This document shows positions 1 through 64,000 of a stretch of 64,000 nt of DNA, piece after piece. Origin of the DNA: Haloferax larsenii JCM 13917 (GTDB lineage Archaea > Halobacteriota > Halobacteria > Halobacteriales > Haloferacaceae). Numbering within the stretch: position 1 is the first letter of the stretch; every line of letters starts with the position of its first letter. Made by a program: the position numbers and the translations under genes. Below the pieces are notes generated by a model. It was given only the letters and a program-made list of their open reading frames with translations. It did no database searches and was not told where the DNA came from. The DNA is taken from the NCBI RefSeq assembly GCF_000336955.1, contig NZ_AOLI01000024.1:1-64000 (forward strand). Direction: 5' to 3'.

Positions 1-31
1 AGCCCGGCTCAGAGATGTGTATAAGAGACAG
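1..31. other. Sequencing adapter remnant (Nextera/Tn5 mosaic end) at contig edge
   Basis: Bases 13-31 read AGATGTGTATAAGAGACAG, the 19-base Tn5 mosaic end used in Nextera libraries. The bases just before it (GGCTCAG) resemble the i7-side adapter with one mismatch. Reading frames through this block begin with MCIRDR or MYKRQ, as expected from translated adapter. This is not genomic sequence, and open frames running through it are artificial. Confidence 0.95.
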
Positions 32-307
32 GAACCGATGTTCGCCGTCGAACAGGCCGGGCACGAGAAGGTGGCCGAGCCACCTGAACTCCCGGTGTTT
101 CTCACAGTGCGTCACGTCGGGTTCGAACACCGATTCGCGCCCGCCCGGCGGCATGAGGTGGACAGTCAGCGTCGCGCCCTCGTTGACTCGGCCGGCGACG
201 CGCATGAAGGGGTTCCACTCGTGGTAGTGGTCGAAATCGACGAGCACGTCCCACACCCGTTCCGGCGGCGCGTCGATTTCGATGCTCGTGGTCAGTTCAC
301 GGGCCAT
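32..307 (-). CDS. SRPBCC (START-like) family protein, 3' end cut by contig edge
   Basis: Reverse-strand frame starting with ATG at 305-307 and running without a stop into the adapter at the contig edge, so only about 92 residues are present. The N-terminus (ARELTTSIEIDAPPERVWDV) and the following FDHYHEWNPF segment are typical of SRPBCC proteins, which form a hydrophobic ligand-binding cup. Known members include polyketide cyclase-like proteins and small stress proteins. The ligand cannot be told from sequence. It is divergent from the phosphatase homologue at 382 with a 74-base gap. The missing C-terminal part should lie on the next contig. Confidence 0.8.
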
Positions 308-381
308 ACGGAGGTATTTGTCCCCCAGCACCGTGAATCTCGCGCGGAACGTTCATTGCGGGTGCGACAAGAGACGGAAAC

Positions 382-1026
382 ATGGCAACCCTTCTTCTCG
401 CCCGGAGCGGCGAGACGACGTGGTACCGCGAGGGGCGTGTGCAGGGGTGGGCACCCGTTTCGTTGTCCGACGACGGGCGGCGACAAGCAGACGCACTCGC
501 ACGCCACGTCGAACGGGCATACGGCGTCGACCGTATCGTCACCTCGGACATCGAACGCGCACGCGAGACGGCACAGTTCGTCGCCGACGCGGTCGGTGTC
601 GAACCGGCGTTCGACCCGGCGTGGCGCGACCGCGATGCGGGGTCGCTTCAGGGACTCGACGCCAGGGGCGTCTTCGCGAAGTATCCGCAGTACGCGCTCA
701 GAGATGTCGGTGTTCCGGCGACGCGCGAGCGACCGCCAAGCGGCGAAAGCCTCGTCGAGGCGCGCCGCCGCGTCGTCACGGCGTTCGATGGACTCGTCGG
801 GTCACTCGACGACGACGAGACGGTCGTGGTCGTCACCCACGGGACGCCGATTCGCCTCGTTCTCGGAGCGGTGAAAGAACTCGATACCGTCGATGCGATA
901 CTCGCACAGGAACTCGACCATGGATGTCTGTGCGAACTCGACGTCGCAGTCGCGACGGACGACGTAGGCGACGAGCCAACCGTGACTGTCGTCGCGGAGA
1001 ATCTGTCGCAGTTCGACGCGGCCTGA
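382..1026 (+). CDS. Histidine phosphatase family protein with the catalytic His replaced by Ser
   Basis: 214 residues with the phosphoglycerate-mutase fold pattern: LLLARSGETTWYREGRVQGW at the N-terminus, IVTSDIERARETA around residues 52-64 and VVVTHGTPIRL around residues 149-159. Family members use the His of an RHG motif as the phospho-acceptor. Here that codon is AGC, giving R8-S9-G10. The second active-site His (H153) and the arginines are kept. The family hydrolyses or transfers phosphate on small metabolites or proteins, but without the nucleophile this copy is either inactive, uses another mechanism, or binds rather than cleaves. The frame is otherwise intact with normal haloarchaeal codon use, so it does not look like a decaying gene. 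Confidence 0.85.
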   Translation: MATLLLARSGETTWYREGRVQGWAPVSLSDDGRRQADALARHVERAYGVDRIVTSDIERARETAQFVADAVGVEPAFDPAWRDRDAGSLQGLDARGVFAKYPQYALRDVGVPATRERPPSGESLVEARRRVVTAFDGLVGSLDDDETVVVVTHGTPIRLVLGAVKELDTVDAILAQELDHGCLCELDVAVATDDVGDEPTVTVVAENLSQFDAA

Positions 1027-1043
1027 CGCGAGTCGCTGGCTGG

Positions 1044-1925
1044 TTATTTTCGCATCGGGTAGTCCTGTGCGAACACGTCGTCGACGAGCAGGTCGTCTTC
1101 GTCTTCCTCGTCGGCGGCAGGGCTGACGCTGCCGGTTCGGTAGCCGTGTAAATCGAGCGTGACGTGGTCGAAGCCGACGTCTTTGATGTGGTCGCGGGCG
1201 GCACGCACGAAGTCGGGGTCGAGCGCGCGCTCCAGTTCGTCCGGGGCGACTTCGATACGCGCGAGGCCGTCGTGGTCGCGGACGCGGAACTGCTCGAAGC
1301 CCCACGTTCGGAGGATGCGTTCCGCCTGTTCGACGCGCGAGAGACGCTCTTCGGTCACTTCGAGACCGGTCGGGATACGCGACGAGAGACAGGCCATCGA
1401 GGGCTTGTCGGCGACGGAGAGACCGTACTCGTCGGCGATTTCGCGGACTTCCTCTTTCGTGATGTCGTGTGCGAGAAGCGGTGAGACGACTTCTAGCTCT
1501 TCGACGGCGCGGAGTCCCGGTCGGTGACCTTCGCCGGGGTCCGAGGCGTTCGTCCCGTCACAGACTGTCTCGATACCGCGTTCGCGGGCAGCCTCGTACA
1601 TCCGGCCGAGGCGCATCGTCCGGCAGTGATAACATCGGTCGTCGTCGTTCGTCACGAAGTCCGGGTTGTCGAGTTCGGAGAATTCGACGACGACGTGTTC
1701 GATGCCGATTTCGTCGGCGACGCGCGCCGCGTCTTCGAGTTCGGCTTCGGGAAGAGTCTCGCTCTTGGCCGTACAGGCGACCGCGTCCTCGCCGAGGGCG
1801 TCGAACGCGAGGGCGGCGACCACACTGGAGTCTACGCCGCCGGAGAAGGCGACGAGGGCACTGTCTCGTTCCGCGAGTGCCTCGCGTACTGCGTCTGCCT
1901 TCGCCGCGGCGTCTCGCTCGCTCAT
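1044..1925 (-). CDS. larE: LarE, ATP-dependent sacrificial sulfur transferase (nickel-pincer cofactor synthesis)
   Basis: 293 residues. An N-type ATP pyrophosphatase loop (SGGVDSS, residues 28-34) activates the carboxylates of pyridinium-3,5-biscarboxylic acid mononucleotide. LarE then donates sulfur, from its own cysteine or an FeS cluster, to make the nickel-pincer nucleotide of lactate racemase and related enzymes. Visible cysteines include the CYHC pair at 98/101 and C179 in the ACLSSRIP motif; I cannot decide from sequence which sulfur chemistry applies. The start is the ATG of MSERDAA; longer upstream frames lack family similarity. LarB is encoded 5.6 kb away on the other strand, which supports the pathway, but larC and a LarA-type enzyme are not in the window. 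Confidence 0.9.
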   Translation of the reverse strand: MSERDAAAKADAVREALAERDSALVAFSGGVDSSVVAALAFDALGEDAVACTAKSETLPEAELEDAARVADEIGIEHVVVEFSELDNPDFVTNDDDRCYHCRTMRLGRMYEAARERGIETVCDGTNASDPGEGHRPGLRAVEELEVVSPLLAHDITKEEVREIADEYGLSVADKPSMACLSSRIPTGLEVTEERLSRVEQAERILRTWGFEQFRVRDHDGLARIEVAPDELERALDPDFVRAARDHIKDVGFDHVTLDLHGYRTGSVSPAADEEDEDDLLVDDVFAQDYPMRK

Positions 1926-2064
1926 GCGCCCTCCTTCCAAGTCGAGTGGCAAAAGCCCCTCGTCACCGGCGCGCTCGGCCGCAACTTTCCGAATCGGCGC
2001 GGAACCCACCGACGGCGGAGACGACGTACCACTTTTTGTCCCTTGCCGCGATAGGTGCGCCCGA

Positions 2065-4056
2065 ATGGACTTCGAGACCATCCCGGGCGTCGGCGAGAAG
2101 ACGGCGGCGGCGCTCGCGGAACTCGACGACGCCGAGCGAGCGCTGACAGACGGCGACGTCGCGGCGCTCGCACGAGCACCGGGGCTGACGGAGGGCAGGG
2201 CAGCAGCTATCGCGCGCGGAGCCATCCGCCGCGACCACGACGACCCCGGCGGCTTCCTCGCCACCGACCGGGCCTCGGAGTTGTATCGCGACGCGCTCGG
2301 CCTCCTGCAGGACCGCACGGTCACCGACTACGCCGAGAAACGACTGGAGACGCTCTTTCCGACAGGCTCCGCCTCGCGTATCGATGAGGTCCGCGAGTTC
2401 GCCCGTGACGCCGCCGACCTCGACCCCGACCCTGACGTGTTGGCCGCACTCTCGGGCGTCGAACCGCTCTCGGACCCGAAACCGCGTCGCGTCCGCGAGC
2501 GTTGTCTCGCCACGGCCGACGCAGAGCGCTACGCCGCCGCGAAAGAGGCGTTTCCCGAACTCTCAATCGAAGTCGTCGAAGACGCGCGCGGCATCGGCGA
2601 ACTCGCGCGCTCGTACTCGACCGTCATCGTCCTCGACGAGTCCTTTGCGGGCATCGACGTGGACGGCGACGTGCGCGTGCTCCCGGATGCTGCCGAGCGC
2701 ACCCACGAAGTCGTTCCCGAGCGTCTCCTGACGTTCTTCGCCGAGAACCGCGAGGCGCTCGTCGCTGCGGCCGAGGTCCACGACGCCGCGGGAATCGACC
2801 CGCCGTGTAACCTCGACGCGCTCCGCGACGCGCTCTCTCGCCTCGACGACGACGGAACAATCGTCGGCGACGACGAACTCCAGCGACTCACGGCCGCAGT
2901 GGACGACATCGACGCCGCGGTCTCGACCGCCGAATCGGTCGCCAACGACCGCCTCCGCGACGTGATTCGCGAGCGCGACGTGACTATCGAGGGCACGGAC
3001 TTCCTCTCGTTGGTCGAACAGGGTGCGCGCGTCGATTCCCTGCTCTCGCGGGAACTCGAAGACGAGTTCGACGAGGCACTCGCGGCCGCGCGCGACCACT
3101 TCGTGGACTCGCTGGGTCTCCGCCCCGGCGAAGCGGACCTCACGGACCGCGTCTTCCCGGAGAACCCATCGTTCCCACTCGAACACGAAGAAGAAGCGGT
3201 CAGTCGCCTTCGAACCGAACTCAAGGCCGCCCGCGACCGCCGAGCCGCGAAACTGAAAGCCGACCTCGCCGCGGACCTCGGCGACCTGCGCGACCCGGTC
3301 GAGACGCTGGTCCGCGACGCGCTCGAACTCGACGTGCGCCTCGCCATCTCGCGGTTCGCCCGCGACTTCGACTGCGTGTTCCCCGAATTCACGGGCGCTG
3401 CGGGCGACGACGGCCTCGGGACCTTCACCATCGAAGCCGGACGCTCGCCGCTTCTCGACGTGGATTTCGAGGACGTGGACCCCGTCGATTACGAAGTCTC
3501 GGGCGTCACGCTCCTCTCGGGTGTCAACAGCGGTGGGAAGACCTCGACGCTCGACCTCGTGGGACTCGTCGTCGTCCTCGCTCACATGGGCCTTCCCGTC
3601 CCCGCGGAGTCGGTCCGCCTCTCTCGGTTCTCCGAACTCCACTACTACGCCAAGTCGCAGGGGACGCTCGACGCCGGTGCCTTCGAGAGCACGCTTCGGG
3701 ACTTCGCGGCGCTCACCGACGGCGCGGCCGACCGACTCGTCCTCGTGGACGAACTGGAGAGCATCACCGAACCCGGCGCGTCGGCGAAGATTATCGCCGG
3801 AATCCTCGAAGAACTCGCCGAGCAGGGCGCGGCCGCCGTGTTCGTCTCCCACCTCGCGGGCGGCATCCGCGAGGCCGCGGACGTTCCAGTCGCAGTGGAC
3901 GGTATCGAGGCTGTCGGCCTCGAAAACGGCGAACTCGTCGTGAATCGCTCGCCCGTGAAGGACCACCTCGCCCGCTCGACCCCGGAACTCATCGTCGAGA
4001 AGTTGGCGGGCGAGAGCGACGGCGAGTTCTACGGGCGGTTGTTGGAGAAGTTCTAG
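2065..4056 (+). CDS. MutS-related ATPase (archaeal MutS5/MutS2-like) with N-terminal helix-hairpin-helix
   Basis: 663 residues. The N-terminus carries a helix-hairpin-helix DNA-binding motif (IPGVGEKTAAALAEL, residues 4-18) and a second similar element near residue 35. The middle is a long acidic helical MutS core (clamp/lever). The C-terminus is a MutS ABC ATPase with Walker A GVNSGGKTS (about residues 485-494), Walker B RLVLVDELES (about 555-564) and a VSHL switch segment. There is no mismatch-recognition domain with the F-x-E motif and no C-terminal Smr domain visible. That fits archaeal MutS5-type proteins, whose role (branched-DNA or recombination control) is poorly defined. The ATG at 2065 is chosen because the HhH begins immediately after it. 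It is divergent from larE. Confidence 0.85.
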   Translation: MDFETIPGVGEKTAAALAELDDAERALTDGDVAALARAPGLTEGRAAAIARGAIRRDHDDPGGFLATDRASELYRDALGLLQDRTVTDYAEKRLETLFPTGSASRIDEVREFARDAADLDPDPDVLAALSGVEPLSDPKPRRVRERCLATADAERYAAAKEAFPELSIEVVEDARGIGELARSYSTVIVLDESFAGIDVDGDVRVLPDAAERTHEVVPERLLTFFAENREALVAAAEVHDAAGIDPPCNLDALRDALSRLDDDGTIVGDDELQRLTAAVDDIDAAVSTAESVANDRLRDVIRERDVTIEGTDFLSLVEQGARVDSLLSRELEDEFDEALAAARDHFVDSLGLRPGEADLTDRVFPENPSFPLEHEEEAVSRLRTELKAARDRRAAKLKADLAADLGDLRDPVETLVRDALELDVRLAISRFARDFDCVFPEFTGAAGDDGLGTFTIEAGRSPLLDVDFEDVDPVDYEVSGVTLLSGVNSGGKTSTLDLVGLVVVLAHMGLPVPAESVRLSRFSELHYYAKSQGTLDAGAFESTLRDFAALTDGAADRLVLVDELESITEPGASAKIIAGILEELAEQGAAAVFVSHLAGGIREAADVPVAVDGIEAVGLENGELVVNRSPVKDHLARSTPELIVEKLAGESDGEFYGRLLEKF

Positions 4057-4092
4057 AACCTACTTTTCTGCGTCGGGGGCGCTTTTGGTGAC

Positions 4093-4647
4093 TCACTCCT
4101 CGCCCAGCCACTCCTCCCGAAGCAACCCGTACCGAACCAAATCCCGGTGGGCACCATCGACGTACATCAACTTCCGCTGTCGCCCTTCCTCCACGAAGCC
4201 GAGTGATTCCAGAAGGCCGCGAGAGGCGTCGTTGAACGCGTACACTCCAGCGCCCACCGCGGGGGTGTCGTAGGTCCGAAAGGCGTAGTCGATGGCGAGC
4301 GAGACAGACTCCGTTCCGTAGCCTTCGCCGTGGACGTCGGGAACCAGCCAGTAGCCGAGTTCCGGGCGCTTGTAGTGGGCGTCGGCGACGGTCACTTGTC
4401 CGATTCGCGTGATGTCGTCTTCGTCCGGGTCGACCGCGTCGGTGTCTTCGGATTCGAGACAGACGAGAAGTTGGTCCGGCGCGTTGCGGTCGTCGGATAT
4501 CTCGTGTTGCTCGCGGTTCATCAGCGGGTTCCCGAGCGTGTGCCGAAGCTCGGGGTTTGCGGTCGCCCGCTGGGTAAACGGGATGTCTTCGGTCTCGACC
4601 GTTCGGAGCGTGACTCGCTCGCCGCTCGTGACAATTGCGCCGGGCAT
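4093..4647 (-). CDS. GNAT N-acetyltransferase, RimJ/RimL type
   Basis: 184 residues with the RimJ/RimL-like layout: an N-terminal strand SGERVTLRTVETEDIP, substrate-side helices, then the acetyl-CoA loop region LGYWLVPDVHGEGYGTESV (about residues 117-135) and the motif NDASRGLLESLGFVEEGRQR near the C-terminus. These enzymes acetylate protein N-termini or small amines; the substrate here is unknown. The gene is convergent with the MutS-like gene (36-base gap) and divergent from the small membrane protein at 4736. Confidence 0.88.
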   Translation of the reverse strand: MPGAIVTSGERVTLRTVETEDIPFTQRATANPELRHTLGNPLMNREQHEISDDRNAPDQLLVCLESEDTDAVDPDEDDITRIGQVTVADAHYKRPELGYWLVPDVHGEGYGTESVSLAIDYAFRTYDTPAVGAGVYAFNDASRGLLESLGFVEEGRQRKLMYVDGAHRDLVRYGLLREEWLGEE

Positions 4648-4706
4648 GGGTAGAGCGGCGCGGGGGTCCGGTATACGTTTTCTGTGTCGCTGTTCCTATC
4701 ACGCTG

Positions 4707-4712
4707 TTTATA
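4707..4712 (+). promoter_or_regulatory. TATA box of the small membrane protein gene
   Basis: TTTATA lies 24-29 bases before the GTG at 4736, the spacing expected for a leaderless haloarchaeal transcript. This spacing is also the argument for choosing GTG 4736 rather than upstream codons as the start. Confidence 0.55.
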
Positions 4713-4735
4713 GTGTTTTAGGAACACATTTGGCC

Positions 4736-4999
4736 GTGCCCTCCGATTCGCTCTCACCCGAAGAACAGTACGAGATTACCTATCGGGCGACGAAGAACGC
4801 CATCTGGGACGTGCTCGGAACGGCGGTGTATCTGGTGTTTCTCATCTTCGCGGTCGCCCTTGCGCTGTTCGCTATCGCACTCCCGGCGATTGGGTCGCTC
4901 GCGGCCGGAAACGCGAAACCGTTCGTCGTCGGCGTTGCGGTGCTCGGCCTCGCTGTCGCGGGGTTCGGCTCCTATCGTATCTACCAACTGATTCAGTAG
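4736..4999 (+). CDS. Small two-TM membrane protein, unknown function
   Basis: 87 residues starting at a GTG (PSDSLSPEEQYEITYRATKN follows). A charged, helical N-terminal 24 residues precede two hydrophobic segments, roughly residues 27-50 (VYLVFLIFAVALALFAIALP) and 58-76. No catalytic motif is visible. The N-terminal EEQYEITYRATKNAIWDV segment looks like an amphipathic cytoplasmic helix. I do not recognise a functional family; similar two-TM proteins are common in haloarchaea. Confidence 0.7.
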   Translation: MPSDSLSPEEQYEITYRATKNAIWDVLGTAVYLVFLIFAVALALFAIALPAIGSLAAGNAKPFVVGVAVLGLAVAGFGSYRIYQLIQ

Positions 5000-5162
5000 G
5001 TGACGTTACGACTCGCAACTTCCCAGCGAATCGTCGCTCTTCGCCATCGAAGGACCGTGGTCTCTCTGCTCTGTCTCGAACGGTTCGATTTCGGTGCCGT
5101 GTCTGACTTCCGTCCGCCGTCGCGGTAAACGATTAAGTCCCCGGCGCGTGGTACTCTACTCG

Positions 5163-6287
5163 ATGAGGGAGGACCCCGAAGAGGGGATGTTGTCGTGGGA
5201 CGAGACGGTGTTCCGCGACGAGCACGTCTTCGAAATCGACCACATTCCGGAGACGTTCAATCACCGCGAGAGCCAACTCCGGAGTCTGAAGTACGCGCTT
5301 CGCCCGGCAGTCCGGGGTTCTCGCCCCCTGAACACGATGGTTCGCGGACCACCCGGGACTGGCAAGACCACCGCCGTCCAGAAGCTCTTCGGCGAGTTGG
5401 GCACGCAGTCGGGGGTTCGCACGGTCCGGGTGAACTGTCAGGTCGATTCGACCCGGTACGCGGTGTTCTCGCGGGTCTTCGAGCACATCTTCGAGTACGA
5501 ACCCCCGTCGTCGGGCATCTCGTTCAAGAAGCTGTTCGGCCAGATTACCGACCGCCTCGTAGAGGACGACGAAGTACTCGTCGTCGCGCTCGACGACGTG
5601 AACTACCTGTTCTACGAGAACGAGGCCTCCGATACGCTCTATTCGCTGCTTCGCGCCCACGAGGCACATTCCGGGGCGCGCATCGGCGTTATCATCATCT
5701 CGTCGGACCTCTCGCTCGACGTTATCGACGAACTCGACGGGCGCGTCCAGAGCGTCTTCCGCCCCGAAGAGGTGTTTTTCCCCCGGTACGACGTGAACGA
5801 AATCGTGGACATCCTCCGCGGTCGGACCAAACGCGGCTTCCACGAGAACGTCATCGGCGACCCCGAACTCGACCGGGTGGCGGAACTCACTGCCGACAGC
5901 GGCGACCTGCGCGTCGGTATCGATTTACTCCGCCGTGCGGGTCTCCACGCCGAGATGCGCGCCTCGCGGACCGTGGACGAAGAGGACGTCGAAGCCGCCT
6001 ACGACAAGTCGAAGTACGTGCACCTCTCGCGGTGTCTCCGCGGCCTCTCGGACCCCGAACGTGAACTGGTCCGCGTCGTCGCCGAGTTCGACGGCGAACG
6101 CGCCGGTGCAGTGTACGAGGCGTTCAACGAGGAGACCGGGCTTGGTTACACGCGCTACTCCGAACTCGTGAACAAACTCGACCAACTGGGCGTTATCGAG
6201 GCCCGGTACACCGAAATCGAAGGTCGCGGCCGAACCCGCGCTATCTCGCTCGCGTACGACGCGGACGCCGTCTTGGACCGACTCTGA
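5163..6287 (+). CDS. orc4: Orc1/Cdc6-type replication initiator AAA+ protein
   Basis: 374 residues. AAA+ ATPase with Walker A RGPPGTGKTT (residues 61-70), Walker B-type LDDVN (143-147; most homologues have LDE), sensor regions, and a C-terminal winged helix from about residue 285 to the end. Orc1/Cdc6 proteins bind origin recognition boxes and load MCM. The start is ATG 5163 because an ATTAAG box at 5132-5137 sits about 27 bases upstream; the frame stays open 23 codons further but gives no family-like residues. The symbol follows the H. volcanii orc gene that I recall next to rpiA and should be treated as provisional. No repeat cluster typical of an origin is visible beside the gene. Confidence 0.88.
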   Translation: MREDPEEGMLSWDETVFRDEHVFEIDHIPETFNHRESQLRSLKYALRPAVRGSRPLNTMVRGPPGTGKTTAVQKLFGELGTQSGVRTVRVNCQVDSTRYAVFSRVFEHIFEYEPPSSGISFKKLFGQITDRLVEDDEVLVVALDDVNYLFYENEASDTLYSLLRAHEAHSGARIGVIIISSDLSLDVIDELDGRVQSVFRPEEVFFPRYDVNEIVDILRGRTKRGFHENVIGDPELDRVAELTADSGDLRVGIDLLRRAGLHAEMRASRTVDEEDVEAAYDKSKYVHLSRCLRGLSDPERELVRVVAEFDGERAGAVYEAFNEETGLGYTRYSELVNKLDQLGVIEARYTEIEGRGRTRAISLAYDADAVLDRL

Positions 6288-6370
6288 GACTCGGTGACGA
6301 CCCCGGACGGTTCGATTCTCGCTGCCGACCACGACACCCACCTCGACTCTCCGCCCTACGTTTCAGGTCC

Positions 6371-6378
6371 ATTTTTAC
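6371..6378 (+). promoter_or_regulatory. TATA-like promoter element of rpiA
   Basis: ATTTTTAC ends 24 bases before the ATG at 6402, consistent with a leaderless transcript and with rpiA having its own promoter in the 114-base gap after orc4. Confidence 0.45.
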
Positions 6379-6401
6379 TCGCTGCCCGAGTCGCCATAGA
6401 C

Positions 6402-7088
6402 ATGAAGACGACTGGCGGAACCGACGACCAGAAACGCCGCGCCGCCGAGGCCGCGGTCGAAGCAGTCGAAGACGAGATGGTCGTCGGTCTCGGTACCGGG
6501 AGCACGGCCGCCTTCGCAATCGAGGCTCTCGGCGACCTCGTCGCCGACGGAATGGACGTTCGGGGCGTCCCGACCTCCTTCGCGTCTCGCGAACTCGCCC
6601 GCGACTGCGGCGTCCCACTCGCCGACCTCGACGAAATCGACGCACTCGACCTCGCTATCGACGGTGCTGACGAGGTAGCCGACGGCGCGCTCGTGAAAGG
6701 CGGCGGAGCCGCTCACGCCCGCGAGAAGGTTGTCGACGCCTTCGCCGACCGATTCCTCGTCGTCGCCGACCCCTCGAAGCTGGCGGACGAACTCTCGCAC
6801 CCGGTTCCGGTCGAGGTGTTGCCAGACGCCCGCACCACCGTCGCAGCAGCAGTTTCGGACCTCGGCGGCGACCCCGAACTCCGCCGCGCCGAGAGAAAAG
6901 ACGGCCCGGTCGTCACCGATAACGGGAACCTCGTCCTCGATTGCGACTTCGGAACTATCAACGACCCAGGGCCACTCGCCGCTTCGCTGTCGTCGCTTCC
7001 GGGCGTCGTCGAACACGGTATCTTCGCCGGACTCGCAGACGTTGTCTACGTCGGAACCGACGATGGCGTCGACGTAATCGAACTGTAA
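6402..7088 (+). CDS. rpiA: Ribose-5-phosphate isomerase A
   Basis: 228 residues. RpiA interconverts ribose 5-phosphate and ribulose 5-phosphate in the pentose phosphate pathway, feeding PRPP synthesis (prs is encoded at 51846 in the same window). Diagnostic motifs are all present: the phosphate loop VVGLGTGSTAAFAIEAL (residues 28-44), the catalytic segment LAIDGADEV and the KGGGAA loop with the catalytic Glu region that follows (AREK). The length is normal for the family. ATG 6402 is preferred over an open upstream extension because the TATA-like element lies between them. Confidence 0.95.
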   Translation: MKTTGGTDDQKRRAAEAAVEAVEDEMVVGLGTGSTAAFAIEALGDLVADGMDVRGVPTSFASRELARDCGVPLADLDEIDALDLAIDGADEVADGALVKGGGAAHAREKVVDAFADRFLVVADPSKLADELSHPVPVEVLPDARTTVAAAVSDLGGDPELRRAERKDGPVVTDNGNLVLDCDFGTINDPGPLAASLSSLPGVVEHGIFAGLADVVYVGTDDGVDVIEL

Positions 7089-7211
7089 GCCGTCGCGACG
7101 GCTCGCGCAGCGTTCGTTGCAGTCGCTCGCGGATTTGTTGTCGTCTGCTATCGCGCCGAGCGCTGCCGCTCTGGACTGATAAATAAATGAAAGAGAGTAG
7201 TTGAAACCGGT

Positions 7212-7379
7212 TTACAGGTCGCGGGGCTGGACCGTCTTACGGTCGTTCTGCTCAGCACGGCGTGCAGCGTCGTCGAGAAGCTCCTTGACTTCCTCGTCGA
7301 GAGCGTCGTAGAAGTCCGAGGCCACGTTCTTGTCCTGAAGCGCTTCCTTGACGGCTGCCTTGACAATGAGGTCTGCCAT
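7212..7379 (-). CDS. Short single histone-fold protein (55 residues)
   Basis: Reverse-strand gene starting at ATG 7377-7379: MADLIVKAAVKEAL, then a long helix ASDFYDALDEEVKELLDDAA, ending in RKTVQPRDL. The RKTV-x-x-x-D element is the loop 2 signature of archaeal histones, where it normally continues into helix alpha-3. This protein stops there, so it has alpha-1 and alpha-2 only. Small proteins of this type (DUF1931-like, as I recall) are widespread in haloarchaea. Whether it binds DNA is unknown; its surface is acidic apart from the RKT end. A TTAATAAAC box lies about 25 bases upstream. Confidence 0.8.
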   Translation of the reverse strand: MADLIVKAAVKEALQDKNVASDFYDALDEEVKELLDDAARRAEQNDRKTVQPRDL

Positions 7380-7403
7380 ACAGGATATCCTACCGATTCT
7401 CCC

Positions 7404-7412
7404 TTAATAAAC
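7404..7412 (-). promoter_or_regulatory. TATA box of the histone-fold gene
   Basis: On the minus strand this reads GTTTATTAA, 25-33 bases before the ATG at 7379, matching the haloarchaeal box A and leaderless spacing. Confidence 0.55.
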
Positions 7413-7494
7413 ATTCCTATATTGGACGTTAATACCGGCGAATACGGCGGTTATGGCGCTTCTTTGAGGACGAATTTCGGACTGATAGTATCCA

Positions 7495-7504
7495 CTTATA
7501 TATG
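7495..7504 (+). promoter_or_regulatory. TATA-like element upstream of larB
   Basis: CTTATATATG is the strongest AT-rich box between the divergent histone-fold and larB genes. It would give larB a leader of about 30-35 bases. A second weaker candidate, GGTTATGAG near 7531, would give a leaderless message; sequence alone does not decide between them. Confidence 0.4.
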
Positions 7505-7563
7505 TTTTCCGCATCCGTGGGTGAAACGACGGTTATGAGTACGCCTCGGGCCAACGAACGGCC

Positions 7564-8319
7564 ATGCGCGACATTCTGGAGGCTGTCGCGGCGGGCGACC
7601 TCTCGCCGGCCGAGGCCGAAGCACAACTCGCGGGATACGCGACCACCGACGCGGGTCGGTTCGACGCCGCCCGAGAGAGTCGTCGCGGACTTCCGGAAGC
7701 CATCCTCGCTGAGGGGAAAACGCCGGACGAGACGGCGACGCTCGCCGTCGCGGCGGTCGAAACGAGCGGTCGAGCGCTCGTCACCCGGGCGAGTCCCGCC
7801 CACGCGGAGGCCGTCGCCGACGCGCTTCCGAACTGCGACATCGACCGCAACGCCCGAGCGAAGACTATCGTCGCCTGCGAGTCCGACTACGAAGCCCCCG
7901 ACATCGACGCGACCGTCGGCGTTGTCACCGGCGGCACTTCCGACGCGGAGGCCGCGGGCGAGGCCGCGGTCGTCCTCGAACAGATGGGCGTCTCCGTCGA
8001 ACTACTCGAAGACGTGGGTGTGGCCCACCTCGGCCGCGTGCTCGACCATCTCGACTTGCTCCGCGAGGTCGACGTGCTCATCGTCGCCGCCGGTCGAGAG
8101 GGTGCGCTTCCGACTGTCGTCGCCGGATTGGTCGATACGCCCGTCATCGGGCTGCCAATCTCGACCGGCTACGGCCACGGCGGCAATGGCGAGGCGGCGC
8201 TGCTCGGGATGATTCAGTCCTGTACCGTCCTCTCGGTCGTGAACACGGACGCCGGATACATCGCCGGTTCGCAGGCCGGGTTGATTGCGCGAGCGGTCGC
8301 GGCCGCCAGAGACGAGTAA
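7564..8319 (+). CDS. larB: LarB, pyridinium-3,5-biscarboxylic acid mononucleotide synthase
   Basis: 251 residues. LarB carboxylates and hydrolyses nicotinic acid adenine dinucleotide to the biscarboxylic mononucleotide that LarE then thiolates. The C-terminal half is the PurE-like AIR-carboxylase fold, visible as VGVVTGGTSDAEAAGEAA (around residues 118-135), an alternating Gly-rich core, and GLPISTGYGHGGNGEAALLG (about 198-217), where family members bind NAD-type substrate. The N-terminal LEAVAAGDLSPAEAEAQL helix is also typical. The gene is followed directly by the GIY-YIG gene (6-base gap). With larE in the same window it implies nickel-pincer cofactor synthesis. Confidence 0.92.
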   Translation: MRDILEAVAAGDLSPAEAEAQLAGYATTDAGRFDAARESRRGLPEAILAEGKTPDETATLAVAAVETSGRALVTRASPAHAEAVADALPNCDIDRNARAKTIVACESDYEAPDIDATVGVVTGGTSDAEAAGEAAVVLEQMGVSVELLEDVGVAHLGRVLDHLDLLREVDVLIVAAGREGALPTVVAGLVDTPVIGLPISTGYGHGGNGEAALLGMIQSCTVLSVVNTDAGYIAGSQAGLIARAVAAARDE

Positions 8320-8325
8320 CCACCT

Positions 8326-8568
8326 GTGCACTTCGTCTACGTCCTCCGGTGCAGCGACGACTCGCTGTACACCGGTTACACGACCGATGTCGAGCGCCGC
8401 GTCGCGGAACACGACGCTGGCGAGGGAGCGAAGTACACGCGCGGGCGCACGCCAGTCGAACTCGTGCACGTCGAGTCGTACGAGTCGAAGTCGGCAGCGA
8501 TGTCCCGCGAGTACGAGATTAAACAGCTCTCCAGGCGGCAGAAACTCGACCTCGTCGACCAGTCCTAA
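8326..8568 (+). CDS. GIY-YIG domain protein, UPF0213-like
   Basis: 80 residues starting at GTG 8326, six bases after the larB stop, so probably co-transcribed. It is a bare GIY-YIG domain: [20 protein letters not shown] at the N-terminus (the two Tyr-containing motifs), the conserved Arg in ERRVAEH, and [23 protein letters not shown] with the metal-binding Glu. It matches the short YhbQ/UPF0213 class, implicated in DNA or RNA cleavage, but no target is known. Confidence 0.9.
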
Positions 8569-8636
8569 CAACTCTTTTGGCAGGTCCCTCCGGCGTCGTA
8601 ACGTAGTTTTTTGCCTCGCGGCGGCGACGTGCGAAC

Positions 8637-10010
8637 ATGGACGAAATCTCCTTTGGGACCGATGGGTGGCGAGCCACGTTGGACACGTTTACCGACGACC
8701 GCGTCCGCATCGTCGGGCAGGCGGTCGCCGACTATCTGGCTGACGAGGGCCACACAGACCCGGTTCTCGTCGGCTACGACGCCCGCGAGACGTCGCCCGG
8801 ATTCGCCGAGTCGCTCGCGGAAGTGCTCGCCGGAAACGGCTTCGACGTCCTGCTCCCCGAGCGGGACTGCCCGACTCCGCTCGTCGCCTACGCCATCGTC
8901 GAACGCGGCCTCTCGGGGGCGCTCATGGTCACGGCGTCGCACAACCCGCCGGAGTACAACGGCGTGAAATTCATCCCCGCCGACGGCGCGCCGGCCCTGC
9001 CGGAGATAACCGACGCCGTCGCCGACCGCCTCGCCGAACCGGACCTGCTGCCCGAACCGGAGCGCGGAACCATCGAGCGCGTCGATATCGTCTCCCCGCA
9101 CGCCGACCACGCCATCGACCTCGTCGGCAGCGACCTCTCGGACCTGACGGTCGTCTACGACGCCATGCACGGCAGCGGCCGCGGCGTGACCGACGCCCTC
9201 ATCGAATCGGCCGGTGCAGAGGTCATTCGCCTCCGCTGTGAGCGCGACGCCACTTTCGGCGGTATCTCCCCGGAACCCTCGGCGGAGTACCTCGACGGAC
9301 TCGCCGAAGCCATGGACGAACACGACGCCGACCTCGGCGTGGCCAACGACGGCGACGCCGACCGCATCGCCATCGCCACGCCGGACCGCGGCGTCCTCGA
9401 CGAGAACCTGTTTTTCGCCGCCGTCTACGACTACCTCCTCGAATCGGACTCCGGTCCGGCCATCCGAACCGTCTCGACGACGTTTCTCATCGACCGTATC
9501 GCCGAAGCTCACGGTGAGGAGGTCTTCGAGACCGCGGTCGGGTTCAAGTGGGTCGCCGACGCGATGGGCGAACACGACGCCCTCATCGGCGGCGAGGAGT
9601 CCGGCGGCTTCTCCATCCGCGGACACGTCCGCGAGAAAGACGGCGTCCTGATGGGCCTGCTCGCCGCGAGCGCCGCCGCAGAAGAGGACTTCGACGCCCG
9701 ACTCGCCCGCATCGCAGATGAGTACGGCGACATCGTCGCCGACAAGATTAGCATCGACTGTCCGGACTCGGAGAAAGCCCGCGTCATCGACGACCTCGAA
9801 GACGAACTCCCGGAGACGGTCGCCGGCCGCGACATCGCCAAGGTTGTCACGCTCGACGGCTTCAAACTCCTCTTAGAAGACGGGTCGTGGCTGCTGGTTC
9901 GCCCCTCTGGCACGGAACCGAAGATGCGCGTCTACGCGGAAGCGGACAGCGACGAGGCGGTCAGCGAACTCCTCGATGCGGGCCGCGAACTGGTCGCACC
10001 GCTCGTCTAA
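8637..10010 (+). CDS. Phosphohexomutase (phosphoglucomutase/phosphomannomutase family)
   Basis: 457 residues with all four domain signatures. The catalytic phosphoserine loop is TASHNP (S101), the Mg loop DGDADR lies around residues 238-243, the sugar-binding loop GGEESGG around 318-324, and the phosphate-binding loop RPSGTEPKMR near 421-430. The family isomerises hexose 1- and 6-phosphates. Archaeal members include phosphoglucomutase, phosphomannomutase and phosphoglucosamine mutase; the GEESGG loop fits glucose or dual glucose/mannose specificity, but that is an inference. The gene stands alone between the GIY-YIG gene and a convergent regulator. Confidence 0.92.
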   Translation: MDEISFGTDGWRATLDTFTDDRVRIVGQAVADYLADEGHTDPVLVGYDARETSPGFAESLAEVLAGNGFDVLLPERDCPTPLVAYAIVERGLSGALMVTASHNPPEYNGVKFIPADGAPALPEITDAVADRLAEPDLLPEPERGTIERVDIVSPHADHAIDLVGSDLSDLTVVYDAMHGSGRGVTDALIESAGAEVIRLRCERDATFGGISPEPSAEYLDGLAEAMDEHDADLGVANDGDADRIAIATPDRGVLDENLFFAAVYDYLLESDSGPAIRTVSTTFLIDRIAEAHGEEVFETAVGFKWVADAMGEHDALIGGEESGGFSIRGHVREKDGVLMGLLAASAAAEEDFDARLARIADEYGDIVADKISIDCPDSEKARVIDDLEDELPETVAGRDIAKVVTLDGFKLLLEDGSWLLVRPSGTEPKMRVYAEADSDEAVSELLDAGRELVAPLV

Positions 10011-10040
10011 CTCTCCATTCGGCCCCGCCGACGGCTTCGA

Positions 10041-10409
10041 TTACTCCTCGCCGGTCTCTTCCGGTCTGACGACGCCGCGATACGACGGCGTGAACAGTGG
10101 AAGCGTCTCTGCGTGGTCGGTCAACACCACTTGGTCGTCGGACCACTCCACGAGGTCCGCCGCTTCGAGTTTCGGCAAGTGGACGTGGACGAACCCGACC
10201 TCCGCTTGCTCGACGATTTGCACGTCGATTTTGTCCGGGGGTCGGTCGGTCGTCCGGCACGCGAGTGCGAGCGCGAGTTCCCGCGTCGAGACCGGGTCCG
10301 GCCGCTCGTAGAGATACTGGAGCACGTACCGGCGCGATGAGTCGGAGAGAGCGTCGAATACGAGGTCCCAGTCGGTGAGGAGCCTCTCCGGTCGGTCTCG
10401 TTTTGCCAT
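10041..10409 (-). CDS. Small winged-helix regulator, haloarchaeal (DUF7344-like)
   Basis: 122 residues from ATG 10407-10409. The pattern LTDWDLVFDALSDSSRRYVL (residues 10-29) followed by LYERPDPVSTRELALALA and a later helix-turn VHLPKLEAADLVEW is the winged-helix layout of many haloarchaeal ArsR-like regulators: the SSRRYVL helix, then two helices, then the wing at residues 90-100. No metal-binding cysteine pair or ligand domain is attached. Target unknown. A further in-frame ATG at 10470-10472 exists, but a TTTATG box lies between the two, favouring the shorter form. Confidence 0.8.
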   Translation of the reverse strand: MAKRDRPERLLTDWDLVFDALSDSSRRYVLQYLYERPDPVSTRELALALACRTTDRPPDKIDVQIVEQAEVGFVHVHLPKLEAADLVEWSDDQVVLTDHAETLPLFTPSYRGVVRPEETGEE

Positions 10410-10531
10410 TGGCTGCCTACGACAGTTACTCGACCCGAGCGTATGTCTGTGTCGGTTGATAACATAAACCATACATTATCGGGATTTGCCCGCCCTCGTT
10501 CCATTCCACGCGTCGTCACTCCCCCGCGCCG

Positions 10532-10912
10532 TCACTCACTGGATTCGTCGCGGACGCCACGAAGTTGGTCGCCCCCCTCGTCGATGTCGAACCCGAGTGA
10601 TTCGTAGAACGGCCGAACCCGCTCGTCGAAGTCGGCGACGAGACGGCCGCGCCGGGCCAGCGCGTCGCGGACGAGCGTGGTTCCGATACCGCGTCCACGT
10701 CGACTGGGTGAGACGGCGACGGAATCGACGTAGTCTCCGTCGAGAACGAGTGCGCCGACGACCCGACCCGAGTCGTCGGCGACGAGGCAGTCGCCCGCGG
10801 CGAGCGTTTCCCGGATTTCTTCGGCAGTCGCTTCGAGCAGGCCAGCGTCGAGGATGCGCATGACTGCGACTAACTCGTCGGGTGTGCCTTCGCGGACGAC
10901 GATGTCACTCAT
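10532..10912 (-). CDS. GNAT family N-acetyltransferase
   Basis: 126 residues from ATG 10910-10912 (a GTG directly before it is an alternative). The acetyl-CoA-binding motif A is clear: VDSVAVSPSRRGRGIGTTLV (about residues 62-81, R/Q-x-x-G-x-G/A form). Motif B follows with ERVRPFYESLGFDIDEGG. Substrate unknown. The small size and standalone position suggest a metabolite acetyltransferase rather than a toxin partner; no antitoxin gene is adjacent. Confidence 0.85.
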   Translation of the reverse strand: MSDIVVREGTPDELVAVMRILDAGLLEATAEEIRETLAAGDCLVADDSGRVVGALVLDGDYVDSVAVSPSRRGRGIGTTLVRDALARRGRLVADFDERVRPFYESLGFDIDEGGDQLRGVRDESSE

Positions 10913-10960
10913 CACTCGGTCTGGGGTGCGAGGAAAGAAAGGTTCGGTGGGAGCAGTGTA

Positions 10961-11011
10961 GTGGGAGGTCGGAGCAGTGTGGTGGGAGGTCGGAGCAGTG
11001 TGGTGGGAGGG
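10961..11011. repeat. Short tandem repeat, 21-base unit, about 2.4 copies
   Basis: Two perfect copies of a 21-base unit (10961-10981 and 10982-11002), beginning GTGGGAGG and containing GGAGCAGTGTG, followed by a partial third copy; a diverged half unit precedes at about 10947. The repeat fills the gap between the 3' end of the peroxiredoxin gene and the 5' end of the GNAT gene, so it lies upstream of the latter. No function is evident; slippage-generated repeats are the simplest explanation. Confidence 0.85.
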
Positions 11012-11032
11012 TTGGATTGGAACCGTGGGCGC

Positions 11033-11524
11033 TTACGACGCGAGACGGTCGATGCGCTGCAACAGGTCGTCGATTTCGGGGCGGTCCGAGGGACTCGACC
11101 CGCGGTGGGTGTAGGTCACGTCGGGGTCGTCGCCGCGCAGGTCGACGAGCACTGCCTCGGGCATCCGCCCGACCATATCGTGAAGCTTCCCGAGCGCGCC
11201 GAACCGCGTCGGTTGGTCGAACTCGTCGCCGACGTCGGCACCGGGGTCGGCCAGAAGCGGGAACGGTAGGTCGTAGCTTCGCTGCCACTTTTCGGCGCGT
11301 TCCGGTGGGTCGGGAAGCACCGAGACGACTTCGGCGTCGCGCGATTCGAACTCGTCGTACCGGCGTTTCATCGACTGGACCTGTCTGCGACAGACCTTGC
11401 AGTAGTAGTCGCGCTGGAGCAACAACAGGAGGAAGTCGGCGTCGACGGTGGCCGGGGAGAGCACGTCCGGTCCGGCGGCGACGTTCGGCAGTTCGAAGTC
11501 GAGGGTGTGGGTGCTAGCTGACAC
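11033..11524 (-). CDS. Peroxiredoxin/redoxin-like protein with CxxC
   Basis: 163 residues starting at a GTG. The thioredoxin-fold AhpC/TSA-like pattern is visible: LDFELPNV at the N-terminus, a hydrophobic strand LLLLLQRDYYCKVCRRQVQS with a C-x-x-C (C43, C46), then VVSVLPDPPERAEKWQ and PFPLLADPGADVGDEF, which is the typical redoxin resolving region. Peroxiredoxins normally have T-x-x-C around the peroxidatic Cys; here the CxxC resembles SelU/PrxL2-type redoxins. Likely a thiol-dependent reductase or peroxidase; the partner is unknown. Confidence 0.82.
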   Translation of the reverse strand: MSASTHTLDFELPNVAAGPDVLSPATVDADFLLLLLQRDYYCKVCRRQVQSMKRRYDEFESRDAEVVSVLPDPPERAEKWQRSYDLPFPLLADPGADVGDEFDQPTRFGALGKLHDMVGRMPEAVLVDLRGDDPDVTYTHRGSSPSDRPEIDDLLQRIDRLAS

Positions 11525-11620
11525 AGTCAGGGATTCGTGAACGTTCGCAATAATCGTCGCCCGGGAGTGCGCCCGGCCTGCCAGACTCCGAAACCCGTCT
11601 GTGGCCGGTATCCAGTTCCG

Positions 11621-11821
11621 CTACCCGCCCTTGATGAGCCGAAGCACTTTGACCCGGTCTACCCCGACCGGTTGGTCCTCGGGGACGGGGCGGCCATCGA
11701 CGAGGACCGACACCTCGTGGGGGCTGAGGTCGACCGCCTTCACGAGGTCCGCGTAGGTTCCGTCGTCTCCGACGGCGACCTCGTGGGTCTCCTCGCCGAC
11801 GACTTCCACGGTCACGTTCAT
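11621..11821 (-). CDS. samp2: SAMP2, small archaeal ubiquitin-like modifier protein
   Basis: 66 residues ending in the diglycine tail IKGG. The beta-grasp pattern MNVTVEVVGEETHEVAVGDD, VKAVDLSPHEVSVLVDGRPV, DRVKVLRLIKGG closely matches the SAMP2 I remember from H. volcanii. SAMP2 is adenylated by the E1-like UbaA, becomes isopeptide-linked to lysines of target proteins, and as a thiocarboxylate also supplies sulfur for tRNA wobble-uridine thiolation. UbaA is not in the window. The gene is divergent from the RFC small-subunit gene across a 121-base promoter region. Confidence 0.93.
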   Translation of the reverse strand: MNVTVEVVGEETHEVAVGDDGTYADLVKAVDLSPHEVSVLVDGRPVPEDQPVGVDRVKVLRLIKGG

Positions 11822-11942
11822 GCTCGCTCGTGGGGTGGCGGCGGATTTCAGTCCGTCGCCTCGCGCCTCCTTCGACTGGTGACGGAACGCCCCGCGGCAC
11901 TGTCTCGGACGGTTTATGTTCGGGGCGACCCGTGGGATGGGT

Positions 11943-12926
11943 ATGAGCGAGGCCGCGGAGTCGGGCGACGCCCCGGCGGGTCGTGAAATCTGGATCGAGA
12001 AGTACCGACCGCAGACCCTCGACGACGTCTACGGACAAGAGGAAATCGTCGAGCGCCTGCGCAGTTACATCGAACGCGACGACCTGCCGCACCTGCTGTT
12101 TGCCGGCCCGGCGGGCGTCGGAAAGACCACGTCCGCGACGGCTATCGCCCGCGCCATCTACGGCGACGACTGGCGGGGCAACTTCCTCGAACTCAACGCC
12201 TCCGACCAGCGCGGTATCGACGTGGTTCGCGACCGAATCAAGAACTTCGCCCGGTCGTCCTTCGGCGGCCACGACTACCGCATCATCTTCCTCGACGAGG
12301 CCGACTCGCTGACGAACGACGCGCAGTCGGCGCTCCGCCGGACGATGGAGCAGTTCTCCGACAACACGCGCTTTATCCTCTCGTGTAACTACTCCTCGAA
12401 GATTATCGACCCCATCCAGTCGCGGTGTGCGGTCTTCCGATTCTCGCCGCTCGGCGACGACGCCATCGCCGACCAGACCCGCGACATCGCCGCGGCCGAG
12501 GGCATCGAACTCACCGAAGACGGCCTCGACGCGCTGGTTTACGCCGCCGGTGGTGACATGCGCCGCGCCATCAACTCCTTGCAGGCCGCCGCGACGACGG
12601 GCGAAGTCGTCGACGAAGAGGCAGTCTACATGATTACGTCGACCGCGCGCCCGGAGGACATCGAGCAGATGGTCCGAGACGCCATCGACGGCGAGTTCAC
12701 GGCCGCGCGAAAGCAGTTGGAGACACTCATCGTCGACACCGGGATGGCCGGCGGCGACATCATCGACCAACTCCACCGCTCGGTCTGGGACTTCGACCTC
12801 GACGAACGCGCCGCCGTCCGCCTCATGGAGCGCATCGGCGAGGCCGACTACCGCATCTCGGAAGGCGCGAACGAACAGGTGCAACTCGAAGCGCTGCTCG
12901 CGTCGCTGGCGCTCTCGGAGAACTAA
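11943..12926 (+). CDS. rfcA: Replication factor C small subunit
   Basis: 327 residues. Clamp-loader AAA+ subunit that, with the large subunit, loads PCNA on primed DNA. Seen are the RFC box [20 protein letters not shown], Walker [10 protein letters not shown] (about residues 57-65), Walker [11 protein letters not shown], the arginine-finger motif [10 protein letters not shown] and the C-terminal collar helices. No intein interrupts it. A TTTATG box at about 11911-11916 lies 27 bases before the ATG at 11943, supporting that start. Symbol as in H. volcanii; rfcS is a synonym elsewhere. Confidence 0.95.
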
Positions 12927-12959
12927 TCGCAGTTCGGCTTCGGTTTCAGGCTCGGTTTC

Positions 12960-15263
12960 TCACGCCCGAAACTCGAAGCGGGCACCGCCCGACCGTCCCG
13001 AGGTGACGATGACCGACCAGCCGTGGGCTTCGGCGATAGACGAGACGATGGTGAGTCCGTAGCCGATACCGTCGCCGCCGGTCGTCTCGCCGGGCTCGAA
13101 CACCTCGTCGCGGCGCTCCGGTTCGATTCCGGGGCCGTCGTCTTCGACGAAAAAGCCGCCGTCGAGGCCGCCCACAGTCACCGAGACGTCTCTTCGACCG
13201 TGTTCGACGGCGTTTCGGAACAAGTTGCCGAGTAACTCGACCAGTCGGTCTTTGTCTGCCTCGACTTTGACGCCCTCGGAGACGGTCAACTGGGCGTCGG
13301 CGGTCTCGGTTCTCGACCACGCCGCGCGCGCTGCACTCGCCACCTCGACCGGTGCTGTCTCGTCGACGAGTTGGCCGCGACGCGCGAGCGACAGCAGGTC
13401 GTCGATGAGTTCCTCCATCTGGTCGAGTGCGTCCAGTGCAGTGTCGAATCGGTCTTCGTCGCCCGTCTCCTTGGCGAGTTCGAGATTTCCGCGGGCGATA
13501 GAAAGCGGGTTTCGGAGGTCGTGGCTGACGATGTTCGCGAACTCTTCGAGTCGCTCGTTCTGTCGTTCGAGCTCGCTTTCGCGCTTCTTTCGCTCGGTGA
13601 TGTCGGTGTAGATGGCGTAGCCGGAGCCGCGCTCTTCGCCGGGAGACAGCGGGACGACGTTCAGGATGAACTCGCGGATGCCGTCTTCGGTGCGGCGGCG
13701 AACCTCGCCGCGATAGCTTTCGCCCGCCGCGACGAGGAGTTCGGGGATGCAGGCGTCGTAGTCGTCGTCTTCGCAGTCGCTTCGCTCGTCTTCGGACGGT
13801 ATCACCCGGCCGAGGAGGTCGGTGCCGACGACGTCGGCGGCATCGTAGCCGAACGTCTCCTGAAACGCCTGATTCACACATCGAACCGAGACGGTCTCGT
13901 TTTCGACGTCGTATGCGACTGCGGCGTCCGAGACGTGGTCGAAGAGTGCGCTCGACCGGTCGCGCTCCTCGCGGAGGTGTGTCTCTGCGTCGATGTGCTC
14001 GGCGGCGACGGTGACGTGAGCCATGAGCAGTTCGGCCAACTCGACGTCGGCGTCGTCGAACGCAGCTGCCTCGAAGGATGCTGCCTGAAACACGCCGAAG
14101 TCGCCGATTGGAACGCTCAGCACTGCTCGGTACATCCGTTTTGCGGGGCGAGCTTCGGGGTGGTCTCGAACGTCGTCTGCGACGTGTGTCTCGCCGGTGG
14201 TGTACGCGAGTGCCGCCAGCCCGCCATCCTCCAGCGAGACGCATTCTGCACCGTCTGCCGGTGTGCCAGACGAGATTGCTGCCGGGATGATGGAGTCGTC
14301 TTCGACGCGACCGACGTAGCTGATGTCGAATTCGAGGATGTCGTCGCTGATTTCGACGGTCCGTTCGAACAGGTCTTCAAGCGTCGTCGCCGTCGCCAAC
14401 TCGGTCGCACCGTGGTGGAGGCGCTCGATTTGCTCGCGACGCTCGGCCATCTCGGCTTCGGAGATGATGCGTGCGCGGGTTTCGGAGACGTATCTGGCGA
14501 GCAGTTCGGCCAGTCGCCGGTCTGTCTCGTCGTACGCCCCGACCTCGTTCGAGATGGCCTGAAAGACGCCGACCTCGCCCATCGGGACGCTCACGACCGA
14601 GCGATACGCGGGGTCGGCCGGTGCTGCCTCGGGGTGTGTTCGAACGTCGTCGATAAGGAACGACTTGCGAGTCTGATACGTCTGCCCGAGGATGCCTTCG
14701 TCGGCCGGAATCGGTCCTGGCTCTTCCAGGTTGCAGCGGTCACTCGCGCGGACGTACATGCCGTCGCCCTCGTGGACCAGAAACGAGCTATTGTCGAATT
14801 CGAGGATGTGTCCGGCGAGGCCGAGTGCTCGCTGGTACAACTCCTCGACCGAGTCGGCGGCAATGAGTGTCGTCGTTCCCTCGTAGAGCTGTCTGATGCG
14901 GTCCCACTCCCCGTTCAGTTGTGGGGTGTTCGATTCGGGGGTGTCAGACTGAGACTGTTCGGTGGCGTCCGTCCGGGACTGCTGGCCCTGCGAGAGAACC
15001 CATCGAATCTGGGTCTGTAAGCTCTCACCGTCTCCAGAGCGGACGTACGCCGCAAAGCGCCCGGGATTCGAGATGTCTTCCGGTGGGACGTCTGTGTACA
15101 GAATCGTCGGGACGTCCCGCGCGACCGGCTCGTCGGGGTCCGAGACGATAACGCACACCGGCTCAGACGATTCAGACGTGTCACTCGACGAGGCGACTGT
15201 GACCCCACCATCGAGTTCGAGGTCGCAGTCGACGTCTTCTTCCACGAGAATCGTCGGTTCCAT
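12960..15263 (-). CDS. Multidomain sensor histidine kinase (GAF-GAF-PAS-HisKA-HATPase), soluble
   Basis: 767 residues and no membrane segment. The N-terminal 100 residues (MEPTILVEEDVDCDLE, VCVIVSDPD, PTILYTDVPPEDI) resemble a degenerate receiver-like module. Two GAF domains follow at about residues 120-280 and 285-430, each containing the GVFQA signature, then a PAS domain (LFDHVSDAAVAYDVEN) to about 560 with TDITERKK. The HisKA box is FANIVSHDLRNPL (about 575-587), and the HATPase has NLFRNAVEHG, EDDGPGIEP and DGIGYGLTIV. All catalytic boxes are intact. The signal is presumably a small cytoplasmic ligand, redox state or light. No response regulator is adjacent, as is common in haloarchaea. 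ATG 15263 is chosen because a TATATA box lies just upstream. Confidence 0.9.
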   Translation of the reverse strand: MEPTILVEEDVDCDLELDGGVTVASSSDTSESSEPVCVIVSDPDEPVARDVPTILYTDVPPEDISNPGRFAAYVRSGDGESLQTQIRWVLSQGQQSRTDATEQSQSDTPESNTPQLNGEWDRIRQLYEGTTTLIAADSVEELYQRALGLAGHILEFDNSSFLVHEGDGMYVRASDRCNLEEPGPIPADEGILGQTYQTRKSFLIDDVRTHPEAAPADPAYRSVVSVPMGEVGVFQAISNEVGAYDETDRRLAELLARYVSETRARIISEAEMAERREQIERLHHGATELATATTLEDLFERTVEISDDILEFDISYVGRVEDDSIIPAAISSGTPADGAECVSLEDGGLAALAYTTGETHVADDVRDHPEARPAKRMYRAVLSVPIGDFGVFQAASFEAAAFDDADVELAELLMAHVTVAAEHIDAETHLREERDRSSALFDHVSDAAVAYDVENETVSVRCVNQAFQETFGYDAADVVGTDLLGRVIPSEDERSDCEDDDYDACIPELLVAAGESYRGEVRRRTEDGIREFILNVVPLSPGEERGSGYAIYTDITERKKRESELERQNERLEEFANIVSHDLRNPLSIARGNLELAKETGDEDRFDTALDALDQMEELIDDLLSLARRGQLVDETAPVEVASAARAAWSRTETADAQLTVSEGVKVEADKDRLVELLGNLFRNAVEHGRRDVSVTVGGLDGGFFVEDDGPGIEPERRDEVFEPGETTGGDGIGYGLTIVSSIAEAHGWSVIVTSGRSGGARFEFRA

Positions 15264-15300
15264 CGCGGGCACGGTATTCCATCGATATGACGGATAGGAA

Positions 15301-15308
15301 ATATATAG
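15301..15308 (-). promoter_or_regulatory. TATA box of the histidine kinase gene
   Basis: An AT-only octamer (TATATATT on the minus strand) about 38 bases before the chosen ATG at 15263. Transcription from it would leave a leader of about a dozen bases, or none if the in-frame codon nearer the box is used. Confidence 0.45.
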
Positions 15309-15439
15309 TCGTTGCGGCATGTTTCACCACACCGCGTACACTGCTTTCCACACGCACGTTCTGGCCCGATGACGATTCGTTCCGCACGTATGGGTGAATT
15401 TGGCCGGAATCGGGCGTCTGCGTCTATTTCCCGGAACTG

Positions 15440-15445
15440 TTTTAC
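15440..15445 (+). promoter_or_regulatory. TATA-like box of alaS
   Basis: TTTTAC lies 25-30 bases before the ATG at 15470, in line with a leaderless message, and supports that ATG over the in-frame TTG two codons earlier. Confidence 0.45.
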
Positions 15446-15469
15446 CCAACGGTAGACCAGACTTTGGCA

Positions 15470-18238
15470 ATGAGCGAACTCGAAGAGGAGTACCGCCTCG
15501 ACTATTTCGAGGAGGAGGGCTTCTACCGGAAGCAGTGCCCCGTGACGGGCGTCTACTTCTGGACCCGTGACCCCGACCGAGAGACGTGTGGCGAACCGCC
15601 GGCGGACGACTACACCTTCATCGACAACCCCGGATTCGACGAGGAGTACACGCTGGAGGAGATGCGCGAGAAGTTCCTCTCGTTTTTCGAGGACCACGAC
15701 CACGAGCGCATCGACCCCTACCCGGTCGCCGCGAACCGCTGGCGCGACGACGTCCTTCTGACGCAGGCATCTATCTACGACTTCCAGCCGCTCGTCACCT
15801 CTGGTGAGACGCCGCCGCCGGCGAACCCCCTGACTATCTCACAGCCCTGTATCCGCATGCAGGACATCGACAACGTGGGCAAGACCGGCCGCCACACGAT
15901 GGCCTTCGAGATGATGGCGCACCACGCGTTCAATGCCCGCGAGGAGGCTGGCGACGAGTACGCCTACGAGGGCGAAGTCTACTGGAAAGACGAGACCGTC
16001 CGACTCTGCGACGAGTTCTTCGAGTCCCTCGGCGCGGACATCTCCGAAATCACGTACATCGAAGACCCGTGGGTCGGCGGCGGCAACGCCGGTCCCGCCT
16101 TCGAGGTGCTCTACCGCGGTGCCGAACTCGCCACGCTTGTCTTCATGTCGATGAAGCAGGACCCCGACGGCGAGTACGAACTCAAGGACGGCAACTCCTA
16201 CTCGCCGATGGACACCTACATCGTCGACACCGGCTACGGACTCGAACGGTGGACGTGGGTGTCGCAGGGGACGCCGACGGTCTACGAGGCCGTCTACCCC
16301 GACATGATTGACTTCCTCAAGGACAACGTCGGCATCGAGCACACCGACGAGGAAGAGGAACTCATCCACCGCGCGGCGAAGCTCTCCGGACACCTCGACA
16401 TCGACGAAATCGACGACCTCGCCACCGCTCGCGCCGAAGTCGCCGACGAACTCGGCGTCGACAGTACGGAACTCACTGCGCTGCTTCGACCGCTCGAAGA
16501 CATCTACGCCATCGCCGACCACTGCCGCACGCTCGCGTACATGTTCGGCGACGGCATCGTCCCCTCGAACGTCGGGACGGGCTACCTCGCCCGCATGGTG
16601 CTCCGCCGCACCAAGCGCCTCGTCGACAACCTCGGCGTCGACGCCCCCCTCGACGAACTCGTGGATATGCAGGCCGAGCGGCTGGACTACCAGAACCGCG
16701 ACACCATCCGCGACATCGTTCGCAGCGAAGAGCGCAAGTACAGAAAGACGCTCGAACGCGGGTCGCGGAAGGTCCAGCAACTCGCCGACGACTACGCCGA
16801 CAAGGACGAACCGATTCCGGTCGACAATCTCATCGAACTGTACGATTCCCACGGCATCCAGCCCGATATGGTACAGGAGATTGCCGAAGAGCGCGGCGCG
16901 ACCGTCGATATCCCCGACGACTTCTACTCCCTCGTCGCCGACCGTCACGAGCAAGTCGACGCGGGGACCGCAGCGAGCGACCGCGACGAGCGCCTCGGCG
17001 ACCTCCCAGAGACGGACAAACTCTACTACGACGACCAGGAGCGCACGGAGTTCGAGGCCGTCGTCCTCGACGTGTTCGAGCGCGAGGAGGGCTACGACGT
17101 GGTCCTCGACCAGACGATGTTCTACCCCGAAGGCGGTGGCCAACCCGCCGACCACGGGACGCTCTCGACCGACGACACGACAGTCGAAGTGTCCGACGTG
17201 CAAATCGAAGGCGACGTGGTGCTCCACCGCACCGACGACGACCCCGGCAAGGGCGAGTTCGTCCGCGGCCAACTCGACGTCGAGCGTCGCCGTCGCCTGA
17301 TGCGACACCACACGGCGACTCACGTCATCGGCCACGCGATTCGGACGGTCCTCGGCGACCACATCCGGCAGGCCGGTGCCTCGAAGGGTGTCGACCGCTC
17401 GCGCCTCGACGTGACGCACTACGAGCGCATCACCCGCGAGGAAGTCAAGCAAATCGAGCGCGTCGCCAACGAACTCGTGATGCGGAACATCCCGGTCAAA
17501 CAGGAGTGGCCGGACCGCCGCGACGCCGAGAAGAAACACGGTTTCGACCTCTACCAGGGTGGCATCCCGCCGGGAGAGAAGATTCGCCTCATCCACGTCG
17601 GCGACGACGTGCAGGCCTGCGGTGGCACTCACGTCAAGCGCACCGGCGACATCGGCGCTATCAAAGTGCTGAACACGGAACCCGTGCAGGACGGCGTCGA
17701 GCGCGTCGTCTTCGCTGCTGGTGACGCCGCCATCGAGGCGAGCCAGCGCACCGAAGATTCCCTCTACGAGGCCGCCGACGTGCTCGACGTGAACGCCGAG
17801 GACGTGCCGGAGACGGCCGAACGCTTCTTCACCGAGTGGAAAGAGCGCGGTAAGACCATCGACCGCCTGAAGACGGAACTCGCCGAAGCGCGCGCCGCCG
17901 CGGGTGCCGACGACATCGACATCGACGGCACGCCCGCAGTCATCCAGCGTCTCGACAGTGACGCCGACGAACTTCGCGCGACCGCGAACGCGCTCGTCGA
18001 AGAAGGCAAAGTCGCCGTGCTCGGCTCTGCGGTCGGTGGCAGCGCCCAGTTCGTCGTCGGCGTCCCCGACGACGTCGGCATCAACGCCGGACAGGTCGTC
18101 GGCGAACTCGCCGGGAAAGTCGGCGGCGGCGGTGGCGGCCCGGCCGACTTCGCGCAGGGCGGTGGCCCCGACGTCGACGCCCTCGACGACGTGCTCGACG
18201 AAGCGCCGGATATCCTCCGGACAGTGTTGAACGCGTAG
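15470..18238 (+). CDS. alaS: Alanyl-tRNA synthetase
   Basis: 922 residues, the archaeal length. It charges tRNA-Ala. Class II catalytic core in the N-terminal part ([20 protein letters not shown] around residues 126-145, [17 protein letters not shown] in motif 3), the archaeal-type C-x-x-V-T-G insertion near residue 23, and the editing domain with the zinc/active-site motifs [12 protein letters not shown] (about 612-623) and CGGTH (about 716-720). The Gly-rich C-Ala end has [10 protein letters not shown]. An N-terminal Cys-rich element (C24) is typical of archaeal AlaRS. The ATG was chosen over the in-frame TTG at 15464. A dyad-rich spacer follows at 18268. Confidence 0.96.
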
Positions 18239-18267
18239 GCCACAGGCCGCTGTTCGTTTCTCACGTT

Positions 18268-18285
18268 TTGGTATGCAAATACCAA
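18268..18285. repeat. Perfect 7-base inverted repeat, operator-like
   Basis: TTGGTAT, a 4-base spacer, then ATACCAA. It lies 30 bases after the alaS stop and about 120 bases before the next gene. It could be an operator for the downstream gene, a transcript-end hairpin of alaS, or chance. A second dyad follows immediately at 18287, which makes chance less likely. Confidence 0.6.
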
Positions 18286-18286
18286 C

Positions 18287-18309
18287 AATGTGGTTTCATC
18301 CGCCACATT
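18287..18309. repeat. Second inverted repeat in the same spacer
   Basis: AATGTGG, a 9-base loop, then CCACATT, immediately followed by TTGGTAC, which echoes the TTGGTAT half-site of the preceding dyad. The pair of dyads sits in the only AT-richer part of the alaS downstream spacer. Confidence 0.55.
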
Positions 18310-18406
18310 TTGGTACGTAGCCGGGAATAATTGTTCAGATACCTCCCACGAGTACGTAGTTTCAAGTCTATGAGAACGTACACTAGTCGAAGGGGTGACA
18401 ATAGTG

Positions 18407-18964
18407 ATGGACCGATTGGGTAGCGAAGAGTTACAGACGGTGCTCGTCCTCGACGGTGGTGTGTCGGCCCCCACGGGCGGACTCGTAAACGGGTCCAACG
18501 TTCGGCTTATCGCCTTGGATTTCTCGCCGCGCGGAACGGAAACGCCCACCGAATGGGGGCGTCGCCTCGGATTCGAACCGTCGGAGCTGGCTGTCGTCAC
18601 GACGGACGCGCGGTCTGTCGATTCGTTCGACGCGGAGATGATACAGCAGGTCCGGTCGCCCGCCGACTTGACCGGCATCGGCGTCGAAGCGACGAAACTC
18701 CTCGACACGTGGGGCGAGGAGACGGCGGCGACCCCGTGTGTCGTCCTCGACTCGCTTACGGTCCTGTTTCAATACGCGCAGTTACAGCCGTTGTACCAGT
18801 TTCTTCACGCGCTGACGACGCGAATCGCCAACGTCGGTGGATACGGCATCGCTTTTCTCGACCCGATGACGCAGGACCAACAGACGGTGCGGAGTATCGC
18901 ATCGTTGTTCGACGCGACTGCCGAACGAACCGACGGGGACGACTGGCAGATTCGCCCGCGGTAG
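18407..18964 (+). CDS. Haloarchaeal protein with degenerate RecA-like fold, unknown function
   Basis: 185 residues. Strand-helix alternation and the segment TPCVVLDSLTVLFQYAQLQP (about residues 108-127) resemble the Walker B region of RecA/KaiC-like ATPases, followed by a helix and VGGYGIAFLDPMTQDQQT. No Walker A lysine motif exists in the expected N-terminal place (LDGGVSAPTGG), so ATP hydrolysis is unlikely. Similar haloarchaeal proteins without a P-loop occur as regulators, but I cannot name a function. ATG 18407 is chosen; GTG codons at 18395 and 18404 are possible alternatives. Confidence 0.65.
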   Translation: MDRLGSEELQTVLVLDGGVSAPTGGLVNGSNVRLIALDFSPRGTETPTEWGRRLGFEPSELAVVTTDARSVDSFDAEMIQQVRSPADLTGIGVEATKLLDTWGEETAATPCVVLDSLTVLFQYAQLQPLYQFLHALTTRIANVGGYGIAFLDPMTQDQQTVRSIASLFDATAERTDGDDWQIRPR

Positions 18965-19030
18965 ACGATTTCTCTCCCGAGTCGGACGTGAGACCGATAC
19001 ACTAAGTCGCTCGCAGGTAGACCGACGAGT

Positions 19031-19804
19031 ATGCCTACCGCAGTATCCGACGGTGTCAAACTCTTCTATGACTCTGATGGCGACGGTGAAACTGTCGCGT
19101 TCGTCGGCGACGCGGGCTACGGCGCGTGGCAATGGGGCTGGCAACACGCCGCCGTCGCGGGCCCGTACGAGAGTCTGGTGATGGACCTCCGTGGGTCGGG
19201 ACGTTCCGACGCTCCCGCTGGCCCGTATTCGGTCGAGACGCTGGTCGACGACGTTGTCGCGGTCCTCAGAGACGCGGGCGTCAGGAAAGCCCACCTCGTC
19301 GGTCTCGGACTCGGTGGGATGGTCGCGCTCGAAACCGCCCGCACGACGTCACGAGTGCGGAGCCTCACGCTGTGTAACACCGCGGCATCCGGGGCAGACA
19401 TCGACCCGGCCCCGCTGTACGGCGCACCGGACGACCCCGACGCCCGCCGCGCTTCGCTCGTGCCCGCGCTCTCCGAGGAGTTCCGCACCGAACAGCCCGA
19501 CGTCGTGGACCAAATCGTCGATTGGCGCGGAATGGAAGACGCCGCCCCCGACGCGTGGGCGGCACAGACTGCCGCTATCGCCGACTACGACGCTGGCCCG
19601 CTGTACGAGGTAACCGTCCCGACACTCGTCGTCCACGGGAGCGACGACCCCGTATGGTCGGTCGAAGACGGTCGGGAACTGGCCGAGGAACTCCCCAAAG
19701 GAGAGTTCGTGGAAGTTTCCGGAGCCCGTCACCTCGCCATCGTCGAGCAGTCGAGAGTCGTCAACGACACCCTCGTCAGCTTCCTCGACTCGCTCGACGA
19801 CTGA
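19031..19804 (+). CDS. Alpha/beta-hydrolase fold protein lacking the nucleophilic serine
   Basis: 257 residues with the full alpha/beta-hydrolase layout: the N-terminal strand pair DGVKLFYDSDGDGETVAFVG, the strand VMDLRGSGRSDAPAG, the nucleophile elbow region AHLVGLGLGGMVALE (about residues 87-101), the acid HGSDDPVW and the base GARHLA. In active members the elbow reads G-x-S-x-G; here it is G-L-G-L-G, the codon being GGA. Asp and His are kept. It therefore either acts as a non-hydrolytic binder or uses another chemistry. It is not a frameshifted relic: the frame is full-length. Confidence 0.85.
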   Translation: MPTAVSDGVKLFYDSDGDGETVAFVGDAGYGAWQWGWQHAAVAGPYESLVMDLRGSGRSDAPAGPYSVETLVDDVVAVLRDAGVRKAHLVGLGLGGMVALETARTTSRVRSLTLCNTAASGADIDPAPLYGAPDDPDARRASLVPALSEEFRTEQPDVVDQIVDWRGMEDAAPDAWAAQTAAIADYDAGPLYEVTVPTLVVHGSDDPVWSVEDGRELAEELPKGEFVEVSGARHLAIVEQSRVVNDTLVSFLDSLDD

Positions 19805-19937
19805 GGTGCGCTGCTTCTTTCTCCGCGCTTGGTACCGAATGCTCGTGAGGTGACGCTGTCGCCAGCGACTCGCGGACGCTGTTCCAAATCCGAGAACCAT
19901 AATTAATATGCAATAGCGATGGTCGGAACTAAACGAC

Positions 19938-19985
19938 ATGTTCGGAGTCGAAGACGACAGTGAGATGAGAGCGAGGTCCCGATGA
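19938..19985 (+). other. 15-codon upstream frame overlapping the permease start (ATGA)
   Basis: ATG 19938 opens MFGVEDDSEMRARSR and stops at TGA 19983-19985, sharing four bases with the permease ATG at 19982. It may be a leader peptide for translational coupling, or the remnant of a longer permease N-terminus disrupted by an indel. The residues do not resemble a known leader. Confidence 0.35.
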
Positions 19986-21340
19986 CGGGGGCCTCGGATT
20001 CGGACTTCGAAGACAGTCTCGGGTTGCTCGACTGCATCGTCTTGAGTCTCGGTGGGATGGCTGGGGCAGCGATTTTCATCTTCCCCGGAACCACGGGGCA
20101 ACTCGTGGGTTCCGCGTCGATTGGCGCGTGGTTCCTCGCCGGGATACTGATGCTCGCGCTCGGTCTCTGCTACGCTGAACTCACACTCGCGTTCCCACAG
20201 GCGGGGTCGGTCGCAGTGTTCCCGTTCGAGACGCTGGGCCCGCACCCGCAGGTCCGTGCGTTCGCGAGCTATCTCGAAGGCATGGGGTACACAATCGGCT
20301 GGATTCTCGCGATTACGATTTCGGCGCTCTCGATTCCCGACTATCTCGCGGTGATACTCCCGGCCGCCGCCGGAAACGCCGGCGTCGTCGCGCTCGGGGC
20401 AATCGGGTTGGCGACGCTGAGTAACCTCCTCGGCGTCGGCGTCACCAGCCGAACGAATTTGCTCTTGACTGGCGTCGTTCTCACGATTTTGCTCTTGTTC
20501 CTCGGCGTCGGCACGTCCCACGTCCACCTCGGTCACTACGAACCACTCGCTGTGAGCGGACCGATGAAGTTCTTCGCGGCCGTGCAGGTCGCACTCACGT
20601 CCTACGGGGCGTGGACGGTCATCCCCTCCGTGGTCGAAGAGATAGAAACCCCGTCTCGCACGGTGCCGCGAGCAATCGTCGTCTCGCTGGTCGTGACCAC
20701 GCTCCTCTATACGGCCCTCGTCGCGCTCGTCCACGGCGTTGTCCCGCTCTCGCGGTTCACGGCGGGCGACGTGGCAATAACTGCCCCACTCCGCGTCGCG
20801 ACCGAACTGATGGGCGTCGCGTGGCTCCGTTCACTCCTCGCGCTCAGTGCCATCAGCGCCATCTTCACGACGATGCTCGTCGGGATTCTGAGCGCGGGGC
20901 GCGTGCTCTATGCGCTGGGGGAAAACGGCACGCTCCCGTCGGTGTTCAGCACGACCAGTGCTCGGTTCCGGGTTCCGTGGGTCGGCATCCTCGCTATCGG
21001 CTGTGTCGCCGCCGCCCTCGCCAGCGTCCCCAGCTATTTCTACCAACTCTTGGTCGTCGGCGCAGTCGTCGGGACTGGCGTCCCGTACGCCATCAACATC
21101 CTGTCGTTCCTCGGGCTTCGATACTACCGGACCGACGTTTCGCCCGACTTCCGAGCACCCGGCGGGAGCGCGCTTGCGGTCGTCTCCTTTGCCGTCCTCG
21201 GCATCGCCATGCTCGGATTGAGTTCCACGGCAGTCGTCTGGTCTGCTGGCGCACTCGTCGTCGTCAGTGGATACTACGGTGTTCGATACGCGCTCAATCC
21301 CGACGGAATCACACCGAAGCGGTCCGAGGAGTTCCCGTAG
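19982..21340 (+). CDS. APC-superfamily amino acid permease
   Basis: 452 residues with about 12 hydrophobic segments, starting with the APC signature in TM1 (LDCIVLSLGGMAGAAIFIFP, residues 15-34; the broken helix G-x-G-x-A substrate site) and later the TM6-TM7 loop PSVVEEIETPSRTVPRAI, typical of amino acid/polyamine/cation symporters. The substrate is likely an amino acid. Upstream, a 15-codon frame starting at ATG 19938 ends in a TGA that overlaps the permease ATG (ATGA), suggesting a coupled leader peptide or an altered N-terminus. Confidence 0.88.
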   Translation: MTGASDSDFEDSLGLLDCIVLSLGGMAGAAIFIFPGTTGQLVGSASIGAWFLAGILMLALGLCYAELTLAFPQAGSVAVFPFETLGPHPQVRAFASYLEGMGYTIGWILAITISALSIPDYLAVILPAAAGNAGVVALGAIGLATLSNLLGVGVTSRTNLLLTGVVLTILLLFLGVGTSHVHLGHYEPLAVSGPMKFFAAVQVALTSYGAWTVIPSVVEEIETPSRTVPRAIVVSLVVTTLLYTALVALVHGVVPLSRFTAGDVAITAPLRVATELMGVAWLRSLLALSAISAIFTTMLVGILSAGRVLYALGENGTLPSVFSTTSARFRVPWVGILAIGCVAAALASVPSYFYQLLVVGAVVGTGVPYAINILSFLGLRYYRTDVSPDFRAPGGSALAVVSFAVLGIAMLGLSSTAVVWSAGALVVVSGYYGVRYALNPDGITPKRSEEFP

Positions 21341-21463
21341 CGACGCGCCTCTTCCACTCGGCCACCGTGAACCTGGGTCGCGGTGACCCCCGGCCGTCAC
21401 GAACTCCGGCAGAACCCGGCTTAGACGCAACGCATTTCCATCCCTATCGTCTGTATTCTCCCA

Positions 21464-22168
21464 ATGAATCGACCGAGACTCGCCTTCCTCGACGCGTCGC
21501 ACGGCGACGACAACACTTCGCGGAACTTCAGACGCGAACTCGACGCCGACCTCGTTGAGTTCGACGTGACCGACGACCACCTCCCCTCGCACTTCGATTT
21601 CGATGGCGTAGTCGTCACCGGTTCGTCCTCTTCTGTCTACTGGGACGACGAGTGGATTACGAACCTCGTCTCGTGGGTCGCCGACGCCGACGACCGCGAC
21701 CTCCCGATTCTCGGCGTCTGCTTCGGGCATCAGGTGCTCGCCGCTGCACTCGGTGGAACCGTCGACGATATGGACGACTTCGAGCTGGGGTACAGCGAAA
21801 TCTCTCGCACGGCGGACGACGACCTCTTTGCGGGTATCGCCGACCGCTTCACCGTCTTCACTTCCCACGGCGACGTCGTGACCGAACTCCCGCCCGGTGC
21901 GGACCTTCTCGCCGAAAACGAGTACGGCGTCCACGCCTTCCGCCGAGACCACGCACTGGGCGTGCAGTTCCACCCCGAGTACGACGTGACGACCGCCGAG
22001 GCAATTGCACGCGAAAAAGACTTCCTCCCCGACGAGCGGATTCAGGCCGTCATCGACGACATCACGCCCGAAAACTACGACGCCGCCTGCGAGGCAAAGC
22101 GCCTGTTCGACAACTTCGTCGCCTACGTCGACCGCGTCCAGTCGGAGACGGTCGAATCGGCGGCCTAA
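21464..22168 (+). CDS. Class I glutamine amidotransferase-like protein
   Basis: 234 residues of stand-alone GATase-1 fold. The nucleophile elbow is LGVCFGHQVLAAALGG (Cys in G-V-C-F-G-H), and the His-Glu pair is VQFHPEYD near residue 170. All three catalytic residues are intact. The N-terminal segment VVVTGSSSSVYWDDEWI replaces the usual GGP oxyanion region. Members of this YgiV/GuaA-like group are annotated as GMP synthase-like or gamma-glutamyl hydrolases; no synthetase partner is adjacent, so the acceptor is unknown. Confidence 0.88.
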   Translation: MNRPRLAFLDASHGDDNTSRNFRRELDADLVEFDVTDDHLPSHFDFDGVVVTGSSSSVYWDDEWITNLVSWVADADDRDLPILGVCFGHQVLAAALGGTVDDMDDFELGYSEISRTADDDLFAGIADRFTVFTSHGDVVTELPPGADLLAENEYGVHAFRRDHALGVQFHPEYDVTTAEAIAREKDFLPDERIQAVIDDITPENYDAACEAKRLFDNFVAYVDRVQSETVESAA

Positions 22169-22404
22169 GCCAGAGAAACTGGTCGCCAGAGTCGGAGGAA
22201 CCGGCCGCCTGAATCGGATGCATCGGTCGCCTACGTTATTCGAATTCGCTGATTTTTCTGCACGCTCGGTGTGGAATGCGTTCGGACCAGCGCATACCTC
22301 CGAGCTATATTTCGGACAGACAAATTCCCCCGAATAATACGCAGACGGCGTTCCTGTCGTGTGTGAGCGAATCGCTTTTCACCGACCCAATCACACGGTC
22401 TATC

Positions 22405-23568
22405 ATGCTGGATTATCTCGGAATGGAGGAGGACCTGTCGTCGGAAGAGAAACTGGTCCGCGACGAGGCACGTCGATTCGTCGAAGAGCAGGTGAAACCG
22501 GACATCGGCGAGCACTTCGAAAACGGGACGTTCCCGATGGACCTCATCCCCAAGATGGGCGAACTCGGCTTCTACGCGCCCAACCTCGACGGCTACGGGC
22601 TTCCGGGACTCGGCGACCGCGCATATGGCCTTCTGATGCAGGAACTCGAAGCGGGTGACTCCGGGCTTCGCTCGATGGCGAGCGTGCAGGGGTCGCTCGT
22701 CATCTACCCCATCCACGCCTACGGCTCCGAAGCCCAGAAAGAAGAGTGGCTTCCGGCGCTCGGCAGCGGGGAGGCAGTCGGCTGTTTCGGACTGACGGAA
22801 CCCCAGCACGGGTCGAACCCGGCGGGCATGGAGACGAAAGCCGAGCAAGACGCCGACGGCTACGTTCTCAACGGGTCGAAGACGTGGATTACGAACTCCC
22901 CCATCGCCGACGTGGCGGTCGTCTGGGCGCGTGACGTCTCCGCCGAGGACTCCCCGGTTCGCGGCTTCCTCGTCGAGACCGACCGCGACGGCGTGACGAC
23001 GAACAAAATCGACGACAAACTCTCGATGCGCGCCTCCGTGACGGGCGAAATCGGCCTCGACGACGTTCGCGTCCCCGAGGAGAACGTGCTCCCCGGCGTC
23101 GAGGGCATGAGAGGGCCGCTGTCGTGTCTCACGCAGGCCCGCTACGGCATCGCGTGGGGTGTCGTCGGCGCGGCCCGCGACTCGTTCGAAGAGGCGCTCC
23201 AGTACTCGAAGGACCGCGAGCAGTTCGGCGGTCCCATCGCGCGCTTCCAACTCCAGCAGGGCAAACTCGCCGAGATGGCGACCCAGATTACGAATGCCCA
23301 ACTGCAAGCCCACCGCCTCGCCGAACTCAAAGAGCGCGGTGAGTTAGAACACCAGCAGGTGTCGATGGCGAAACGCCACAACGTCCGGGTCGCCCGCGAC
23401 GTGACGCGAACGGCCCGCGAGATGCTCGGTGGAAACGGTATCACGACCGACTACTCGCCGATGCGCCACATGTCGAACATCGAGACGGTGTACACCTACG
23501 AGGGTACCGACGACATCCACACGCTCGTCATCGGCTCTGAGTTGACCGGCATTCCGGCGTTCGAATAA
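22405..23568 (+). CDS. Acyl-CoA dehydrogenase, glutaryl-CoA dehydrogenase-like subgroup
   Basis: 387 residues. FAD flavoprotein that oxidises an acyl-CoA and passes electrons to ETF. Seen are the N-terminal helical domain, the FAD/substrate strand CFGLTEPQHGSNPAGMET and KTWITNSPIADVAVVWA, and the catalytic-base region TYEGTDDIHTLVIG near the C-terminus, with Glu in the position used by short/medium-chain and glutaryl-CoA enzymes. The N-terminal MLDYLGMEEDLSSEEKLVRD and the QFGGPIARFQLQQGKLAEM segment most resemble glutaryl-CoA dehydrogenases. The membrane ETF-quinone type protein at 28824 is a plausible electron acceptor branch. Confidence 0.9.
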   Translation: MLDYLGMEEDLSSEEKLVRDEARRFVEEQVKPDIGEHFENGTFPMDLIPKMGELGFYAPNLDGYGLPGLGDRAYGLLMQELEAGDSGLRSMASVQGSLVIYPIHAYGSEAQKEEWLPALGSGEAVGCFGLTEPQHGSNPAGMETKAEQDADGYVLNGSKTWITNSPIADVAVVWARDVSAEDSPVRGFLVETDRDGVTTNKIDDKLSMRASVTGEIGLDDVRVPEENVLPGVEGMRGPLSCLTQARYGIAWGVVGAARDSFEEALQYSKDREQFGGPIARFQLQQGKLAEMATQITNAQLQAHRLAELKERGELEHQQVSMAKRHNVRVARDVTRTAREMLGGNGITTDYSPMRHMSNIETVYTYEGTDDIHTLVIGSELTGIPAFE

Positions 23569-23579
23569 CGCCCGTTCCG

Positions 23580-23594
23580 AGCGGCCGGGCCGCT
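23580..23594 (+). terminator. GC-rich hairpin after the acyl-CoA dehydrogenase gene
   Basis: AGCGGCC-G-GGCCGCT is a perfect dyad starting 12 bases after the stop codon and followed by TT. Haloarchaeal termination relies mainly on U-tracts, so a role in termination or mRNA-end protection is only suggested. Confidence 0.35.
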
Positions 23595-23634
23595 TTCGGT
23601 CCTGTGCGTGTACTGTGCCAACACCACACATACC

Positions 23635-23640
23635 TTTTTA
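23635..23640 (+). promoter_or_regulatory. TATA-like box before the 96-residue protein gene
   Basis: TTTTTA in an otherwise GC-rich spacer lies about 33-38 bases before ATG 23673. It could equally serve as a U-tract terminator for the upstream gene. Confidence 0.35.
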
Positions 23641-23672
23641 TCCTCCGACTCATACGGTACGATAGAGCCCCA

Positions 23673-23963
23673 ATGACCACCTCGGCCCAGGACCGTCCGA
23701 CGGCGCTCGACCTCTCGCGTGAGGAGTCGTGGGTCGTCCACGCCGCATTGCTCGCAGCCATCGAGCGGGCGCTCGAAGCCGACGAAGAGCCGACGCTTCC
23801 GGTCGACCTGCTCGCACGCATCGAAGCGGGAGATGAAGACTTCGACAGCGACGAACTCGACTACCTCGTGAAGGCCCTCCGCGCCTACCGAGACGACGCG
23901 CCCGACAGAGACCGTCACCACGTCACGCACGTGCTCGACCACATCGAGTCCGCACAGGCGTAA
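23673..23963 (+). CDS. Conserved haloarchaeal helical protein, unknown function
   Basis: 96 residues, very acidic and almost entirely predicted helix: LDLSREESWVVHAALLAAIE, then a linker LPVDLLARIEAGDEDFDSDE and YLVKALRAYRDDAP with a His-rich tail (DRHHVTHVLDHIE). No catalytic motif. The shape suggests a small helical bundle or protein-binding module. I do not recognise a function. It stands alone, with its own promoter-like box. Confidence 0.7.
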   Translation: MTTSAQDRPTALDLSREESWVVHAALLAAIERALEADEEPTLPVDLLARIEAGDEDFDSDELDYLVKALRAYRDDAPDRDRHHVTHVLDHIESAQA

Positions 23964-24113
23964 CGAACGGTCGCCCTCCACTATTCTTCGAACTACACTG
24001 GTTACTGATATGTGTGCCAATTTATACTGTTTCAGCCAGCCTTCCGCCCGTTAGCACGCGCGCCCAAATTGACATTCCAACAACTACTTCAGGTATCGTC
24101 ACGCTACCGACAA

Positions 24114-25223
24114 ATGATGCGTTCCTCCAACGCACACAGACTGACGATTGCAGCCCTCCTCATGGTGGTCCTCGCGTCCGTCGCGACACCAGTGAGTGCT
24201 GCCACGCAGTACGAATTCACAGACGATGCGTACGAAGGCGAACAGGGCGATGTAATCGAAATCACGTTGAACGCGTCGGCCGACGCGAACGACACGGTTG
24301 ACGTCCACATCGGGAGTGAAGACGCCGGGTTCCTCGTCCACGCGACTGCGACCGACGAGAACGACGACGGCAACGTCACGCTCGCGCTCAACACGAGCAC
24401 CGCGGGACAGGTCGAAGCCTCGTCGTACCTCTCTGCGGTCGGCAACGACTCCGTGTCGAACGCCACCCAGGCGACCGACAACATCACCGACCTGCTCGAC
24501 GCTGGCAGCTACTCGCTGAAAGTCGGGTCCATGAACAACTCGTCGGATACGTCGGTGCTCAGCGTCAAGTCGAACGAGTCGGCGACTGACCCAGTCGAAT
24601 CGACGCCGTCTGACGACGGTGACGACGAGTCCTCTGAACTCGACTTCGAGAAGACCGTCATCACCGCTGACGCCGCCTCGGACGGCGTCGCCGAAATCCC
24701 GGTCCAGTTCGGCTCGAACGACACTGCGACGCTCCTGATTGCGGCTGACGAAACCGGCTACGATACGACGCTCGAACTCACCGACGCCGACGGCGACGGT
24801 GACGCTGTCGTGTCTGTCGATGCTACGTCCGACGCCGACTCGCCGCAGGAGTACATCACCGCCTCCGATGGCGACGAATTCGAAGTCGTCTCGACGAACG
24901 AGTCGATGACGGCGCTTCAGAAGGGAATCGACTACGACCTCGAACTCATGCCTGTCGGAGCCGAAGACGCCGCGACGATTGGGACGCTCGTCGTCGAGGA
25001 GAACCTGAACGAGACGCCGCAGACGATTACTACGACGGAACCGACGACCGAACAGACGACGTCCGAGCAGACGGACGAACAGACGGACGAACAGACGGCG
25101 ACCACCGAATCGAACGAGTCGACGACGACCGGCGAGTCCACTGATACTGGTATCCCCGGATTCGGTGCGGCACTCGCCGTCGTGGCGCTCGTCGCAGCAG
25201 CGTTCGTCGCAACCCGTCAGTAA
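24114..25223 (+). CDS. PGF-CTERM-anchored surface glycoprotein, paralogue 1
   Basis: 369 residues. A Sec signal peptide (LTIAALLMVVLASVATPVSA, about residues 9-28) is followed by an extracellular beta domain rich in N-x-S/T sites (many NDS, NTS, NES, NDT), an acidic linker, a second beta domain, a Thr/Glu-rich stalk (TTEQTTSEQTDEQ) and the archaeosortase signal [20 protein letters not shown]. Archaeosortase A cleaves near PGF and attaches the protein to a lipid. The fold resembles the N-terminal (BGTF-like) domains of S-layer glycoproteins. It is a tandem paralogue of the gene at 25355. ATG 24117 is an equally possible start. Confidence 0.85.
   Translation: MMRSSNAHRLTIAALLMVVLASVATPVSAATQYEFTDDAYEGEQGDVIEITLNASADANDTVDVHIGSEDAGFLVHATATDENDDGNVTLALNTSTAGQVEASSYLSAVGNDSVSNATQATDNITDLLDAGSYSLKVGSMNNSSDTSVLSVKSNESATDPVESTPSDDGDDESSELDFEKTVITADAASDGVAEIPVQFGSNDTATLLIAADETGYDTTLELTDADGDGDAVVSVDATSDADSPQEYITASDGDEFEVVSTNESMTALQKGIDYDLELMPVGAEDAATIGTLVVEENLNETPQTITTTEPTTEQTTSEQTDEQTDEQTATTESNESTTTGESTDTGIPGFGAALAVVALVAAAFVATRQ
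25152..25210 (+). repeat. 59-base perfect repeat, copy 1 (encodes the PGF-CTERM anchor)
   Basis: Identical to 26327-26385 at every base, including silent positions, although the rest of the two paralogous genes has diverged. It encodes [20 protein letters not shown]. Confidence 0.95.
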
Positions 25224-25318
25224 GCACACTGACGCTCTTCGACCCACATTCACCTTTTTGCGCCGCGTTACTGCTTATCCACCCGCTTACCTCGACCTCT
25301 TCATAGATGACAATTTAG

Positions 25319-25328
25319 TAACTTATTT
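25319..25328 (+). promoter_or_regulatory. TATA-like box of the second surface glycoprotein gene
   Basis: AACTTATTTA lies about 27-36 bases before ATG 25355, so each of the two tandem paralogues appears to have its own promoter. Confidence 0.45.
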
Positions 25329-25354
25329 AGTCGAAATCGAGAAAGTGACTCTCG

Positions 25355-26853
<1,499 letters not shown>

Positions 26854-26946
26854 GGGTATCGGGTCGCCGCACTCCTCGATTGCGCCTCGGTCGGCAGACG
26901 TGACGGCGAAACCAGACGTTATCTCGCTCGCCCGCCTGCTGTCTCT

Positions 26947-27321
26947 ATGGGTCTTATTCACACTGCACTCGCCGTCTCGGACCTCGACTCGACGCTCGAC
27001 TTCTACGCCGAACTCGGTCTCGAACAGACCAACGAGTTCGAACTCGACGGCGTGCGAAACGTCTACCTCGGCAGCGACGACACCGACATGGAACTCCAAC
27101 TGAAGTACGACCGCACCTCGACCGAGCGTGTCGAACCCGCGGGCATCGACCACGTCGCTATCGAAGTCGACGACGTGGACCGCGTCTTCGAGGACCTCCT
27201 CGAAGCCGAGTCACCGGACGTGGTGAAGCCGCCGGTCGATATTCCGGCGGTCGACGCCCGCGCGGCGTTCGTCGAGGACCCCGACGGCTACGTCGTCGAA
27301 CTGGTCGAATTCGAGGACTGA
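26947..27321 (+). CDS. VOC (glyoxalase/bleomycin-resistance fold) family protein
   Basis: 124 residues with the two beta-alpha-beta-beta-beta modules: IHTALAVSDLDSTLDFYAEL with a His metal-ligand position (H5), then MELQLKY, and the second module GIDHVAIEVDDVDRVFEDLL with H69 and the closing Glu in GYVVELVEF. The arrangement H/E...H...E suits a metal-dependent lyase or isomerase such as glyoxalase I or methylmalonyl-CoA epimerase; length and residues do not decide which. Confidence 0.85.
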   Translation: MGLIHTALAVSDLDSTLDFYAELGLEQTNEFELDGVRNVYLGSDDTDMELQLKYDRTSTERVEPAGIDHVAIEVDDVDRVFEDLLEAESPDVVKPPVDIPAVDARAAFVEDPDGYVVELVEFED

Positions 27322-27330
27322 AGCGCGCGC

Positions 27331-28086
27331 CTACTCGCAGTCGACGTCGTCGCCGTCGACTTCGGTCGGACTCCCGTCTGCAACCGTTGCTGTCGCCTCC
27401 GTCTCTGCGATAAGCAACTCGTCTTCGGGACCGTAGAACCGAATTTCGACGGTGTCGCCGGGTTCCATCGGCCTGTCGCCTTCGTACGCGACGGGATACC
27501 GGCCGTCGGTTCTGAAGAACGGGCCGTCGCCGGTGTCGATGTCGTTCCAGTTCGATTCGACGTACCGGACACCGACGTCGTCGCGGCCCGTCTCACCGGC
27601 CGTCTGCCAGCGATTGTGAATCATCCGAACGACGAGTTTCTCTCCGGCCCCGAAGTCGCCGGTGCAGAACGCGCCGACCTCGGCGTCGTGGTACTGCTGT
27701 TCGGTGTCCTCATCGAACCGGTTCGGATTGACGAACCGGAGGTGGCCACCCGACCCGTCGTCGCCGCGCCACCGGACGAGCACCGAGCCGATATCGTCGC
27801 CTTCGAAGACGGGGCCGTGGCTGTATGCGACCGTGATACGGTCGATGTCACCTCTCGTCTCTCCACCTGCGGAGTTCCAGCCGTTCCAGGACCGGTGTTC
27901 GGGACCAAGTACGACGGACGTTTCACCGAAGACACGGGCGTCCTGGGGCTCTACGTATCCATCTGCTGAGTCGTAGAAGTACCCTGATGCGGTCGTCGCG
28001 AGGATAATCACGATAGCAACCAGCAGTATCGTCGCAACCACTTGGGAGACAGCCCTCGAATTTCTACACACGGTTTGTACTCTCAC
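27331..28086 (-). CDS. Type IV pilin-like protein with class III signal peptide
   Basis: About 251 residues. The N-terminus NSRAVSQVVATILLVAIVII is a class III signal: a basic stretch, a cleavage site after RA (or R), then an uninterrupted hydrophobic helix, the form processed by PibD prepilin peptidase in haloarchaea. The remaining 210 residues are a hydrophilic, acidic beta-rich ectodomain with one Cys in AFCTGDFG and another near the C-terminus. It may be a minor pilin or pseudopilin-type secreted domain. The start is uncertain: GTG 28084-28086 is given because an AT-rich promoter (AAGTATTTTTAC on the minus strand) lies just upstream; an open frame extends to 28134. Confidence 0.75.
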   Translation of the reverse strand: MRVQTVCRNSRAVSQVVATILLVAIVIILATTASGYFYDSADGYVEPQDARVFGETSVVLGPEHRSWNGWNSAGGETRGDIDRITVAYSHGPVFEGDDIGSVLVRWRGDDGSGGHLRFVNPNRFDEDTEQQYHDAEVGAFCTGDFGAGEKLVVRMIHNRWQTAGETGRDDVGVRYVESNWNDIDTGDGPFFRTDGRYPVAYEGDRPMEPGDTVEIRFYGPEDELLIAETEATATVADGSPTEVDGDDVDCE

Positions 28087-28198
28087 CGATAAATGGACAG
28101 TGTAAAAATACTTTTGAGAAAAAATTATCAGCACGTGTATGGGAGTTCTGGCGACATATTTGGGTTCAGAAACCGAACGAACTCGCCCCCTCGGACAG

Positions 28199-28220
28199 GT
28201 ATATGTTGCCAGCGTGGCAA
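28199..28220 (+). promoter_or_regulatory. TATA box and palindromic operator candidate of the ferritin-like gene
   Basis: GTATATG (28199-28205) is followed at once by a perfect dyad TTGCCA-GCG-TGGCAA (28206-28220), ending 12 bases before ATG 28233. A repressor bound there would block transcription start. Placement is classical for archaeal metal-dependent repressors, but the regulator is not identified. Confidence 0.55.
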
Positions 28221-28232
28221 TATGTGGTCGCC

Positions 28233-28685
28233 ATGTCTGAGGACGTGACTGCGCTCTTGAAGCGCGCTTACCAAGACGAGATCGAGACGGTGATGAACTA
28301 CATGACGAACTCCATCGTCCTCGATGGCGTTCGGGCCGAGGAGATTAAAGAGTCGCTCAAGACCGACATTCAGGAGGAACTCACCCACGCCGAGCAAATC
28401 GGCAATCGGCTGAAGCAACTCGACGAAAAGCCGCCGGGTTCTGCTGCGTTCGAAGCACGTCAGCACGAACTGCAACCCCCGGAAGACAGTACAGACGTGC
28501 TCTCGGTCATCAACGGCGTCCTCGCGGCCGAGGAGGACGCTATCGAGACCTATCGGTCGCTCATCGACGCGGCCGAGGAAGCGAACGACCCCGTCACCGA
28601 GGACCTCGCAGTGACGCTCTTGGCGGACGAGGAAGCCCACCGGACCGAATTCCGCGGCTTCAAGAAAGAGTACGAGCGCGAATAA
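28233..28685 (+). CDS. Ferritin-like (rubrerythrin/Dps-type fold) protein
   Basis: 150 residues of four-helix bundle. Candidate di-iron ligands are spread over the helices: E-I-E-T in helix 1 (AYQDEIETVMNYM), E-E-L-T-H-A-E in helix 2, EEDAIETYRSLID in helix 3 and LADEEAHRTEF in helix 4, the E...ExxH pairs of ferritin-like proteins. Likely stores or oxidises iron, or protects DNA from peroxides; whether it is a cage (Dps) or a dimer cannot be told. Regulated, by inference, through the dyad upstream. Confidence 0.82.
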   Translation: MSEDVTALLKRAYQDEIETVMNYMTNSIVLDGVRAEEIKESLKTDIQEELTHAEQIGNRLKQLDEKPPGSAAFEARQHELQPPEDSTDVLSVINGVLAAEEDAIETYRSLIDAAEEANDPVTEDLAVTLLADEEAHRTEFRGFKKEYERE

Positions 28686-28823
28686 CTCACGGCGACGACG
28701 AGTAGCGTCCGCCGACTAACTCAACTGTCCGGCCGGCGCTGCTTGCGCGCCCGAACCCCACTTCAGCCAACTCGTATTCGTTACCGAAGCGGAAAACAGA
28801 AAACAGCGACAGCGCCCGGTCGC

Positions 28824-30938
28824 TCAGTCGGCCGACGCGGGCGTCGTTCCCGTGCCCGTCACACCGGCTTTCTCGTCGAGCGCTTCGACGATGAGTTCCG
28901 AGATGTCGATGACGTCGAGGTCGTCTTCGTAGCCACCGGTCTTGCGACCGTCTTCGTACATCGTCGCACACATCGGACAGGCGACGACGAACCGCTCGAC
29001 TGCTCCAGTGGAGCCGGTGTCTTCGAGTGCCTCGCGCAGGCGTTCTTCCGACGGCTTCGACTCTTCTTCGTGGTCTAACCAGAGGCCACCGCCACCGCCA
29101 CCGCAACAGAACGAGTCGTCGCGGTTGCGTGGCATCTCGGCGAGTTCGACGCCGGTCGCGCGGATGACCTCGCGCGGTGCCTCGTACTCGCCGTTGTACC
29201 GGCCGAGGTGACACGGGTCGTGGTAGGTGACGGTCTGTGCGGACAGTTCGGTCCCGGAGAGGCCGAGGCGGCCGTCGTTGACGAGGGTTTCGACCAGTTG
29301 GGTGTAGTGGTACACCGGGTAGTCGAACGACTCGTCCATCTCGGGGTACTCGTTTTTGAACGTGTTGTACGAGTGCGGGTCCGTACAGACGATTTTGTCG
29401 AAGTCGCAGTCGTCCATCGCGTCGATGTTGTCCTCGACGAGCATCTCGTAGAGACCCTCCTCGCCGACGCGACGCACGTCGTTGCCGTCGTGCTGTTCGT
29501 CTTCGTAGAGGATGCCGTAGGAGACGCCCGACTCCTCTAAGATACGAGCCAGCGAGCGAGCGACGGCGCGGTTACGCTCGTCGTACGACGGGTAGTCGCC
29601 GACGTACCAGAGGAACTCGACGGACTCCTCGCGAGCGTCCGGCACCTCGAAGTCGAGGTCGTCGGTCCAGTCGGGCCGCTTGCGCTGTGGGTCGCCGAAG
29701 GCGTTCCCGTTCTGGAAGATGTTCATCATCGCCTCTTGGACGGGTTCTTGCTGTTGGCCCGTCTCGGTGAGGCGGCGGTTCATCTCGGTGAAGTGCGTGA
29801 GATGCTCGATATCGACCGGACAGGCGTCCATACAGGCCATACAGGCCATACAGGACTCCATCGACTCGGCGTCAATGACCGAGGTGCCGCCGTCGGCGAC
29901 GATGTCGACCGATTCACCGCCCGCATCGAGCGAGTCGCGGTAGGTCTTCAGGTCGAGAATCACGTCGCGCGGGTCGAGGTTGCGGCCGGAGGCCTTCGCC
30001 GGACAGGCGTCGGAACAGCGGCCACACTTCGTACACGCGTCGTAGTCGAGAAGCGCCTTCCACGAGAAGTCGTCCTCGGAGACGTAGCCGATTTCGTCCG
30101 GCGGCGTGTCGGCCGGCACCTTCGGAAGGCGCAGGCCGGCTTTCTCGTCGGCGGTGACGACGTTCGCAAACGAGGTGAGCATGTGCAGCGGCTTGGCGTA
30201 GGGAACCGCCGCGACGAACGCCAACGCGAGCAGCGCGTGGGACCACCAGCCGAACCAGTAGAGCGTCTGTGCCATCTCGGCGTTCATCCCCGCGGTCTGG
30301 AAGACGAGCGCGACGAAGTAGCCGACGAAGCTCACCGTCTCGAAGTCGGGGAACTCGGTGCCGACGATGCGAATCGCTTCGATGACGTAACCGCCGACGC
30401 CGAGCAGGAAGAGCGTCCAGACGAACGCGTCGTCTTCGAAACTCGTGTGCTTGCCCCAGAGACGCGGGTGGCGGACACCGTAGCGCCGCCAAATCGCCAT
30501 CCCGACGCCGACGACGAACAAGAGCCCCATGAGGTCCATGACGAAGGAGTACGAGAGGTAGAAGTCACCAACGAAGAAGGAACTCCCCGTCACGCGCCGC
30601 CAGATGTCGATGTCGATAGCGATGATTCCGGTTCCGATGAGCAGCGTCAGAAAGCCCCAGAGGATGAACGAGTGCATCACGCCCGCGTAGAAGTCGCGGT
30701 CGAACTGCTTCTCGTTCGTGAACACCTCCTTGGTCGCCCGCGCCGTCCGTCCCGGGAGGTCGGACAGCCTATCGAACGGGTCTGGCCCACCGCGAGCGTA
30801 CCGCACGACACGTTCGTACACCCCGTATAGGAACACGAGGGAGGCGATAACGGCGAGCCCGTAGAAGAGGGCCTCACCCACCGGGCTAATCGTCCAGAAG
30901 GTCTCCCGGGTGACCTCCGCTTGTGCCGCAAATACCAT
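28824..30938 (-). CDS. Membrane FeS oxidoreductase, HdrD/EMO-like (ETF:menaquinone oxidoreductase type)
   Basis: 704 residues. N-terminal part (to about 290) has five or six hydrophobic helices with conserved His, resembling a NarI/DsrM-type cytochrome b. It is followed by two 4Fe-4S motifs (CTKCGRCSDACP and CMACMACMDACP, about residues 310-400) and HdrB/D-like cysteine domains with DPCHLGRYNGEY, the CCGGGGGG site near 635 and CPMCATM. This is the layout of proteins proposed to oxidise ETF and reduce menaquinone. The acyl-CoA dehydrogenase at 22405 and the MaoC hydratase at 47874 fit a fatty or branched-acid oxidation role. ATG 30938 chosen; the preceding in-frame TTG is weaker. Confidence 0.88.
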   Translation of the reverse strand: MVFAAQAEVTRETFWTISPVGEALFYGLAVIASLVFLYGVYERVVRYARGGPDPFDRLSDLPGRTARATKEVFTNEKQFDRDFYAGVMHSFILWGFLTLLIGTGIIAIDIDIWRRVTGSSFFVGDFYLSYSFVMDLMGLLFVVGVGMAIWRRYGVRHPRLWGKHTSFEDDAFVWTLFLLGVGGYVIEAIRIVGTEFPDFETVSFVGYFVALVFQTAGMNAEMAQTLYWFGWWSHALLALAFVAAVPYAKPLHMLTSFANVVTADEKAGLRLPKVPADTPPDEIGYVSEDDFSWKALLDYDACTKCGRCSDACPAKASGRNLDPRDVILDLKTYRDSLDAGGESVDIVADGGTSVIDAESMESCMACMACMDACPVDIEHLTHFTEMNRRLTETGQQQEPVQEAMMNIFQNGNAFGDPQRKRPDWTDDLDFEVPDAREESVEFLWYVGDYPSYDERNRAVARSLARILEESGVSYGILYEDEQHDGNDVRRVGEEGLYEMLVEDNIDAMDDCDFDKIVCTDPHSYNTFKNEYPEMDESFDYPVYHYTQLVETLVNDGRLGLSGTELSAQTVTYHDPCHLGRYNGEYEAPREVIRATGVELAEMPRNRDDSFCCGGGGGGLWLDHEEESKPSEERLREALEDTGSTGAVERFVVACPMCATMYEDGRKTGGYEDDLDVIDISELIVEALDEKAGVTGTGTTPASAD

Positions 30939-31061
30939 AATCAATCACTGAAGAACGAGATGTTAAATCTTGCCACCTTATCGAACTCGCGTCGGCGAGT
31001 TTCACAGCGTTCCACGTGTCCGAGGGTTGAAGTCGGTTCAGCGAGTGAACGTTCTCAATAG

Positions 31062-31577
31062 ATGTACGGCCCGTTTTCCCGGCGTCGAGTGTGTCTCGGC
31101 GTCGCCGGACTGCTCTCTCTTTCGGGGTGCGCCGGGACGCCCCCCGAGCAGGATGACACGGGGTCGTCGCCGACCGCGACTCGCACTTCCTCGCTACCGG
31201 CCGACACGGAGACGCTCACCACTCGGCCCTCGTCGACGCCCAAGCCCTCGTCCCCGTCGACACCGAACCAACCGTCGCCGTCGAAACCACCGTCGGGCCT
31301 CGACAGCACGCTGGCCGGTCTCGCCGATGCCGACGATAGAGACGCCTATGCCGACCAGCACGGACTGGACTACCGCGATGGGGCCGTGGCGGTCGTGGTC
31401 GAACTCGAACCCGACCGCACGCTCCCCGAATCAGTCGATTTCGAGGCCGAACGGAAGCGCGACCGCCTCGTCTCTGGACGCGTCGCAGTCGACGACCTCA
31501 CCCCGCTTGCGACACACGAGAACGTCACGCTGGTTCGACCGCCGCAAGCGCCCGCTGCCGATGGGGGTGCTGAATGA
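31062..31577 (+). CDS. Tat lipoprotein with a subtilase-prodomain-like C-terminus
   Basis: 171 residues. The N-terminus FSRRRVCLGVAGLLSLSGC carries a twin-arginine motif and a lipobox (L-S-G-C23), so the mature protein is exported folded and lipid-anchored at C23. A Ser/Thr/Pro-rich stalk (residues 30-78) leads to a small domain, residues 80-163. Its strands VAVVVELEPD and VAVDDLTPLATHENVTLVRP match the pattern VTVVVEARPG and VTLPRSAIRGLAASPAIDLV in the propeptide region of the subtilase encoded next. The gene's TGA overlaps the protease ATG (ATGA), which implies coupled translation. Inferred role: membrane-tethered chaperone or inhibitor of the protease. Not a recognised named family. Confidence 0.7.
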   Translation: MYGPFSRRRVCLGVAGLLSLSGCAGTPPEQDDTGSSPTATRTSSLPADTETLTTRPSSTPKPSSPSTPNQPSPSKPPSGLDSTLAGLADADDRDAYADQHGLDYRDGAVAVVVELEPDRTLPESVDFEAERKRDRLVSGRVAVDDLTPLATHENVTLVRPPQAPAADGGAE

Positions 31578-34500
31578 ACCGTTTGGTTGCGCTCGCCGTC
31601 GCCGTCTTACTGCTCGTCGCACCCGTTTCCGGTGCAGCGATGCCAGTACCCGGTGCCGCTGGCGGGGGCGACTCGATATCGGCGGTGTCGGATTCGACGC
31701 CAGAACCGACGCAGACCAGCCCGACACAGGATGCGGGTTCGACGAACAACACGACACAGACCACAGATTCGACCAATAACACGACACAGACGAACGCGAG
31801 TTCTCCTGCGTCGCCGCCAGCCAAGGACACTGGCCATCCGAACGTCGAAGCCGGACTGCTCGACGACCCGCAATCGTCCGGATTCGTCGCAGAGGGACTC
31901 GGAACTGGGCCTGACCGCGTGACGGTCGTCGTCGAAGCGAGGCCGGGGTCGACAACCGCCGCCGCGGCAGCGGTCGGCAACGCTGGCGGTGAGATAGCCA
32001 TCCGACGCGGCACGCATTTGCAGGTGACGCTCCCGCGGTCGGCCATCCGTGGGTTGGCAGCCTCGCCCGCAATCGACCTCGTCAGAACGCCGCGTCGGCC
32101 GACGACGACCGCAATCACGAGCGAGGGACTCGACGAGATGAACGCCTCCGCGCTCCACCAACGGGGGTACACCGGTGAGAACGTCACCGTCGCCGTCATC
32201 GACACCTCGTTCGACGTGACGAACGCCGAAATCGCGGGCAACGTCGTCGAACACCACAACTTCTCCAGCGGCGACGCGACGATGGCGAATTCCTCGGGAC
32301 TACACGGCACTGCCGTCTCCGAACTCGTCGTCGACACCGCACCGAACGTCTCGCTCGCCACCTACAGCGTCGGGACGTACACCGAACTGCTGGCGGCGAT
32401 AGACCGCGTCGAATCCCGCGGCGACGTGGACGTCGTCGTCATGTCGGTGAGTTGGTTCGGCGTCGAATCGCTCGACGGAACCGGGCCGCTCAGTCAGGAA
32501 GTCGAATCTCTCCGGGCGAACGGGACGCTCTGGGTCAACTCGGCGGGGAACTACGGACAGGCCCACCACAACGTCACGTGGTCCGACCCCGACGGCGACG
32601 ACTTTCTGAACTTCGACGGGAGCGACGAACTCCTCGCACTCGACCTGAACGGCGACCTCGACCTCCGAGTGAACTGGGACGACTGGGACGCGCGCACCGC
32701 CGACTACGACGTGTACGTCTACGAGAACGAGACGGCGTTCCAGAACGGCAATCCGATTGCCGGGTCGACGAACACACAGAGCGGGTCGTACCCCCCGACC
32801 GAAGTCATCAGAGGTTCCGGGTCGGGAACCATCTACGTCGCCGTCCACCGGGCAGACGCGCCCGGAACCGCCGACTTCGACCTGTTCTTCCTCGGCGACT
32901 CGTCGGCCGAGTACGTCACCTCCGCCCGCAGTCTGACGGTTCCGGCGGTCGCCGACGCGACGGTCGCCGTGGGCGCGGTCGACCACGACTCGCTCGCGCT
33001 CGAACCGTACTCGTCTCGCGGCCCGACCGTCGATGGCCGCCTGAAGCCCGACCTCGTCGCACCGGACAAAGTGACCACGTCCGCCGACTCGTACTTCGCC
33101 GGGACCTCCGCTGCCGCCCCGCACGCTGGTGGGGTCGCCGCGCTCGTCGTCGACGCCGCCGGCGAACCACTGTCCCCCGACGAACTCGAATCGGCGCTCC
33201 TCGGGTCGGCGACGAAGCTCTCCGGGTCGGAACCGAACGACCAGACGGGCTACGGGCTGGTCAACGCGACCGGCGCGGTCGAACGACTCTCCGTCAGAAC
33301 GGTACAGACGTGCCGGGTAATCGACACGCCCGGGCGGTACGTCCTCGACCGGCCGCTCTCCGCCGCTGGCGGCACCTGCCTCGAAATCACCTCCGACGAC
33401 GTTGTCGTCGAGGGCGACGACCACAGCGTCTCCGGCGATGGGTCGGGAACGGCGCTCTCCATCTCGGGGACCAACGTCACCGTCTCGAACCTCAGCGTCT
33501 CGTCGGTCGGAACGGCAGTCTCTCTCGCTTCGGGGGCGAACGCGACGCTCGATTCCGTCTCCACCGACGCGAGCGAAAACTGGACGGTCGAAGCGGCACA
33601 GCAGACGAACTACACCGCCTCACTGTCGCTCGCGGGCGACAACGTCTCCGTGGATGCCCGGGCCGTCTCGCTCGAACGGAACGCGAGCCATCCCGCAGTT
33701 CCCGCCTCGACGACGCGAGTCGGTGCTCCGCTCTTCGCGCGCTCTGAGTCGGGTGCCGCAACGGCGAATTTCACCGTGACGTACCCCGAGGGAACTGAGA
33801 ACGAGAGTTCGCTTCGCCTCCACAGACACACTGGAACCGAGTGGACTCCCCTCGCGGGGGCTGTCGATACCGACGCGAACACCGTCACGGCAAATGCGTC
33901 TTCGTTCGGCCCGCTGGCGGTGTTCGAACTCTCCGACCCGTTCCTCGCTGCCACGCCGACCGACGTGTCGTTCGGCAGTGTCGACGTCCAGAACTCGTCG
34001 TCGACGACCGCCTCGGTACAGAATCTCGGCGGGAGAGACGCGGCAGTTCAGTCGGTCACAGTCACCGGGCCGAACGCCTCGGCGTTCGCGGTGACTGAGG
34101 GTCTCCCGGCGACGCTCGCCCCCAGCGCCACTGACTCGCTCACTGTCACGTACACCCCGTCAGCTATCGGGACGCACAACGCTACGCTGGCTATCGAATA
34201 CAACGGCTCGTCGTCGCCGACGAACCTCTCCCTTTCGGGGTCGGGAGTCGACCAACACGCACCCGTCGTCACGAACGCGACCGGCGAGTCACTCGGGGCG
34301 AACGCGTCTCTCGTCGGTCGAACCGGGTCGGTACGCGTTACCGCCGACGTGACCGATTCGGTGTCCGGCGTCGCGTCGGTGACGGCCGACCTCTCGGCGT
34401 TCGGCGCTGGCACCGTGTCGCTCGCGCCGAACGAGACGGGGACCTACGTCGCCACTGCGGACGTTGACGAGACGGCCGACGCGAGCGACGGCGCACACGA

Positions 34501-36250
34501 GATTCGCATTCGGGCGACCGACGCTGCGGGCAACACCAACGAGTCTGTCGCCGGAACTGTCGTCTTGGACGCGACGAACGCGACGCTTGGTGTGGATTCG
34601 CCCACGAACCAAACGGCCAACCAGACGACCCTCTCACTGAACGGGACGGCCACCGACGCGACCAGCGGCGTGGCCCACGTCGAGTGGCGACTCGACGGCG
34701 GTTCGTGGACTGAACTCACAGAAACCCAGCCGTGGAATACGTCGGTGTCGGGACTCGCAGACGGCACTCACACGCTCGAATTCCGCGTCACTGACAACGC
34801 GAGCAACGTCGCACCTGTCGTCGAGCGAACTGTCGTCGTCGACACGGTCGCCCCCGCGCTCGGCGGGGTCTCGGCGAACCGGACGACTGCGGTCGAACCG
34901 GGCGGGTCGCTCGCAGTGGACGTCTCGGTCACTGACGCGACCAGCGGCGTGGACCACGTCGAGGCCGGCGGAACCCCACTCACCACGAATCAGACGGGCG
35001 CGAGCGGCGTCGTCACGGCTCGCTCCAACCTCGGTGCCACATCCCTCTCGGTCGTCGCACGCGACGCCGCAGGCAACGAGAACCAGACGACGCTCGACTA
35101 CGATGTCGGGGCGACTGCGACGCTCTCGGCGGCTGGTTCTGGCGTTTTCGCCGCGGACCTCGACGATTCGATGCTTCAACGCGTGCGCGTGAACTCCTCC
35201 GACACTGGTGTCTCGGTACGCTACGGAACTGCGCCGACGGCACCTGCGTCAGTGCCCGCCGCGCCCGGTGACGTGGTGGTGGGCTATCCGCAACTCGACA
35301 CGAATCAGACGGCGGCCGCGGTGTCGAACGCGAGCATCGTCGTGAACGTCTCCGACCAGACGATTTCGTCGGCCTACGCGTTGCCGTCGACAGTCACGGT
35401 TTCGCGGTTCGACGGCAGTTCGTGGGTCGATGCGAACGCGACCCTGGTCGAGACGACCGGTGGGAATCGGTCCTACCGAGTGCCGGTTTCGAACAGTTCG
35501 GTGCTCGCGGTCCACGCCAGCACGGAGTCCGACGCGCCGAACGTGACCGACTACGCGCCGACCGGAACCGTCGATGCAGGCTCGGTGACGCTCTCGGTCG
35601 CCTACGAAGACGGCTACGCTGGCATCGACCCCACCCGCGTCTCGCTTCTGGTCGATGGAACCGACGTGACCGACTCGACCAGCGTCGGCGCCGACGGGGT
35701 CTCGTACACGACCGACCTCGGTGCCGGAAGTCACACAGCCGAGATTACGGTCGTCGACCGCGCGGGGAACCAGCGAACCAAATCGTGGTCGTTCGAGACC
35801 GAGTCTACTGGCGGGTCGTCGGGGAGTTCGACGGGCGGGTCGGCTGGCAGTAGTTCGACCGGCGGAAGCACAGGCTCGACCGGCGGTGGTCTCGCACCTG
35901 CAACGTCACCAACTACGACCTCCACGCCCGCAAATCAGACGACCACCACTCCGAACGCGACGAACACGACGACCGTCAACTCGACTGCGACGAACACGAC
36001 GACTGCGACGACAGCACCAAGCCCCGAAAACGAGAGGCCGAGCGCAAACGAATCGGCGTCACAGACACAGTTGTCGAACGCATCGGAGACCCAGTCTCCT
36101 GCACCCACCGAGGAAGCTGCGGAGTTGACGACGACCGTCACAGATGCTAGCGACGGCGACTCGACAGAGAGTGACGCGCCGGGCTTCGGACTCGTGGCGG
36201 CACTCACGGCACTCGTGGTCGTGGGTGTCCTCGCCCGGCGACGCGGGTAG
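31574..36250 (+). CDS. Giant secreted subtilisin-like (S8) protease with PGF-CTERM anchor
   Basis: 1558 residues. Signal peptide (residues 1-20), an Asn/Thr-rich linker to about 85, and a prodomain-like region 112-175. The S8 catalytic domain spans 185-575: Asp210 (VAVIDTS), His244 (GLHGTAVSE), Asn326 (NSAGN) and Ser512 (GTSAAAPHAGG) form an intact triad plus oxyanion residue, with an insert at 330-440. A beta-helix-like Thr/Ser part follows (to 790), then a choice-of-anchor-D-type domain (794-890), Ig-like repeats (895-1175), a beta domain (1179-1330), another Ig-like module, a Gly/Ser/Thr stalk (1412-1530) and the PGF-CTERM signal (DAPGFGLVAALTALVVVGVL). Many N-glycosylation sequons. Likely cell-wall-anchored extracellular protease. 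Confidence 0.9.
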   Translation: MNRLVALAVAVLLLVAPVSGAAMPVPGAAGGGDSISAVSDSTPEPTQTSPTQDAGSTNNTTQTTDSTNNTTQTNASSPASPPAKDTGHPNVEAGLLDDPQSSGFVAEGLGTGPDRVTVVVEARPGSTTAAAAAVGNAGGEIAIRRGTHLQVTLPRSAIRGLAASPAIDLVRTPRRPTTTAITSEGLDEMNASALHQRGYTGENVTVAVIDTSFDVTNAEIAGNVVEHHNFSSGDATMANSSGLHGTAVSELVVDTAPNVSLATYSVGTYTELLAAIDRVESRGDVDVVVMSVSWFGVESLDGTGPLSQEVESLRANGTLWVNSAGNYGQAHHNVTWSDPDGDDFLNFDGSDELLALDLNGDLDLRVNWDDWDARTADYDVYVYENETAFQNGNPIAGSTNTQSGSYPPTEVIRGSGSGTIYVAVHRADAPGTADFDLFFLGDSSAEYVTSARSLTVPAVADATVAVGAVDHDSLALEPYSSRGPTVDGRLKPDLVAPDKVTTSADSYFAGTSAAAPHAGGVAALVVDAAGEPLSPDELESALLGSATKLSGSEPNDQTGYGLVNATGAVERLSVRTVQTCRVIDTPGRYVLDRPLSAAGGTCLEITSDDVVVEGDDHSVSGDGSGTALSISGTNVTVSNLSVSSVGTAVSLASGANATLDSVSTDASENWTVEAAQQTNYTASLSLAGDNVSVDARAVSLERNASHPAVPASTTRVGAPLFARSESGAATANFTVTYPEGTENESSLRLHRHTGTEWTPLAGAVDTDANTVTANASSFGPLAVFELSDPFLAATPTDVSFGSVDVQNSSSTTASVQNLGGRDAAVQSVTVTGPNASAFAVTEGLPATLAPSATDSLTVTYTPSAIGTHNATLAIEYNGSSSPTNLSLSGSGVDQHAPVVTNATGESLGANASLVGRTGSVRVTADVTDSVSGVASVTADLSAFGAGTVSLAPNETGTYVATADVDETADASDGAHEIRIRATDAAGNTNESVAGTVVLDATNATLGVDSPTNQTANQTTLSLNGTATDATSGVAHVEWRLDGGSWTELTETQPWNTSVSGLADGTHTLEFRVTDNASNVAPVVERTVVVDTVAPALGGVSANRTTAVEPGGSLAVDVSVTDATSGVDHVEAGGTPLTTNQTGASGVVTARSNLGATSLSVVARDAAGNENQTTLDYDVGATATLSAAGSGVFAADLDDSMLQRVRVNSSDTGVSVRYGTAPTAPASVPAAPGDVVVGYPQLDTNQTAAAVSNASIVVNVSDQTISSAYALPSTVTVSRFDGSSWVDANATLVETTGGNRSYRVPVSNSSVLAVHASTESDAPNVTDYAPTGTVDAGSVTLSVAYEDGYAGIDPTRVSLLVDGTDVTDSTSVGADGVSYTTDLGAGSHTAEITVVDRAGNQRTKSWSFETESTGGSSGSSTGGSAGSSSTGGSTGSTGGGLAPATSPTTTSTPANQTTTTPNATNTTTVNSTATNTTTATTAPSPENERPSANESASQTQLSNASETQSPAPTEEAAELTTTVTDASDGDSTESDAPGFGLVAALTALVVVGVLARRRG

Positions 36251-36299
36251 AAGCTCCTTCCCAAGCGAGCCTACAAGAAGACGCTGACGCTGAGGCCGT

Positions 36300-37004
36300 T
36301 CACAGGAAGACGCTGACACCGAGCCCGAGTGCTAACACGAGTGCAGGCGCGTCCAGCCGCGTCAGGCGAATCTCCGGAAGCGTGGGGTTCCACGCGAAGC
36401 ATCGCGCACGAAGCGCGAGTGCGAGCGCGTCCGCTCGGGCGAACGACCGCCGGAGCCCACCGGCAGCGACGGTGGCGAGGCGCTCGTCAACTCGTCGCTG
36501 GTCGCCCAGCCGGGCCTTGTTCGCCTCGCGGACCCGAAGGAGGTCACGGCGAACGACCGGCAGGAACCGGAAGACGAGCGCGACGCCGATACCGAAGGCG
36601 ACGCCGACCCGACCGGGAACGAGGCGCTGTATCGCCGCGCGCGACTCGCGAACTGCGGTCGTTCTCACGTACGCCGCGGCGACGAAGAACACCAAGAGCA
36701 CGCGAATACTGGCGAGCGTCGGCGTGACGGCCGCGCTGGGGTCGAACCACGGCGCGCCGAACTGGGCCGCCTCGATGACGGGGCCGAGAAGGAGGAAGGG
36801 AATCGCGTAGCGAATCGCGTGGAGAGCCGAGAGTGGGGACGTGTCGGCGGCGTAGAGACTCGCGGCGGCGACGATGCCGAGGACGGTGAGTCCGGTCGGT
36901 GTCGTGTGTGCGAGTCCGGCCGCTGCGAAGGAAATCTGCACGGCGAGCTTCGTTCGCGGGTCGAGTCTGTGGGCGAGCGAGTCGCCCGGTTCGTAGGTCA
37001 ACAC
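36300..37004 (-). CDS. bioN: ECF transporter transmembrane (T) component, biotin
   Basis: 234 residues, about five to six hydrophobic segments, with the EcfT/CbiQ signature in two parts: SRAAIQRLVPGR and the coupling helix FRFLPVVRRDLLRVREANKA (around residues 146-165, with the A-R-G/A-x-R-type motif that contacts the ATPase). Its start overlaps the end of the ATPase gene by 7 bases. Together with bioM and bioY it forms a BioMNY biotin importer. Confidence 0.88.
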   Translation of the reverse strand: MLTYEPGDSLAHRLDPRTKLAVQISFAAAGLAHTTPTGLTVLGIVAAASLYAADTSPLSALHAIRYAIPFLLLGPVIEAAQFGAPWFDPSAAVTPTLASIRVLLVFFVAAAYVRTTAVRESRAAIQRLVPGRVGVAFGIGVALVFRFLPVVRRDLLRVREANKARLGDQRRVDERLATVAAGGLRRSFARADALALALRARCFAWNPTLPEIRLTRLDAPALVLALGLGVSVFL

Positions 37005-37699
37005 GGCGGGCGAACGTCGAGGTCGGGGAGGTCGTCTGCGACCGCCTCGGGAGCGCCGTCGAGGGCGACCCGGCCGTCCGAGAGGACGACCACTCGGTCG
37101 GCCAGTTCGCTCACGTCGCGCAGGTCGTGGGTGACGACGATGAGGCTGGTTCCCGACGCGCGCAGGTCGCGGAGACGCGAGAGAACCGACTCGCGGGCGG
37201 GTTCGTCGAGGCCGGTAAACGGTTCGTCGAGGACGAGATGGTCTGGCTGCATCGCCAGCGCGCCCGCGATTGCGAGGCGCTCGACTTCGCCACCCGAAAG
37301 CGCGTCGACGCGCTCGCTCTCGCGTCCGTCGAGGTTGACGGCGGCGAGTGCGTCGTGGACGCGGCGGTCGATTTCGCCCCGGTCGAGCCCGAGGTTCTCC
37401 GGCCCGAAGGCGACGTCAGCACCGATTGTCGCGGCGACCAGTTGGTCCTCTGGGCGCTGAAACACCATCGAGACGGCGGTACGCGCGGCGACGAGGTTTT
37501 CGGACACGTCGGAACCGTTGACGTGAACCGTGCCCTCGTCGGGTTCGAGCAGGCCGTTGAAGTGGCGGACGAGCGTCGTCTTGCCGGACCCGTTCGCCCC
37601 CGCGAGAATGACGCATTCGCCGTCGTCGATGGTGAGGTCGAGCCCATCGACTGCGGCGGTGTCGCCGTAGCGGTGGACGAGGTCCGCGACCCGTATCAT
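36998..37699 (-). CDS. bioM: ECF transporter ATPase (A) component, biotin
   Basis: 233 residues, one ABC ATPase domain: Walker A AGANGSGKTT (about residues 34-43), Q-loop FQRPEDQLVAATIGADVAFG (the FQxPExQ form seen in ECF/cobalt ATPases), signature LSGGEVERLAIAGAL, Walker B DHLVLDEPFTGLD and H-loop VTHDL. A single A component pairs with itself in BioMNY. Lies between bioY (3-base gap) and bioN (7-base overlap), so one operon read on the minus strand. Confidence 0.9.
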   Translation of the reverse strand: MIRVADLVHRYGDTAAVDGLDLTIDDGECVILAGANGSGKTTLVRHFNGLLEPDEGTVHVNGSDVSENLVAARTAVSMVFQRPEDQLVAATIGADVAFGPENLGLDRGEIDRRVHDALAAVNLDGRESERVDALSGGEVERLAIAGALAMQPDHLVLDEPFTGLDEPARESVLSRLRDLRASGTSLIVVTHDLRDVSELADRVVVLSDGRVALDGAPEAVADDLPDLDVRPPC

Positions 37700-37702
37700 C
37701 GG

Positions 37703-38281
37703 TTAGTTCGCCGCGATTGCGTCGGAGCGGACGATACCGATTGCGGCGGCAATCTTGAACGCCTCGGCGGGGATGAACGCCGCGGCGACGGTCCAGAAGG
37801 ACGTGACGAGACCGACGCCTTGGACGACGCTGTAGCCGACCGTACCGAACGCGTAGACGACTGCCGTCGCAGCGACCATCGCGCCGACGAGACGGACGGT
37901 GCCGACGCGGTAGTCACGGAGCGCGAACCCGCCGTGGACGATGACGCCGGTGATGAACGCGGCGACGGGGAACGACCAGAGGAATCCGCCAGTCGGCCCG
38001 ACGAGCGCACCGAACCCGGCGGACCCGCCTGCGAAGACCGGCGCACCGATTGCACCGGCGGCGAGGTACAGGACAATCGAGGTGCCGCCCCATACGGGGC
38101 CGAGGAAGATACCCGCGAGGAAGACGACGAGCATCTGCATCGTCACCGGAATCGGTGAGATTGGGTTGGGGAACGAGACGTACGCACCAGCACCCATGAG
38201 CGCCGCAAACAGGGCCGCACGGGCGACGTTGGCGACGACTTCGTCGCCGACGAGTTCGACCGACTCGTGTTCAGTTGCCAT
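37703..38281 (-). CDS. bioY: BioY, biotin-binding substrate component of ECF transporter
   Basis: 192 residues, six hydrophobic segments. The family patterns are visible: NPISPIPVTMQMLVVFLAGI after the first helix (the PVPxTxQ-type motif), YLAAGAIGAPVFAGGSAGF (the YLxxGxxGxPVF motif) and GPTGGFLWSFPVAAFITG. BioY binds biotin at nanomolar affinity. The gene begins the operon and carries the BirA-type operator at 38297 in its promoter, so repression in biotin excess is expected. Confidence 0.93.
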   Translation of the reverse strand: MATEHESVELVGDEVVANVARAALFAALMGAGAYVSFPNPISPIPVTMQMLVVFLAGIFLGPVWGGTSIVLYLAAGAIGAPVFAGGSAGFGALVGPTGGFLWSFPVAAFITGVIVHGGFALRDYRVGTVRLVGAMVAATAVVYAFGTVGYSVVQGVGLVTSFWTVAAAFIPAEAFKIAAAIGIVRSDAIAAN

Positions 38282-38296
38282 GTCTCTGGCTGTCTC

Positions 38297-38324
38297 GTAA
38301 ACTGTGTTTAAGATATCGGTTTAC
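38297..38324. promoter_or_regulatory. BirA-type biotin operator overlapping the bioY TATA box
   Basis: GTAAAC (38297-38302) and GTTTAC (38319-38324) form a dyad with 16 bases between them. The known BirA site is TTGTAAACC, 14-15 bases, GGTTTACAA, which gives the same spacing; the right half here also has the GG. The bioY TATA element (CTTAAA on the minus strand, 38307-38312) lies inside the dyad, 26-31 bases before the ATG, so binding would block TBP. Confidence 0.8.
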
Positions 38325-38390
38325 GCGCCTGAGAGTGTCAAACGCACAAGAACTCGGTTCTGTGGCGGTGGCTTCGCTCTCGTCAGTACG

Positions 38391-38398
38391 ATTAAAGG
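38391..38398 (+). promoter_or_regulatory. TATA-like box of the 201-residue HTH-like protein gene
   Basis: ATTAAAGG lies 25-32 bases before ATG 38423, the leaderless spacing. Confidence 0.45.
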
Positions 38399-38422
38399 CG
38401 CTCGCGGTGCCATACTCTCGAT

Positions 38423-39028
38423 ATGGACGACAAGACTGCCGAACTCCGCGATATCTTCGTCGAGACGACCGGGTCGGACACCGTGACAGAGCGGCAGTCC
38501 GAATCCCGCGGGTCGCTGGCGAACGTCGACGACCCCGAAACGGTCCGAGAGCGTGTCTCTGAACTCGTCGCGACGATGCGCGAGCGCTACGAGTTCGAGA
38601 CCGACCTCGGCGACGACGCGCTCGTCAATCTGGTGGTGGGCTACTTCGACGGCGACTCCGACGAGGACCTCGCACTCGAACTCGACGTCTCGCCCGACGC
38701 GGTTCGGACCGCCCGCTTCGACCTGCATCTCGTCCGCGACGCTGACCGCGACGCTCCCTTCGAGATGGACCGTCTCGACAAACTCCTCGTCGAGGGTGCG
38801 GACGACGAATCGATTGCCGAGGCGCTCGACGTCGACATCGCGCTCGTTCGTGAGTTCCGCCCCGTCGCCGAGGCTGACGTTCGTTCGACGCGTGCGAATC
38901 ACCGCTTCCGCGACGACTTCGCCGAACTGCTCACCGACGACGACCTCTCGGGGCGACTGGTCGACGAGGCTCGGCGTGACGGCCTCAAAGAGGCCACAGA
39001 GGACATCGAGACGGACGTTTCCTTCTAA
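38423..39028 (+). CDS. Conserved haloarchaeal protein (annotated elsewhere as conditioned medium-induced protein 4)
   Basis: 201 residues, acidic, predicted all-helical. Two repeated helix-turn-helix-like units can be seen: LVNLVVGYFDGDSDEDLALELDVSPDAVRTARFD (about residues 67-100, described by position) and a second LDKLLVEGADDESIAEALDVDIALVREFRP near 113-142. Each has the A-x-x-L-D-V-x-x-x-x-V pattern of a DNA-binding recognition helix. I recall the medium-induced name from haloarchaeal annotation; no mechanism is known to me. It lies 74 bases upstream of mcm in the same direction, with an mcm promoter-like box between. Confidence 0.75.
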   Translation: MDDKTAELRDIFVETTGSDTVTERQSESRGSLANVDDPETVRERVSELVATMRERYEFETDLGDDALVNLVVGYFDGDSDEDLALELDVSPDAVRTARFDLHLVRDADRDAPFEMDRLDKLLVEGADDESIAEALDVDIALVREFRPVAEADVRSTRANHRFRDDFAELLTDDDLSGRLVDEARRDGLKEATEDIETDVSF

Positions 39029-39070
39029 ACGTATTCTGCCGAACGTCTCTTTCTCGGCCGACGACGAAGG

Positions 39071-39078
39071 TTCTTAAC
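39071..39078 (+). promoter_or_regulatory. TATA-like box of mcm
   Basis: TTCTTAAC lies 25-32 bases before the ATG at 39103 and supports that start over an in-frame codon at 39082. Confidence 0.4.
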
Positions 39079-39102
39079 CGATTGGGAACATACCCATCTT
39101 CG

Positions 39103-42100
39103 ATGTCGCAGGCCCCTCAAAACCGAGAACTCACAGAGCGGTTCATCCAGTTCTACCGCAACTACTATCGGGAGGAAATCGGAGACCTGGCACAGCAGTA
39201 CCCGAAAGAAAAGCGCTCTCTGTACATCGATTACGACGACCTGTACAACTTCGACCCGGAACTCGCCGACGACTACGTCACGAAACCCGGGCAGTATCAG
39301 GAGTACGCCGAGGAAGCCCTGCGACTGTTCGACCTGCCCGCGGACGTCAAACTCGGACAGGCACACGTCCGGATGCGAAACCTCCCCGACACCATCGACA
39401 TCCGCAACATCCGGGTCAACGACGACCACATCGGGACGCTCATCGCCGTCCAAGGAATCGTCCGCAAGGCGACCGACGTGCGCCCGAAGATTACCGAGGC
39501 GGCCTTCGAATGCCAGCGCTGTGGGACGATGAGTTACATCCCGCAGGGCGACGGCGGGTTCCAGGAACCCCACGAGTGTCAGGGCTGTGAACGACAAGGG
39601 CCGTTCCGCATCGAGTTCGACCAGTCGAACTTCGTCGACTCTCAGAAACTACGCGTCCAAGAATCCCCCGAGGGCCTGCGCGGGGGCGAGACGCCACAGA
39701 GTATCGACATCAATCTCGCCGACGACGTGACCGGGAAAGTCACCGCCGGCGACCACGTCACCGTCGTCGGCATCCTCCACATCGAACAACAAACCTCTGG
39801 AAACGAGAAGACGCCCGTCTTCGACTACTACATGGAGGGCATCGCGCTCTCTATCGAAGACGAGGAGTTCGAGGACATGGAGATTACCGACGACGACGTG
39901 GCCGAAATCGTCGAACTCTCGAACGAACCCAACATCTACGAGAAGATGGTCGATTCCGTGGCGCCGGCCATCTACGGCTACGAACAGGAGAAACTCGCCA
40001 TGATTCTCCAACTGTTCTCGGGTGTCACCAAACATCTCCCCGACGGGTCGCGGATTCGCGGCGACCTGCACATGTTGTTGATAGGGGACCCCGGAACTGG
40101 CAAATCGCAGATGTTATCATATATCCGACATATTGCGCCACGCTCCGTCTACACCTCGGGTAAGGGTTCCTCGTCTGCAGGTCTCTGTGTGACTGGTGAC
40201 ACTCGAATCCACACCGAAGACGGATTCCGAGAAATCGAAACTGTCGCACTCGACGAACACCCCAAACCAGTATCAGAGGAGACGAGCGCGGGGAAACAGG
40301 TGGGAATACAGACGTTCGATAGGAACGCGGGCGAGATGACCGAGCGACAATCCTCTCACGTCTGGCGTATGCCGAAAAAGCCGTGCCGACGCATCGAGAC
40401 CGCACACGGAAAGACGCTCACAGCGTCCGAAAACACGCCTGTTCTGACGTGTGGAAAACAGGGTATCGAGTGGGTCGATATCTCGGACATTGAGCCGGGA
40501 CAGTTTGTTGCAGTCCCGAAGTATGGTGAACTCGAACGTTCTGAAGTTCCTGTTCGAGACTTCCTCGAACTGACGACCGAGAAGGTGAAACTCTCTGAGG
40601 AGTCTATCGAACTCGTTCGAGACGAACTATGTGGGCGGTTCGGCCACCTACGGGCCGCAGCAGCCGCGCTCGACCTCTCAGAGGACTTCGTATACGATTC
40701 CCTCCGGAACCGTCACATACCTCTCTCGAAACTCGATAGGATGCTTGATGCTGTCGAACTGACCCGTGACGCCATAGACTTCGACCGCGTAATGATCCGT
40801 CACGGGGACAGTATCACTGTTCCGGAGACGTTCGACGAGGACCTCATGTACCTCCTCGGGCTTGTCTTCGGCGATGGTGATATCTCTCTCGACCGGCGTG
40901 GCGGTAACCGTGGACTGGTCCGGATTTCGAACAGTGACGAGGCGCTGTTAGAACGAGCGAAAGCGATCTTTGCCGACAAGTTCGACAAACATCCGGAGAT
41001 TGAGCGTCAGTCCGGGCGGGTACCGTGTATCAGGGTGAGCAGTGCGACGATTGCACGGCTCTTCGCAAACGCCGGAATGGAAACGCCAAAGGTCGATCTG
41101 GAACTCGCACCCGAACTGACGACGGCGGCGCACGCTGACGCATTCCTCCGGGGGTTGATGGATGCTGACGGCTCCGTTTCGGTCCGTGAAAACGGCGGAT
41201 CGAGCATTCTCATTTCTACTATCAGCGAACCGCTTGCCGAGCAAGTGCAGCTGATGCTGGAGACGTACGGTATTCGTGCGCGTCGACGTGAGCGCGACCG
41301 GCGTGGAACGTCTGAGCTTGCGAACGGTCACACAATCGAATCGAAGCACGTCCAGCACTTCCTGGAGATGTATGGTTCGAACATCGAGCGGTATGCCGAC
41401 GAGATTGGATTCGATGTCGAAGCCAAACAACAAGCGCTTGATAAAATCACGAACGCCGCGCGGCGACGAGAGGAAACGATTCCTGTCGGCTCAGCATTGG
41501 TCGCAACTGATGGTGCGGGCGGTGCATATCATACGAACGTCTCTCGTGGCGATAATCCGGGGCGTGGACGTTCGAAAGAGATTCTCGAGAATGTCGACCT
41601 CGGGGATGCGGAATCTGCTATTCGTGAGGCGGTCGATGCCGACCTCCGGTGGGACCGCGTCGTCGATTCGGCGGCTGTCGGTGAGCGGGAAGTGTTTGAC
41701 TTGACAGTCCCCGAAACACACAATTTCGTTGGCAACGGTATCGTGACCCACAACACCGCCGCCGCCGTCCGCGACGATTTCGGCGACGGCCAGCAGTGGA
41801 CGCTCGAAGCGGGTGCGCTCGTCCTCGCCGACAAGGGAATTGCGGCAGTCGACGAACTGGATAAAATGAGGAGCGAAGACCGCTCTGCGATGCACGAGGG
41901 CCTCGAACAACAGCAGATTTCGGTCTCTAAGGCGGGTATCAACGCGACGCTCAAGTCACGGTGTTCGCTTCTCGGCGCGGCGAACCCGAAGTACGGTCGA
42001 TTCGACCAGTACGAACCAATCGGTGAGCAAATCGACCTCGAACCGGCGCTCATCTCCCGATTCGACCTCATCTTCACGGTCACAGACGACCCCGACCCCG

Positions 42101-42780
42101 ACACCGACGCCGAACTCGCAGAACACATCATCAAGACGAACTACGCAGGGGAGTTGAACACCCAGCGGACGAACGTCGCGAACTCCGAGTTCACCGAAGA
42201 GCAGGTCAACTCCGTCACGGACGAAGTCGCACCCGACATCGACGCCGAACTCCTTCGGAAGTACATCGCCTACTCCAAGCGGACCTGCTACCCGACGCTG
42301 ACCGAGGAAGCCAAGAACATCATCCGCGACTTCTACGTCGACTTCCGCGCCCGCGGGGCTGACGAGGACGCACCGGTGCCCGTCACGGCCCGGAAACTCG
42401 AAGCGCTCGTTCGGCTCTCGGAGGCCTCGGCGCGTGTCCGTCTGTCGGACAAAGTGACCGCCGAAGACGCAGAGCGCGTCACCGGCATCGTCGAGTCGTG
42501 TCTACGCGATATCGGGATGGACCCCGAGACGGGCGAGTTCGACGCCGACATCGTCGAGACGGGACGTTCGAAGACCCAGCGCGACCGTATCAAGAACCTC
42601 CTCGAACTCATCCGCAACATGCAAGAAGAGTACGAAGAGGGTGCGCCACACGAAGAGGTCGTCGAGCGCGCCAACGCCGAGTTGAACATGGACGAAAAGA
42701 CGGTCGGCGACCAACTGGAGAAACTCAAGATGAAAGGCGATATCTACGAACCGCGCGGCGACGTCTACCGGGCGACGTAG
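39103..42780 (+). CDS. mcm: MCM replicative helicase, interrupted by an intein
   Basis: 1225 codons encoding about 702 residues of MCM plus a 523-residue intein (entry at 40186). The N-terminal hexamerisation domain has a zinc site (CQRCG and CQGCE, about residues 135-165). The AAA+ domain has Walker A GDPGTGKSQM (about 328-337). After the intein come the Walker B AAVDELDKM, sensor 1 GAANPKYG, the arginine finger LISRFDLIF and the C-terminal winged helix. The two extein halves join as GSSSAGL/TAAAVRDDFG, restoring the conserved MCM sequence. MCM is essential, so the intein must splice efficiently or be under purifying selection for splicing. Confidence 0.96.
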   Translation: MSQAPQNRELTERFIQFYRNYYREEIGDLAQQYPKEKRSLYIDYDDLYNFDPELADDYVTKPGQYQEYAEEALRLFDLPADVKLGQAHVRMRNLPDTIDIRNIRVNDDHIGTLIAVQGIVRKATDVRPKITEAAFECQRCGTMSYIPQGDGGFQEPHECQGCERQGPFRIEFDQSNFVDSQKLRVQESPEGLRGGETPQSIDINLADDVTGKVTAGDHVTVVGILHIEQQTSGNEKTPVFDYYMEGIALSIEDEEFEDMEITDDDVAEIVELSNEPNIYEKMVDSVAPAIYGYEQEKLAMILQLFSGVTKHLPDGSRIRGDLHMLLIGDPGTGKSQMLSYIRHIAPRSVYTSGKGSSSAGLCVTGDTRIHTEDGFREIETVALDEHPKPVSEETSAGKQVGIQTFDRNAGEMTERQSSHVWRMPKKPCRRIETAHGKTLTASENTPVLTCGKQGIEWVDISDIEPGQFVAVPKYGELERSEVPVRDFLELTTEKVKLSEESIELVRDELCGRFGHLRAAAAALDLSEDFVYDSLRNRHIPLSKLDRMLDAVELTRDAIDFDRVMIRHGDSITVPETFDEDLMYLLGLVFGDGDISLDRRGGNRGLVRISNSDEALLERAKAIFADKFDKHPEIERQSGRVPCIRVSSATIARLFANAGMETPKVDLELAPELTTAAHADAFLRGLMDADGSVSVRENGGSSILISTISEPLAEQVQLMLETYGIRARRRERDRRGTSELANGHTIESKHVQHFLEMYGSNIERYADEIGFDVEAKQQALDKITNAARRREETIPVGSALVATDGAGGAYHTNVSRGDNPGRGRSKEILENVDLGDAESAIREAVDADLRWDRVVDSAAVGEREVFDLTVPETHNFVGNGIVTHNTAAAVRDDFGDGQQWTLEAGALVLADKGIAAVDELDKMRSEDRSAMHEGLEQQQISVSKAGINATLKSRCSLLGAANPKYGRFDQYEPIGEQIDLEPALISRFDLIFTVTDDPDPDTDAELAEHIIKTNYAGELNTQRTNVANSEFTEEQVNSVTDEVAPDIDAELLRKYIAYSKRTCYPTLTEEAKNIIRDFYVDFRARGADEDAPVPVTARKLEALVRLSEASARVRLSDKVTAEDAERVTGIVESCLRDIGMDPETGEFDADIVETGRSKTQRDRIKNLLELIRNMQEEYEEGAPHEEVVERANAELNMDEKTVGDQLEKLKMKGDIYEPRGDVYRAT
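40186..41754 (+). mobile_element. Intein with LAGLIDADG homing endonuclease inside mcm
   Basis: Starts with Cys (CVTGDTRIHTEDGFREIE, block A) and ends with NFVGNGIVTHN (blocks F and G, penultimate His and terminal Asn), followed by Thr as the +1 nucleophile. Length 523 residues. The endonuclease motifs are LLGLVFGDGD (block C) and FLRGLMDADG (block E), both with acidic residues, so cleavage activity looks possible. Block B reads HGKTLTASENTPVL where most inteins have T-x-x-H; the His appears to be absent. Base composition is visibly less GC-rich than the exteins, a sign of transfer. Confidence 0.95.
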
Positions 42781-42911
42781 ACCGACGCACCGATTCGAGA
42801 GGCAGGCCACGCCCCGTGCGCGGTGCCCAACCGAGCCACGAACGTGTAACTCTGGTCGGGTAGTGAACCGACGAACTTAGTGGAGAGTGAAGCGATGGGA
42901 CAGACGACCTA

Positions 42912-43214
42912 ATGGACCGAATCTCCGCTATCCGGAACATCGAGGACGCCATTCGCGACTTCGAGTCGGGCGAGGCCGACCTCGCAAGCACGGAACGACG
43001 TGTCGTGACCGTCCTCCGGACGTTCGCGACGGAGTTCGAGACAGACACCGGTGAAGCCGCCCTCGATGCGTGGAAGGCCGTCGGCGACGAGCGAGCGGAA
43101 GGAATCGTCGTCCTCGCGGCGACCGAGTCCGAAGCAGCCACGCGAGTCCGTGACCTCCTCGCTGAAGCCGCGGAGTCGGCCGACAGCATCGACTTCGCTG
43201 TCGAACGCGTCTGA
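42912..43214 (+). CDS. Small haloarchaeal helical protein in the minD1 neighbourhood
   Basis: 100 residues, acidic, all-helical: SAIRNIEDAIRDFESGEADL, then LRTFATEFETDTGEAALDAW and a C-terminal helix EAATRVRDLLAEAAESADSI. No known motif. It starts a run of five same-strand genes that ends with minD1. Function unknown; it may be a small coiled-coil partner. Confidence 0.75.
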   Translation: MDRISAIRNIEDAIRDFESGEADLASTERRVVTVLRTFATEFETDTGEAALDAWKAVGDERAEGIVVLAATESEAATRVRDLLAEAAESADSIDFAVERV

Positions 43215-43286
43215 ACCCCCGTTCAGCGCCACTTCTCTGCGGCCGGTGTCGAACGATTTTTCTCCCGACTCCGTGACCCATCGCGC

Positions 43287-43625
43287 GTGCTGTTGGTCGT
43301 GACATACTCGAAGGCGGCACGGACGACGCTCCGCAACATCTGTCGAACCCACGACGAGACTGTCGTTCGTCGGTTCGGGCGGGCCGCACTCTTCGAGGAG
43401 ACGGAGTTGGGTGCGTTCCTCGCGTTGCGGCTGCAAGCAAAACACGGCGCGGACGTGCAACTCGAACAGACGGAACCGTTCAACGAATTCGAAGCCGTTT
43501 CCGAGCCAGTTCGCGAGGCTGCTAGCGCGTACGAGAACCGCGAGTCGCCGTCGACCCCCTATCGGAAATTCGCGTCGGGAACCGACCACCCGTCTCCCGA
43601 CCAGATGCGCGACCGGGAGTTATGA
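43287..43625 (+). CDS. Haloarchaeal protein of unknown function, translationally coupled to the next gene
   Basis: 112 residues from GTG 43287. The N-terminal VVTYSKAARTTLRNICRTHD and RRFGRAALFEETELGAFLAL look like a compact alpha/beta domain; a disordered charged tail follows (ENRESPSTPYRKFASGTDHP). Its TGA overlaps the next ATG as ATGA (43622-43625), so the two proteins are probably made in equal amounts and may form a complex. I do not recognise the family. Confidence 0.75.
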   Translation: MLLVVTYSKAARTTLRNICRTHDETVVRRFGRAALFEETELGAFLALRLQAKHGADVQLEQTEPFNEFEAVSEPVREAASAYENRESPSTPYRKFASGTDHPSPDQMRDREL

Positions 43626-44473
43626 AGGCTCGACTGCCGGACGGGACGACGATTCAGGGTCGGGGAATCGACCTCTCTGCGTTCGATATCGACGCCGACA
43701 GCGTGGTCGATTCGATTCGATGTTCGACAGCCGACCAGCGCGGACTCCACATCGACTGTCCCGACCCGGGACCGGGCCACGACCGACTCGCTGTGGTTCC
43801 GCTCCCGAGTTTCTCACGTTCGCACGCCCTCGCTGCTGCCGGGCGCTCTCGTGGACTGACGACGCCTGTCGACGACGAACTCGACCGAATCGAGACGCGG
43901 CTTGCCGATATCGAATCGGACACGGACACCGACGAGTCGCTCGAAGCGCTTCGAGCGGCCCGTCGTCGTCTCGCGACGGCCGGGGCGGACGAGGACCGTC
44001 TCAGGGAGCGGGTGGCGACGCTCCGCGGGCAGTTGAACGCCCACCGCGACGCCGATGACGAGGATGCGGCCGCAGCGGTCAAAACCGAACTCGTCGAGAC
44101 GACGACGAAACTCTCCGAAGTATCGACAGAGCGCATCGCGGCCGAACAGCGGCTTTCGACCCTCGAACAGGACGCGCGGCGCTCACGAGACACTCGCGAA
44201 GAGCGCCTCCGCCTGCAGGACGCGCTGGACAATCGCCGCCGCGAGGCCAGGCAGTACCTCGCCGACACACTCGAAGCCGAGTTCGAGAGCGCGGTTCGAG
44301 AACTCCACAAACGAGGTGCTGACGTGGCCGACTCCCGAGCAGAACACGTCGTACCCACGCTCGCCGCAGTCAAACTCGCCGACTTCTGTGCGCCGGTCGT
44401 TCTGACGGCGCGCTTTTTCTCCGACGCCTCGACTGCCGCACAGGTGCTCGATACGCCGGTTATTCGAGTTTAA
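43622..44473 (+). CDS. Coiled-coil protein of unknown function in the minD1 operon
   Basis: 283 residues. An N-terminal globular part (residues 1-75, MKARLPDGTTIQGRGIDLSA and VVPLPSFSRSHALAAAGRSRG) is followed by a long heptad-patterned coiled coil, about residues 82-215 (DDELDRIETRLADIE through EERLRLQDALDNRRREARQY), and a C-terminal alpha/beta part with FCAPVVLTARFFSDASTAAQ. No signal peptide or membrane segment. Coupled to the preceding gene by an ATGA overlap. A coiled-coil protein encoded with a MinD ATPase recalls MinE, PomX or bactofilin-type partners, but this is inference only. Confidence 0.75.
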   Translation: MKARLPDGTTIQGRGIDLSAFDIDADSVVDSIRCSTADQRGLHIDCPDPGPGHDRLAVVPLPSFSRSHALAAAGRSRGLTTPVDDELDRIETRLADIESDTDTDESLEALRAARRRLATAGADEDRLRERVATLRGQLNAHRDADDEDAAAAVKTELVETTTKLSEVSTERIAAEQRLSTLEQDARRSRDTREERLRLQDALDNRRREARQYLADTLEAEFESAVRELHKRGADVADSRAEHVVPTLAAVKLADFCAPVVLTARFFSDASTAAQVLDTPVIRV

Positions 44474-44511
44474 CTGCACAGTCTCACGTGAATGGCCGTT
44501 GCGGGCATCGA

Positions 44512-44519
44512 TTTATATA
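44512..44519 (+). promoter_or_regulatory. TATA box of the gene preceding minD1
   Basis: TTTATATA, 23-30 bases before ATG 44542, is one of the best boxes in the window. It means the last two genes (44542 and minD1) can be transcribed separately from the upstream three. Confidence 0.6.
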
Positions 44520-44541
44520 CGAAAAGGCGGCCATCCCCGTC

Positions 44542-45483
44542 ATGGATTTCGACGTCGACGTGTCTGTCGCCGACGCCGTGGCGCTCGTCACGGTTCGATT
44601 CGACAACACCACACCCGTCGACCAGCGGGTCAGACTGCGGAACCGCCTCGATGGACCGGTGTTGCCGCCGCGTCGGTCGGGCGTTCCCGAAGACGGATGG
44701 GACGAAACCGGGTTCGAGGGCGTCGTTCCCGCTGATTCGACGCTCGCAGTTGGCTACGCCTGTGCGATAGACGCCAGTGGAGACGACGGCAGTTCGCTCA
44801 CACCCGAAGACGTGGTTTCGGTCGACGTTCTCGGCCGCGACGACTCGGAAGCGATTTCACAGCAGGCCTCACCCGAAGACGCGATTCGTGAACTCGGGCC
44901 GTGTCGCCCGCCTGCTGACGTCGTTCCCGCGCCGCAGCCAACGCCGACTGAGGTCGCAGGGGAATCTGAAGTCGAATCGGAGTCTGACGCTGGAGCTGAA
45001 CTCTCCCGCGAAACCGCGTCGGTCGACACGGCTGCCGAAGCCGAGCGTGCTACAGGCCCGGTCGAATTCCCGACCGACGAGGAGGTTGCGGCCGCAGTCG
45101 AGTCGGAGACACCATCTGTGGAGGTGTCGGAGCCGCGGTCTGATTCGCCTGCCGACGACACTGAGGTGACCCACTCGGCTATCGACGACGCTGAGGTGAC
45201 CCACCCGACTACCGACGACACTGAGGCCCACCCGACTACCGACGACGTTGGGTCGTTCCTCACGGCCGCCGAGCGTCGAATCGAACTCGCCGAGCGCCTC
45301 GACGGCGCGTCCGTCGAAACGGCGGCGACTGCACTGGCGTCGAGCGATGTGGACGCGTCAGCCCTCTCGTCGCTCGCCACAGACCGTGACGAACTTCGCC
45401 GACTCGCTGCCCGCGCGACTGCGCTCGCCGACCGCGCGGCGGATGCCGACCCAGACACGGACGCACTGCGGAGGTTGACGTGA
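44542..45483 (+). CDS. Acidic linker-containing protein coupled to minD1
   Basis: 313 residues. An N-terminal beta domain (residues 1-90: VDVSVADAVALVTVRFDNTT, VDQRVRLRNRLDGPVLPPRR, DSTLAVGYACAID) is followed by a disordered, highly acidic linker (about 120-240). The linker contains near-perfect repeats of 10-12 residues (DDTEVTHSAI, DDAEVTHPTT, DDTEAHPTTD). A C-terminal helical domain follows (TAAERRIELAERLDGASVET to the end). Its TGA overlaps the GTG start of minD1 (GTGA), so the proteins are translated together. Likely an adaptor of the ATPase; family not recognised. Confidence 0.75.
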   Translation: MDFDVDVSVADAVALVTVRFDNTTPVDQRVRLRNRLDGPVLPPRRSGVPEDGWDETGFEGVVPADSTLAVGYACAIDASGDDGSSLTPEDVVSVDVLGRDDSEAISQQASPEDAIRELGPCRPPADVVPAPQPTPTEVAGESEVESESDAGAELSRETASVDTAAEAERATGPVEFPTDEEVAAAVESETPSVEVSEPRSDSPADDTEVTHSAIDDAEVTHPTTDDTEAHPTTDDVGSFLTAAERRIELAERLDGASVETAATALASSDVDASALSSLATDRDELRRLAARATALADRAADADPDTDALRRLT

Positions 45484-46142
45484 TTCTCGCCGTCGTCTCG
45501 GGCAAAGGCGGAGTCGGCAAGTCCACGCTGTCGTTCGAGTTGGCTGCGGAACTGGATGCTGTCGTCGTCGACGCCGACCTCGGCATGGCGAACCTGCCGT
45601 ACGCCCCCGGTCCAGACCTCCACGACGTGCTGGCTGGCCGTGCAGACCCGGTGGAAGCTGTTCGAGATAGTTCGTCGGTGTCGATACTCCCGTGTGGGCG
45701 GACGCTCGCCGGTGCCCGCGCCGCCGACGTTCGCCGTCTCGCAGACACGCTCCGCGCGGTCGAGGCCGCCTACGGCGATGTCGTGGTCGATTGTCCGGCC
45801 GGGATGCGCGCCGACGCAGGCGTGCCGCTCGCGGTCGCCGACGCATGTCTCCTCGTCGCGTCGCCGAAACGCTACGCGCTGGCCGACGCGGTTCGGACGC
45901 GCGAACTCGCTCGCGAACTCGACTGTGGACTCGCTGCGGTCGCTGTCAACCGCGTCGTCGACGACCCACCAGTGGACGCTTTCGCCGACGTACTCGGCGC
46001 TCCGACGACGGCGATTCCCGCCGACCCACGGCTCGCAGCAGCAATCGAGGAGTTCGACCCGGCGGTCCTCGATGCGCCGAACAGTCTCGTCAGTACTCGG
46101 ATTCGAGAGCTCGCTGCTTCGGTGTCGACCTGTCGGCGCTGA
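45480..46142 (+). CDS. minD1: MinD/ParA-family ATPase
   Basis: 220 residues from GTG 45480. The deviant Walker A SGKGGVGKSTLSF (K9, K14, S15) is intact, Walker A' is DADLGMANLPY, and the B site is VVVDCPAG. There is no obvious C-terminal amphipathic membrane-targeting helix of bacterial MinD type (the end is RIRELAASVSTCRR, somewhat amphipathic). MinD proteins dimerise on ATP binding and position cellular structures; H. volcanii has four paralogues, and its position beside tfb matches minD1 as I remember it. The two-gene coupling upstream suggests dedicated partners. Confidence 0.85.
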   Translation: MILAVVSGKGGVGKSTLSFELAAELDAVVVDADLGMANLPYAPGPDLHDVLAGRADPVEAVRDSSSVSILPCGRTLAGARAADVRRLADTLRAVEAAYGDVVVDCPAGMRADAGVPLAVADACLLVASPKRYALADAVRTRELARELDCGLAAVAVNRVVDDPPVDAFADVLGAPTTAIPADPRLAAAIEEFDPAVLDAPNSLVSTRIRELAASVSTCRR

Positions 46143-46209
46143 GGAGAAGTGCTGTTTTCCAGTCGCGTGTATCGAGCGATGTGGCTACTCGCGGCGTGCT
46201 TCGAACCGT

Positions 46210-47076
46210 TCAGTCACGGAGTGCGACGTACGTCTTTCGAAGGGTAACGGGCGTCACGTCCGCAACGTCGGCGGCGTCGGCTTGCGTGCAGTCTGCGCCA
46301 ACGTCGCGCGCGGCGGTGTAGAGACACGCCGCAGCGACGCCGCAGGGGTTCTTCCCGGCGACGATACCGTCCTCGCGTGCGTCCGCGACGTATTCGCGGG
46401 CGCGGCGCTCCACGTCGCGGTCGAGGTCGAGTTTCGTCGCGAAGCGCGGGATGTACTCGGTCGGGTCCGTCGGAGCGACCGGGAGGCCGAGGTCGCGGTT
46501 GAGCGCTCGGTAGGCGGCGTGGTGCTCGGATTCGGTCGCCTTGGCGACGTCGCAGACTTCCTCGACGCTGCGTGCGATACCAGCGACGCGACAGGCGGCG
46601 TAGACGCAGGCGGCCGCGAAGCCTTCGAGCGAGCGTCCGCGCAGGAGGTCTTCGTTCTGTGCGGACTCGAAGAGCGCACACGCCTGCTCGCGGATGTGGT
46701 TCGGAAGCGACAGCGCGCTCGTGAGACGACGAATCTCGGTGAAGGCGTACACCTGATTGCGCTCGCGCTTCGACGAGATGCGGGCGCGGTTGTGCTGACG
46801 GCGCAGGCGGGCGAACTGGCGGCGCTTGCGCCCCTTGATACGCGTCGAACGACCGATTTCGGTCGAGAGGCCGCGGTCGTGGCGGGACCGAGTCAGTGGT
46901 GCGCCCGTGCGAGCGGGGTTTCGGTCGTCGTCGGCGAACGAGCGCCATTCGGGACCGTGGTCGATGCGGTACTCCGAGACGACCAGTCCGCAGTCGCCGC
47001 AGACCGTTTCGCCGGCTTCGACGCCGAGGTGTCCATCGCATTCGGGGCAACCCTGGGTGGAACGTGCTTCACTCAT
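46210..47076 (-). CDS. tfb: Transcription initiation factor B (TFB)
   Basis: 288 residues. N-terminal zinc ribbon (C10, C13, C26, C29), the B-finger/reader region WRSFADDDRNPARTGAPLTR, and two cyclin folds (RLTSALSLPNHIREQACALF, about residues 105-185, and PRFATKLDLDRDVERRARE, 205-285) that contact TBP and the BRE. TFB recruits RNA polymerase; haloarchaea carry many paralogues with distinct regulons, so which one this is cannot be inferred. ATG 47076 follows a TTTAAATA box by about 25-30 bases. Confidence 0.93.
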   Translation of the reverse strand: MSEARSTQGCPECDGHLGVEAGETVCGDCGLVVSEYRIDHGPEWRSFADDDRNPARTGAPLTRSRHDRGLSTEIGRSTRIKGRKRRQFARLRRQHNRARISSKRERNQVYAFTEIRRLTSALSLPNHIREQACALFESAQNEDLLRGRSLEGFAAACVYAACRVAGIARSVEEVCDVAKATESEHHAAYRALNRDLGLPVAPTDPTEYIPRFATKLDLDRDVERRAREYVADAREDGIVAGKNPCGVAAACLYTAARDVGADCTQADAADVADVTPVTLRKTYVALRD

Positions 47077-47100
47077 CACAATTGAAAATCGGGCTCGAAG

Positions 47101-47111
47101 GAGTATTTAAA
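47101..47111 (-). promoter_or_regulatory. TATA box of tfb
   Basis: Minus-strand GTTTAAATAC, about 25-35 bases before ATG 47076. Confidence 0.5.
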
Positions 47112-47238
47112 CACGGGACAAACCGCCCCTAAATCGGTGATTTAGTCGAAGGTAACGTACCGGTTATCGGTACGCTCAGCTATCTATTCTGATACCAAGT
47201 GGTAACGCTTTTGTTCTGAAACGCGAGAGCATGGACCG

Positions 47239-47760
47239 ATGGGGTTGTCGGACATAGCTGCGACACTGGAGACAACGACGACTGAACAGCGCTCGCGCCA
47301 CGTCCCGACTGTGGACGATACCGATGTTTCACTCCGTACGCGATTCGAGACGCACGCGGACGCGCTCCCCTGCGCGCCCGCAGAAGCGGAGAGGGTTGTC
47401 GAGGCATACGGGTCGGGCACGACTGTCGGAGACAGTGCGCGTGCTGCCGGCGTCGCTCCGGTGACTGCGGCCAAGGTCCTACATCGCTGTGGCGAAGCGG
47501 GTGTAAACCCCCTCGCGCCCGAAGCGCGACGAATCGTCCGCGACTGGCTCGACGGACAACTGTCGCGCGCCGACGCGCTCGCACTCACTCGTGCGGACGA
47601 GTCGGAGTTCGCCCTGGCGACGTATCTCGAGACACACGACCCCATCGACCCCCTCGTCGAAGCCGTCGAGGGCGCGCTGACCGACCACGGAGATGCCTCC
47701 GTGGCGAAGCGCGACTCACTGGCCGAAACCATGAGTTCGGTCACCGACTTGCAGTTCTAG
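47239..47760 (+). CDS. Haloarchaeal HTH-like protein of unknown function
   Basis: 173 residues. The segment CAPAEAERVVEAYGSGTTVG-DSARAAGVAPVTAAKVLHRCG (about residues 44-84) has the spacing of a helix-turn-helix (SARAAGVAPVTAAKVLH as the recognition part), followed by VRDWLDGQLSRADALALTRA, a second helical domain. It resembles DNA-binding domains of haloarchaeal regulators without a ligand domain. Divergent from tfb across a 162-base spacer; a regulatory link to tfb is conceivable. Not recognised by name. Confidence 0.7.
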   Translation: MGLSDIAATLETTTTEQRSRHVPTVDDTDVSLRTRFETHADALPCAPAEAERVVEAYGSGTTVGDSARAAGVAPVTAAKVLHRCGEAGVNPLAPEARRIVRDWLDGQLSRADALALTRADESEFALATYLETHDPIDPLVEAVEGALTDHGDASVAKRDSLAETMSSVTDLQF

Positions 47761-47873
47761 CGGGACACAAACGCCTCCCCCCCACCACCTCCCGTTTTCG
47801 CACGCTGAGCCGTCGCTCTCGCAGTCGCTTCCCGCCCAGCACAGCTATCTTCTCAGGTTTCTAACCACTCCTC

Positions 47874-48329
47874 ATGGACGACACAACGAAGGCTAACTCG
47901 ACGGTCTGGCCCGGTGGGTCCCCCCATATCGGAGAGTCTGCCGAGCGGTCACGGACGATTACCTCCGAGGACATCGAGCGCTTCTCGGAACTGAGCGGCG
48001 ACTACAATCCGCTTCACTACGACGAGACGGTTGCTGAGAAGACGAAATTCGGCGAAATCGTCGTCCAGGGCGGCGTCACGACTTCGATTCTCAACGCCCT
48101 CGTCGCCGAAGACCTCCCCGGTCCGGGGTCGGTGTTTCTGAACGTCAACTGGGATTTCACCGCGCCGGTCCGCCCCGGCGACACGATAGTCGGTCGCATC
48201 GAAGTGACTGCGGTCCGGGACGACAAGCCAATCACCGAACTCCTGACGACGGTCACCCGCGACGACGGGACTCGCGCCCTCGACGGGACGGCACTCTGTT
48301 ACACGATGCCGATAGCGGACGCTGACTAG
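47874..48329 (+). CDS. MaoC-like (R)-specific enoyl-CoA hydratase
   Basis: 151 residues of hot-dog fold. The catalytic Asp-His pair is in FSELSGDYNPLHYDE (D of SGDYN and H of LHYDE, about residues 42-49), and the hydratase-2 pattern continues with KFGEIVVQGGVTTSILNAL. Known activities include (R)-specific hydration of trans-2-enoyl-CoA, as used in beta-oxidation or polyhydroxyalkanoate supply. No PHA genes are adjacent. Confidence 0.9.
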   Translation: MDDTTKANSTVWPGGSPHIGESAERSRTITSEDIERFSELSGDYNPLHYDETVAEKTKFGEIVVQGGVTTSILNALVAEDLPGPGSVFLNVNWDFTAPVRPGDTIVGRIEVTAVRDDKPITELLTTVTRDDGTRALDGTALCYTMPIADAD

Positions 48330-48373
48330 TGTTTCTCGCGCGCTGTGTGTCCTGCGACGGCTGATTCGCCGCC

Positions 48374-49117
48374 TCAGTTTCTCACGAATTCGCCGACCGA
48401 CGACAACACGCCCCCGGAGTCGAGCGCGTCCGAGACGTCGACGTCGAACAGGACCGACGCCACACCCGCGACACTCGCGGCGAGGTCGGTGTCGTCTCGC
48501 CACGCTGGCGCGTCGGCGACGCGTCCGGATTCGGTTTCGGGCACGACTACATCGGCGTCGTCGAGCGCGTCGAACGTCGAAATCACGGCGTCCACGTCGG
48601 CACTGACGTCTGCCGCGCGTGCTGTCAACCGGCCGACTGCGTCCGCACCGCGGTCGGTCGCCGGTGCCACGAGCGCCACGCGGTCGCACGTCGTCGCCGC
48701 GGCGACAGTCGGATTCGATGCGAGCAATGGGGCGTCCACGAGCACGTGGTCGAACTCGGTGGTAGCGTCTTCGATTCGCCCCTCGAACGCCTGTGCCGCG
48801 CCGGTGGTCATCGCCCGCGCGAAGCGCTCGAACGGCGCATCGGCGGGACAAGCAGCGACTCGGCCGTCGGTGTCGGTATCGACGTCGACGAGTCCGGAAC
48901 CGAGCGGTTCGTCCGCGGCGTCGGTCAAAAGCGCCGTCGCGTCGGGTGAGAGGTCGCCCGCGACGTAATCTGAGAGTCCCTGTGTGGCGAACGCCGCGTC
49001 GAGGATGGCCACGTCGCGGCCGTCAGAAGCCAGTGCCGTGGCGAGTTCGAACGTGAGTCGCGTCGTGCCAGCGCCGCCGGTTGCGCCGACGAGCGCCGCG
49101 GTGGTTGGAACGGTCAT
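48374..49117 (-). CDS. MinD/ParA-like protein with lysine-less Walker A
   Basis: 247 residues with a MinD-like chain topology: TAALVGATGGAGTTRLTFEL at the N-terminus, VAILDAAFATQGLSDYVAGD (A' region), DHVLVDAPLL (B region) and VALVAPATDRGADAVGR. The deviant Walker A normally contains two lysines, K-G-G-x-G-K-T; here T13 and T18 replace them. Without the signature and P-loop lysines neither hydrolysis nor the usual dimer sandwich is expected. It could be a regulator or a nucleotide-independent partner of the intact MinD encoded 2.2 kb away. Confidence 0.8.
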   Translation of the reverse strand: MTVPTTAALVGATGGAGTTRLTFELATALASDGRDVAILDAAFATQGLSDYVAGDLSPDATALLTDAADEPLGSGLVDVDTDTDGRVAACPADAPFERFARAMTTGAAQAFEGRIEDATTEFDHVLVDAPLLASNPTVAAATTCDRVALVAPATDRGADAVGRLTARAADVSADVDAVISTFDALDDADVVVPETESGRVADAPAWRDDTDLAASVAGVASVLFDVDVSDALDSGGVLSSVGEFVRN

Positions 49118-49240
49118 ACCGCGACTGGCCCGGTTTTCGGATTAATACCTTCGGTCGGGTGGGTGAATCTGTGGATGGTAGATAGTGGTAGTGAGTTCTC
49201 CGCTGGTTTGGTGGGTGTGTTTTCGGCTGGTTCGATGGCG

Positions 49241-50086
49241 CTATTCCGCGGGCATCGATTGCTCTCTTCCGCCCACGTCGGGCTCGGTACACGCCCGATA
49301 GAAACACACCTTGTAGGTACGAGCAATGAGCGACGTGATGGTTGCCGCGACGGCGACGATGGCAATCTCTCCCGGGCCCAACGCGGATTGACTCGCGGTA
49401 ATCGCGGCACCGACGCTCGTCGCACTGTCGAAGACGACCACCCACATGACTGGCAGGTCGATAACACCGGTCACGGCAGTTGCGACGACGGCGTACCCGA
49501 GAACGCTCCGGAGGTTCCCGAGGACGAAATTGATGCTGCGACTAATCGACCCGCCCGCGGTGCGTCCATCGAAGACGATAGCGGTGTCGTAGAACCGAAA
49601 CAGGAACAAGAGCACGAAGAACGCCACACTGGCCGCGCCGACAACGGCGAACTCAGTCGTCGTGAGCGAGGCTGTTCCATTCAGTATCGCATTGCCACGT
49701 TCGAAGCCAACGTATCCGAAGGCGCTCCCCATCAAGACGACTCCGAGAAAGACCGTGAGAATCCCGAGGAGAAACGCGGCACCGAGCAGGCTGACGTAGT
49801 ATCGCTGGGCAGCACGAACCACCCCGAGGTCACGACTCGACCTGGGACGTGCCCCGTCGATGACCGTATAGAGCGCACCGACGAGTGCGGGGGCGAGCAG
49901 AAACTGTAGCAGCGTCCCGATAGTCCCGGTTAGCTGGGATGCTTGACTGACACCGCCGAGAACGCCGAAGACGACCGCGAACGCGGCGATGGCAGGTGTC
50001 CGGCGAAGGACGCGAAGTGACGTACAAAACGATTGGAGGGCTGTCACGAATGGTGACTCGCGGAGCGGCCTCTTATGAATTCTCAT
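49241..50086 (-). CDS. Haloarchaeal multi-spanning membrane protein, unknown function
   Basis: 281 residues from ATG 50086 with about six hydrophobic segments (for example IAAFAVVFGVLGGVSQASQL, YVSLLGAAFLLGILTVFLGV, EFAVVGAASVAFFVLLFLFR, VLGYAVVATAVTGVIDLPVM). A basic N-terminus precedes the first; the last segment ends in a Cys/Arg-rich cytosolic tail. The DNAIVFDGRTAGGSISRSI-type stretch between helices 4 and 5 resembles the DUF7847-like (DUF4013-related) membrane families, by recollection only. No catalytic residues. Confidence 0.7.
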   Translation of the reverse strand: MRIHKRPLRESPFVTALQSFCTSLRVLRRTPAIAAFAVVFGVLGGVSQASQLTGTIGTLLQFLLAPALVGALYTVIDGARPRSSRDLGVVRAAQRYYVSLLGAAFLLGILTVFLGVVLMGSAFGYVGFERGNAILNGTASLTTTEFAVVGAASVAFFVLLFLFRFYDTAIVFDGRTAGGSISRSINFVLGNLRSVLGYAVVATAVTGVIDLPVMWVVVFDSATSVGAAITASQSALGPGEIAIVAVAATITSLIARTYKVCFYRACTEPDVGGREQSMPAE

Positions 50087-50137
50087 CGACACCTTTTGCT
50101 CGCCTGTCGATTGAAAAGAGCCGCGTCTCGGGTGCTG

Positions 50138-50554
50138 TCAGTTCGAGATGGCCGTTTCGATGTCGTCCAGCTCTTCGTCGGAGAGGTCGGGTCGCGTTCC
50201 GCCGACAGCGTGGATGGGGCTGCCGCCGTCGCCGTCGAATCGCGGGACGATGTGGACGTGGACGTGTTCGACTTCCTGTCCGGCGGCCGGGCCGTTGTTG
50301 ACGCCGACGTTCGTCGCATCGGCGTCTACCGCGTCTTCGACGCGCGGGACGAGTTCGTCCACGGTTCGCCAGAGGTCCGCCGAAATCTCCTCGGGCAGGT
50401 CGTCGAGGCGGGCGTAGTGGTCCTTCGGCACGACGAGCGTGTGCCCCGGCGCGAGGGGGTTCACGTCGAGGAACGCCAGCGAGTGTTCGGTCTCGTGGAC
50501 GATTCGGCCGTGGACGTCCTTCGCAGCGATGGCGCAGAAGATGCAGTCGGACAT
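50138..50554 (-). CDS. HIT family nucleotide hydrolase
   Basis: 138 residues from ATG 50552-50554 (MSDCIFCAIAAKDVHGRIVH). The His-triad active site reads VEHVHVHIVPRF (H-x-H-x-H near residues 100-106), and a CxxC (C4, C7) could bind zinc, as in many HIT proteins. The closest group appears to be the Hint/PKCI-like branch that hydrolyses AMP from adenosine phosphoramidates or dinucleotides. Stands alone. Confidence 0.92.
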   Translation of the reverse strand: MSDCIFCAIAAKDVHGRIVHETEHSLAFLDVNPLAPGHTLVVPKDHYARLDDLPEEISADLWRTVDELVPRVEDAVDADATNVGVNNGPAAGQEVEHVHVHIVPRFDGDGGSPIHAVGGTRPDLSDEELDDIETAISN

Positions 50555-50685
50555 GAGTGAGGTGTCGGGTGGTGTGGAAAAGAAAGTTCCCACCGATTAT
50601 TCTGTGAGTGTCGTATCGGCGGTTGATTCGTCAGCGTCATCGCTGGGAACAGAGTCAGTCGTCGTCGCCTCGCTTGCTCGTTCAC

Positions 50686-50859
50686 TCACTCACTCACTCG
50701 CTCCGCCTCCTCGGACTTCGCGTCGGCGGCACCCCGCCGGAACTGCGCTGCGGCCTTCGAGACGCCGCGTTTGAGTGACCCAGCGACGAACTCGATACCC
50801 TTCAAAATCGGGCGAGCGACGAGTTCGATAATCAGGTCTGCGATGATTTCACCGAGCAT
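50686..50859 (-). CDS. Small amphipathic helical protein (57 residues)
   Basis: ATG 50857-50859 begins MLGEIIADLIIELVARPILK, then GIEFVAGSLKRGVSKAAAQF and a charged tail ending at TGA 50686. The first 27 residues form a hydrophobic/amphipathic helix with basic residues after it, suggesting membrane association. The 3' end lies in a tetranucleotide (TCAC/GTGA) run at 50682-50700, which gives the GTGAGTGAGTGA end. Codon use is like the neighbours. Not recognised by name. Confidence 0.65.
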   Translation of the reverse strand: MLGEIIADLIIELVARPILKGIEFVAGSLKRGVSKAAAQFRRGAADAKSEEAERVSE

Positions 50860-50909
50860 CTTATTTCAGACTTATTGACACGAGTTTGTGATGAGCTTTG
50901 GGCTTCGAC

Positions 50910-51533
50910 TCAGGGAAGCAACCGCGCCAACTCGTCGAAATACTCGTCTAACTCGTAGCCGACTCGGGACAGCCACACGTCGCGGTAGGCGGGGTGGAGA
51001 AGCGGGACGATAGTATAGCCGAATCGCTCGCTCTCGATTGGTTCGAGGACGGTTTCGAGAAAGCCGCCGAGCGTCCGGTCGTCCAAGGAGAAGACGCTCT
51101 CAGTGGCGTGGCGACCAGTCGGAATCACCACGTCCGGGTCGATGGTTTCGAGTTCGGTGACGAGGTGGTCCAGACAGTTGGCTTTCTCGTCGGCGCTGGG
51201 TGCGCGATTCGACCCCTCGCCGTCTGCGGGGAAGCACTTCACGGCGTTCGTGTAGAAGACGCCCTCGTCGTAGCCGACGGTGGCCATCGTCTCGCGGATT
51301 CGGCGACCGGAGTGTTGGGCGGTGTAGGACATCCCGGTCCAGTTGCCGCCTTGCCAGCGCTCTGCGTCCGGATTTCCCGCACCGGGGGCCTCACCGACGA
51401 CCACGACTGTTGCATCCGCCGGGCCGACACCCCACGAGATTCGGTTGCGACACTCGACGAGCGCCGGACAGCGGGTGCAGTCGCTCTCGACGACGAGTTT
51501 GTTTTCCGGGTCCGGAAATTTCGGGTCGGCCAT
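50910..51533 (-). CDS. Uracil-DNA glycosylase family protein (family 4/5-like, FeS)
   Basis: 207 residues. FeS-cluster cysteines are seen in CTRCPAL (two), KCFPADG and ANCLDH (spaced as in family 4 UDGs). The water-activating motif is VVVGEAPGAGNPD, and the second loop is LLHPAY. In families 4 and 5 these excise uracil (or thymine/ethenocytosine) from DNA. Here the first motif reads GEAPG-A-GNPD, near the family 4 G-E-A-P-G-x-x-E form but with Asp at the last position, so specificity is uncertain. Confidence 0.85.
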   Translation of the reverse strand: MADPKFPDPENKLVVESDCTRCPALVECRNRISWGVGPADATVVVVGEAPGAGNPDAERWQGGNWTGMSYTAQHSGRRIRETMATVGYDEGVFYTNAVKCFPADGEGSNRAPSADEKANCLDHLVTELETIDPDVVIPTGRHATESVFSLDDRTLGGFLETVLEPIESERFGYTIVPLLHPAYRDVWLSRVGYELDEYFDELARLLP

Positions 51534-51557
51534 CTACGCCCTCTCCATTTCGACCAT

Positions 51558-51791
51558 CTACTCGGTGAGCGGGAGCACGATGCCGAAGATGATGGGCGAA
51601 AACAGCGCCAGCGCGATGCCGAGCCACTCCGCGTCGAAAAAGAGCGTGCGCTCCCATCCGGGGATGTGGCCGTTTCCGCTCAGTGCGAGCGCGACTTTCG
51701 CGCCAATCGCGCCGAACAGGAAGAGTGCGAGTCCGAGTCCGAAGCCAGCTTTCGCCAATCGGGGATAGTCGAGTTTTCCGTAGCGTCCCAT
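51558..51791 (-). CDS. Two-TM membrane protein, unknown
   Basis: 77 residues: a basic N-terminus (GRYGKLDYPRLAKAG), a hydrophobic segment FGLGLALFLFGAIGAKVALA (about residues 17-36), a short loop with HIPGWERTLFFDAEWLG and a second segment IALALFSPIIFGIVLP (58-73). No motif recognised. Separated by 24 bases from the glycosylase gene in the same direction and may be co-transcribed with it. Confidence 0.7.
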   Translation of the reverse strand: MGRYGKLDYPRLAKAGFGLGLALFLFGAIGAKVALALSGNGHIPGWERTLFFDAEWLGIALALFSPIIFGIVLPLTE

Positions 51792-51845
51792 AGCAAACCG
51801 AGGTCGGGGAGCGAAGAAAATCGTTGCGAGAGAGTGTGTGATACG

Positions 51846-52697
51846 TTAGCGTCGGAGAACGTCGGCGACGACCGGCGCGACAGAGACCGAACTCACGTCG
51901 CGCTCGATAGTGTCGGTGCCGACGACGCGCTCGATACCGGCGCGGCAGAGCTTCGTGCGGGCGTTGCGGGCGAGAAGCGGGTGGACCGTCGCACAGAAGA
52001 CGCGACGTGCGCCGCCGTCGGCGAGGACGGACACGGCTTCGCTCATGGTCGACCCGGTGGCGATGATGTCGTCGGTGATGACCACGTCGCGACCCTCGAA
52101 GTCGGCGTCGCTCGGTGTGATTTCGACGTCGGTCCCGGAGTGGCGCACCTTCTCGAAGTAGTCGGTCTCACCCCCGCCGTAGGCGTCGCAGACGGTCTCT
52201 GCAATCTCGATTGCGCCCGCGTCGGGCGAGAGGAAAAGCGGGTCGTCGAGGTTCGGAAGCGGGTCGGCGAGTTGCCCGGCGGCGTCGACGATGTCCACGG
52301 GAACGTCGAAGAAGTCGGCGACGGCGTCTTCGTGGGGATTGACGAGGACGACGCGGTCCGTGGTCGTACTCACGGCGCGGGCGACGGCGCGGGCGGAGAT
52401 GGGGTGGCCGACTTCGAACGCCTTGTCCTGTCGGGCGTAGCCCATGTACGGGATGACCGTCGTGACTTCGGTGGCTCCGGCCTCGCGGACAGCGTCCTGA
52501 AGCTGGAGGAGTTCGATGTAGGCGTCGTTGCTGACGGTGCTGGCGACGATTGTCGCGGTGTCGGCGTCGAAACCGGGGACTGCCGCGAGCGTCTCGCCGT
52601 CCGGGAATCGGTCGTACTCGACGGCCGCGAGCGACTCGCCGAGTTCGTCGGCGAGGGCGGCCGTGAGGGCCTGTGAGGATGCGCCGGGTACGAGCAT
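51846..52697 (-). CDS. prs: Ribose-phosphate pyrophosphokinase (PRPP synthetase)
   Basis: 283 residues, the archaeal class length. It makes PRPP from ribose 5-phosphate (product of RpiA, encoded in this window) and ATP. The flexible N-terminal half has VEYDRFPDGETLAAVPGF and YMGYARQDKAFEVGHPISARA (the catalytic R-x-D-K-x flap region, given in parts), and the PRPP-binding loop is VVITDDIIATGSTMSEAVSV near residue 208. No regulatory tail is visible. Confidence 0.95.
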   Translation of the reverse strand: MLVPGASSQALTAALADELGESLAAVEYDRFPDGETLAAVPGFDADTATIVASTVSNDAYIELLQLQDAVREAGATEVTTVIPYMGYARQDKAFEVGHPISARAVARAVSTTTDRVVLVNPHEDAVADFFDVPVDIVDAAGQLADPLPNLDDPLFLSPDAGAIEIAETVCDAYGGGETDYFEKVRHSGTDVEITPSDADFEGRDVVITDDIIATGSTMSEAVSVLADGGARRVFCATVHPLLARNARTKLCRAGIERVVGTDTIERDVSSVSVAPVVADVLRR

Positions 52698-52750
52698 ACT
52701 CGTCCGTCTCTCGTGGGGGGTAAAACCGCTTTTCGTTGCGCGTAGGCGTG

Positions 52751-53572
52751 TCAGCGTACTGCGATGCCCACGGTGTCCAACCCGAGGACCTGCGTCCGCC
52801 AGTCGGACTCGGTCGTCCGCAAGCAGAGCGACCCCGCATCAGTCACCGCGTAAGTCGTCCCCGCGTCGTGTGCGACCCCAATCACCGTCTCGTCCAGCGG
52901 AATCGGGTCGGCGACCCACGCGCCGTCTTCGAGCGACACGACGCCCGCTGACCCGGCTGCGTGGGCGCGGCCGTCGGGCATCGACGCGACGACGTTCGTC
53001 GGGTCCTCGAACTCCGACATCCAGCCGTTTCCGAGCCGGTAGAGTCCCGATTCTGCTGCGGCGTAGGCCGTCCCCTCCGCCCCGCCGAGACGACCTGCTG
53101 GGTCGGAGATGTCGGCCACGTCCGGCAGACCGACGTGAGTCAGTTCGCCGTCGGTGATTCGGTAGACACCGTCGTCTGCGGCGACGAGACTCCCGTCGAT
53201 AGTTTGTACTCCCTCGGCGGTTCCGATGTCGGTCCAGCCTTCGTCGTCGAATCGGGCGATACGACCGGTCTCGTCGGCGGCGACGACGCGGTTCTGGTGG
53301 AAGCCGACGGTCGTGGCCGGGCCGAAGTCGAGTTCGTGGTAGTCGTCGTTCTGAAGTAAGAGCACGTCCTCGGCGGTCGCGATTGCGACTTCGCCCGGCG
53401 ACCCGGCGATGTCCCGCGGGTCGCACTGGTGGTCGATTCGGAACCCGCCGACGAGGTCGTCCGAGACGTCCACGCTCACGACGCCGACGCTCGCGGCGAC
53501 GTAGGCGGTCTTCTTCCCCGACTGGTCCGCGTACACGCGCTTTTCGTCTATCGAGAGGTCGAAATCAGCCAT
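52751..53572 (-). CDS. Beta-propeller protein of the HVO_0234 type
   Basis: 273 residues. Six or seven short repeats with a similar pattern are seen (for example VYADQSGKKTAYVAASVGVV, GEVAIATAEDVLLLQNDDY, GFHQNRVVAADETGRIARF, SLVAADDGVYRITDGELTHV, GTAYAAAESGLYRLGNG, RAHAAGSAGVVSLEDG, GTTYAVTDAGSLCLR), each one blade. Such propellers usually serve as protein-binding scaffolds. The order of neighbours (prs, SWIM protein, trm1) matches the H. volcanii protein after which the family is named, as I recall it. The start is ATG 53570-53572. Confidence 0.85.
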   Translation of the reverse strand: MADFDLSIDEKRVYADQSGKKTAYVAASVGVVSVDVSDDLVGGFRIDHQCDPRDIAGSPGEVAIATAEDVLLLQNDDYHELDFGPATTVGFHQNRVVAADETGRIARFDDEGWTDIGTAEGVQTIDGSLVAADDGVYRITDGELTHVGLPDVADISDPAGRLGGAEGTAYAAAESGLYRLGNGWMSEFEDPTNVVASMPDGRAHAAGSAGVVSLEDGAWVADPIPLDETVIGVAHDAGTTYAVTDAGSLCLRTTESDWRTQVLGLDTVGIAVR

Positions 53573-53657
53573 CCGTTGGGGGGAGGTTCGATGCGACGTT
53601 CGGAAAGGATTGTGGTCGTTCTCGGGGGGCAGTGATGGGATTTCGATGGCCCGTTCG

Positions 53658-54029
53658 TTAGAGAAACTCCCTGACCTCCGAGTACCACATGTCGTGGTAA
53701 TCGACTTCGTCGAGGGCGTCGGCGATGTCGACGGCGATGACGTGCCAACAGCGCTCACCTTCGTCGGGGTCGAGGTTGTAAATCGAGTCCTTGCAGGTAC
53801 AGCCGCGGCCTTCGACCACGTACTCGTCGTCGAAGCCGACGACCACGTCGAAGTCGCGGTAGCGCTTCACGCGCCGCTCTGAGACGGCCTCGATGGCCTG
53901 AATCCCGCGGTCGCCGTGGGCGTCCGCGATGGCCTGCACGATTGGGGGCGAGAGACTGCCCGCGTCCGCGAGCGCCGCTCGCCAGTCCTCGACCGTGTCC
54001 ACGTCGTCGTGTTGGCGGGTGGCAGTCAA
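53658..54029 (-). CDS. Small SWIM-type zinc finger protein
   Basis: 123 residues. The C-terminal half has C-x-C...C-x-H in [20 protein letters not shown], then [20 protein letters not shown], a SWIM zinc finger. The N-terminal part is helical ([20 protein letters not shown]). SWIM fingers occur in DNA-recombination accessory proteins (Sws1-like) and chromatin factors; in haloarchaea they appear as stand-alone small proteins of unknown role. It is convergent with no gene and divergent from trm1 by 109 bases. Confidence 0.8.
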
Positions 54030-54138
54030 AACGCATTCGGTGCCAGCGGGGCGGCGGCATCGATTCGTATCGCAGTGCGCTGCGGTACGTCGTAGTGCAT
54101 CGCAATCGGTTTCCCCGCACGGGGGTGAACGCAGTAGT

Positions 54139-55269
54139 ATGTACGTCAGCGAGGGAGGCGTCGAAATCGAGGTCCCCGGTGCTCGGGACGGGGCGTCCGA
54201 AGGGGCCGGCGACGACGTCTTCTACAACCCGACACAGGAGTTGAATCGGGACGTCACGGTGGCGGTCCTCCGGGCCTTCCGCGAGCGTGAACCCCGCGCC
54301 GAGTCGTATCTCGACGCGATGGCCGCCTCCGGGATTCGAGGCGTCCGCGCCGCCGCCGAGGGCTACGACGTGACCTGCGCCGACCTCGACGCCGACGCGG
54401 TCGAACTCGCTCAGTCGAACCTCGACCACAACGACTTCGACGGCGAGGCGGTCCACCGCAACGCCAACGCCCTCATGTACGACGAAGTGTTCGACGTGGT
54501 CGACCTCGACCCGTTCGGCACGCCCATCCCCTTCGCCGACCCCGCGTTCGCCAACACCCGCGACCTCGTCTGTGTCACGGCCACTGACACTGCACCCCTC
54601 TGCGGTGCCCACCAGAAAAGCGGCATCCGAAAGTACGGCTGTGTCCCGCAGAACACCGACTACCACCCCGAGATGGGCCTGCGTGTCCTCGTCGGTTCGA
54701 TGGTCCGAACCGCCGCCCGCTACGACAAGGCCGCCGTTCCGATTCTCTCGCACGCGACGCGCCACTACGCGCGGACCTACCTCGAACTCGACGAGCGAGC
54801 GACGAAAGCCGACGAACTCCTCGGTTCGACCGGGTTCGTCTACCACTGCGAGGACTGCCTCCACCGCGAACACGAACACTCCCTCGTCGCCCACCCGCCC
54901 GAGGAGTGCGCCAACTGCGGGTCGACGCGCATCCTCGAAGCCGGTCCGATTTGGCTCGGCCCCGTCTCCGAGGCCGACTTCGTCGAGTCCGTCCGCGACG
55001 AGGTGACAGACGACTTCGGCAGCGCCAAGCGCGCCCGCGGCATGCTCGACACACTCGCCACCGAACTCGACACGCCGACGCACTTCGACCAACACCGCCT
55101 CTGCAAACTCTGGGGCCGCTCTGCCTCGAAGATGGAGGAGTTCCTCGCGACGCTCCGAGACGCCGGGTTCGACGCGACGCCCGCCCACTACCACGGCACC
55201 GCGTTCAAGACCGACGCGACGGTCGCAGAGATTCGTGACGCGACCGCCGAACTCGACCCCGAAGCTTGA
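54139..55269 (+). CDS. trm1: tRNA (guanine26-N2)-dimethyltransferase Trm1
   Basis: 376 residues. Makes m2,2G at position 26 of tRNAs using S-adenosylmethionine. The Rossmann fold shows [20 protein letters not shown] (SAM-binding), and the catalytic N-methyltransferase motif is VDLDPFGTP (D/N-P-P-F-type, about residues 119-127). The C-terminal zinc region has [12 protein letters not shown] and CANCGSTR, as in the family. The start at ATG 54139 is chosen for [13 protein letters not shown], a typical beginning. Confidence 0.94.
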
Positions 55270-55335
55270 GCCGTCGCCGAATAGTTCGACACATCCGGAC
55301 TAGTTTCTTCCCGCTCCGCGTCGTTTTCACAGCGC

Positions 55336-56667
55336 GTGAGCGCGCAGACTCGGTCCTTCGTTTCGGTTGTCCGGGCTATCGTCGAGATGATTCAGGAGAA
55401 AGAACTGAGCTTTCTCGCGGCGAGTATCTCGTACTACGCGCTCGTCTCACTCGTTCCTCTTCTCGTGTTGGCCGCTGTCTTGGCGACATTTGTTGGCGGT
55501 GAGGCGCTGCAAACGCAACTCCAGGACCTCGTCAATCAGTATCTCGTCCCGACCGGACAGGGCCTCGTCGAAGAGGCGCTTTCAGACCGAACCGGTCAGG
55601 GGAGTATCGGACTGGTGAGTTTCGGCCTCACCCTTTGGGGGGCGTTGAAACTCTTCCGCGGCCTCGACATCGCCTTCTCTCGCATCTATGGGTCCGAAAC
55701 CGGCGGGATTCTCGACCAACTCCGCGACGGAACCGTCGCACTCGTCAGTATCGGCCTCGGAACCATTGGTGTCGCTGCGCTAACTGCTCTCCTCGCGCTG
55801 TTGCCGATTCCCTCCCTGCAACTGCTTTCACCAGTGATTCTGCTTCTCACGCTCTGTGTGGCATTCTTTCCGCTTTACTACGTCTTTCCCGACATGGACT
55901 TTGCGCCACGGGAGGCGGTCCCGGGGACCATCTTCGCGGCTATCGGATGGACGCTTCTCGGCGTCGTCTTCGGCTTCTACGCGACCGTCGCGGGCTCGTC
56001 GGTGGCCGGTGCGCTCGGGTCGATTCTGTTGCTCGTGACGTGGTTCTACCTCTCGGGCATCATCCTCTTGACGGGGGCGGTCGTCAACGCCGTGCTCGCC
56101 GGTGTGGACGATGCGGAACCGACCGACCCGCCGGGGGAACCCGGCGACCGGGACCGGCAGCTACAACATACGGGAGTTCGACATGGCGGTCGTACGGATA
56201 TGAGCGACGACCGAGGAGACACCGATGGCCCGCAAACGGGTGACGACGCTGGCGACGAGAGTCGCGCCAGTACCTCCGTCTCCCCGCAGGGTGCCCCCGA
56301 CATCGAGGAGTTAGAAGCGCGCGTCGAGGAACTCCGCGCCGACCTCGACACGTTCGAGGCCGACGTACAAGACCGGACGGTCGAAAAGCCGAAGCTCGAA
56401 GCAGAGCTCAAGCGATACGTCCGGCGACGAGTCCGTCGCGGCAAAGCCCGCGGATGGGGGCCGTATCTCGTGCTCCTCTACGGCGTGGTCCTCACGCTCG
56501 GCGCGTTCTACTACCTCCAGTCGGACCTCATCGCGGTCGTCGCTATGCTCATTATCTTCCTGTCGACGCTGGGGCTGTACGTCCTCTTTGTCATCTTCGG
56601 TCTCGGACTGAGCGCGCTCGGCGTCCCGGGACGCGCGGTCGACGCGGTTCGCGAACGCCGAAGCTAA
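55336..56667 (+). CDS. YihY/BrkB-like (UPF0761) membrane protein fused to a coiled-coil membrane module
   Basis: 443 residues from GTG 55336. Residues 1-260 are the YihY fold: six hydrophobic segments with the family patterns ELSFLAASISYYALVSLVPL and LGSILLLVTWFYLSGIILLT. After a disordered acidic linker (260-320) comes a coiled-coil stretch (IEELEARVEELRADLDTFEA), a basic RRRVRRGKARGW patch and two further TM segments (YLVLLYGVVLTLGAFYYLQ, VAMLIIFLSTLGLYVLFVIF). In many haloarchaea I would expect these as separate proteins; here they are one frame. Function of either part is not known with certainty. Confidence 0.8.
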   Translation: MSAQTRSFVSVVRAIVEMIQEKELSFLAASISYYALVSLVPLLVLAAVLATFVGGEALQTQLQDLVNQYLVPTGQGLVEEALSDRTGQGSIGLVSFGLTLWGALKLFRGLDIAFSRIYGSETGGILDQLRDGTVALVSIGLGTIGVAALTALLALLPIPSLQLLSPVILLLTLCVAFFPLYYVFPDMDFAPREAVPGTIFAAIGWTLLGVVFGFYATVAGSSVAGALGSILLLVTWFYLSGIILLTGAVVNAVLAGVDDAEPTDPPGEPGDRDRQLQHTGVRHGGRTDMSDDRGDTDGPQTGDDAGDESRASTSVSPQGAPDIEELEARVEELRADLDTFEADVQDRTVEKPKLEAELKRYVRRRVRRGKARGWGPYLVLLYGVVLTLGAFYYLQSDLIAVVAMLIIFLSTLGLYVLFVIFGLGLSALGVPGRAVDAVRERRS

Positions 56668-56670
56668 CCG

Positions 56671-57615
56671 ATGTTCTTGCAGACACGCGGCTTTGGTGAG
56701 ACGGTGCTCGCGGACGCCCCAGATATCGTCGTCTTTCTGTTCGGGCTTCTCACCCAGCTCGGCGACCAGTGGTTCTTCTTCCTCGTGTTCACGTCGCTGT
56801 ACTGGCTTGCTCGCCCTCGTATCTCGGAGCGCCCGCGACGAGTCGCAGCCTCGTTCGTCGCCCTCGCGTTCATCTCTCTGTCGCTGGTGACGGCGCTCAA
56901 AGTCGGCTTCGCGCTCCCCCGCCCGCCGACGGCCGACATCGCTTCGGCACCGAACTGGCCCGCCCCGTTCGCGGACCTGTACGTCTCGTTTACGACTGAC
57001 GACGGCTTCGGGTTCCCAAGCGGGCACGCACTCGGGACCACGGTCGTCTACGGGGCCGCCGCGCTCCTTCTGGACGCGTGGGACCGACGGCGACGCGTCC
57101 TCGCTGCCGCGGCTATCGTCGCAACAGTCGCGCTCTCCCGCGTCGTCATCGGGGTTCACTACGGTGTCGACGTCGTCGTCGGCGTGCTCCTCGGACTCGT
57201 CGTGTTGAAAACCGTCTTCACCGTCGCCGCCGCAGACGACGCCCCCGGCCACCTCGACCCGACGCGACTGTTCGCACTCGCGGTCGGGCTCGGTGTCGTC
57301 GCTTTCGCAGTGGTCGTCGCGAGCGGGGCGTCGCACCACGCGGCAAACGCGTCTGCCGCCCTCGGTGGGTCTATCGGCGGCCTCGTCGGCTGGTCCCGGC
57401 TTTCTGACCACGAGTCGCTGCCGACACTGTCGCTTCCGGCTGCATTCGTGTCACTCCTCGGCGCGGGCGCGCTCTGGGTCGCTGCCGACGCGCTTCAGGT
57501 AGTGCCAATCGCGATTCTCGCGACCGGAACTGTCGTCGCGTTCATCCTCGTCGCGCCGTGGATACAGGACCGACTGAGCGGCGACGCGGCGACTGGGCGG
57601 TCTGTCGAACGGTAG
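56671..57615 (+). CDS. PAP2-superfamily membrane phosphatase
   Basis: 314 residues, about six TM segments. The three acid-phosphatase motifs are present: K-x6-RP as KVGFALPRP (residues 77-85), PSGH (116-119) and SR-x5-H-x3-D as SRVVIGVHYGVDVVVG (155-170). The family dephosphorylates lipid phosphates such as phosphatidic acid or isoprenyl diphosphates; in haloarchaea a role in polyprenyl-phosphate recycling is plausible but unproven. Starts 3 bases after the preceding stop codon, so probably one operon with the YihY fusion gene. Confidence 0.9.
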   Translation: MFLQTRGFGETVLADAPDIVVFLFGLLTQLGDQWFFFLVFTSLYWLARPRISERPRRVAASFVALAFISLSLVTALKVGFALPRPPTADIASAPNWPAPFADLYVSFTTDDGFGFPSGHALGTTVVYGAAALLLDAWDRRRRVLAAAAIVATVALSRVVIGVHYGVDVVVGVLLGLVVLKTVFTVAAADDAPGHLDPTRLFALAVGLGVVAFAVVVASGASHHAANASAALGGSIGGLVGWSRLSDHESLPTLSLPAAFVSLLGAGALWVAADALQVVPIAILATGTVVAFILVAPWIQDRLSGDAATGRSVER

Positions 57616-57632
57616 TCGAAACGGGAGCCGAT

Positions 57633-58292
57633 TTAGGACGCGAGCCGGGCGGCGAAGAACGTCCACGGGTCGTCGTCATCGTCTCCTGTCTCTTCTCCAT
57701 CTCCCTCGTCCGGGTTCAACGTCTCTGTCGCGCCCCACGTGTCAGTAACGTCGAACCCGGCGTTCTGTAGTTGCGTGCGCGTCTCGTCCGCACCGGCGAT
57801 GTTCCACTCCATCCGAACACCGCTTTCGAGCCAGTCGGGATTCTCGCCAGCCCATTCGTCCGACCCTTCACACAGGAGGACGTGGCCACCGGGCCGAAGG
57901 ACCCGGGCGAACTCGTCGATGACCGTCTGGTGGTCGTCCATCGGAACGTGAATCAGCGACCAGTAGGCGACGACGGCATCGAAGGTGTTCGATTCGAACG
58001 GGAGTGTCGTCATATCTCCCTGCAGAACTGGTGCGTCGGGGACGTTCTCGGCGGCCCGAGACAACTGCCCGCGAGAGAAGTCAAGTCCAACCGGGTCCGC
58101 TTCGGACGCCAACCGAGACAGAATCGGTGTTCCCTGCCCACAGCCTGCGTCGAGTACGCGAGGTGACACAGAGAGCGAGTCGAGAAACTCCGCGAGAATG
58201 TCTGTTCCGTCTCCGTCTCCAGTGCGCTGTTCGGCGTACACTGGAGCCAAGTCGTCGTATCCCCGACGAACGTCGTCTTTGTTCACTCTCAC
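57633..58292 (-). CDS. Class I SAM-dependent methyltransferase
   Basis: 219 residues from GTG 58290-58292. Motif I is VLDAGCGQGTPILSRLASEA (about residues 46-65), followed by VGLDFSRGQLSRAAE, the acidic VLQGDMTTLPFESNTFDAVV and LRPGGHVLLCEGSDE. This is the UbiE/Methyltransf_11 layout. The substrate is unknown. The C-terminus is strongly acidic (DGEETGDDDDDPWTFFAARL). It is convergent with PAP2 and divergent from nothing nearby. Confidence 0.88.
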   Translation of the reverse strand: MRVNKDDVRRGYDDLAPVYAEQRTGDGDGTDILAEFLDSLSVSPRVLDAGCGQGTPILSRLASEADPVGLDFSRGQLSRAAENVPDAPVLQGDMTTLPFESNTFDAVVAYWSLIHVPMDDHQTVIDEFARVLRPGGHVLLCEGSDEWAGENPDWLESGVRMEWNIAGADETRTQLQNAGFDVTDTWGATETLNPDEGDGEETGDDDDDPWTFFAARLAS

Positions 58293-58424
58293 TGCCCACT
58301 GGTGGCTCTCGATGTTGTAAGTGTCTTGTGCTATTCTGAGAACAAATTAAGCGACTATCTGCCCGGCTCTGCCGCTCTCGGTGCTGGAGTCCGAAAGAGA
58401 GAGACCGCTGAGAGTGCGTCGGGC

Positions 58425-59795
58425 TTAGAACTTTTCGAGGTAGCGGTCGAGTTCCCACTCGGAGACGGAGACGAGGTAGTCCTGGAACTCCTCGCGCTTC
58501 GCTTCGATGAACTTCTCGGTGACGTGGTCGCCGAGTGCGCTCTGGATGACTTCGTCCTCTTCGAGGGCGTCGACGGCCGCGCCGAGGTCCTTCGGGAGCG
58601 TCTCGATGCCGTACTCTTCGCGCTTCTGCTCGTCGAACTCGTAGATGTTCTCGCGGACCGGGTCGGGGCAGTCGAGACCGCGCTCGATGCCGTCGAGACC
58701 GGCGTGGATGAGCGCCGCGAGAGCGAGGTACGGGTTACAGGACGGGTCGGGGAAGCGAGCCTCGATACGCGAGGCGGCCGGCGTGCGGGCGGCCGGCTTG
58801 CGGATGAGCGCCGAGCGGTTGCGGTCGGACCACGCGATGTAGACCGGCGCTTCGTAGCCGGGGACGAGGCGCTTGTAGGAGTTCACCGTCGGGTTGGCGA
58901 CGGCCGTCACGGCAGGCGCGTGTTCGAGGATACCGGCGGTGAACTGCTTGGCGGTCTCGCTCAGGTCGAACTCGTCGGCACCGTCGTGGAACGCGTTCTC
59001 GCCGTCCTTGAACAGCGAGATGTGCGTGTGCATCCCCGAGCCGTTGATGCGGGCGATGGGCTTGGGCATGAAGGTCGCGTGGAGGTCGTGTTCGGCCGCG
59101 ATGGCGCGAACGACGGAACGGAAGGTTGCGACGTTGTCGGCCGTCGAGAGGGCGTCGTCGTACGTGAAGTTAATCTCGTGCTGACCTTCGGCGACTTCGT
59201 GGTGCGAGGCTTCGATGTCGAAGCCCATGCTTTCGAGGCCGTAGATGATGTCACGGCGCACGTCCGACGCGAGGTCCTTCGGCGCGAGGTCGAAGTAGCC
59301 ACCGGCGTCGTTGGTCTTCGTCGTCGCGCGGCCTTCGTCGTCTTCTTCGAAGAGGAAGAACTCCGGTTCGGGTGCCGCGTTGATGTCGTAGCCCATCTCT
59401 TCGGCGCGGGCGATAGCGCGCTTGAGAACGCCGCGCGGGTCGCCGCTGAACGGCTCACCTGTGGACGTGTTGAACACGTCACAGATGAGGCGGGCGGCTG
59501 CGCTGTTTTCTTTCTTCCGCCACGGCAGGATGGCGAACGTGGACGGGTCGGGTTCGAGGCGCATGTCCGACTCCTGAATACGGACGAAGCCGTCGATGGA
59601 CGACCCGTCGAAGTAGATGCCTTCCGTGAACGCTTTCTCCGCCTGGGACGCCGGAATCGAGACGTTCTTCACCGTGCCGAGAATGTCGGTGAACTGGAGG
59701 CGGAGGAAGTCGACGTTCTTCTCTTCGATTTCGTCGACGACTGCCTGTGCTTCGGCGCTCAGGCCGCCGTCGGTGACTGCATTGTCTTCCGTCAT
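58425..59795 (-). CDS. glnA: Glutamine synthetase, type I
   Basis: 456 residues. Makes glutamine from glutamate, ammonia and ATP. Visible motifs: FDGSSIDGF (near residue 55), the metal-ligand region [55 protein letters not shown], the [20 protein letters not shown] segment, and no adenylylation loop-type Tyr that I can identify with certainty. The ATG at 59793-59795 is chosen; a GTG 12 bases upstream is the alternative. A TATAAA box (59827-59832) precedes it, in a region shared with the divergent lrp gene. Confidence 0.95.
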
Positions 59796-59826
59796 TTTCC
59801 TGGACACACGAGTGGAACACCCGGAG

Positions 59827-59832
59827 TATAAA
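59827..59832 (-). promoter_or_regulatory. TATA box of glnA
   Basis: Reads TTTATA on the minus strand, 31-37 bases before the ATG at 59795, in the 126-base intergenic region shared with lrp. Confidence 0.55.
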
Positions 59833-59887
59833 GACCTTTCCGCTTAATGCAATTCCCCGGTGTTCGCTGTAGAATTGGATATTCGTA

Positions 59888-59897
59888 AAATTCTAAT
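59888..59897 (+). promoter_or_regulatory. TATA-like element of lrp
   Basis: AAATTCTAAT lies about 25-34 bases before ATG 59922. The AT-rich stretch 59874-59897 is the likely shared control region with glnA. Confidence 0.4.
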
Positions 59898-59921
59898 GCC
59901 CCCGGACGGTTTCTCAATGTA

Positions 59922-60380
59922 ATGACGTACGAAAACCTCGACGCCAAACTCATCAACGCACTACTCGGTGACGGTCGCGCGAGCCTGCGAAGCCTCGCCG
60001 AAGAACTCGACGTGTCGGTCACGACCGTCTCGAATCACCTTCGCGACCTCGAAGACGAGGGTGTCATCGAGGGGTACACACCGCGCGTGAACTACGACGC
60101 ACTCGGCTACGACGTCACTGCCGTCATCCAACTGAAAGTCGAGGGGTCGGCCCTCCCCGACATCACAGAGCGTCTGCAGTCCGAAAAGCAGATGATTTCG
60201 GTCTACGAGGTCACCGGTGACTACGACATCATCGCTATCGGGAAGTTCCGCGACACCGACGGCATGAACACGCAAATCAAGAAGCTGCTCACCGACGCCG
60301 ACATCCGCGAGTCCAACACCTCGGTCGTCCTCAACGCCGTCACCGAAAACGAGCAGTTCGAACTCGACATCGAAGAGTAG
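59922..60380 (+). CDS. lrp: Lrp/AsnC family transcriptional regulator
   Basis: 152 residues. N-terminal [42 protein letters not shown] (residues 5-43), linker, then a RAM/AsnC ligand-binding and oligomerisation domain ([20 protein letters not shown] and [20 protein letters not shown] with the GDYD motif that binds amino acids). Located head to head with glnA; in other haloarchaea the adjacent Lrp is known to influence glnA, so this is probably its local regulator, with glutamine or a related amino acid as effector. Confidence 0.92.
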
Positions 60381-60448
60381 AGACTCGGACGCCACTCGGT
60401 TTTACGGTTATTCCGACCCTATCGAGCACTCCCGAGTCTCTACAGACG

Positions 60449-60472
60449 GAAGGGCAGTGTTTCGACTGGAGA
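60449..60472. repeat. Direct repeat, copy 1
   Basis: GAAGGGCAGTGTTTCGACTG continues with GAGA. It matches the second copy at 60541 except for one indel and one substitution; the period is 93 bases. Confidence 0.8.
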
Positions 60473-60540
60473 ATACCAGACGAGAGCGCCTGTGAGACGC
60501 CCGTCTGACGGATGGCACACACGATAGCTGTTGGTACATT

Positions 60541-60565
60541 GAAAGGGTAGTGTTTCGACTGGAGA
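60541..60565. repeat. Direct repeat, copy 2
   Basis: GAAAGGGTAGTGTTTCGACT continues with GGAGA. Preceded by ATT, so the left end reads ATTGAAAG, which recalls the 3' ends of CRISPR repeats, but two copies 93 bases apart do not make an array. Confidence 0.8.
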
Positions 60566-60689
60566 CCGATAGACTGCGGTGACTTGCGGGGGCAGGTGCG
60601 CGGAGATGAAGTTCCACCTTTTTGCGACTGTCACTCCGTTCCGGTCGCAAAAACCTGGAGGGAAAAAGACCGCTGGGCGGTTCCTCTGC

Positions 60690-61775
60690 TCAGAAGCCGT
60701 CTTCGAACACGAAGGTCCCGTTGCGCTGGACGACTTCCCCATCGACTTCGATGCGCGATTCTTCGGACATGTCGACAATCATATCGACGTGTTCGGCGCT
60801 CTCGTTGACTTCGTTGTCGTCGCCGACCGTCTCGGGGTAGGCCGACCCGACGGCCATGTGGACGGTGTCGCCCATCTTCTCGTCGAACAGCATGTTGTAG
60901 CTAAAGCGGTCGATGCTGCGGTTCATGCCGATGCCGAGTTCGCCGAGGTAGCGCGCGCCCTCGTCGGTGTCGAACACGCCGTCGAGAACCTCTTCGTTGC
61001 GCTCGGCGGAGTACTCGACGACCTCGCCGTCTTCGAAGGTGACGCGGACGCCCGAGACCTCGCGGCCCTGCCGGTACAGGGGCAGGTCGAAGTAGACCTC
61101 GCCGTTGACCGACTCCTTCACGGGCGCGGTGAACACCTCGCCGCCGGGGAGGTTGTGCTCGCCCTTGTCGTTGATGGTGGTGTTGCCCGCGACGCTCATG
61201 GTCACGTCCGTCTCGTCGCCCGAGACGATGCGCACCTCTTCGGCGTCGTCCATAATCTCGACCATCTGCGCCTGCAGTTCCTCCTGTTTCTCCCAGTCGA
61301 GGCTGACGGCGTCGTAGACGAAGTTCTCGTACTCCTCGGTGCTCATGCCGGCGAGTTGGGCGCTGCCTTTCGCGGGGTACTGCGTGAGACACCAGCGCTT
61401 CGAGAGCGCTTCCTTCTGAATCGGCTGGTAGGCCCGTCGCCACGCGGCGTTGACCTCGGGGTCCACGTCGCTCATCTCCGTCGCGTTCTCTTCGGCGCGG
61501 ACGTTGATGAGCACGTCCGCCTCCTCGAAGAGCGCGAGTTGGTGCGACGGCGTCTCGAACTTCTCGCCGTCCGAGGCGCGGAGGTACGCGCGGTCGAATC
61601 GGGAGTTGCTGTCGGTGGTGACGACGTACGCTCCGCGCTCGCCGACGAGCTCGCAGATGGCGGTCACGAGGTCCTCGGCGACTGGGGGTGCAGAGACGAC
61701 GACGTTGTCGCCTTCCTCGACGCGAGTCGAGTGGTCGACGATAGTCTGAGCGTGTTCGCGGATGCGTGGGTCCAT
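60690..61775 (-). CDS. Aminopeptidase, M29 family (thermophilic aminopeptidase type)
   Basis: 361 residues from ATG 61773-61775. The M29 pattern is visible: an N-terminal Rossmann-like part (VEEGDNVVVSAPPVAEDLVT), then the metal-site region with NLPGGEVFTAPVKESVNGEV (the GGE Glu ligand), ARYLGELGIGMNRSIDRFSY (the LGE Glu), MLFDEKMGDTVHMAVGSAYP (His) and ESAEHVDMIVDMS with the last His and Asp ligands. These are homodimeric, two-metal, broad-specificity aminopeptidases. In H. volcanii, genes of this type are called pepB, but I do not assign a symbol. Confidence 0.9.
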   Translation of the reverse strand: MDPRIREHAQTIVDHSTRVEEGDNVVVSAPPVAEDLVTAICELVGERGAYVVTTDSNSRFDRAYLRASDGEKFETPSHQLALFEEADVLINVRAEENATEMSDVDPEVNAAWRRAYQPIQKEALSKRWCLTQYPAKGSAQLAGMSTEEYENFVYDAVSLDWEKQEELQAQMVEIMDDAEEVRIVSGDETDVTMSVAGNTTINDKGEHNLPGGEVFTAPVKESVNGEVYFDLPLYRQGREVSGVRVTFEDGEVVEYSAERNEEVLDGVFDTDEGARYLGELGIGMNRSIDRFSYNMLFDEKMGDTVHMAVGSAYPETVGDDNEVNESAEHVDMIVDMSEESRIEVDGEVVQRNGTFVFEDGF

Positions 61776-61891
61776 ACCGCGACGTGCGTCTTCGCACACC
61801 AAACACATTTCGAAGCGCAACTATTGCCGATGCAGTGACGCCGCCGGAGTGACCCCCGTTTATTTCTCACTCGGGGCGGTCTCTTCGTGCG

Positions 61892-62917
61892 ATGATAGAC
61901 CTTCGCAGCGATACGGTCACACTCCCCTCTGACGAGATGCGCGCGGCCGCGAAAGACGCCGAGGTCGGCGACGACGTCTATGGCGGCGACCCGACGGTGA
62001 ACGAACTCGAAGCGCGCGCCGCCGAACTGGTTGGTAAGGAGGCCGCGCTGTTCGTCCCCTCCGGCACGATGGGCAACCAAATCGCCGCCCGCGTTCACAC
62101 AGACCCCGGACAGGAAGCACTCGTCGATACCGAAGCCCACGTCTACAAGTGGGAGGTCGGCGGCTTCGCCGAACTGTCGAATCTGCAAATCCGCGCTTTC
62201 GACGCCGGCGAGCGGGCCGCTCCGACGCCCGAGCAGGTACGCGAGCACGCACGCGAAGAATCCCTCCACGTCGCTGGCACGGGGCTGCTCTGTCTCGAAA
62301 ACACGCACAACGCTCGCGGCGGTATCGCAATCCCGAAAGCCGACATCGACGCGGCGGCCGAGGCGGCCCACGACCTCGACGTTCCGGTTCACCTCGACGG
62401 TGCCCGCCTGTTCAACGCCTGTGTCGCGCTCGACGAGGACCCCGCGGCGATGGTCGAGCACGTCGATACCGTGATGTTCTGTCTCTCGAAGGGTCTCGGC
62501 GCGCCCGTCGGGTCGATTCTCGCCGGTCCCGAGGCGTTCGTAGAACAGGCCGTTCGCGTTCGAAAGCAGTTCGGCGGCGGCATGCGACAGGCCGGACTCA
62601 TCGCCGCACCCGGACTCGTCGCCCTCGACAACGTCGAGCGCCTCGCCGACGACCACCAGAACGCCCGCATCCTCGCCGAAGGTCTCGACGATATCTCCGG
62701 GCTGTCGGTCCCGACGCCGGACACGAACATCGTCGTCGTCGATTCCGAGGGCGCTGGACTCACTGCCGAGGAGTTCGTCGGCCTGTGCGACGACGCGGGC
62801 GTCCTCGGCGGGACGTTCGGTGAGTACCACACGCGCTTTACCACGAACCTGAACGTGTCGCGCGCGGAGGTCAAAGAAGCAGTCGAGCGAGTTGCGAAGG
62901 CAGTGCAGTCGAAGTAG
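61892..62917 (+). CDS. Low-specificity L-threonine aldolase-type PLP enzyme
   Basis: 341 residues. Fold-type I PLP enzyme of the beta-eliminating lyase group. Features: MIDLRSDTVTLPSDEMRAA at the N-terminus, DDVYGGDPTVNELEARAAEL, ALFVPSGTMGNQIAARVHT, the LCLENTHNARGG strand, VHLDGARLFNA with the PLP-nitrogen Asp, and VMFCLSKGLGAPVGS with the Schiff-base Lys (about residue 200). Threonine aldolase cleaves threonine (or allo-threonine) to glycine and acetaldehyde. Length and motifs fit LtaE. Confidence 0.92.
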   Translation: MIDLRSDTVTLPSDEMRAAAKDAEVGDDVYGGDPTVNELEARAAELVGKEAALFVPSGTMGNQIAARVHTDPGQEALVDTEAHVYKWEVGGFAELSNLQIRAFDAGERAAPTPEQVREHAREESLHVAGTGLLCLENTHNARGGIAIPKADIDAAAEAAHDLDVPVHLDGARLFNACVALDEDPAAMVEHVDTVMFCLSKGLGAPVGSILAGPEAFVEQAVRVRKQFGGGMRQAGLIAAPGLVALDNVERLADDHQNARILAEGLDDISGLSVPTPDTNIVVVDSEGAGLTAEEFVGLCDDAGVLGGTFGEYHTRFTTNLNVSRAEVKEAVERVAKAVQSK

Positions 62918-62929
62918 GCTGTCGTCCCG

Positions 62930-63145
62930 CTAGAACGCCAGTCCGACGACGAGCCACAGTACACCGCCGAGGGCGAGCGCGCCGCCCAACGCCTTCGCTA
63001 ATACGCGCTGGAGTTGTTCGGCTTTCTCTGGCGAGTCCTTCCACTTCTGCGGCGGAACTACGTTCCGTACCGACATCGGATTTCTGTACATGTAGCCGCC
63101 GGCGGCGATGAACATGAGCGGGGGAACGAGTAGTGTGAGGTCCAT
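62930..63145 (-). CDS. Small two-TM membrane protein next to the CDF gene
   Basis: 71 residues: TLLVPPLMFIAAGGYMYRNP (first TM, about residues 3-17, then a basic turn), a soluble stretch WKDSPEKAEQLQRVLAKALG and a second hydrophobic segment GALALGGVLWLVVGLAF. Its ATG abuts the stop codon of the upstream CDF gene (63146), so both are on one transcript. Function unknown; perhaps a partner of the transporter. Confidence 0.75.
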   Translation of the reverse strand: MDLTLLVPPLMFIAAGGYMYRNPMSVRNVVPPQKWKDSPEKAEQLQRVLAKALGGALALGGVLWLVVGLAF

Positions 63146-64000
63146 CTACAGCTCGGGTTCGATGTAGACGAAGTGGACGCGGTCGTCTTCGGACTTGAGC
63201 GTCTCTTCGATTTCGGTGATGTAGTCGTCTATCTCTTCGGTGCCGAGACTCGAATCGAAGCTCACGTCGAGCGTGACGAGTAGCTTCTCCGCCCCGACGT
63301 AGGACGCCCTGAACTTGTCGACGTGGGAGACCATCGGATGGTCTCGAACGAGTTTGCGAAGGCGCTGTTCGTCTCGCGTCGGCACGCTCTCGCCGATGAG
63401 GAGGCGCTTGTTCTCCCACGCGAGCGCGATTGCGAAGCCCATGAGCATAATCCCGATGAGGAGCGCGGTGGCAGCGTCGTACATCTCGTTGCCCGTGTAT
63501 TCGGTCAGCCCGATGCCGATGAGGGCGAGCACCGCGCCACCGAGGGCGACGGCATCTTCGGTGAACGCAGTCAGCGTCGTCACGTCGCTGGTCTCGCGGA
63601 ACGCCTGCACCAAGCCGTCCCACTCGTACTCGTTTATCTGGCGGCGGAGTTCGGCGTTCGCCTTCACGAAGGCGTACGTCTCGAAGACGATGGCACCGAC
63701 GAGGATGGCGGCGTTGACCCAGACTGGGCGAACTTCCATCCCGAAGAGGAGAACTGCCTCGCCAGCGCCACCGTGGCCGGGGTGCATCAGGGCGTTGTAG
63801 CCGTGTTTCGCAGATTCCCAGCCGGCGATGCCGAAGAGCATCACCGAGACGAGAAACGAGTAGAAGAACTGCGCTTTGCCGAAGCCGAACGGGTGTGATT
63901 GGGTCGCCTTGCGCCCACTGTATCGGATTCCGATGAGGAGGAACACCTGATTCCCCGTGTCCGAGATGGAGTGGTACGTCTCCGAGAGCATGGAGGGACT
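63146..64000 (-). CDS. Cation diffusion facilitator (CDF) transporter, 5' end outside the window
   Basis: At least 284 residues; the frame continues past base 64000, and the visible N-terminus SPSMLSETYHSISDTGNQVF is already in TM2 of the family. The metal-site pattern H-x-x-x-D (HSISD) is present in TM2, the second pair seems to lie in FTEDAVALGGAVLALI (E-D-x-x-x), and the C-terminal ferredoxin-like domain begins near VPTRDEQRLRKLVRDHPM and ends VRHFVYIEPEL-like. CDF proteins export Zn, Fe, Mn or related ions by proton antiport; the D-to-E change in the second site may mark another metal. Four to five hydrophobic segments are seen. Confidence 0.88.
   Translation of the reverse strand, partial: SPSMLSETYHSISDTGNQVFLLIGIRYSGRKATQSHPFGFGKAQFFYSFLVSVMLFGIAGWESAKHGYNALMHPGHGGAGEAVLLFGMEVRPVWVNAAILVGAIVFETYAFVKANAELRRQINEYEWDGLVQAFRETSDVTTLTAFTEDAVALGGAVLALIGIGLTEYTGNEMYDAATALLIGIMLMGFAIALAWENKRLLIGESVPTRDEQRLRKLVRDHPMVSHVDKFRASYVGAEKLLVTLDVSFDSSLGTEEIDDYITEIEETLKSEDDRVHFVYIEPEL

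Follow-up and report, generated by a model that had tools for sequence, protein, structure and literature searches.

The stretch of Haloferax larsenii DNA analysed here, which is 64,000 nucleotides long and is called the window below, carries a gene for a small lipoprotein followed on the same strand by that of a large surface subtilase, the stop codon of the first overlapping the start codon of the second (Table 1). An initial annotation had given the coordinates and lengths of both genes, the twin arginine at residues 7 and 8 of the lipoprotein, its LSGC lipobox with Cys23 and the ATGA overlap, and all of these agree with the sequence. The N-terminus of the lipoprotein has, judged by pattern only, what is expected of a Tat lipoprotein, namely a twin arginine (SRRRV) before a hydrophobic stretch and then LSGC, and profile searches place the protein in no family of Pfam or NCBIfam. 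Its orthologue in Haloferax elongans, the only congener with the pair, is 91% identical and has the identical overlap arrangement.

Table 1. Features of the lipoprotein-subtilase locus, in positions of the window.
Feature	Position	Strand	Basis
Partner lipoprotein gene, 171 aa	31062..31577	+	ORF, translation; 91% identical orthologue in Haloferax elongans
Signal peptide of lipoprotein, twin Arg SRRRV (R7R8), lipobox LSGC, predicted lipidated Cys23	31062..31130	+	Sequence, pattern table
Low-complexity Ser/Thr/Pro linker, residues 24-79, joining lipid anchor to folded domain	31131..31298	+	Sequence
I9-like prodomain-type domain, residues 80-163	31299..31550	+	AF2, structure matches, homology to subtilase prodomain
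Loop replacing helix α1, residues 116-126, ..RTLPES..	31407..31439	+	DSSP on model, alignment
ATGA stop-start overlap	31574..31577	+	Sequence; coupling seen in relatives
S8 subtilase gene, 1558 aa	31574..36250	+	ORF; Pfam Peptidase_S8
Sec-type signal peptide of subtilase (approximate)	31574..31636	+	Sequence
Cis prodomain of subtilase, residues 115-178, β-α-β-β-α-β	31916..32107	+	AF2 secondary structure
Catalytic domain, from predicted mature residue 179	32108..33298	+	Structural alignment, invariant columns
β-rich insertion between Asn326 and Ser512	32561..32908	+	DSSP strands 247-362 of model
Choice-of-anchor-D/HYDIN-type and Ig-like domains (approximate)	33947..34846	+	Pfam/NCBIfam
PGF-CTERM archaeosortase signal	36164..36247	+	TIGR04126, PF18204

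The larger protein belongs to peptidase family S8, as seen from its match to PF00082 (E 7.2e-21), the Asp/His/Ser triad with the oxyanion Asn and the fold of its model (Z about 33-34), and the four residues D210, H244, N326 and S512 are invariant across 23 aligned relatives. In the structural alignment (Z about 33-34), residue 96 of the model, which is residue 179 of the protein, falls on residue 1 of mature subtilisin. The insertion before the catalytic serine lies in a jelly-roll-like position, as in CspB and Tk-SP (PMC3567191). The C-terminal anchor signal scores 26.5 bits against TIGR04126 (cut-off 24.5) and 17.8 bits against Pfam PF18204, slightly under the cut-off of the latter. Elsewhere in the window, a biotin ECF transporter set (CbiQ-type, ABC ATPase and BioY genes, 36300-38281) lies immediately downstream on the opposite strand, the MCM helicase gene (39082-42780) contains an intein that bears LAGLIDADG endonuclease domains, and a DUF7827 surface protein with its own PGF-CTERM is encoded at 25355-26398.

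The textbook example of a chaperone that acts within its own chain and is also an inhibitor is the prodomain of subtilases. The initial annotation had noticed that two motifs of the lipoprotein line up in order with motifs of the subtilase just before its catalytic domain, and this is so: VAVVVELEPD (from residue 109) pairs with VTVVVEARPG (from subtilase residue 116) and VAVDDL... (141) with VTLPRS... (151), the spacing being 32 residues in the lipoprotein and 35 in the subtilase. A two-sequence BLASTP comparison of the two proteins gave nothing significant, the VVVE region appearing only at E 0.97. Profiles were then built from lipoprotein relatives of the same GTDB family and from 16 prodomains of subtilase orthologues, and hhalign aligned the lipoprotein domain with the subtilase prodomain at 97.1% and E 5.5e-11 over 67 columns, spanning β1 to the tail, with a 5-residue gap at the site of the missing helix α1; with 20 lipoproteins the values were 96.7% and E 3.4e-10. 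Controls remained at or below 0.6% in 100 column-shuffled prodomain profiles and at 0.2% with a reversed profile. In a six-frame scan of whole genomes, the lipoprotein profile also finds the prodomain of the neighbouring subtilase in nine genomes, the window included, and there are further cases too. At the level of profile comparison, homology between the last ~85 residues of the lipoprotein and the prodomain of the subtilase itself is thus confirmed. For distant searches the full-length lipoprotein was not used as query, its signal and linker matching unrelated lipoproteins. Sequence searches of the PDB with the lipoprotein and prodomain profiles returned no matches, and Pfam Inhibitor_I9 matched neither the lipoproteins, at E up to 1, nor the cis prodomains of the subtilases; since this profile misses the cis prodomains as well, its reach evidently excludes the whole group. 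We therefore call the domain I9-like and do not file it as a member of I9.

As a check on this homology, the initial annotation had looked to a comparison with I9 folds, and in prediction both regions are indeed I9-like, the lipoprotein without α1. The AF2 model of the lipoprotein domain, made from an alignment of 20 rows only (mean pLDDT 82), consists of two helices, β1, a loop, β2, β3, α2 and β4, followed by a tail, so that the full β-α-β-β-α-β topology is not reached, a loop (model residues 41-51) standing in place of α1. The proline at residue 122, within this loop, is invariant in the alignment of 20 relatives. The cis prodomain, with predicted elements E32-39, H44-53, E57-62, E65-71, H72-79 and E84-88 (numbering of a construct starting at residue 84), matches the lipoprotein model element by element save for α1. 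Foldseek returned as the top five matches to the lipoprotein model the prodomain of Clostridium CspB (4i0w_A, E 0.012), Tk-subtilisin (two entries), PAM protease and cucumisin, while VIA-align gave as its best match Tk-SP (3afg, Z 8.1, 83 residues, 3.1 Å) and further ones to Tk-subtilisin, BPN', PCSK9 and POIA1, with many prodomains at Z 5-7. The 32 highest-ranking VIA rows all belong to solved structures of prodomains or prosubtilases or to the propeptide-type inhibitor POIA1, and the first other fold, NapD, follows at Z 5.0. The single E-values and Z-scores are modest; for these predicted models, the weight is in the uniformity of the structural match list.

The same α1-less domain is found in cis as well. 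In subtilases of about 500-630 aa from one GTDB family (f3), it is fused immediately N-terminal to the catalytic domain (genomes G441, G321, G442, G446, G367, G440, G438, G444 and G269; loci L143-L147 and L129-L140), and these enzymes form one catalytic clade with support 100/99. Compared by hhalign, this cis domain reaches 97.4% (E 1.2e-11) against the lipoproteins and 67% against the α1-containing prodomains. As judged from these sequences, such fusion fixes the natural place of the α1-less domain as the prodomain position, and it suggests that loss of α1 is compatible with that position. The lipoprotein domain had been described initially as a duplicated prodomain. Its shared ancestry with the prodomain stands, but a duplication from the adjoining subtilase does not follow, as α1 is absent and the profile is nearest to the cis prodomain of another clade; the partner may have originated either by duplication of a present prodomain or by the splitting of an α1-less cis form.

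Partner lipoproteins were found in 22 haloarchaeal genomes from five GTDB families, 12 of them in Haloferacaceae (f1), seven in f3 and one each in f2, f4 and f6, and an S8 subtilase adjoins the partner in 22/22. Four weak matches to the lipoprotein domain (G016, G086:C21, G027 and G064; E 2e-5 to 7e-3) were set aside as wrong-frame noise, and loci L138 and L141, which hold no subtilases, were rejected. One partner (G434, f3) is truncated at a contig end, which leaves 21 complete pairs, and in 17 of them the distance between stop and start is -8 to +1 nt; at G364 the subtilase is divergent and one gene intervenes. The pair is thus kept as coupled neighbours in other haloarchaeal genomes, as the initial annotation would have it. 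Distances between partners correlate with those between catalytic domains (Mantel r 0.81, p 0.0002, a figure confounded by shared phylogeny), and G155 (f1) and G393 (f2) are mutual nearest for both genes despite belonging to different families, which together suggests that both genes travel together. Orthologous subtilases in G041, G038, G062, G063, G096b and G119 have no partner, and the label "paired" requires 9 changes on the catalytic tree, so that gain and loss of the partner have been frequent. A search for remnants of the partner domain ahead of the unpaired subtilases found none, and all that G038 shows there is an N-terminal fragment of Tat-like type in an open frame. Two further loci may be recorded here. 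G096 (L037) encodes, besides its paired enzyme, another subtilase of this group, near those of G155 and G393 and without a partner, and at L050 (G035) a subtilase of this group has neither a recognisable prodomain nor an upstream partner gene.

By a pattern survey of the 21 complete partners, 18 carry a lipobox (a weak one, CAGC, in G419), two have a C-terminal hydrophobic or transmembrane segment and one shows no anchor. Those with the C-terminal segment, G166 and G270, begin with a Sec-like signal, and the partner of G471 (L142, 7987-8511, minus strand) has no visible signal and is ATGA-coupled to a Sec-type subtilase. A twin arginine precedes the lipobox in 11 of the 18 and is lacking in the other 7. 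Membrane attachment therefore seems nearly constant in the family by its sequence patterns, the means vary, and the Tat signal is not conserved. The initial annotation had set a lipoprotein exported by Tat against a protease exported by Sec; as a family rule this does not hold, given the 7/18 lipobox partners without twin arginine, the two anchored by a transmembrane segment and four subtilases without a signal, and after the signal survey the Tat/Sec contrast was dropped as the mechanistic key.

These observations point to a reading, to which we give a probability of about 0.6, in which the product of the upstream gene is a free-standing relative of the prodomain, tethered to the membrane, that would inhibit the mature protease in trans. 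Most likely, then, the protease has a second, membrane-fixed cap besides its own prodomain. We infer binding, inhibition and the order of events as follows. The lipoprotein domain would dock on the mature catalytic domain where the cleaved cis prodomain had sat, and its C-terminal tail (VRPPxxP...) would lie along the cleft of the active site and inhibit in the manner of a reaction product. In this way the protease, once exported, could be kept inactive at the membrane until either it has been transferred to the site of its archaeosortase anchor or the tethered inhibitor has been cleaved. Some part in folding is possible and would be secondary, because the protease retains a full prodomain of its own. 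As residue 179 corresponds to mature subtilisin residue 1, cleavage is expected about 8 residues past Val170 of the last prodomain strand, and eight partners (G096, G086, G090, G085, G036, G361, G364 and G275) end 8-10 residues past the equivalent valine, their tail lengths being counted from the sequences and not from an automatic Val pattern. The end of these chains coincides with the predicted P1 of the cis prodomain, as in a processed prodomain; in over half of the partners the tail extends past the predicted P1, so a product-like end is not universal. The partner of G471, with no visible signal, and the signal-less type II subtilases described below fit this reading less readily. Known prodomains offer precedents for both activities. 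That of CspB restores folding when supplied in trans, and access to the active site is blocked by its final three residues (PMC3567191), and the propeptide of pernisine, an archaeal subtilase, is a tight and selective inhibitor, such propeptides being described as non-essential for folding (PMC10580911).

In such an arrangement the built-in prodomain is kept and a second one is added, which is held at the membrane and synthesised shortly before the protease, with the tether reached variously by a lipid via Tat, a lipid via Sec or a transmembrane segment. The system would allow a direct test of how cells keep folding apart from control over where a dangerous surface protease acts, and it provides an annotation for a protein family unmatched in Pfam and NCBIfam.

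Among known systems, POIA1 resembles the lipoprotein in being a prodomain fold that serves as a separate inhibitor, and its complex with subtilisin BPN' (1v5i) matches the model at Z 5.4. POIA1 has helix α1, and to our knowledge it has neither a cognate protease encoded with it nor a membrane tether. The CspB prodomain is encoded in cis, its use in trans being an experimental construct, and its protease bears a jelly-roll insertion (PMC3567191). Closer in gene arrangement is Aeromonas sobria, in which ORF2, a separate protein encoded beside the subtilase ASP, reaches the catalytic site with its C-terminus and inhibits the enzyme (PMC5638518). ASP, however, has no propeptide, the ORF2 gene is downstream and no tether is described, whereas the haloarchaeal subtilase keeps its prodomain and its partner is lipid-anchored and upstream; the window and its relatives thus share with ORF2-type chaperones the adjoining gene, and not the propeptide-less protease. 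In Treponema denticola, the gene of a small lipoprotein, PrcB, precedes that of the subtilase PrtP in one operon, as in the haloarchaeal pair, and the protease requires PrcB (PMC8167434). Homologues of this lipoprotein are said to be confined to oral treponemes (PMC8167434), no prodomain nature is described for it, and dentilisin differs further in having a third gene, PrcA, and in that PrtP itself is acylated. The initial statement that no pair of this kind had been described was hence too strong, ASP/ORF2 and PrcB/PrtP being described functional analogues; in the open-licence papers searched, no subtilase that keeps its prodomain was found to be coupled to a prodomain homologue with a lipid tether.

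The Aeromonas case, together with the membrane-anchored lipase foldases, gives a model for an obligate external foldase, in which folding of the protease outside the cell would need the lipoprotein. Homology to a class of domains that fold subtilases, also in trans as with CspB, and a partner gene that comes first and is coupled would both fit such a role, as does the ORF2 precedent itself. The paired subtilases examined nevertheless retain their cis prodomain, and the orthologues listed above (G041, G038, G062, G063, G096b and G119) manage without any partner. Because the prodomain is kept and many relatives have no partner, inhibition with spatial control is favoured, and an obligate foldase is the less likely role, one that we regard as rather unlikely.

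More doubtful still is an assembly or tethering subunit, a structural component of a surface protease complex that would keep the protease membrane-bound, the part that PrcB plays for PrtP in dentilisin. The gene order from lipoprotein to subtilase is the same, PrcB interacts with PrtP, which requires it, and the anchor of the haloarchaeal partner is nearly constant though its signal types vary. Most paired subtilases, however, have a C-terminal anchor of their own (a PGF-CTERM-like end), and the fold of the partner is that of a prodomain and not of a neutral adaptor. That the prodomain-like lipoprotein stands upstream by chance, with no functional link, is hardly credible in view of 22/22 adjoining genes, coupling in 17/21 and co-divergence.

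Within the favoured reading of a tethered inhibitor acting in trans, one group of loci may add a step. In the type II loci (G202, G275, G271 and G364, all of f3), each partner is a lipoprotein of Tat type and its subtilase begins without a signal peptide; the subtilase frames of G202, G275 and G271 contain no extra start upstream. As these partners are all of Tat type and their subtilases are signal-less, the lipoprotein could conceivably associate in the cytoplasm with a protease already folded and inhibited, carry it out through Tat as a hitchhiker and deliver it capped to the membrane, a speculative proposal that we hold to be improbable. A parallel is offered by FAD-glucose dehydrogenase, whose γ subunit is a small partner with a Tat signal needed for folding and export of the catalytic subunit (PMC6719666), although fold and enzyme are unrelated. 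The type II loci (L099, L100, L101 and L098) have some further features. Neighbouring genes at L099 (10238-15915), L100 (125-1837) and L101 (5310-7634, reverse-complement) encode proteins with a common C-terminal domain whose end resembles ..SLPxRYVGGTYELxVTxxN..; one of these proteins has a Tat signal, the others no visible signal. The subtilases of L101 and L100 terminate in PQQ-type β-propellers.

Follow-up and report, generated by a model that had tools for sequence, protein, structure and literature searches.

Gene organization of the locus

Which cellular system is served by the MinD-type ATPase that closes a run of DUF-family genes in Haloferax larsenii JCM 13917? The window analyzed here (64,000 nucleotides of contig NZ_AOLI01000024.1) carries five genes on the + strand, from 42912 to 46142, with mcm immediately upstream. 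The original prediction had taken these for an operon of dedicated MinD partners that forms an undescribed positioning or assembly system. On basis of Pfam, the first three genes encode DUF7854 (42912..43214, 100 aa; PF25252, 9.3e-34), DUF7855 (43287..43625, 112 aa with a ferredoxin-like core; PF25253, 3.9e-60) and DUF7856 (43622..44473, 283 aa with a long coiled coil; PF25254, 1.4e-79). They are followed by the gene for DUF7857, the proposed adaptor of MinD1 (44542..45483, 313 aa; PF25256, 2.3e-38), and that for MinD1 (45480..46142, 220 aa), a deviant Walker A ATPase that matches the CbiA, ParA and AAA_31 models above cut-off and scores 126.6 bits against the minD_arch model, below the cut-off of 201.75. 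Judged by eye only, none of the five proteins has a signal peptide. Downstream lie genes for a TFB transcription factor (46213..47079, - strand; TFIIB, 9.9e-42), DUF7858 (47239..47760, + strand, 173 aa, HTH-like by eye; PF25257) and a ParA-like protein (48374..49117, - strand), which is a pseudo-ATPase without the P-loop lysine according to a residue comparison of its relatives.

The finer features that had been read from the window were recovered as well. DUF7855 and DUF7856 overlap by ATGA (43622-43625), DUF7857 and MinD1 by GTGA (45480-45483), and an additional TATA box, TTTATATA, is present at 44512..44519 (+ strand), starting at -30 of the DUF7857 gene. The repeat noted in the acidic linker protein is a 30-base tandem repeat of 3.3 copies within the DUF7857 linker (45152..45246, + strand; TRF).

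Among 121 loci that were picked for holding a match to the set, 72 have all five genes in the same order and on one strand, more than chance would give. The set is conserved across haloarchaea, and the dispersal of the genes that would have refuted the original prediction was not observed. Nevertheless, 'operon' is an overstatement. The gap between DUF7854 and DUF7855 was below 20 bases in none of 82 loci (and never below 31 bases), and that between DUF7856 and DUF7857 in only four of 79 (in one locus, L100, these two share a single reading frame). DUF7855 and DUF7856 overlap in 49 of 88 cases, while for DUF7857 and MinD1 an overlapping spacing (-4 or -1) was seen in 100 of 103 pairs. A TATA-like word precedes DUF7857 at -34..-21 in 62 of 107 cases, against 3.5 expected, and MinD1 in none of 103. 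Because of these gap and TATA statistics, on which a single five-gene operon was rejected, the set is to be regarded as three conserved units: DUF7854, DUF7855-DUF7856 and DUF7857-MinD1.

The proposed dedication to MinD survives for DUF7857, which has MinD1 next to it in 103 of 107 cases (the remaining four belong to one genus, g32), but not for DUF7854 to DUF7856, which are separable. The 19 genomes that possess only a sister version of the pair (clade B, see below) all lack DUF7854 and DUF7856, and 18 of them lack DUF7855; conversely, two genomes (G018 and G054) keep DUF7855-DUF7856 without the pair and without the pilus described hereafter.

Co-inheritance with a type IV pilus cluster

What the original prediction missed is the association of the pair with a type IV pilus cluster at another place in the genome, a link that is well supported by co-inheritance. 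As a marker of this cluster we used DUF7286, leaving fragments out of the count. DUF7857 is present in 104 of 145 haloarchaeal genomes; 104 genomes contain both families, none DUF7857 only, two DUF7286 only and 39 neither (phi 0.966; 104/0/6/35 if the fragments in G056, G012, G067 and G124 are kept). For DUF7311 the corresponding numbers are 103, 1, 3 and 38 (phi 0.932). Since the genomes are related, these phi and the Fisher values overstate independence, for which the comparison within genera is a partial cure: within the seven mixed genera DUF7857 and the pilus agree in 38 of 39 genomes, and none of 20,000 shuffles did as well. For archaellin, used as control, 13,191 of 20,000 shuffles were as good, and a link of the pair to the archaellum was rejected on this ground. 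DUF7125 was discarded as a pilus marker, as its presence in 140 of the 145 genomes makes it uninformative.

Copy number and decay follow the same pattern. The only genomes with two DUF7857-MinD1 pairs, G058 and G140, are also the only ones with two DUF7311 matches above cut-off, and the pair and the pilus markers decay jointly in G056, G012, G067, G124 and G100, the latter having pilus markers but no pair and a DUF7286 that carries a stop. The four genomes of genus g32 keep the pilus markers and DUF7857 and lack MinD1. Three further families track the subset of genomes with the cetZ2-type pilus (see below): agreement was found in 142 (DUF7854), 141 (DUF7858) and 143 (pseudo-ParA) of the 145 genomes, although the split is partly circular, as genomes whose pilus locus had not been retrieved were assigned a pilus type from their MinD1 clade. 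Distance correlations over the 41 loci with all eight families were small and are exploratory.

The genome sets were compiled by hand from presence tables, in part by adding individual genomes to another set or removing them from it. Their sizes agree with the tallies obtained for DUF7855, DUF7856, DUF7857, DUF7311, DUF7286, DUF7858, the pseudo-ParA, archaellin and DUF7125, and that of DUF7854 matches its 88 matches above cut-off; the MinD1 set (101) was inferred by taking the genomes with DUF7857, leaving out g32 and adding G128.

A sister version of the pair and the identity of the pilus

A tree of MinD sequences (30 of 82 clade-A MinD1, all 21 of clade B, all six other MinD matches and 14 of 21 MinD-DUF7125 rows) places MinD1 in one clade apart from the other MinDs (support 96/98), within which clade B is well separated (99/98). 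The tree of the pilus ATPase, which contains one genome twice (L139 and L157) and two partial rows, shows an A/B split as well (100/100), and clade B of the pair matches clade B of the ATPase. Of the 21 clade-B pairs, 15 adjoin pilus genes; four have no pilus gene nearby and two have only part of the set.

One locus (L159) contains a T2SSE secretion ATPase with a PilC-like neighbour beside CetZ2, and CetZ2 was found in 18 of 20 such pilus loci. Pfam gave no match for the PilC-like gene, which was named by its position and its likeness to the other clusters. As cetZ2 adjoins the cluster, this is, by published work, the cetZ2-linked pilB2/C2 type IV pilus, the same cluster beside CetZ2 as that of the pilB2/C2 regulon (Brown and Duggin 2023, PMC9856176). 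The available text of that report calls the role of cetZ-linked pili unknown and mentions no MinD, DUF7854-7857 or MCM-linked genes; a stated role for this pilus was not found in the parts of the literature searched.

Protein features

The P-loop lysine and the signature lysine (KGGxGK) are both present in 100 of 103 MinD1 proteins; the P-loop lysine is absent in two (G001 and G007) and the signature lysine in one. In the pseudo-ParA relatives, T or A replaces the P-loop lysine in all 48 cases. MinD1 (220 aa) opens with the P-loop and has neither an N-terminal receiver domain nor another Pfam domain.

According to AlphaFold2 (input: 60 of 107 DUF7857 and 60 of 92 DUF7855 sequences), DUF7857 consists of a predicted beta-sandwich, an acidic disordered linker with the repeat and a C-terminal helical domain. 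The latter is found in 71 of 107 proteins, 65 of which have DUF7856 in the same region; 14 DUF7857 proteins without it also sit with DUF7856. DUF7855 was predicted with a pLDDT of 95, at 60-81% identity over 60 sequences. Foldseek gave no match at E <= 0.001 for either family. The fold search revealed no relative, its matches staying at background level: the best match of DUF7857 (residues 1-105) was the delta-COP mu-homology domain (Z 7.8, rmsd 3.8, 93 residues), among many beta-sandwiches, and that of DUF7855 (residues 1-64) was UreE (Z 7.3, rmsd 1.9, 56 residues), among many ferredoxin-like folds. A 'PP' element in DUF7857, considered as a MinD1-binding site, was recognized by regular expression in 93 of 103 proteins with MinD1 and in one of four without, but these counts are no evidence because the four represent one genus and thus one event.

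A proposed role for the DUF7857-MinD1 pair

Taken together, the MinD1-bearing set probably forms the internal component by which this pilus is placed or controlled. More explicitly, we consider it rather likely that DUF7857-MinD1 is a dedicated cytoplasmic ATPase-adaptor pair, CpaE/FleN-like, of the pilB2/C2 pilus and its sister version. MinD1 would then act like CpaE/TadZ or FleN/FlhG of bacteria: the ATP-bound dimer would be recruited to the pilus motor and would set the site or the number of the pilus machines built, while MinD1 would be held by the beta-sandwich of DUF7857. The acidic linker and the C-terminal helical domain of DUF7857 would, in the version linked to cetZ2, reach other parts, most likely DUF7856. 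The analysis itself shows the coupled genes with their promoter-like site, the shared inheritance with the pilus genes across and within genera, the adjacency in clade B, the matching copy numbers and the joint decay, whereas physical contact, the direction of action and positioning are inferred. Counting against this reading are genus g32, the MinD1 proteins of G001 and G007, genome G100, the six clade-B pairs with no or an incomplete set of pilus genes nearby, the missing receiver domain and the background level of the fold matches.

A FleN-like role in the same pilus, in which the pair would regulate expression or motor activity and not position, is a reading that we regard as possible, though on the unlikely side. 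Co-inheritance fits it equally well, the TFB and DUF7858 genes adjoin, some weak matches of the neighbouring ParA include FleN as the nearest type of regulator, and FleN/MinD ATPases (arCOG00589) have been treated as proposed regulators of archaeal type IV pili (Makarova 2016, PMC4858521, in the sections available). However, the Pfam search assigned a DNA-binding domain to neither DUF7857 nor MinD1, and the adaptor-like layout of DUF7857 would suit a structural role better.

That pair and pilus merely travel together in one lifestyle or transfer package, with no direct functional contact, appears improbable. Related genomes do have many genes in common, the pilB2/C2 regulon resembles a mobile element, as described in the part of PMC9856176 at hand, and DUF7858 and the pseudo-ParA follow the DUF7856 pattern. 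Yet the two loci are usually distant in the genome and still agree inside the mixed genera, both genomes with two pairs show corresponding copy numbers, the B clades of pair and pilus ATPase go together, and archaellin, another filament, does not follow. Least probable is a free-standing system, for instance one related to chromosome or replication, given that the genes follow mcm; the original prediction of an undescribed positioning system would leave room for it. Although mcm lies directly upstream in the window and DUF7855-DUF7856 persist without pair and pilus in two genomes, the pair is located away from mcm in G013, G065, G141, G135 and most clade-B genomes, so that a link to mcm or replication was rejected, and in the 145 genomes DUF7857 was never found without an unfragmented DUF7286.

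Relation to known systems

The role favoured here, that of a pilus-dedicated ATPase-adaptor pair, has a precedent in CpaE/TadZ of bacterial Tad pili, likewise a ParA/MinD ATPase serving a TadA/PilB-type motor; CpaE has been modelled around the Tad motor (PMC13170226, seen in part). CpaE/TadZ possesses an N-terminal receiver domain, whereas MinD1 begins at the P-loop and would work with a separate DUF7857; given the absent receiver domain we did not file MinD1 as CpaE/TadZ. Like a CpaE/TadZ gene, the pair is encoded with the secretion ATPase in the 15 clade-B loci; elsewhere it is co-inherited but unlinked. The FleN/MinD proposal has in common the general notion of archaeal type IV pili under the control of MinD-type ATPases, but its accessible sections (PMC4858521) name no DUF7857 partner and do not use co-inheritance to connect one paralogue with one pilus.

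Of the four MinD paralogues of Haloferax volcanii, MinD2, with the co-encoded candidate partner HVO_0596, and MinD4 affect motility, archaella, shape and the placement of CetZ1; the function of MinD1 was called undescribed (PMC11588486 and PMC11621097, in the portions available). According to the same portions, a strain deleted for all four minD genes is as motile as the double mutant of minD2 and minD4, and its division and growth are unaffected (the latter PMC11588486). The present proposal offers a reason why a minD1 mutant may have looked normal, as growth, division and swimming would be the wrong read-outs. Our literature searches yielded no paper on DUF7854-7857 or on DUF7125/7283/7286/7310/7311, no mention of HVO_0221 to HVO_0224, no paper with pilB2 together with MinD among the matches listed and, in the parts searched, no experiment on the MinD1-DUF7857-pilus link. 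The proposal brings MinD1, the pilB2/C2 pilus and several DUF families together in a single hypothesis that can be tested in Haloferax volcanii, where gene deletion is easy.

The remaining families, DUF7854, DUF7855-7856, DUF7858 and the pseudo-ParA, may be parts or regulators of the cetZ2-linked version only. A cytoplasmic placement complex of this one pilus that unites three kinds of cytoskeletal-type protein, the active MinD1, the pseudo-ParA and the tubulin-like CetZ2, via the DUF7857 beta-sandwich adaptor, the DUF7856 coiled coil and DUF7855 is a doubtful extension; if true, it would mean that a pilus is positioned by MinD and tubulin parts jointly. Finally, the TFB gene adjoins 52 of the 72 five-gene loci and might be part of the system.

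Gene identities and gene order

The five plus-strand genes were found as originally described; two neighbouring pairs overlap, one by ATGA and one by GTGA, and the proposed TATA box was recovered as TTTATATA, 30 bases ahead of the 44542 start. Pfam families already exist for four of the five, DUF7854 (42912-43214), DUF7855 (43287-43625), DUF7856 (43622-44473) and DUF7857 (44542-45483). The fifth product (45480-46142) is a ParA/MinD ATPase (Pfam) whose closest solved structures are archaeal MinD, and we infer that its H. volcanii orthologue is MinD1 (HVO_0225, named as in published work). Haloferax elongans was the nearest named relative found (97% in DUF7855), which marks the window as Haloferax-like. 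Upstream lies a gene that we take to be mcm with an intein (39082-42780, +; by eye, an apparent insert between SAGLCVTGDT and VVTHN-like ends), and downstream lie a TFB gene, DUF7858 and a second ParA-like gene.

The prediction of a conserved operon held in part. Among 121 loci (120 fetched plus the window, selected for holding a match) the five genes were ordered on one strand in 72, but gaps and TATA-like words divide them into three units, DUF7854, DUF7855-DUF7856 and DUF7857-MinD1, and not a single operon. An overlap of 4 or 1 bases was observed in 100 of 103 DUF7857/MinD1 pairs and 49 of 88 DUF7855/DUF7856 pairs, and in none of the DUF7854/DUF7855 (0/82) and DUF7856/DUF7857 (0/79) pairs. 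A TATA-like word at -34..-21 preceded DUF7857 in 62/107 cases (3.5 expected) and DUF7855 in 22/92 (11.4 expected), and was absent at that position from DUF7854 (0/85), DUF7856 (0/88) and MinD1 (0/103). In four genomes (G013, G065, G141, G135) the DUF7857-MinD1 pair and the remaining genes share a contig but do not lie together.

Two versions of the pair and their pilus clusters

The pair occurs in the version of the window and in a sister clade of 21 loci (clade B; MinD1 tree support 99/98), in which DUF7857 is short (median 121 aa vs 257). Type IV pilus genes were present, with varying completeness, within the fetched stretch of 15 of the 21 clade-B pairs, and comprise a secretion ATPase (Pfam T2SSE), a PilC-like protein, DUF7311, the coiled coil DUF7310, a HerA-like ATPase, DUF7382 and a MinD-DUF7125 fusion. 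Locus L130 held some of these genes only, L140 the MinD-DUF7125 gene only, and the fetched stretches of L122, L127, L133 and L136 none.

A diverged version of this cluster (DUF7310, DUF7311, secretion ATPase, PilC-like, DUF7283, DUF7285, DUF7284, DUF7286) is located on another contig (C33) of the window's genome, adjoined by a divergent CetZ gene. With 627 bits to 4b45 vs 317 to 4b46, this gene is CetZ2, 4B45 being CetZ2 (PMC9856176). CetZ2 adjoins 18/20 pilus loci of the C33 type, and Brown and Duggin (2023; PMC9856176) describe the neighbour of cetZ2 as a pilB2/C2 type IV pilus regulon.

The second MinD, fused to DUF7125, was seen at L134:4227-5579 (+) and other clade-B loci, so that both versions of the system have another ParA/MinD-like protein nearby. 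Large surface-type proteins, possibly adhesins, also adjoin clade-B clusters (L134:9794-12043 (-), with a CARDB domain, and L149:9060-13760 (-)).

Co-inheritance of the pair and the pilus

DUF7857 and the pilus marker DUF7286, counted only where unfragmented, were scored in the same 145 haloarchaeal genomes: 104 had both, 0 DUF7857 alone, 2 DUF7286 alone and 39 neither (phi 0.966). The exceptions are G128, which has MinD1 and a diverged DUF7857 (40 bits), and G100, where a reading frame joins the interior of DUF7856 to the end of DUF7858, so that the pair seems deleted, and where DUF7286 contains a stop. The marker DUF7311 gave a similar picture (103 both, 1 DUF7857 alone, 3 DUF7311 alone, 38 neither). 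Within the seven genera mixed for the pilus, agreement was found in 38/39 genomes, which was equalled by 0/20,000 within-genus shuffles; for the archaellin control 13,191/20,000 did as well. Four genomes (G056, G012, G067, G124) had only pieces of DUF7286 and no DUF7857 match, so that pair and pilus are being lost, or have been lost, in parallel. Two DUF7857-MinD1 pairs were found in G058 and G140 only, and likewise two DUF7311 matches over the cut-off. A link between the pair and the pilus is well supported and very likely.

Proposed role

MinD-type ATPases serving a pilus are already known as a kind. CpaE, a bacterial ParA/MinD ATPase, is required for correct localisation of the Tad secretin and has been modelled as six dimers round the motor CpaF (PMC13170226), and FleN/MinD ATPases were proposed earlier as regulators of archaeal T4P (Makarova et al. 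2016, PMC4858521). We propose a CpaE/FleN-type function for MinD1 in the pilB2/C2 pilus and in the sister version of that pilus, where DUF7857 would be the adaptor; this function probably concerns placement or machine number, rather than expression or motor control. Unlike CpaE/TadZ, MinD1 has no receiver domain, and it was for this reason not classed with them. Any mechanism must accommodate genus g32, which retains pilus markers and DUF7857 and lacks MinD1, and G001 and G007, both genomes of their genus, which retain pair and pilus with a MinD1 lacking the P-loop lysine (KGGVGTST; L088/L090). The DUF7857-MinD1 pairing, its partners and their assignment to one pilus were not found in the literature searched, which excluded most subscription papers.

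In DUF7857, AlphaFold2 confidently predicts a beta-sandwich (~1-105, extended by a short helical stretch) and a helical C-terminal domain, together with a disordered linker; for DUF7855 it predicts a beta-alpha-beta-beta-alpha-beta core. A fold search with both models gave matches at background level.

Accompanying genes

DUF7854 to DUF7856 track the cetZ2-type pilus. With the type assigned from the MinD1 clade wherever the pilus locus was not fetched, agreement was 142/145 genomes for both DUF7854 and DUF7856, 141/145 for DUF7858 and 143/145 for the second ParA-like gene. Dependence on the pilus is nevertheless not strict, as DUF7855-7856 persist in G018 and G054, which have neither pilus nor pair, and DUF7855 persists on its own in G029 and G047. 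In G036, of a genus without MinD1, DUF7856 and DUF7857 form one open reading frame (L100:9371-11029 (-)), a naturally occurring fusion suggestive of contact between the two.

DUF7858 (47239-47760, +) looks HTH-like by eye and may regulate the system; its distribution over the genomes equals that of DUF7856, even where the two are distant (genus g2). In the second ParA-like gene (48374-49117, -), present in 89/145 genomes in step with the cetZ2-type pilus, T or A replaces the P-loop lysine in 48/48 relatives read, and several matches contain one internal stop, as in every one of the 8 genomes sampled from genus g24.
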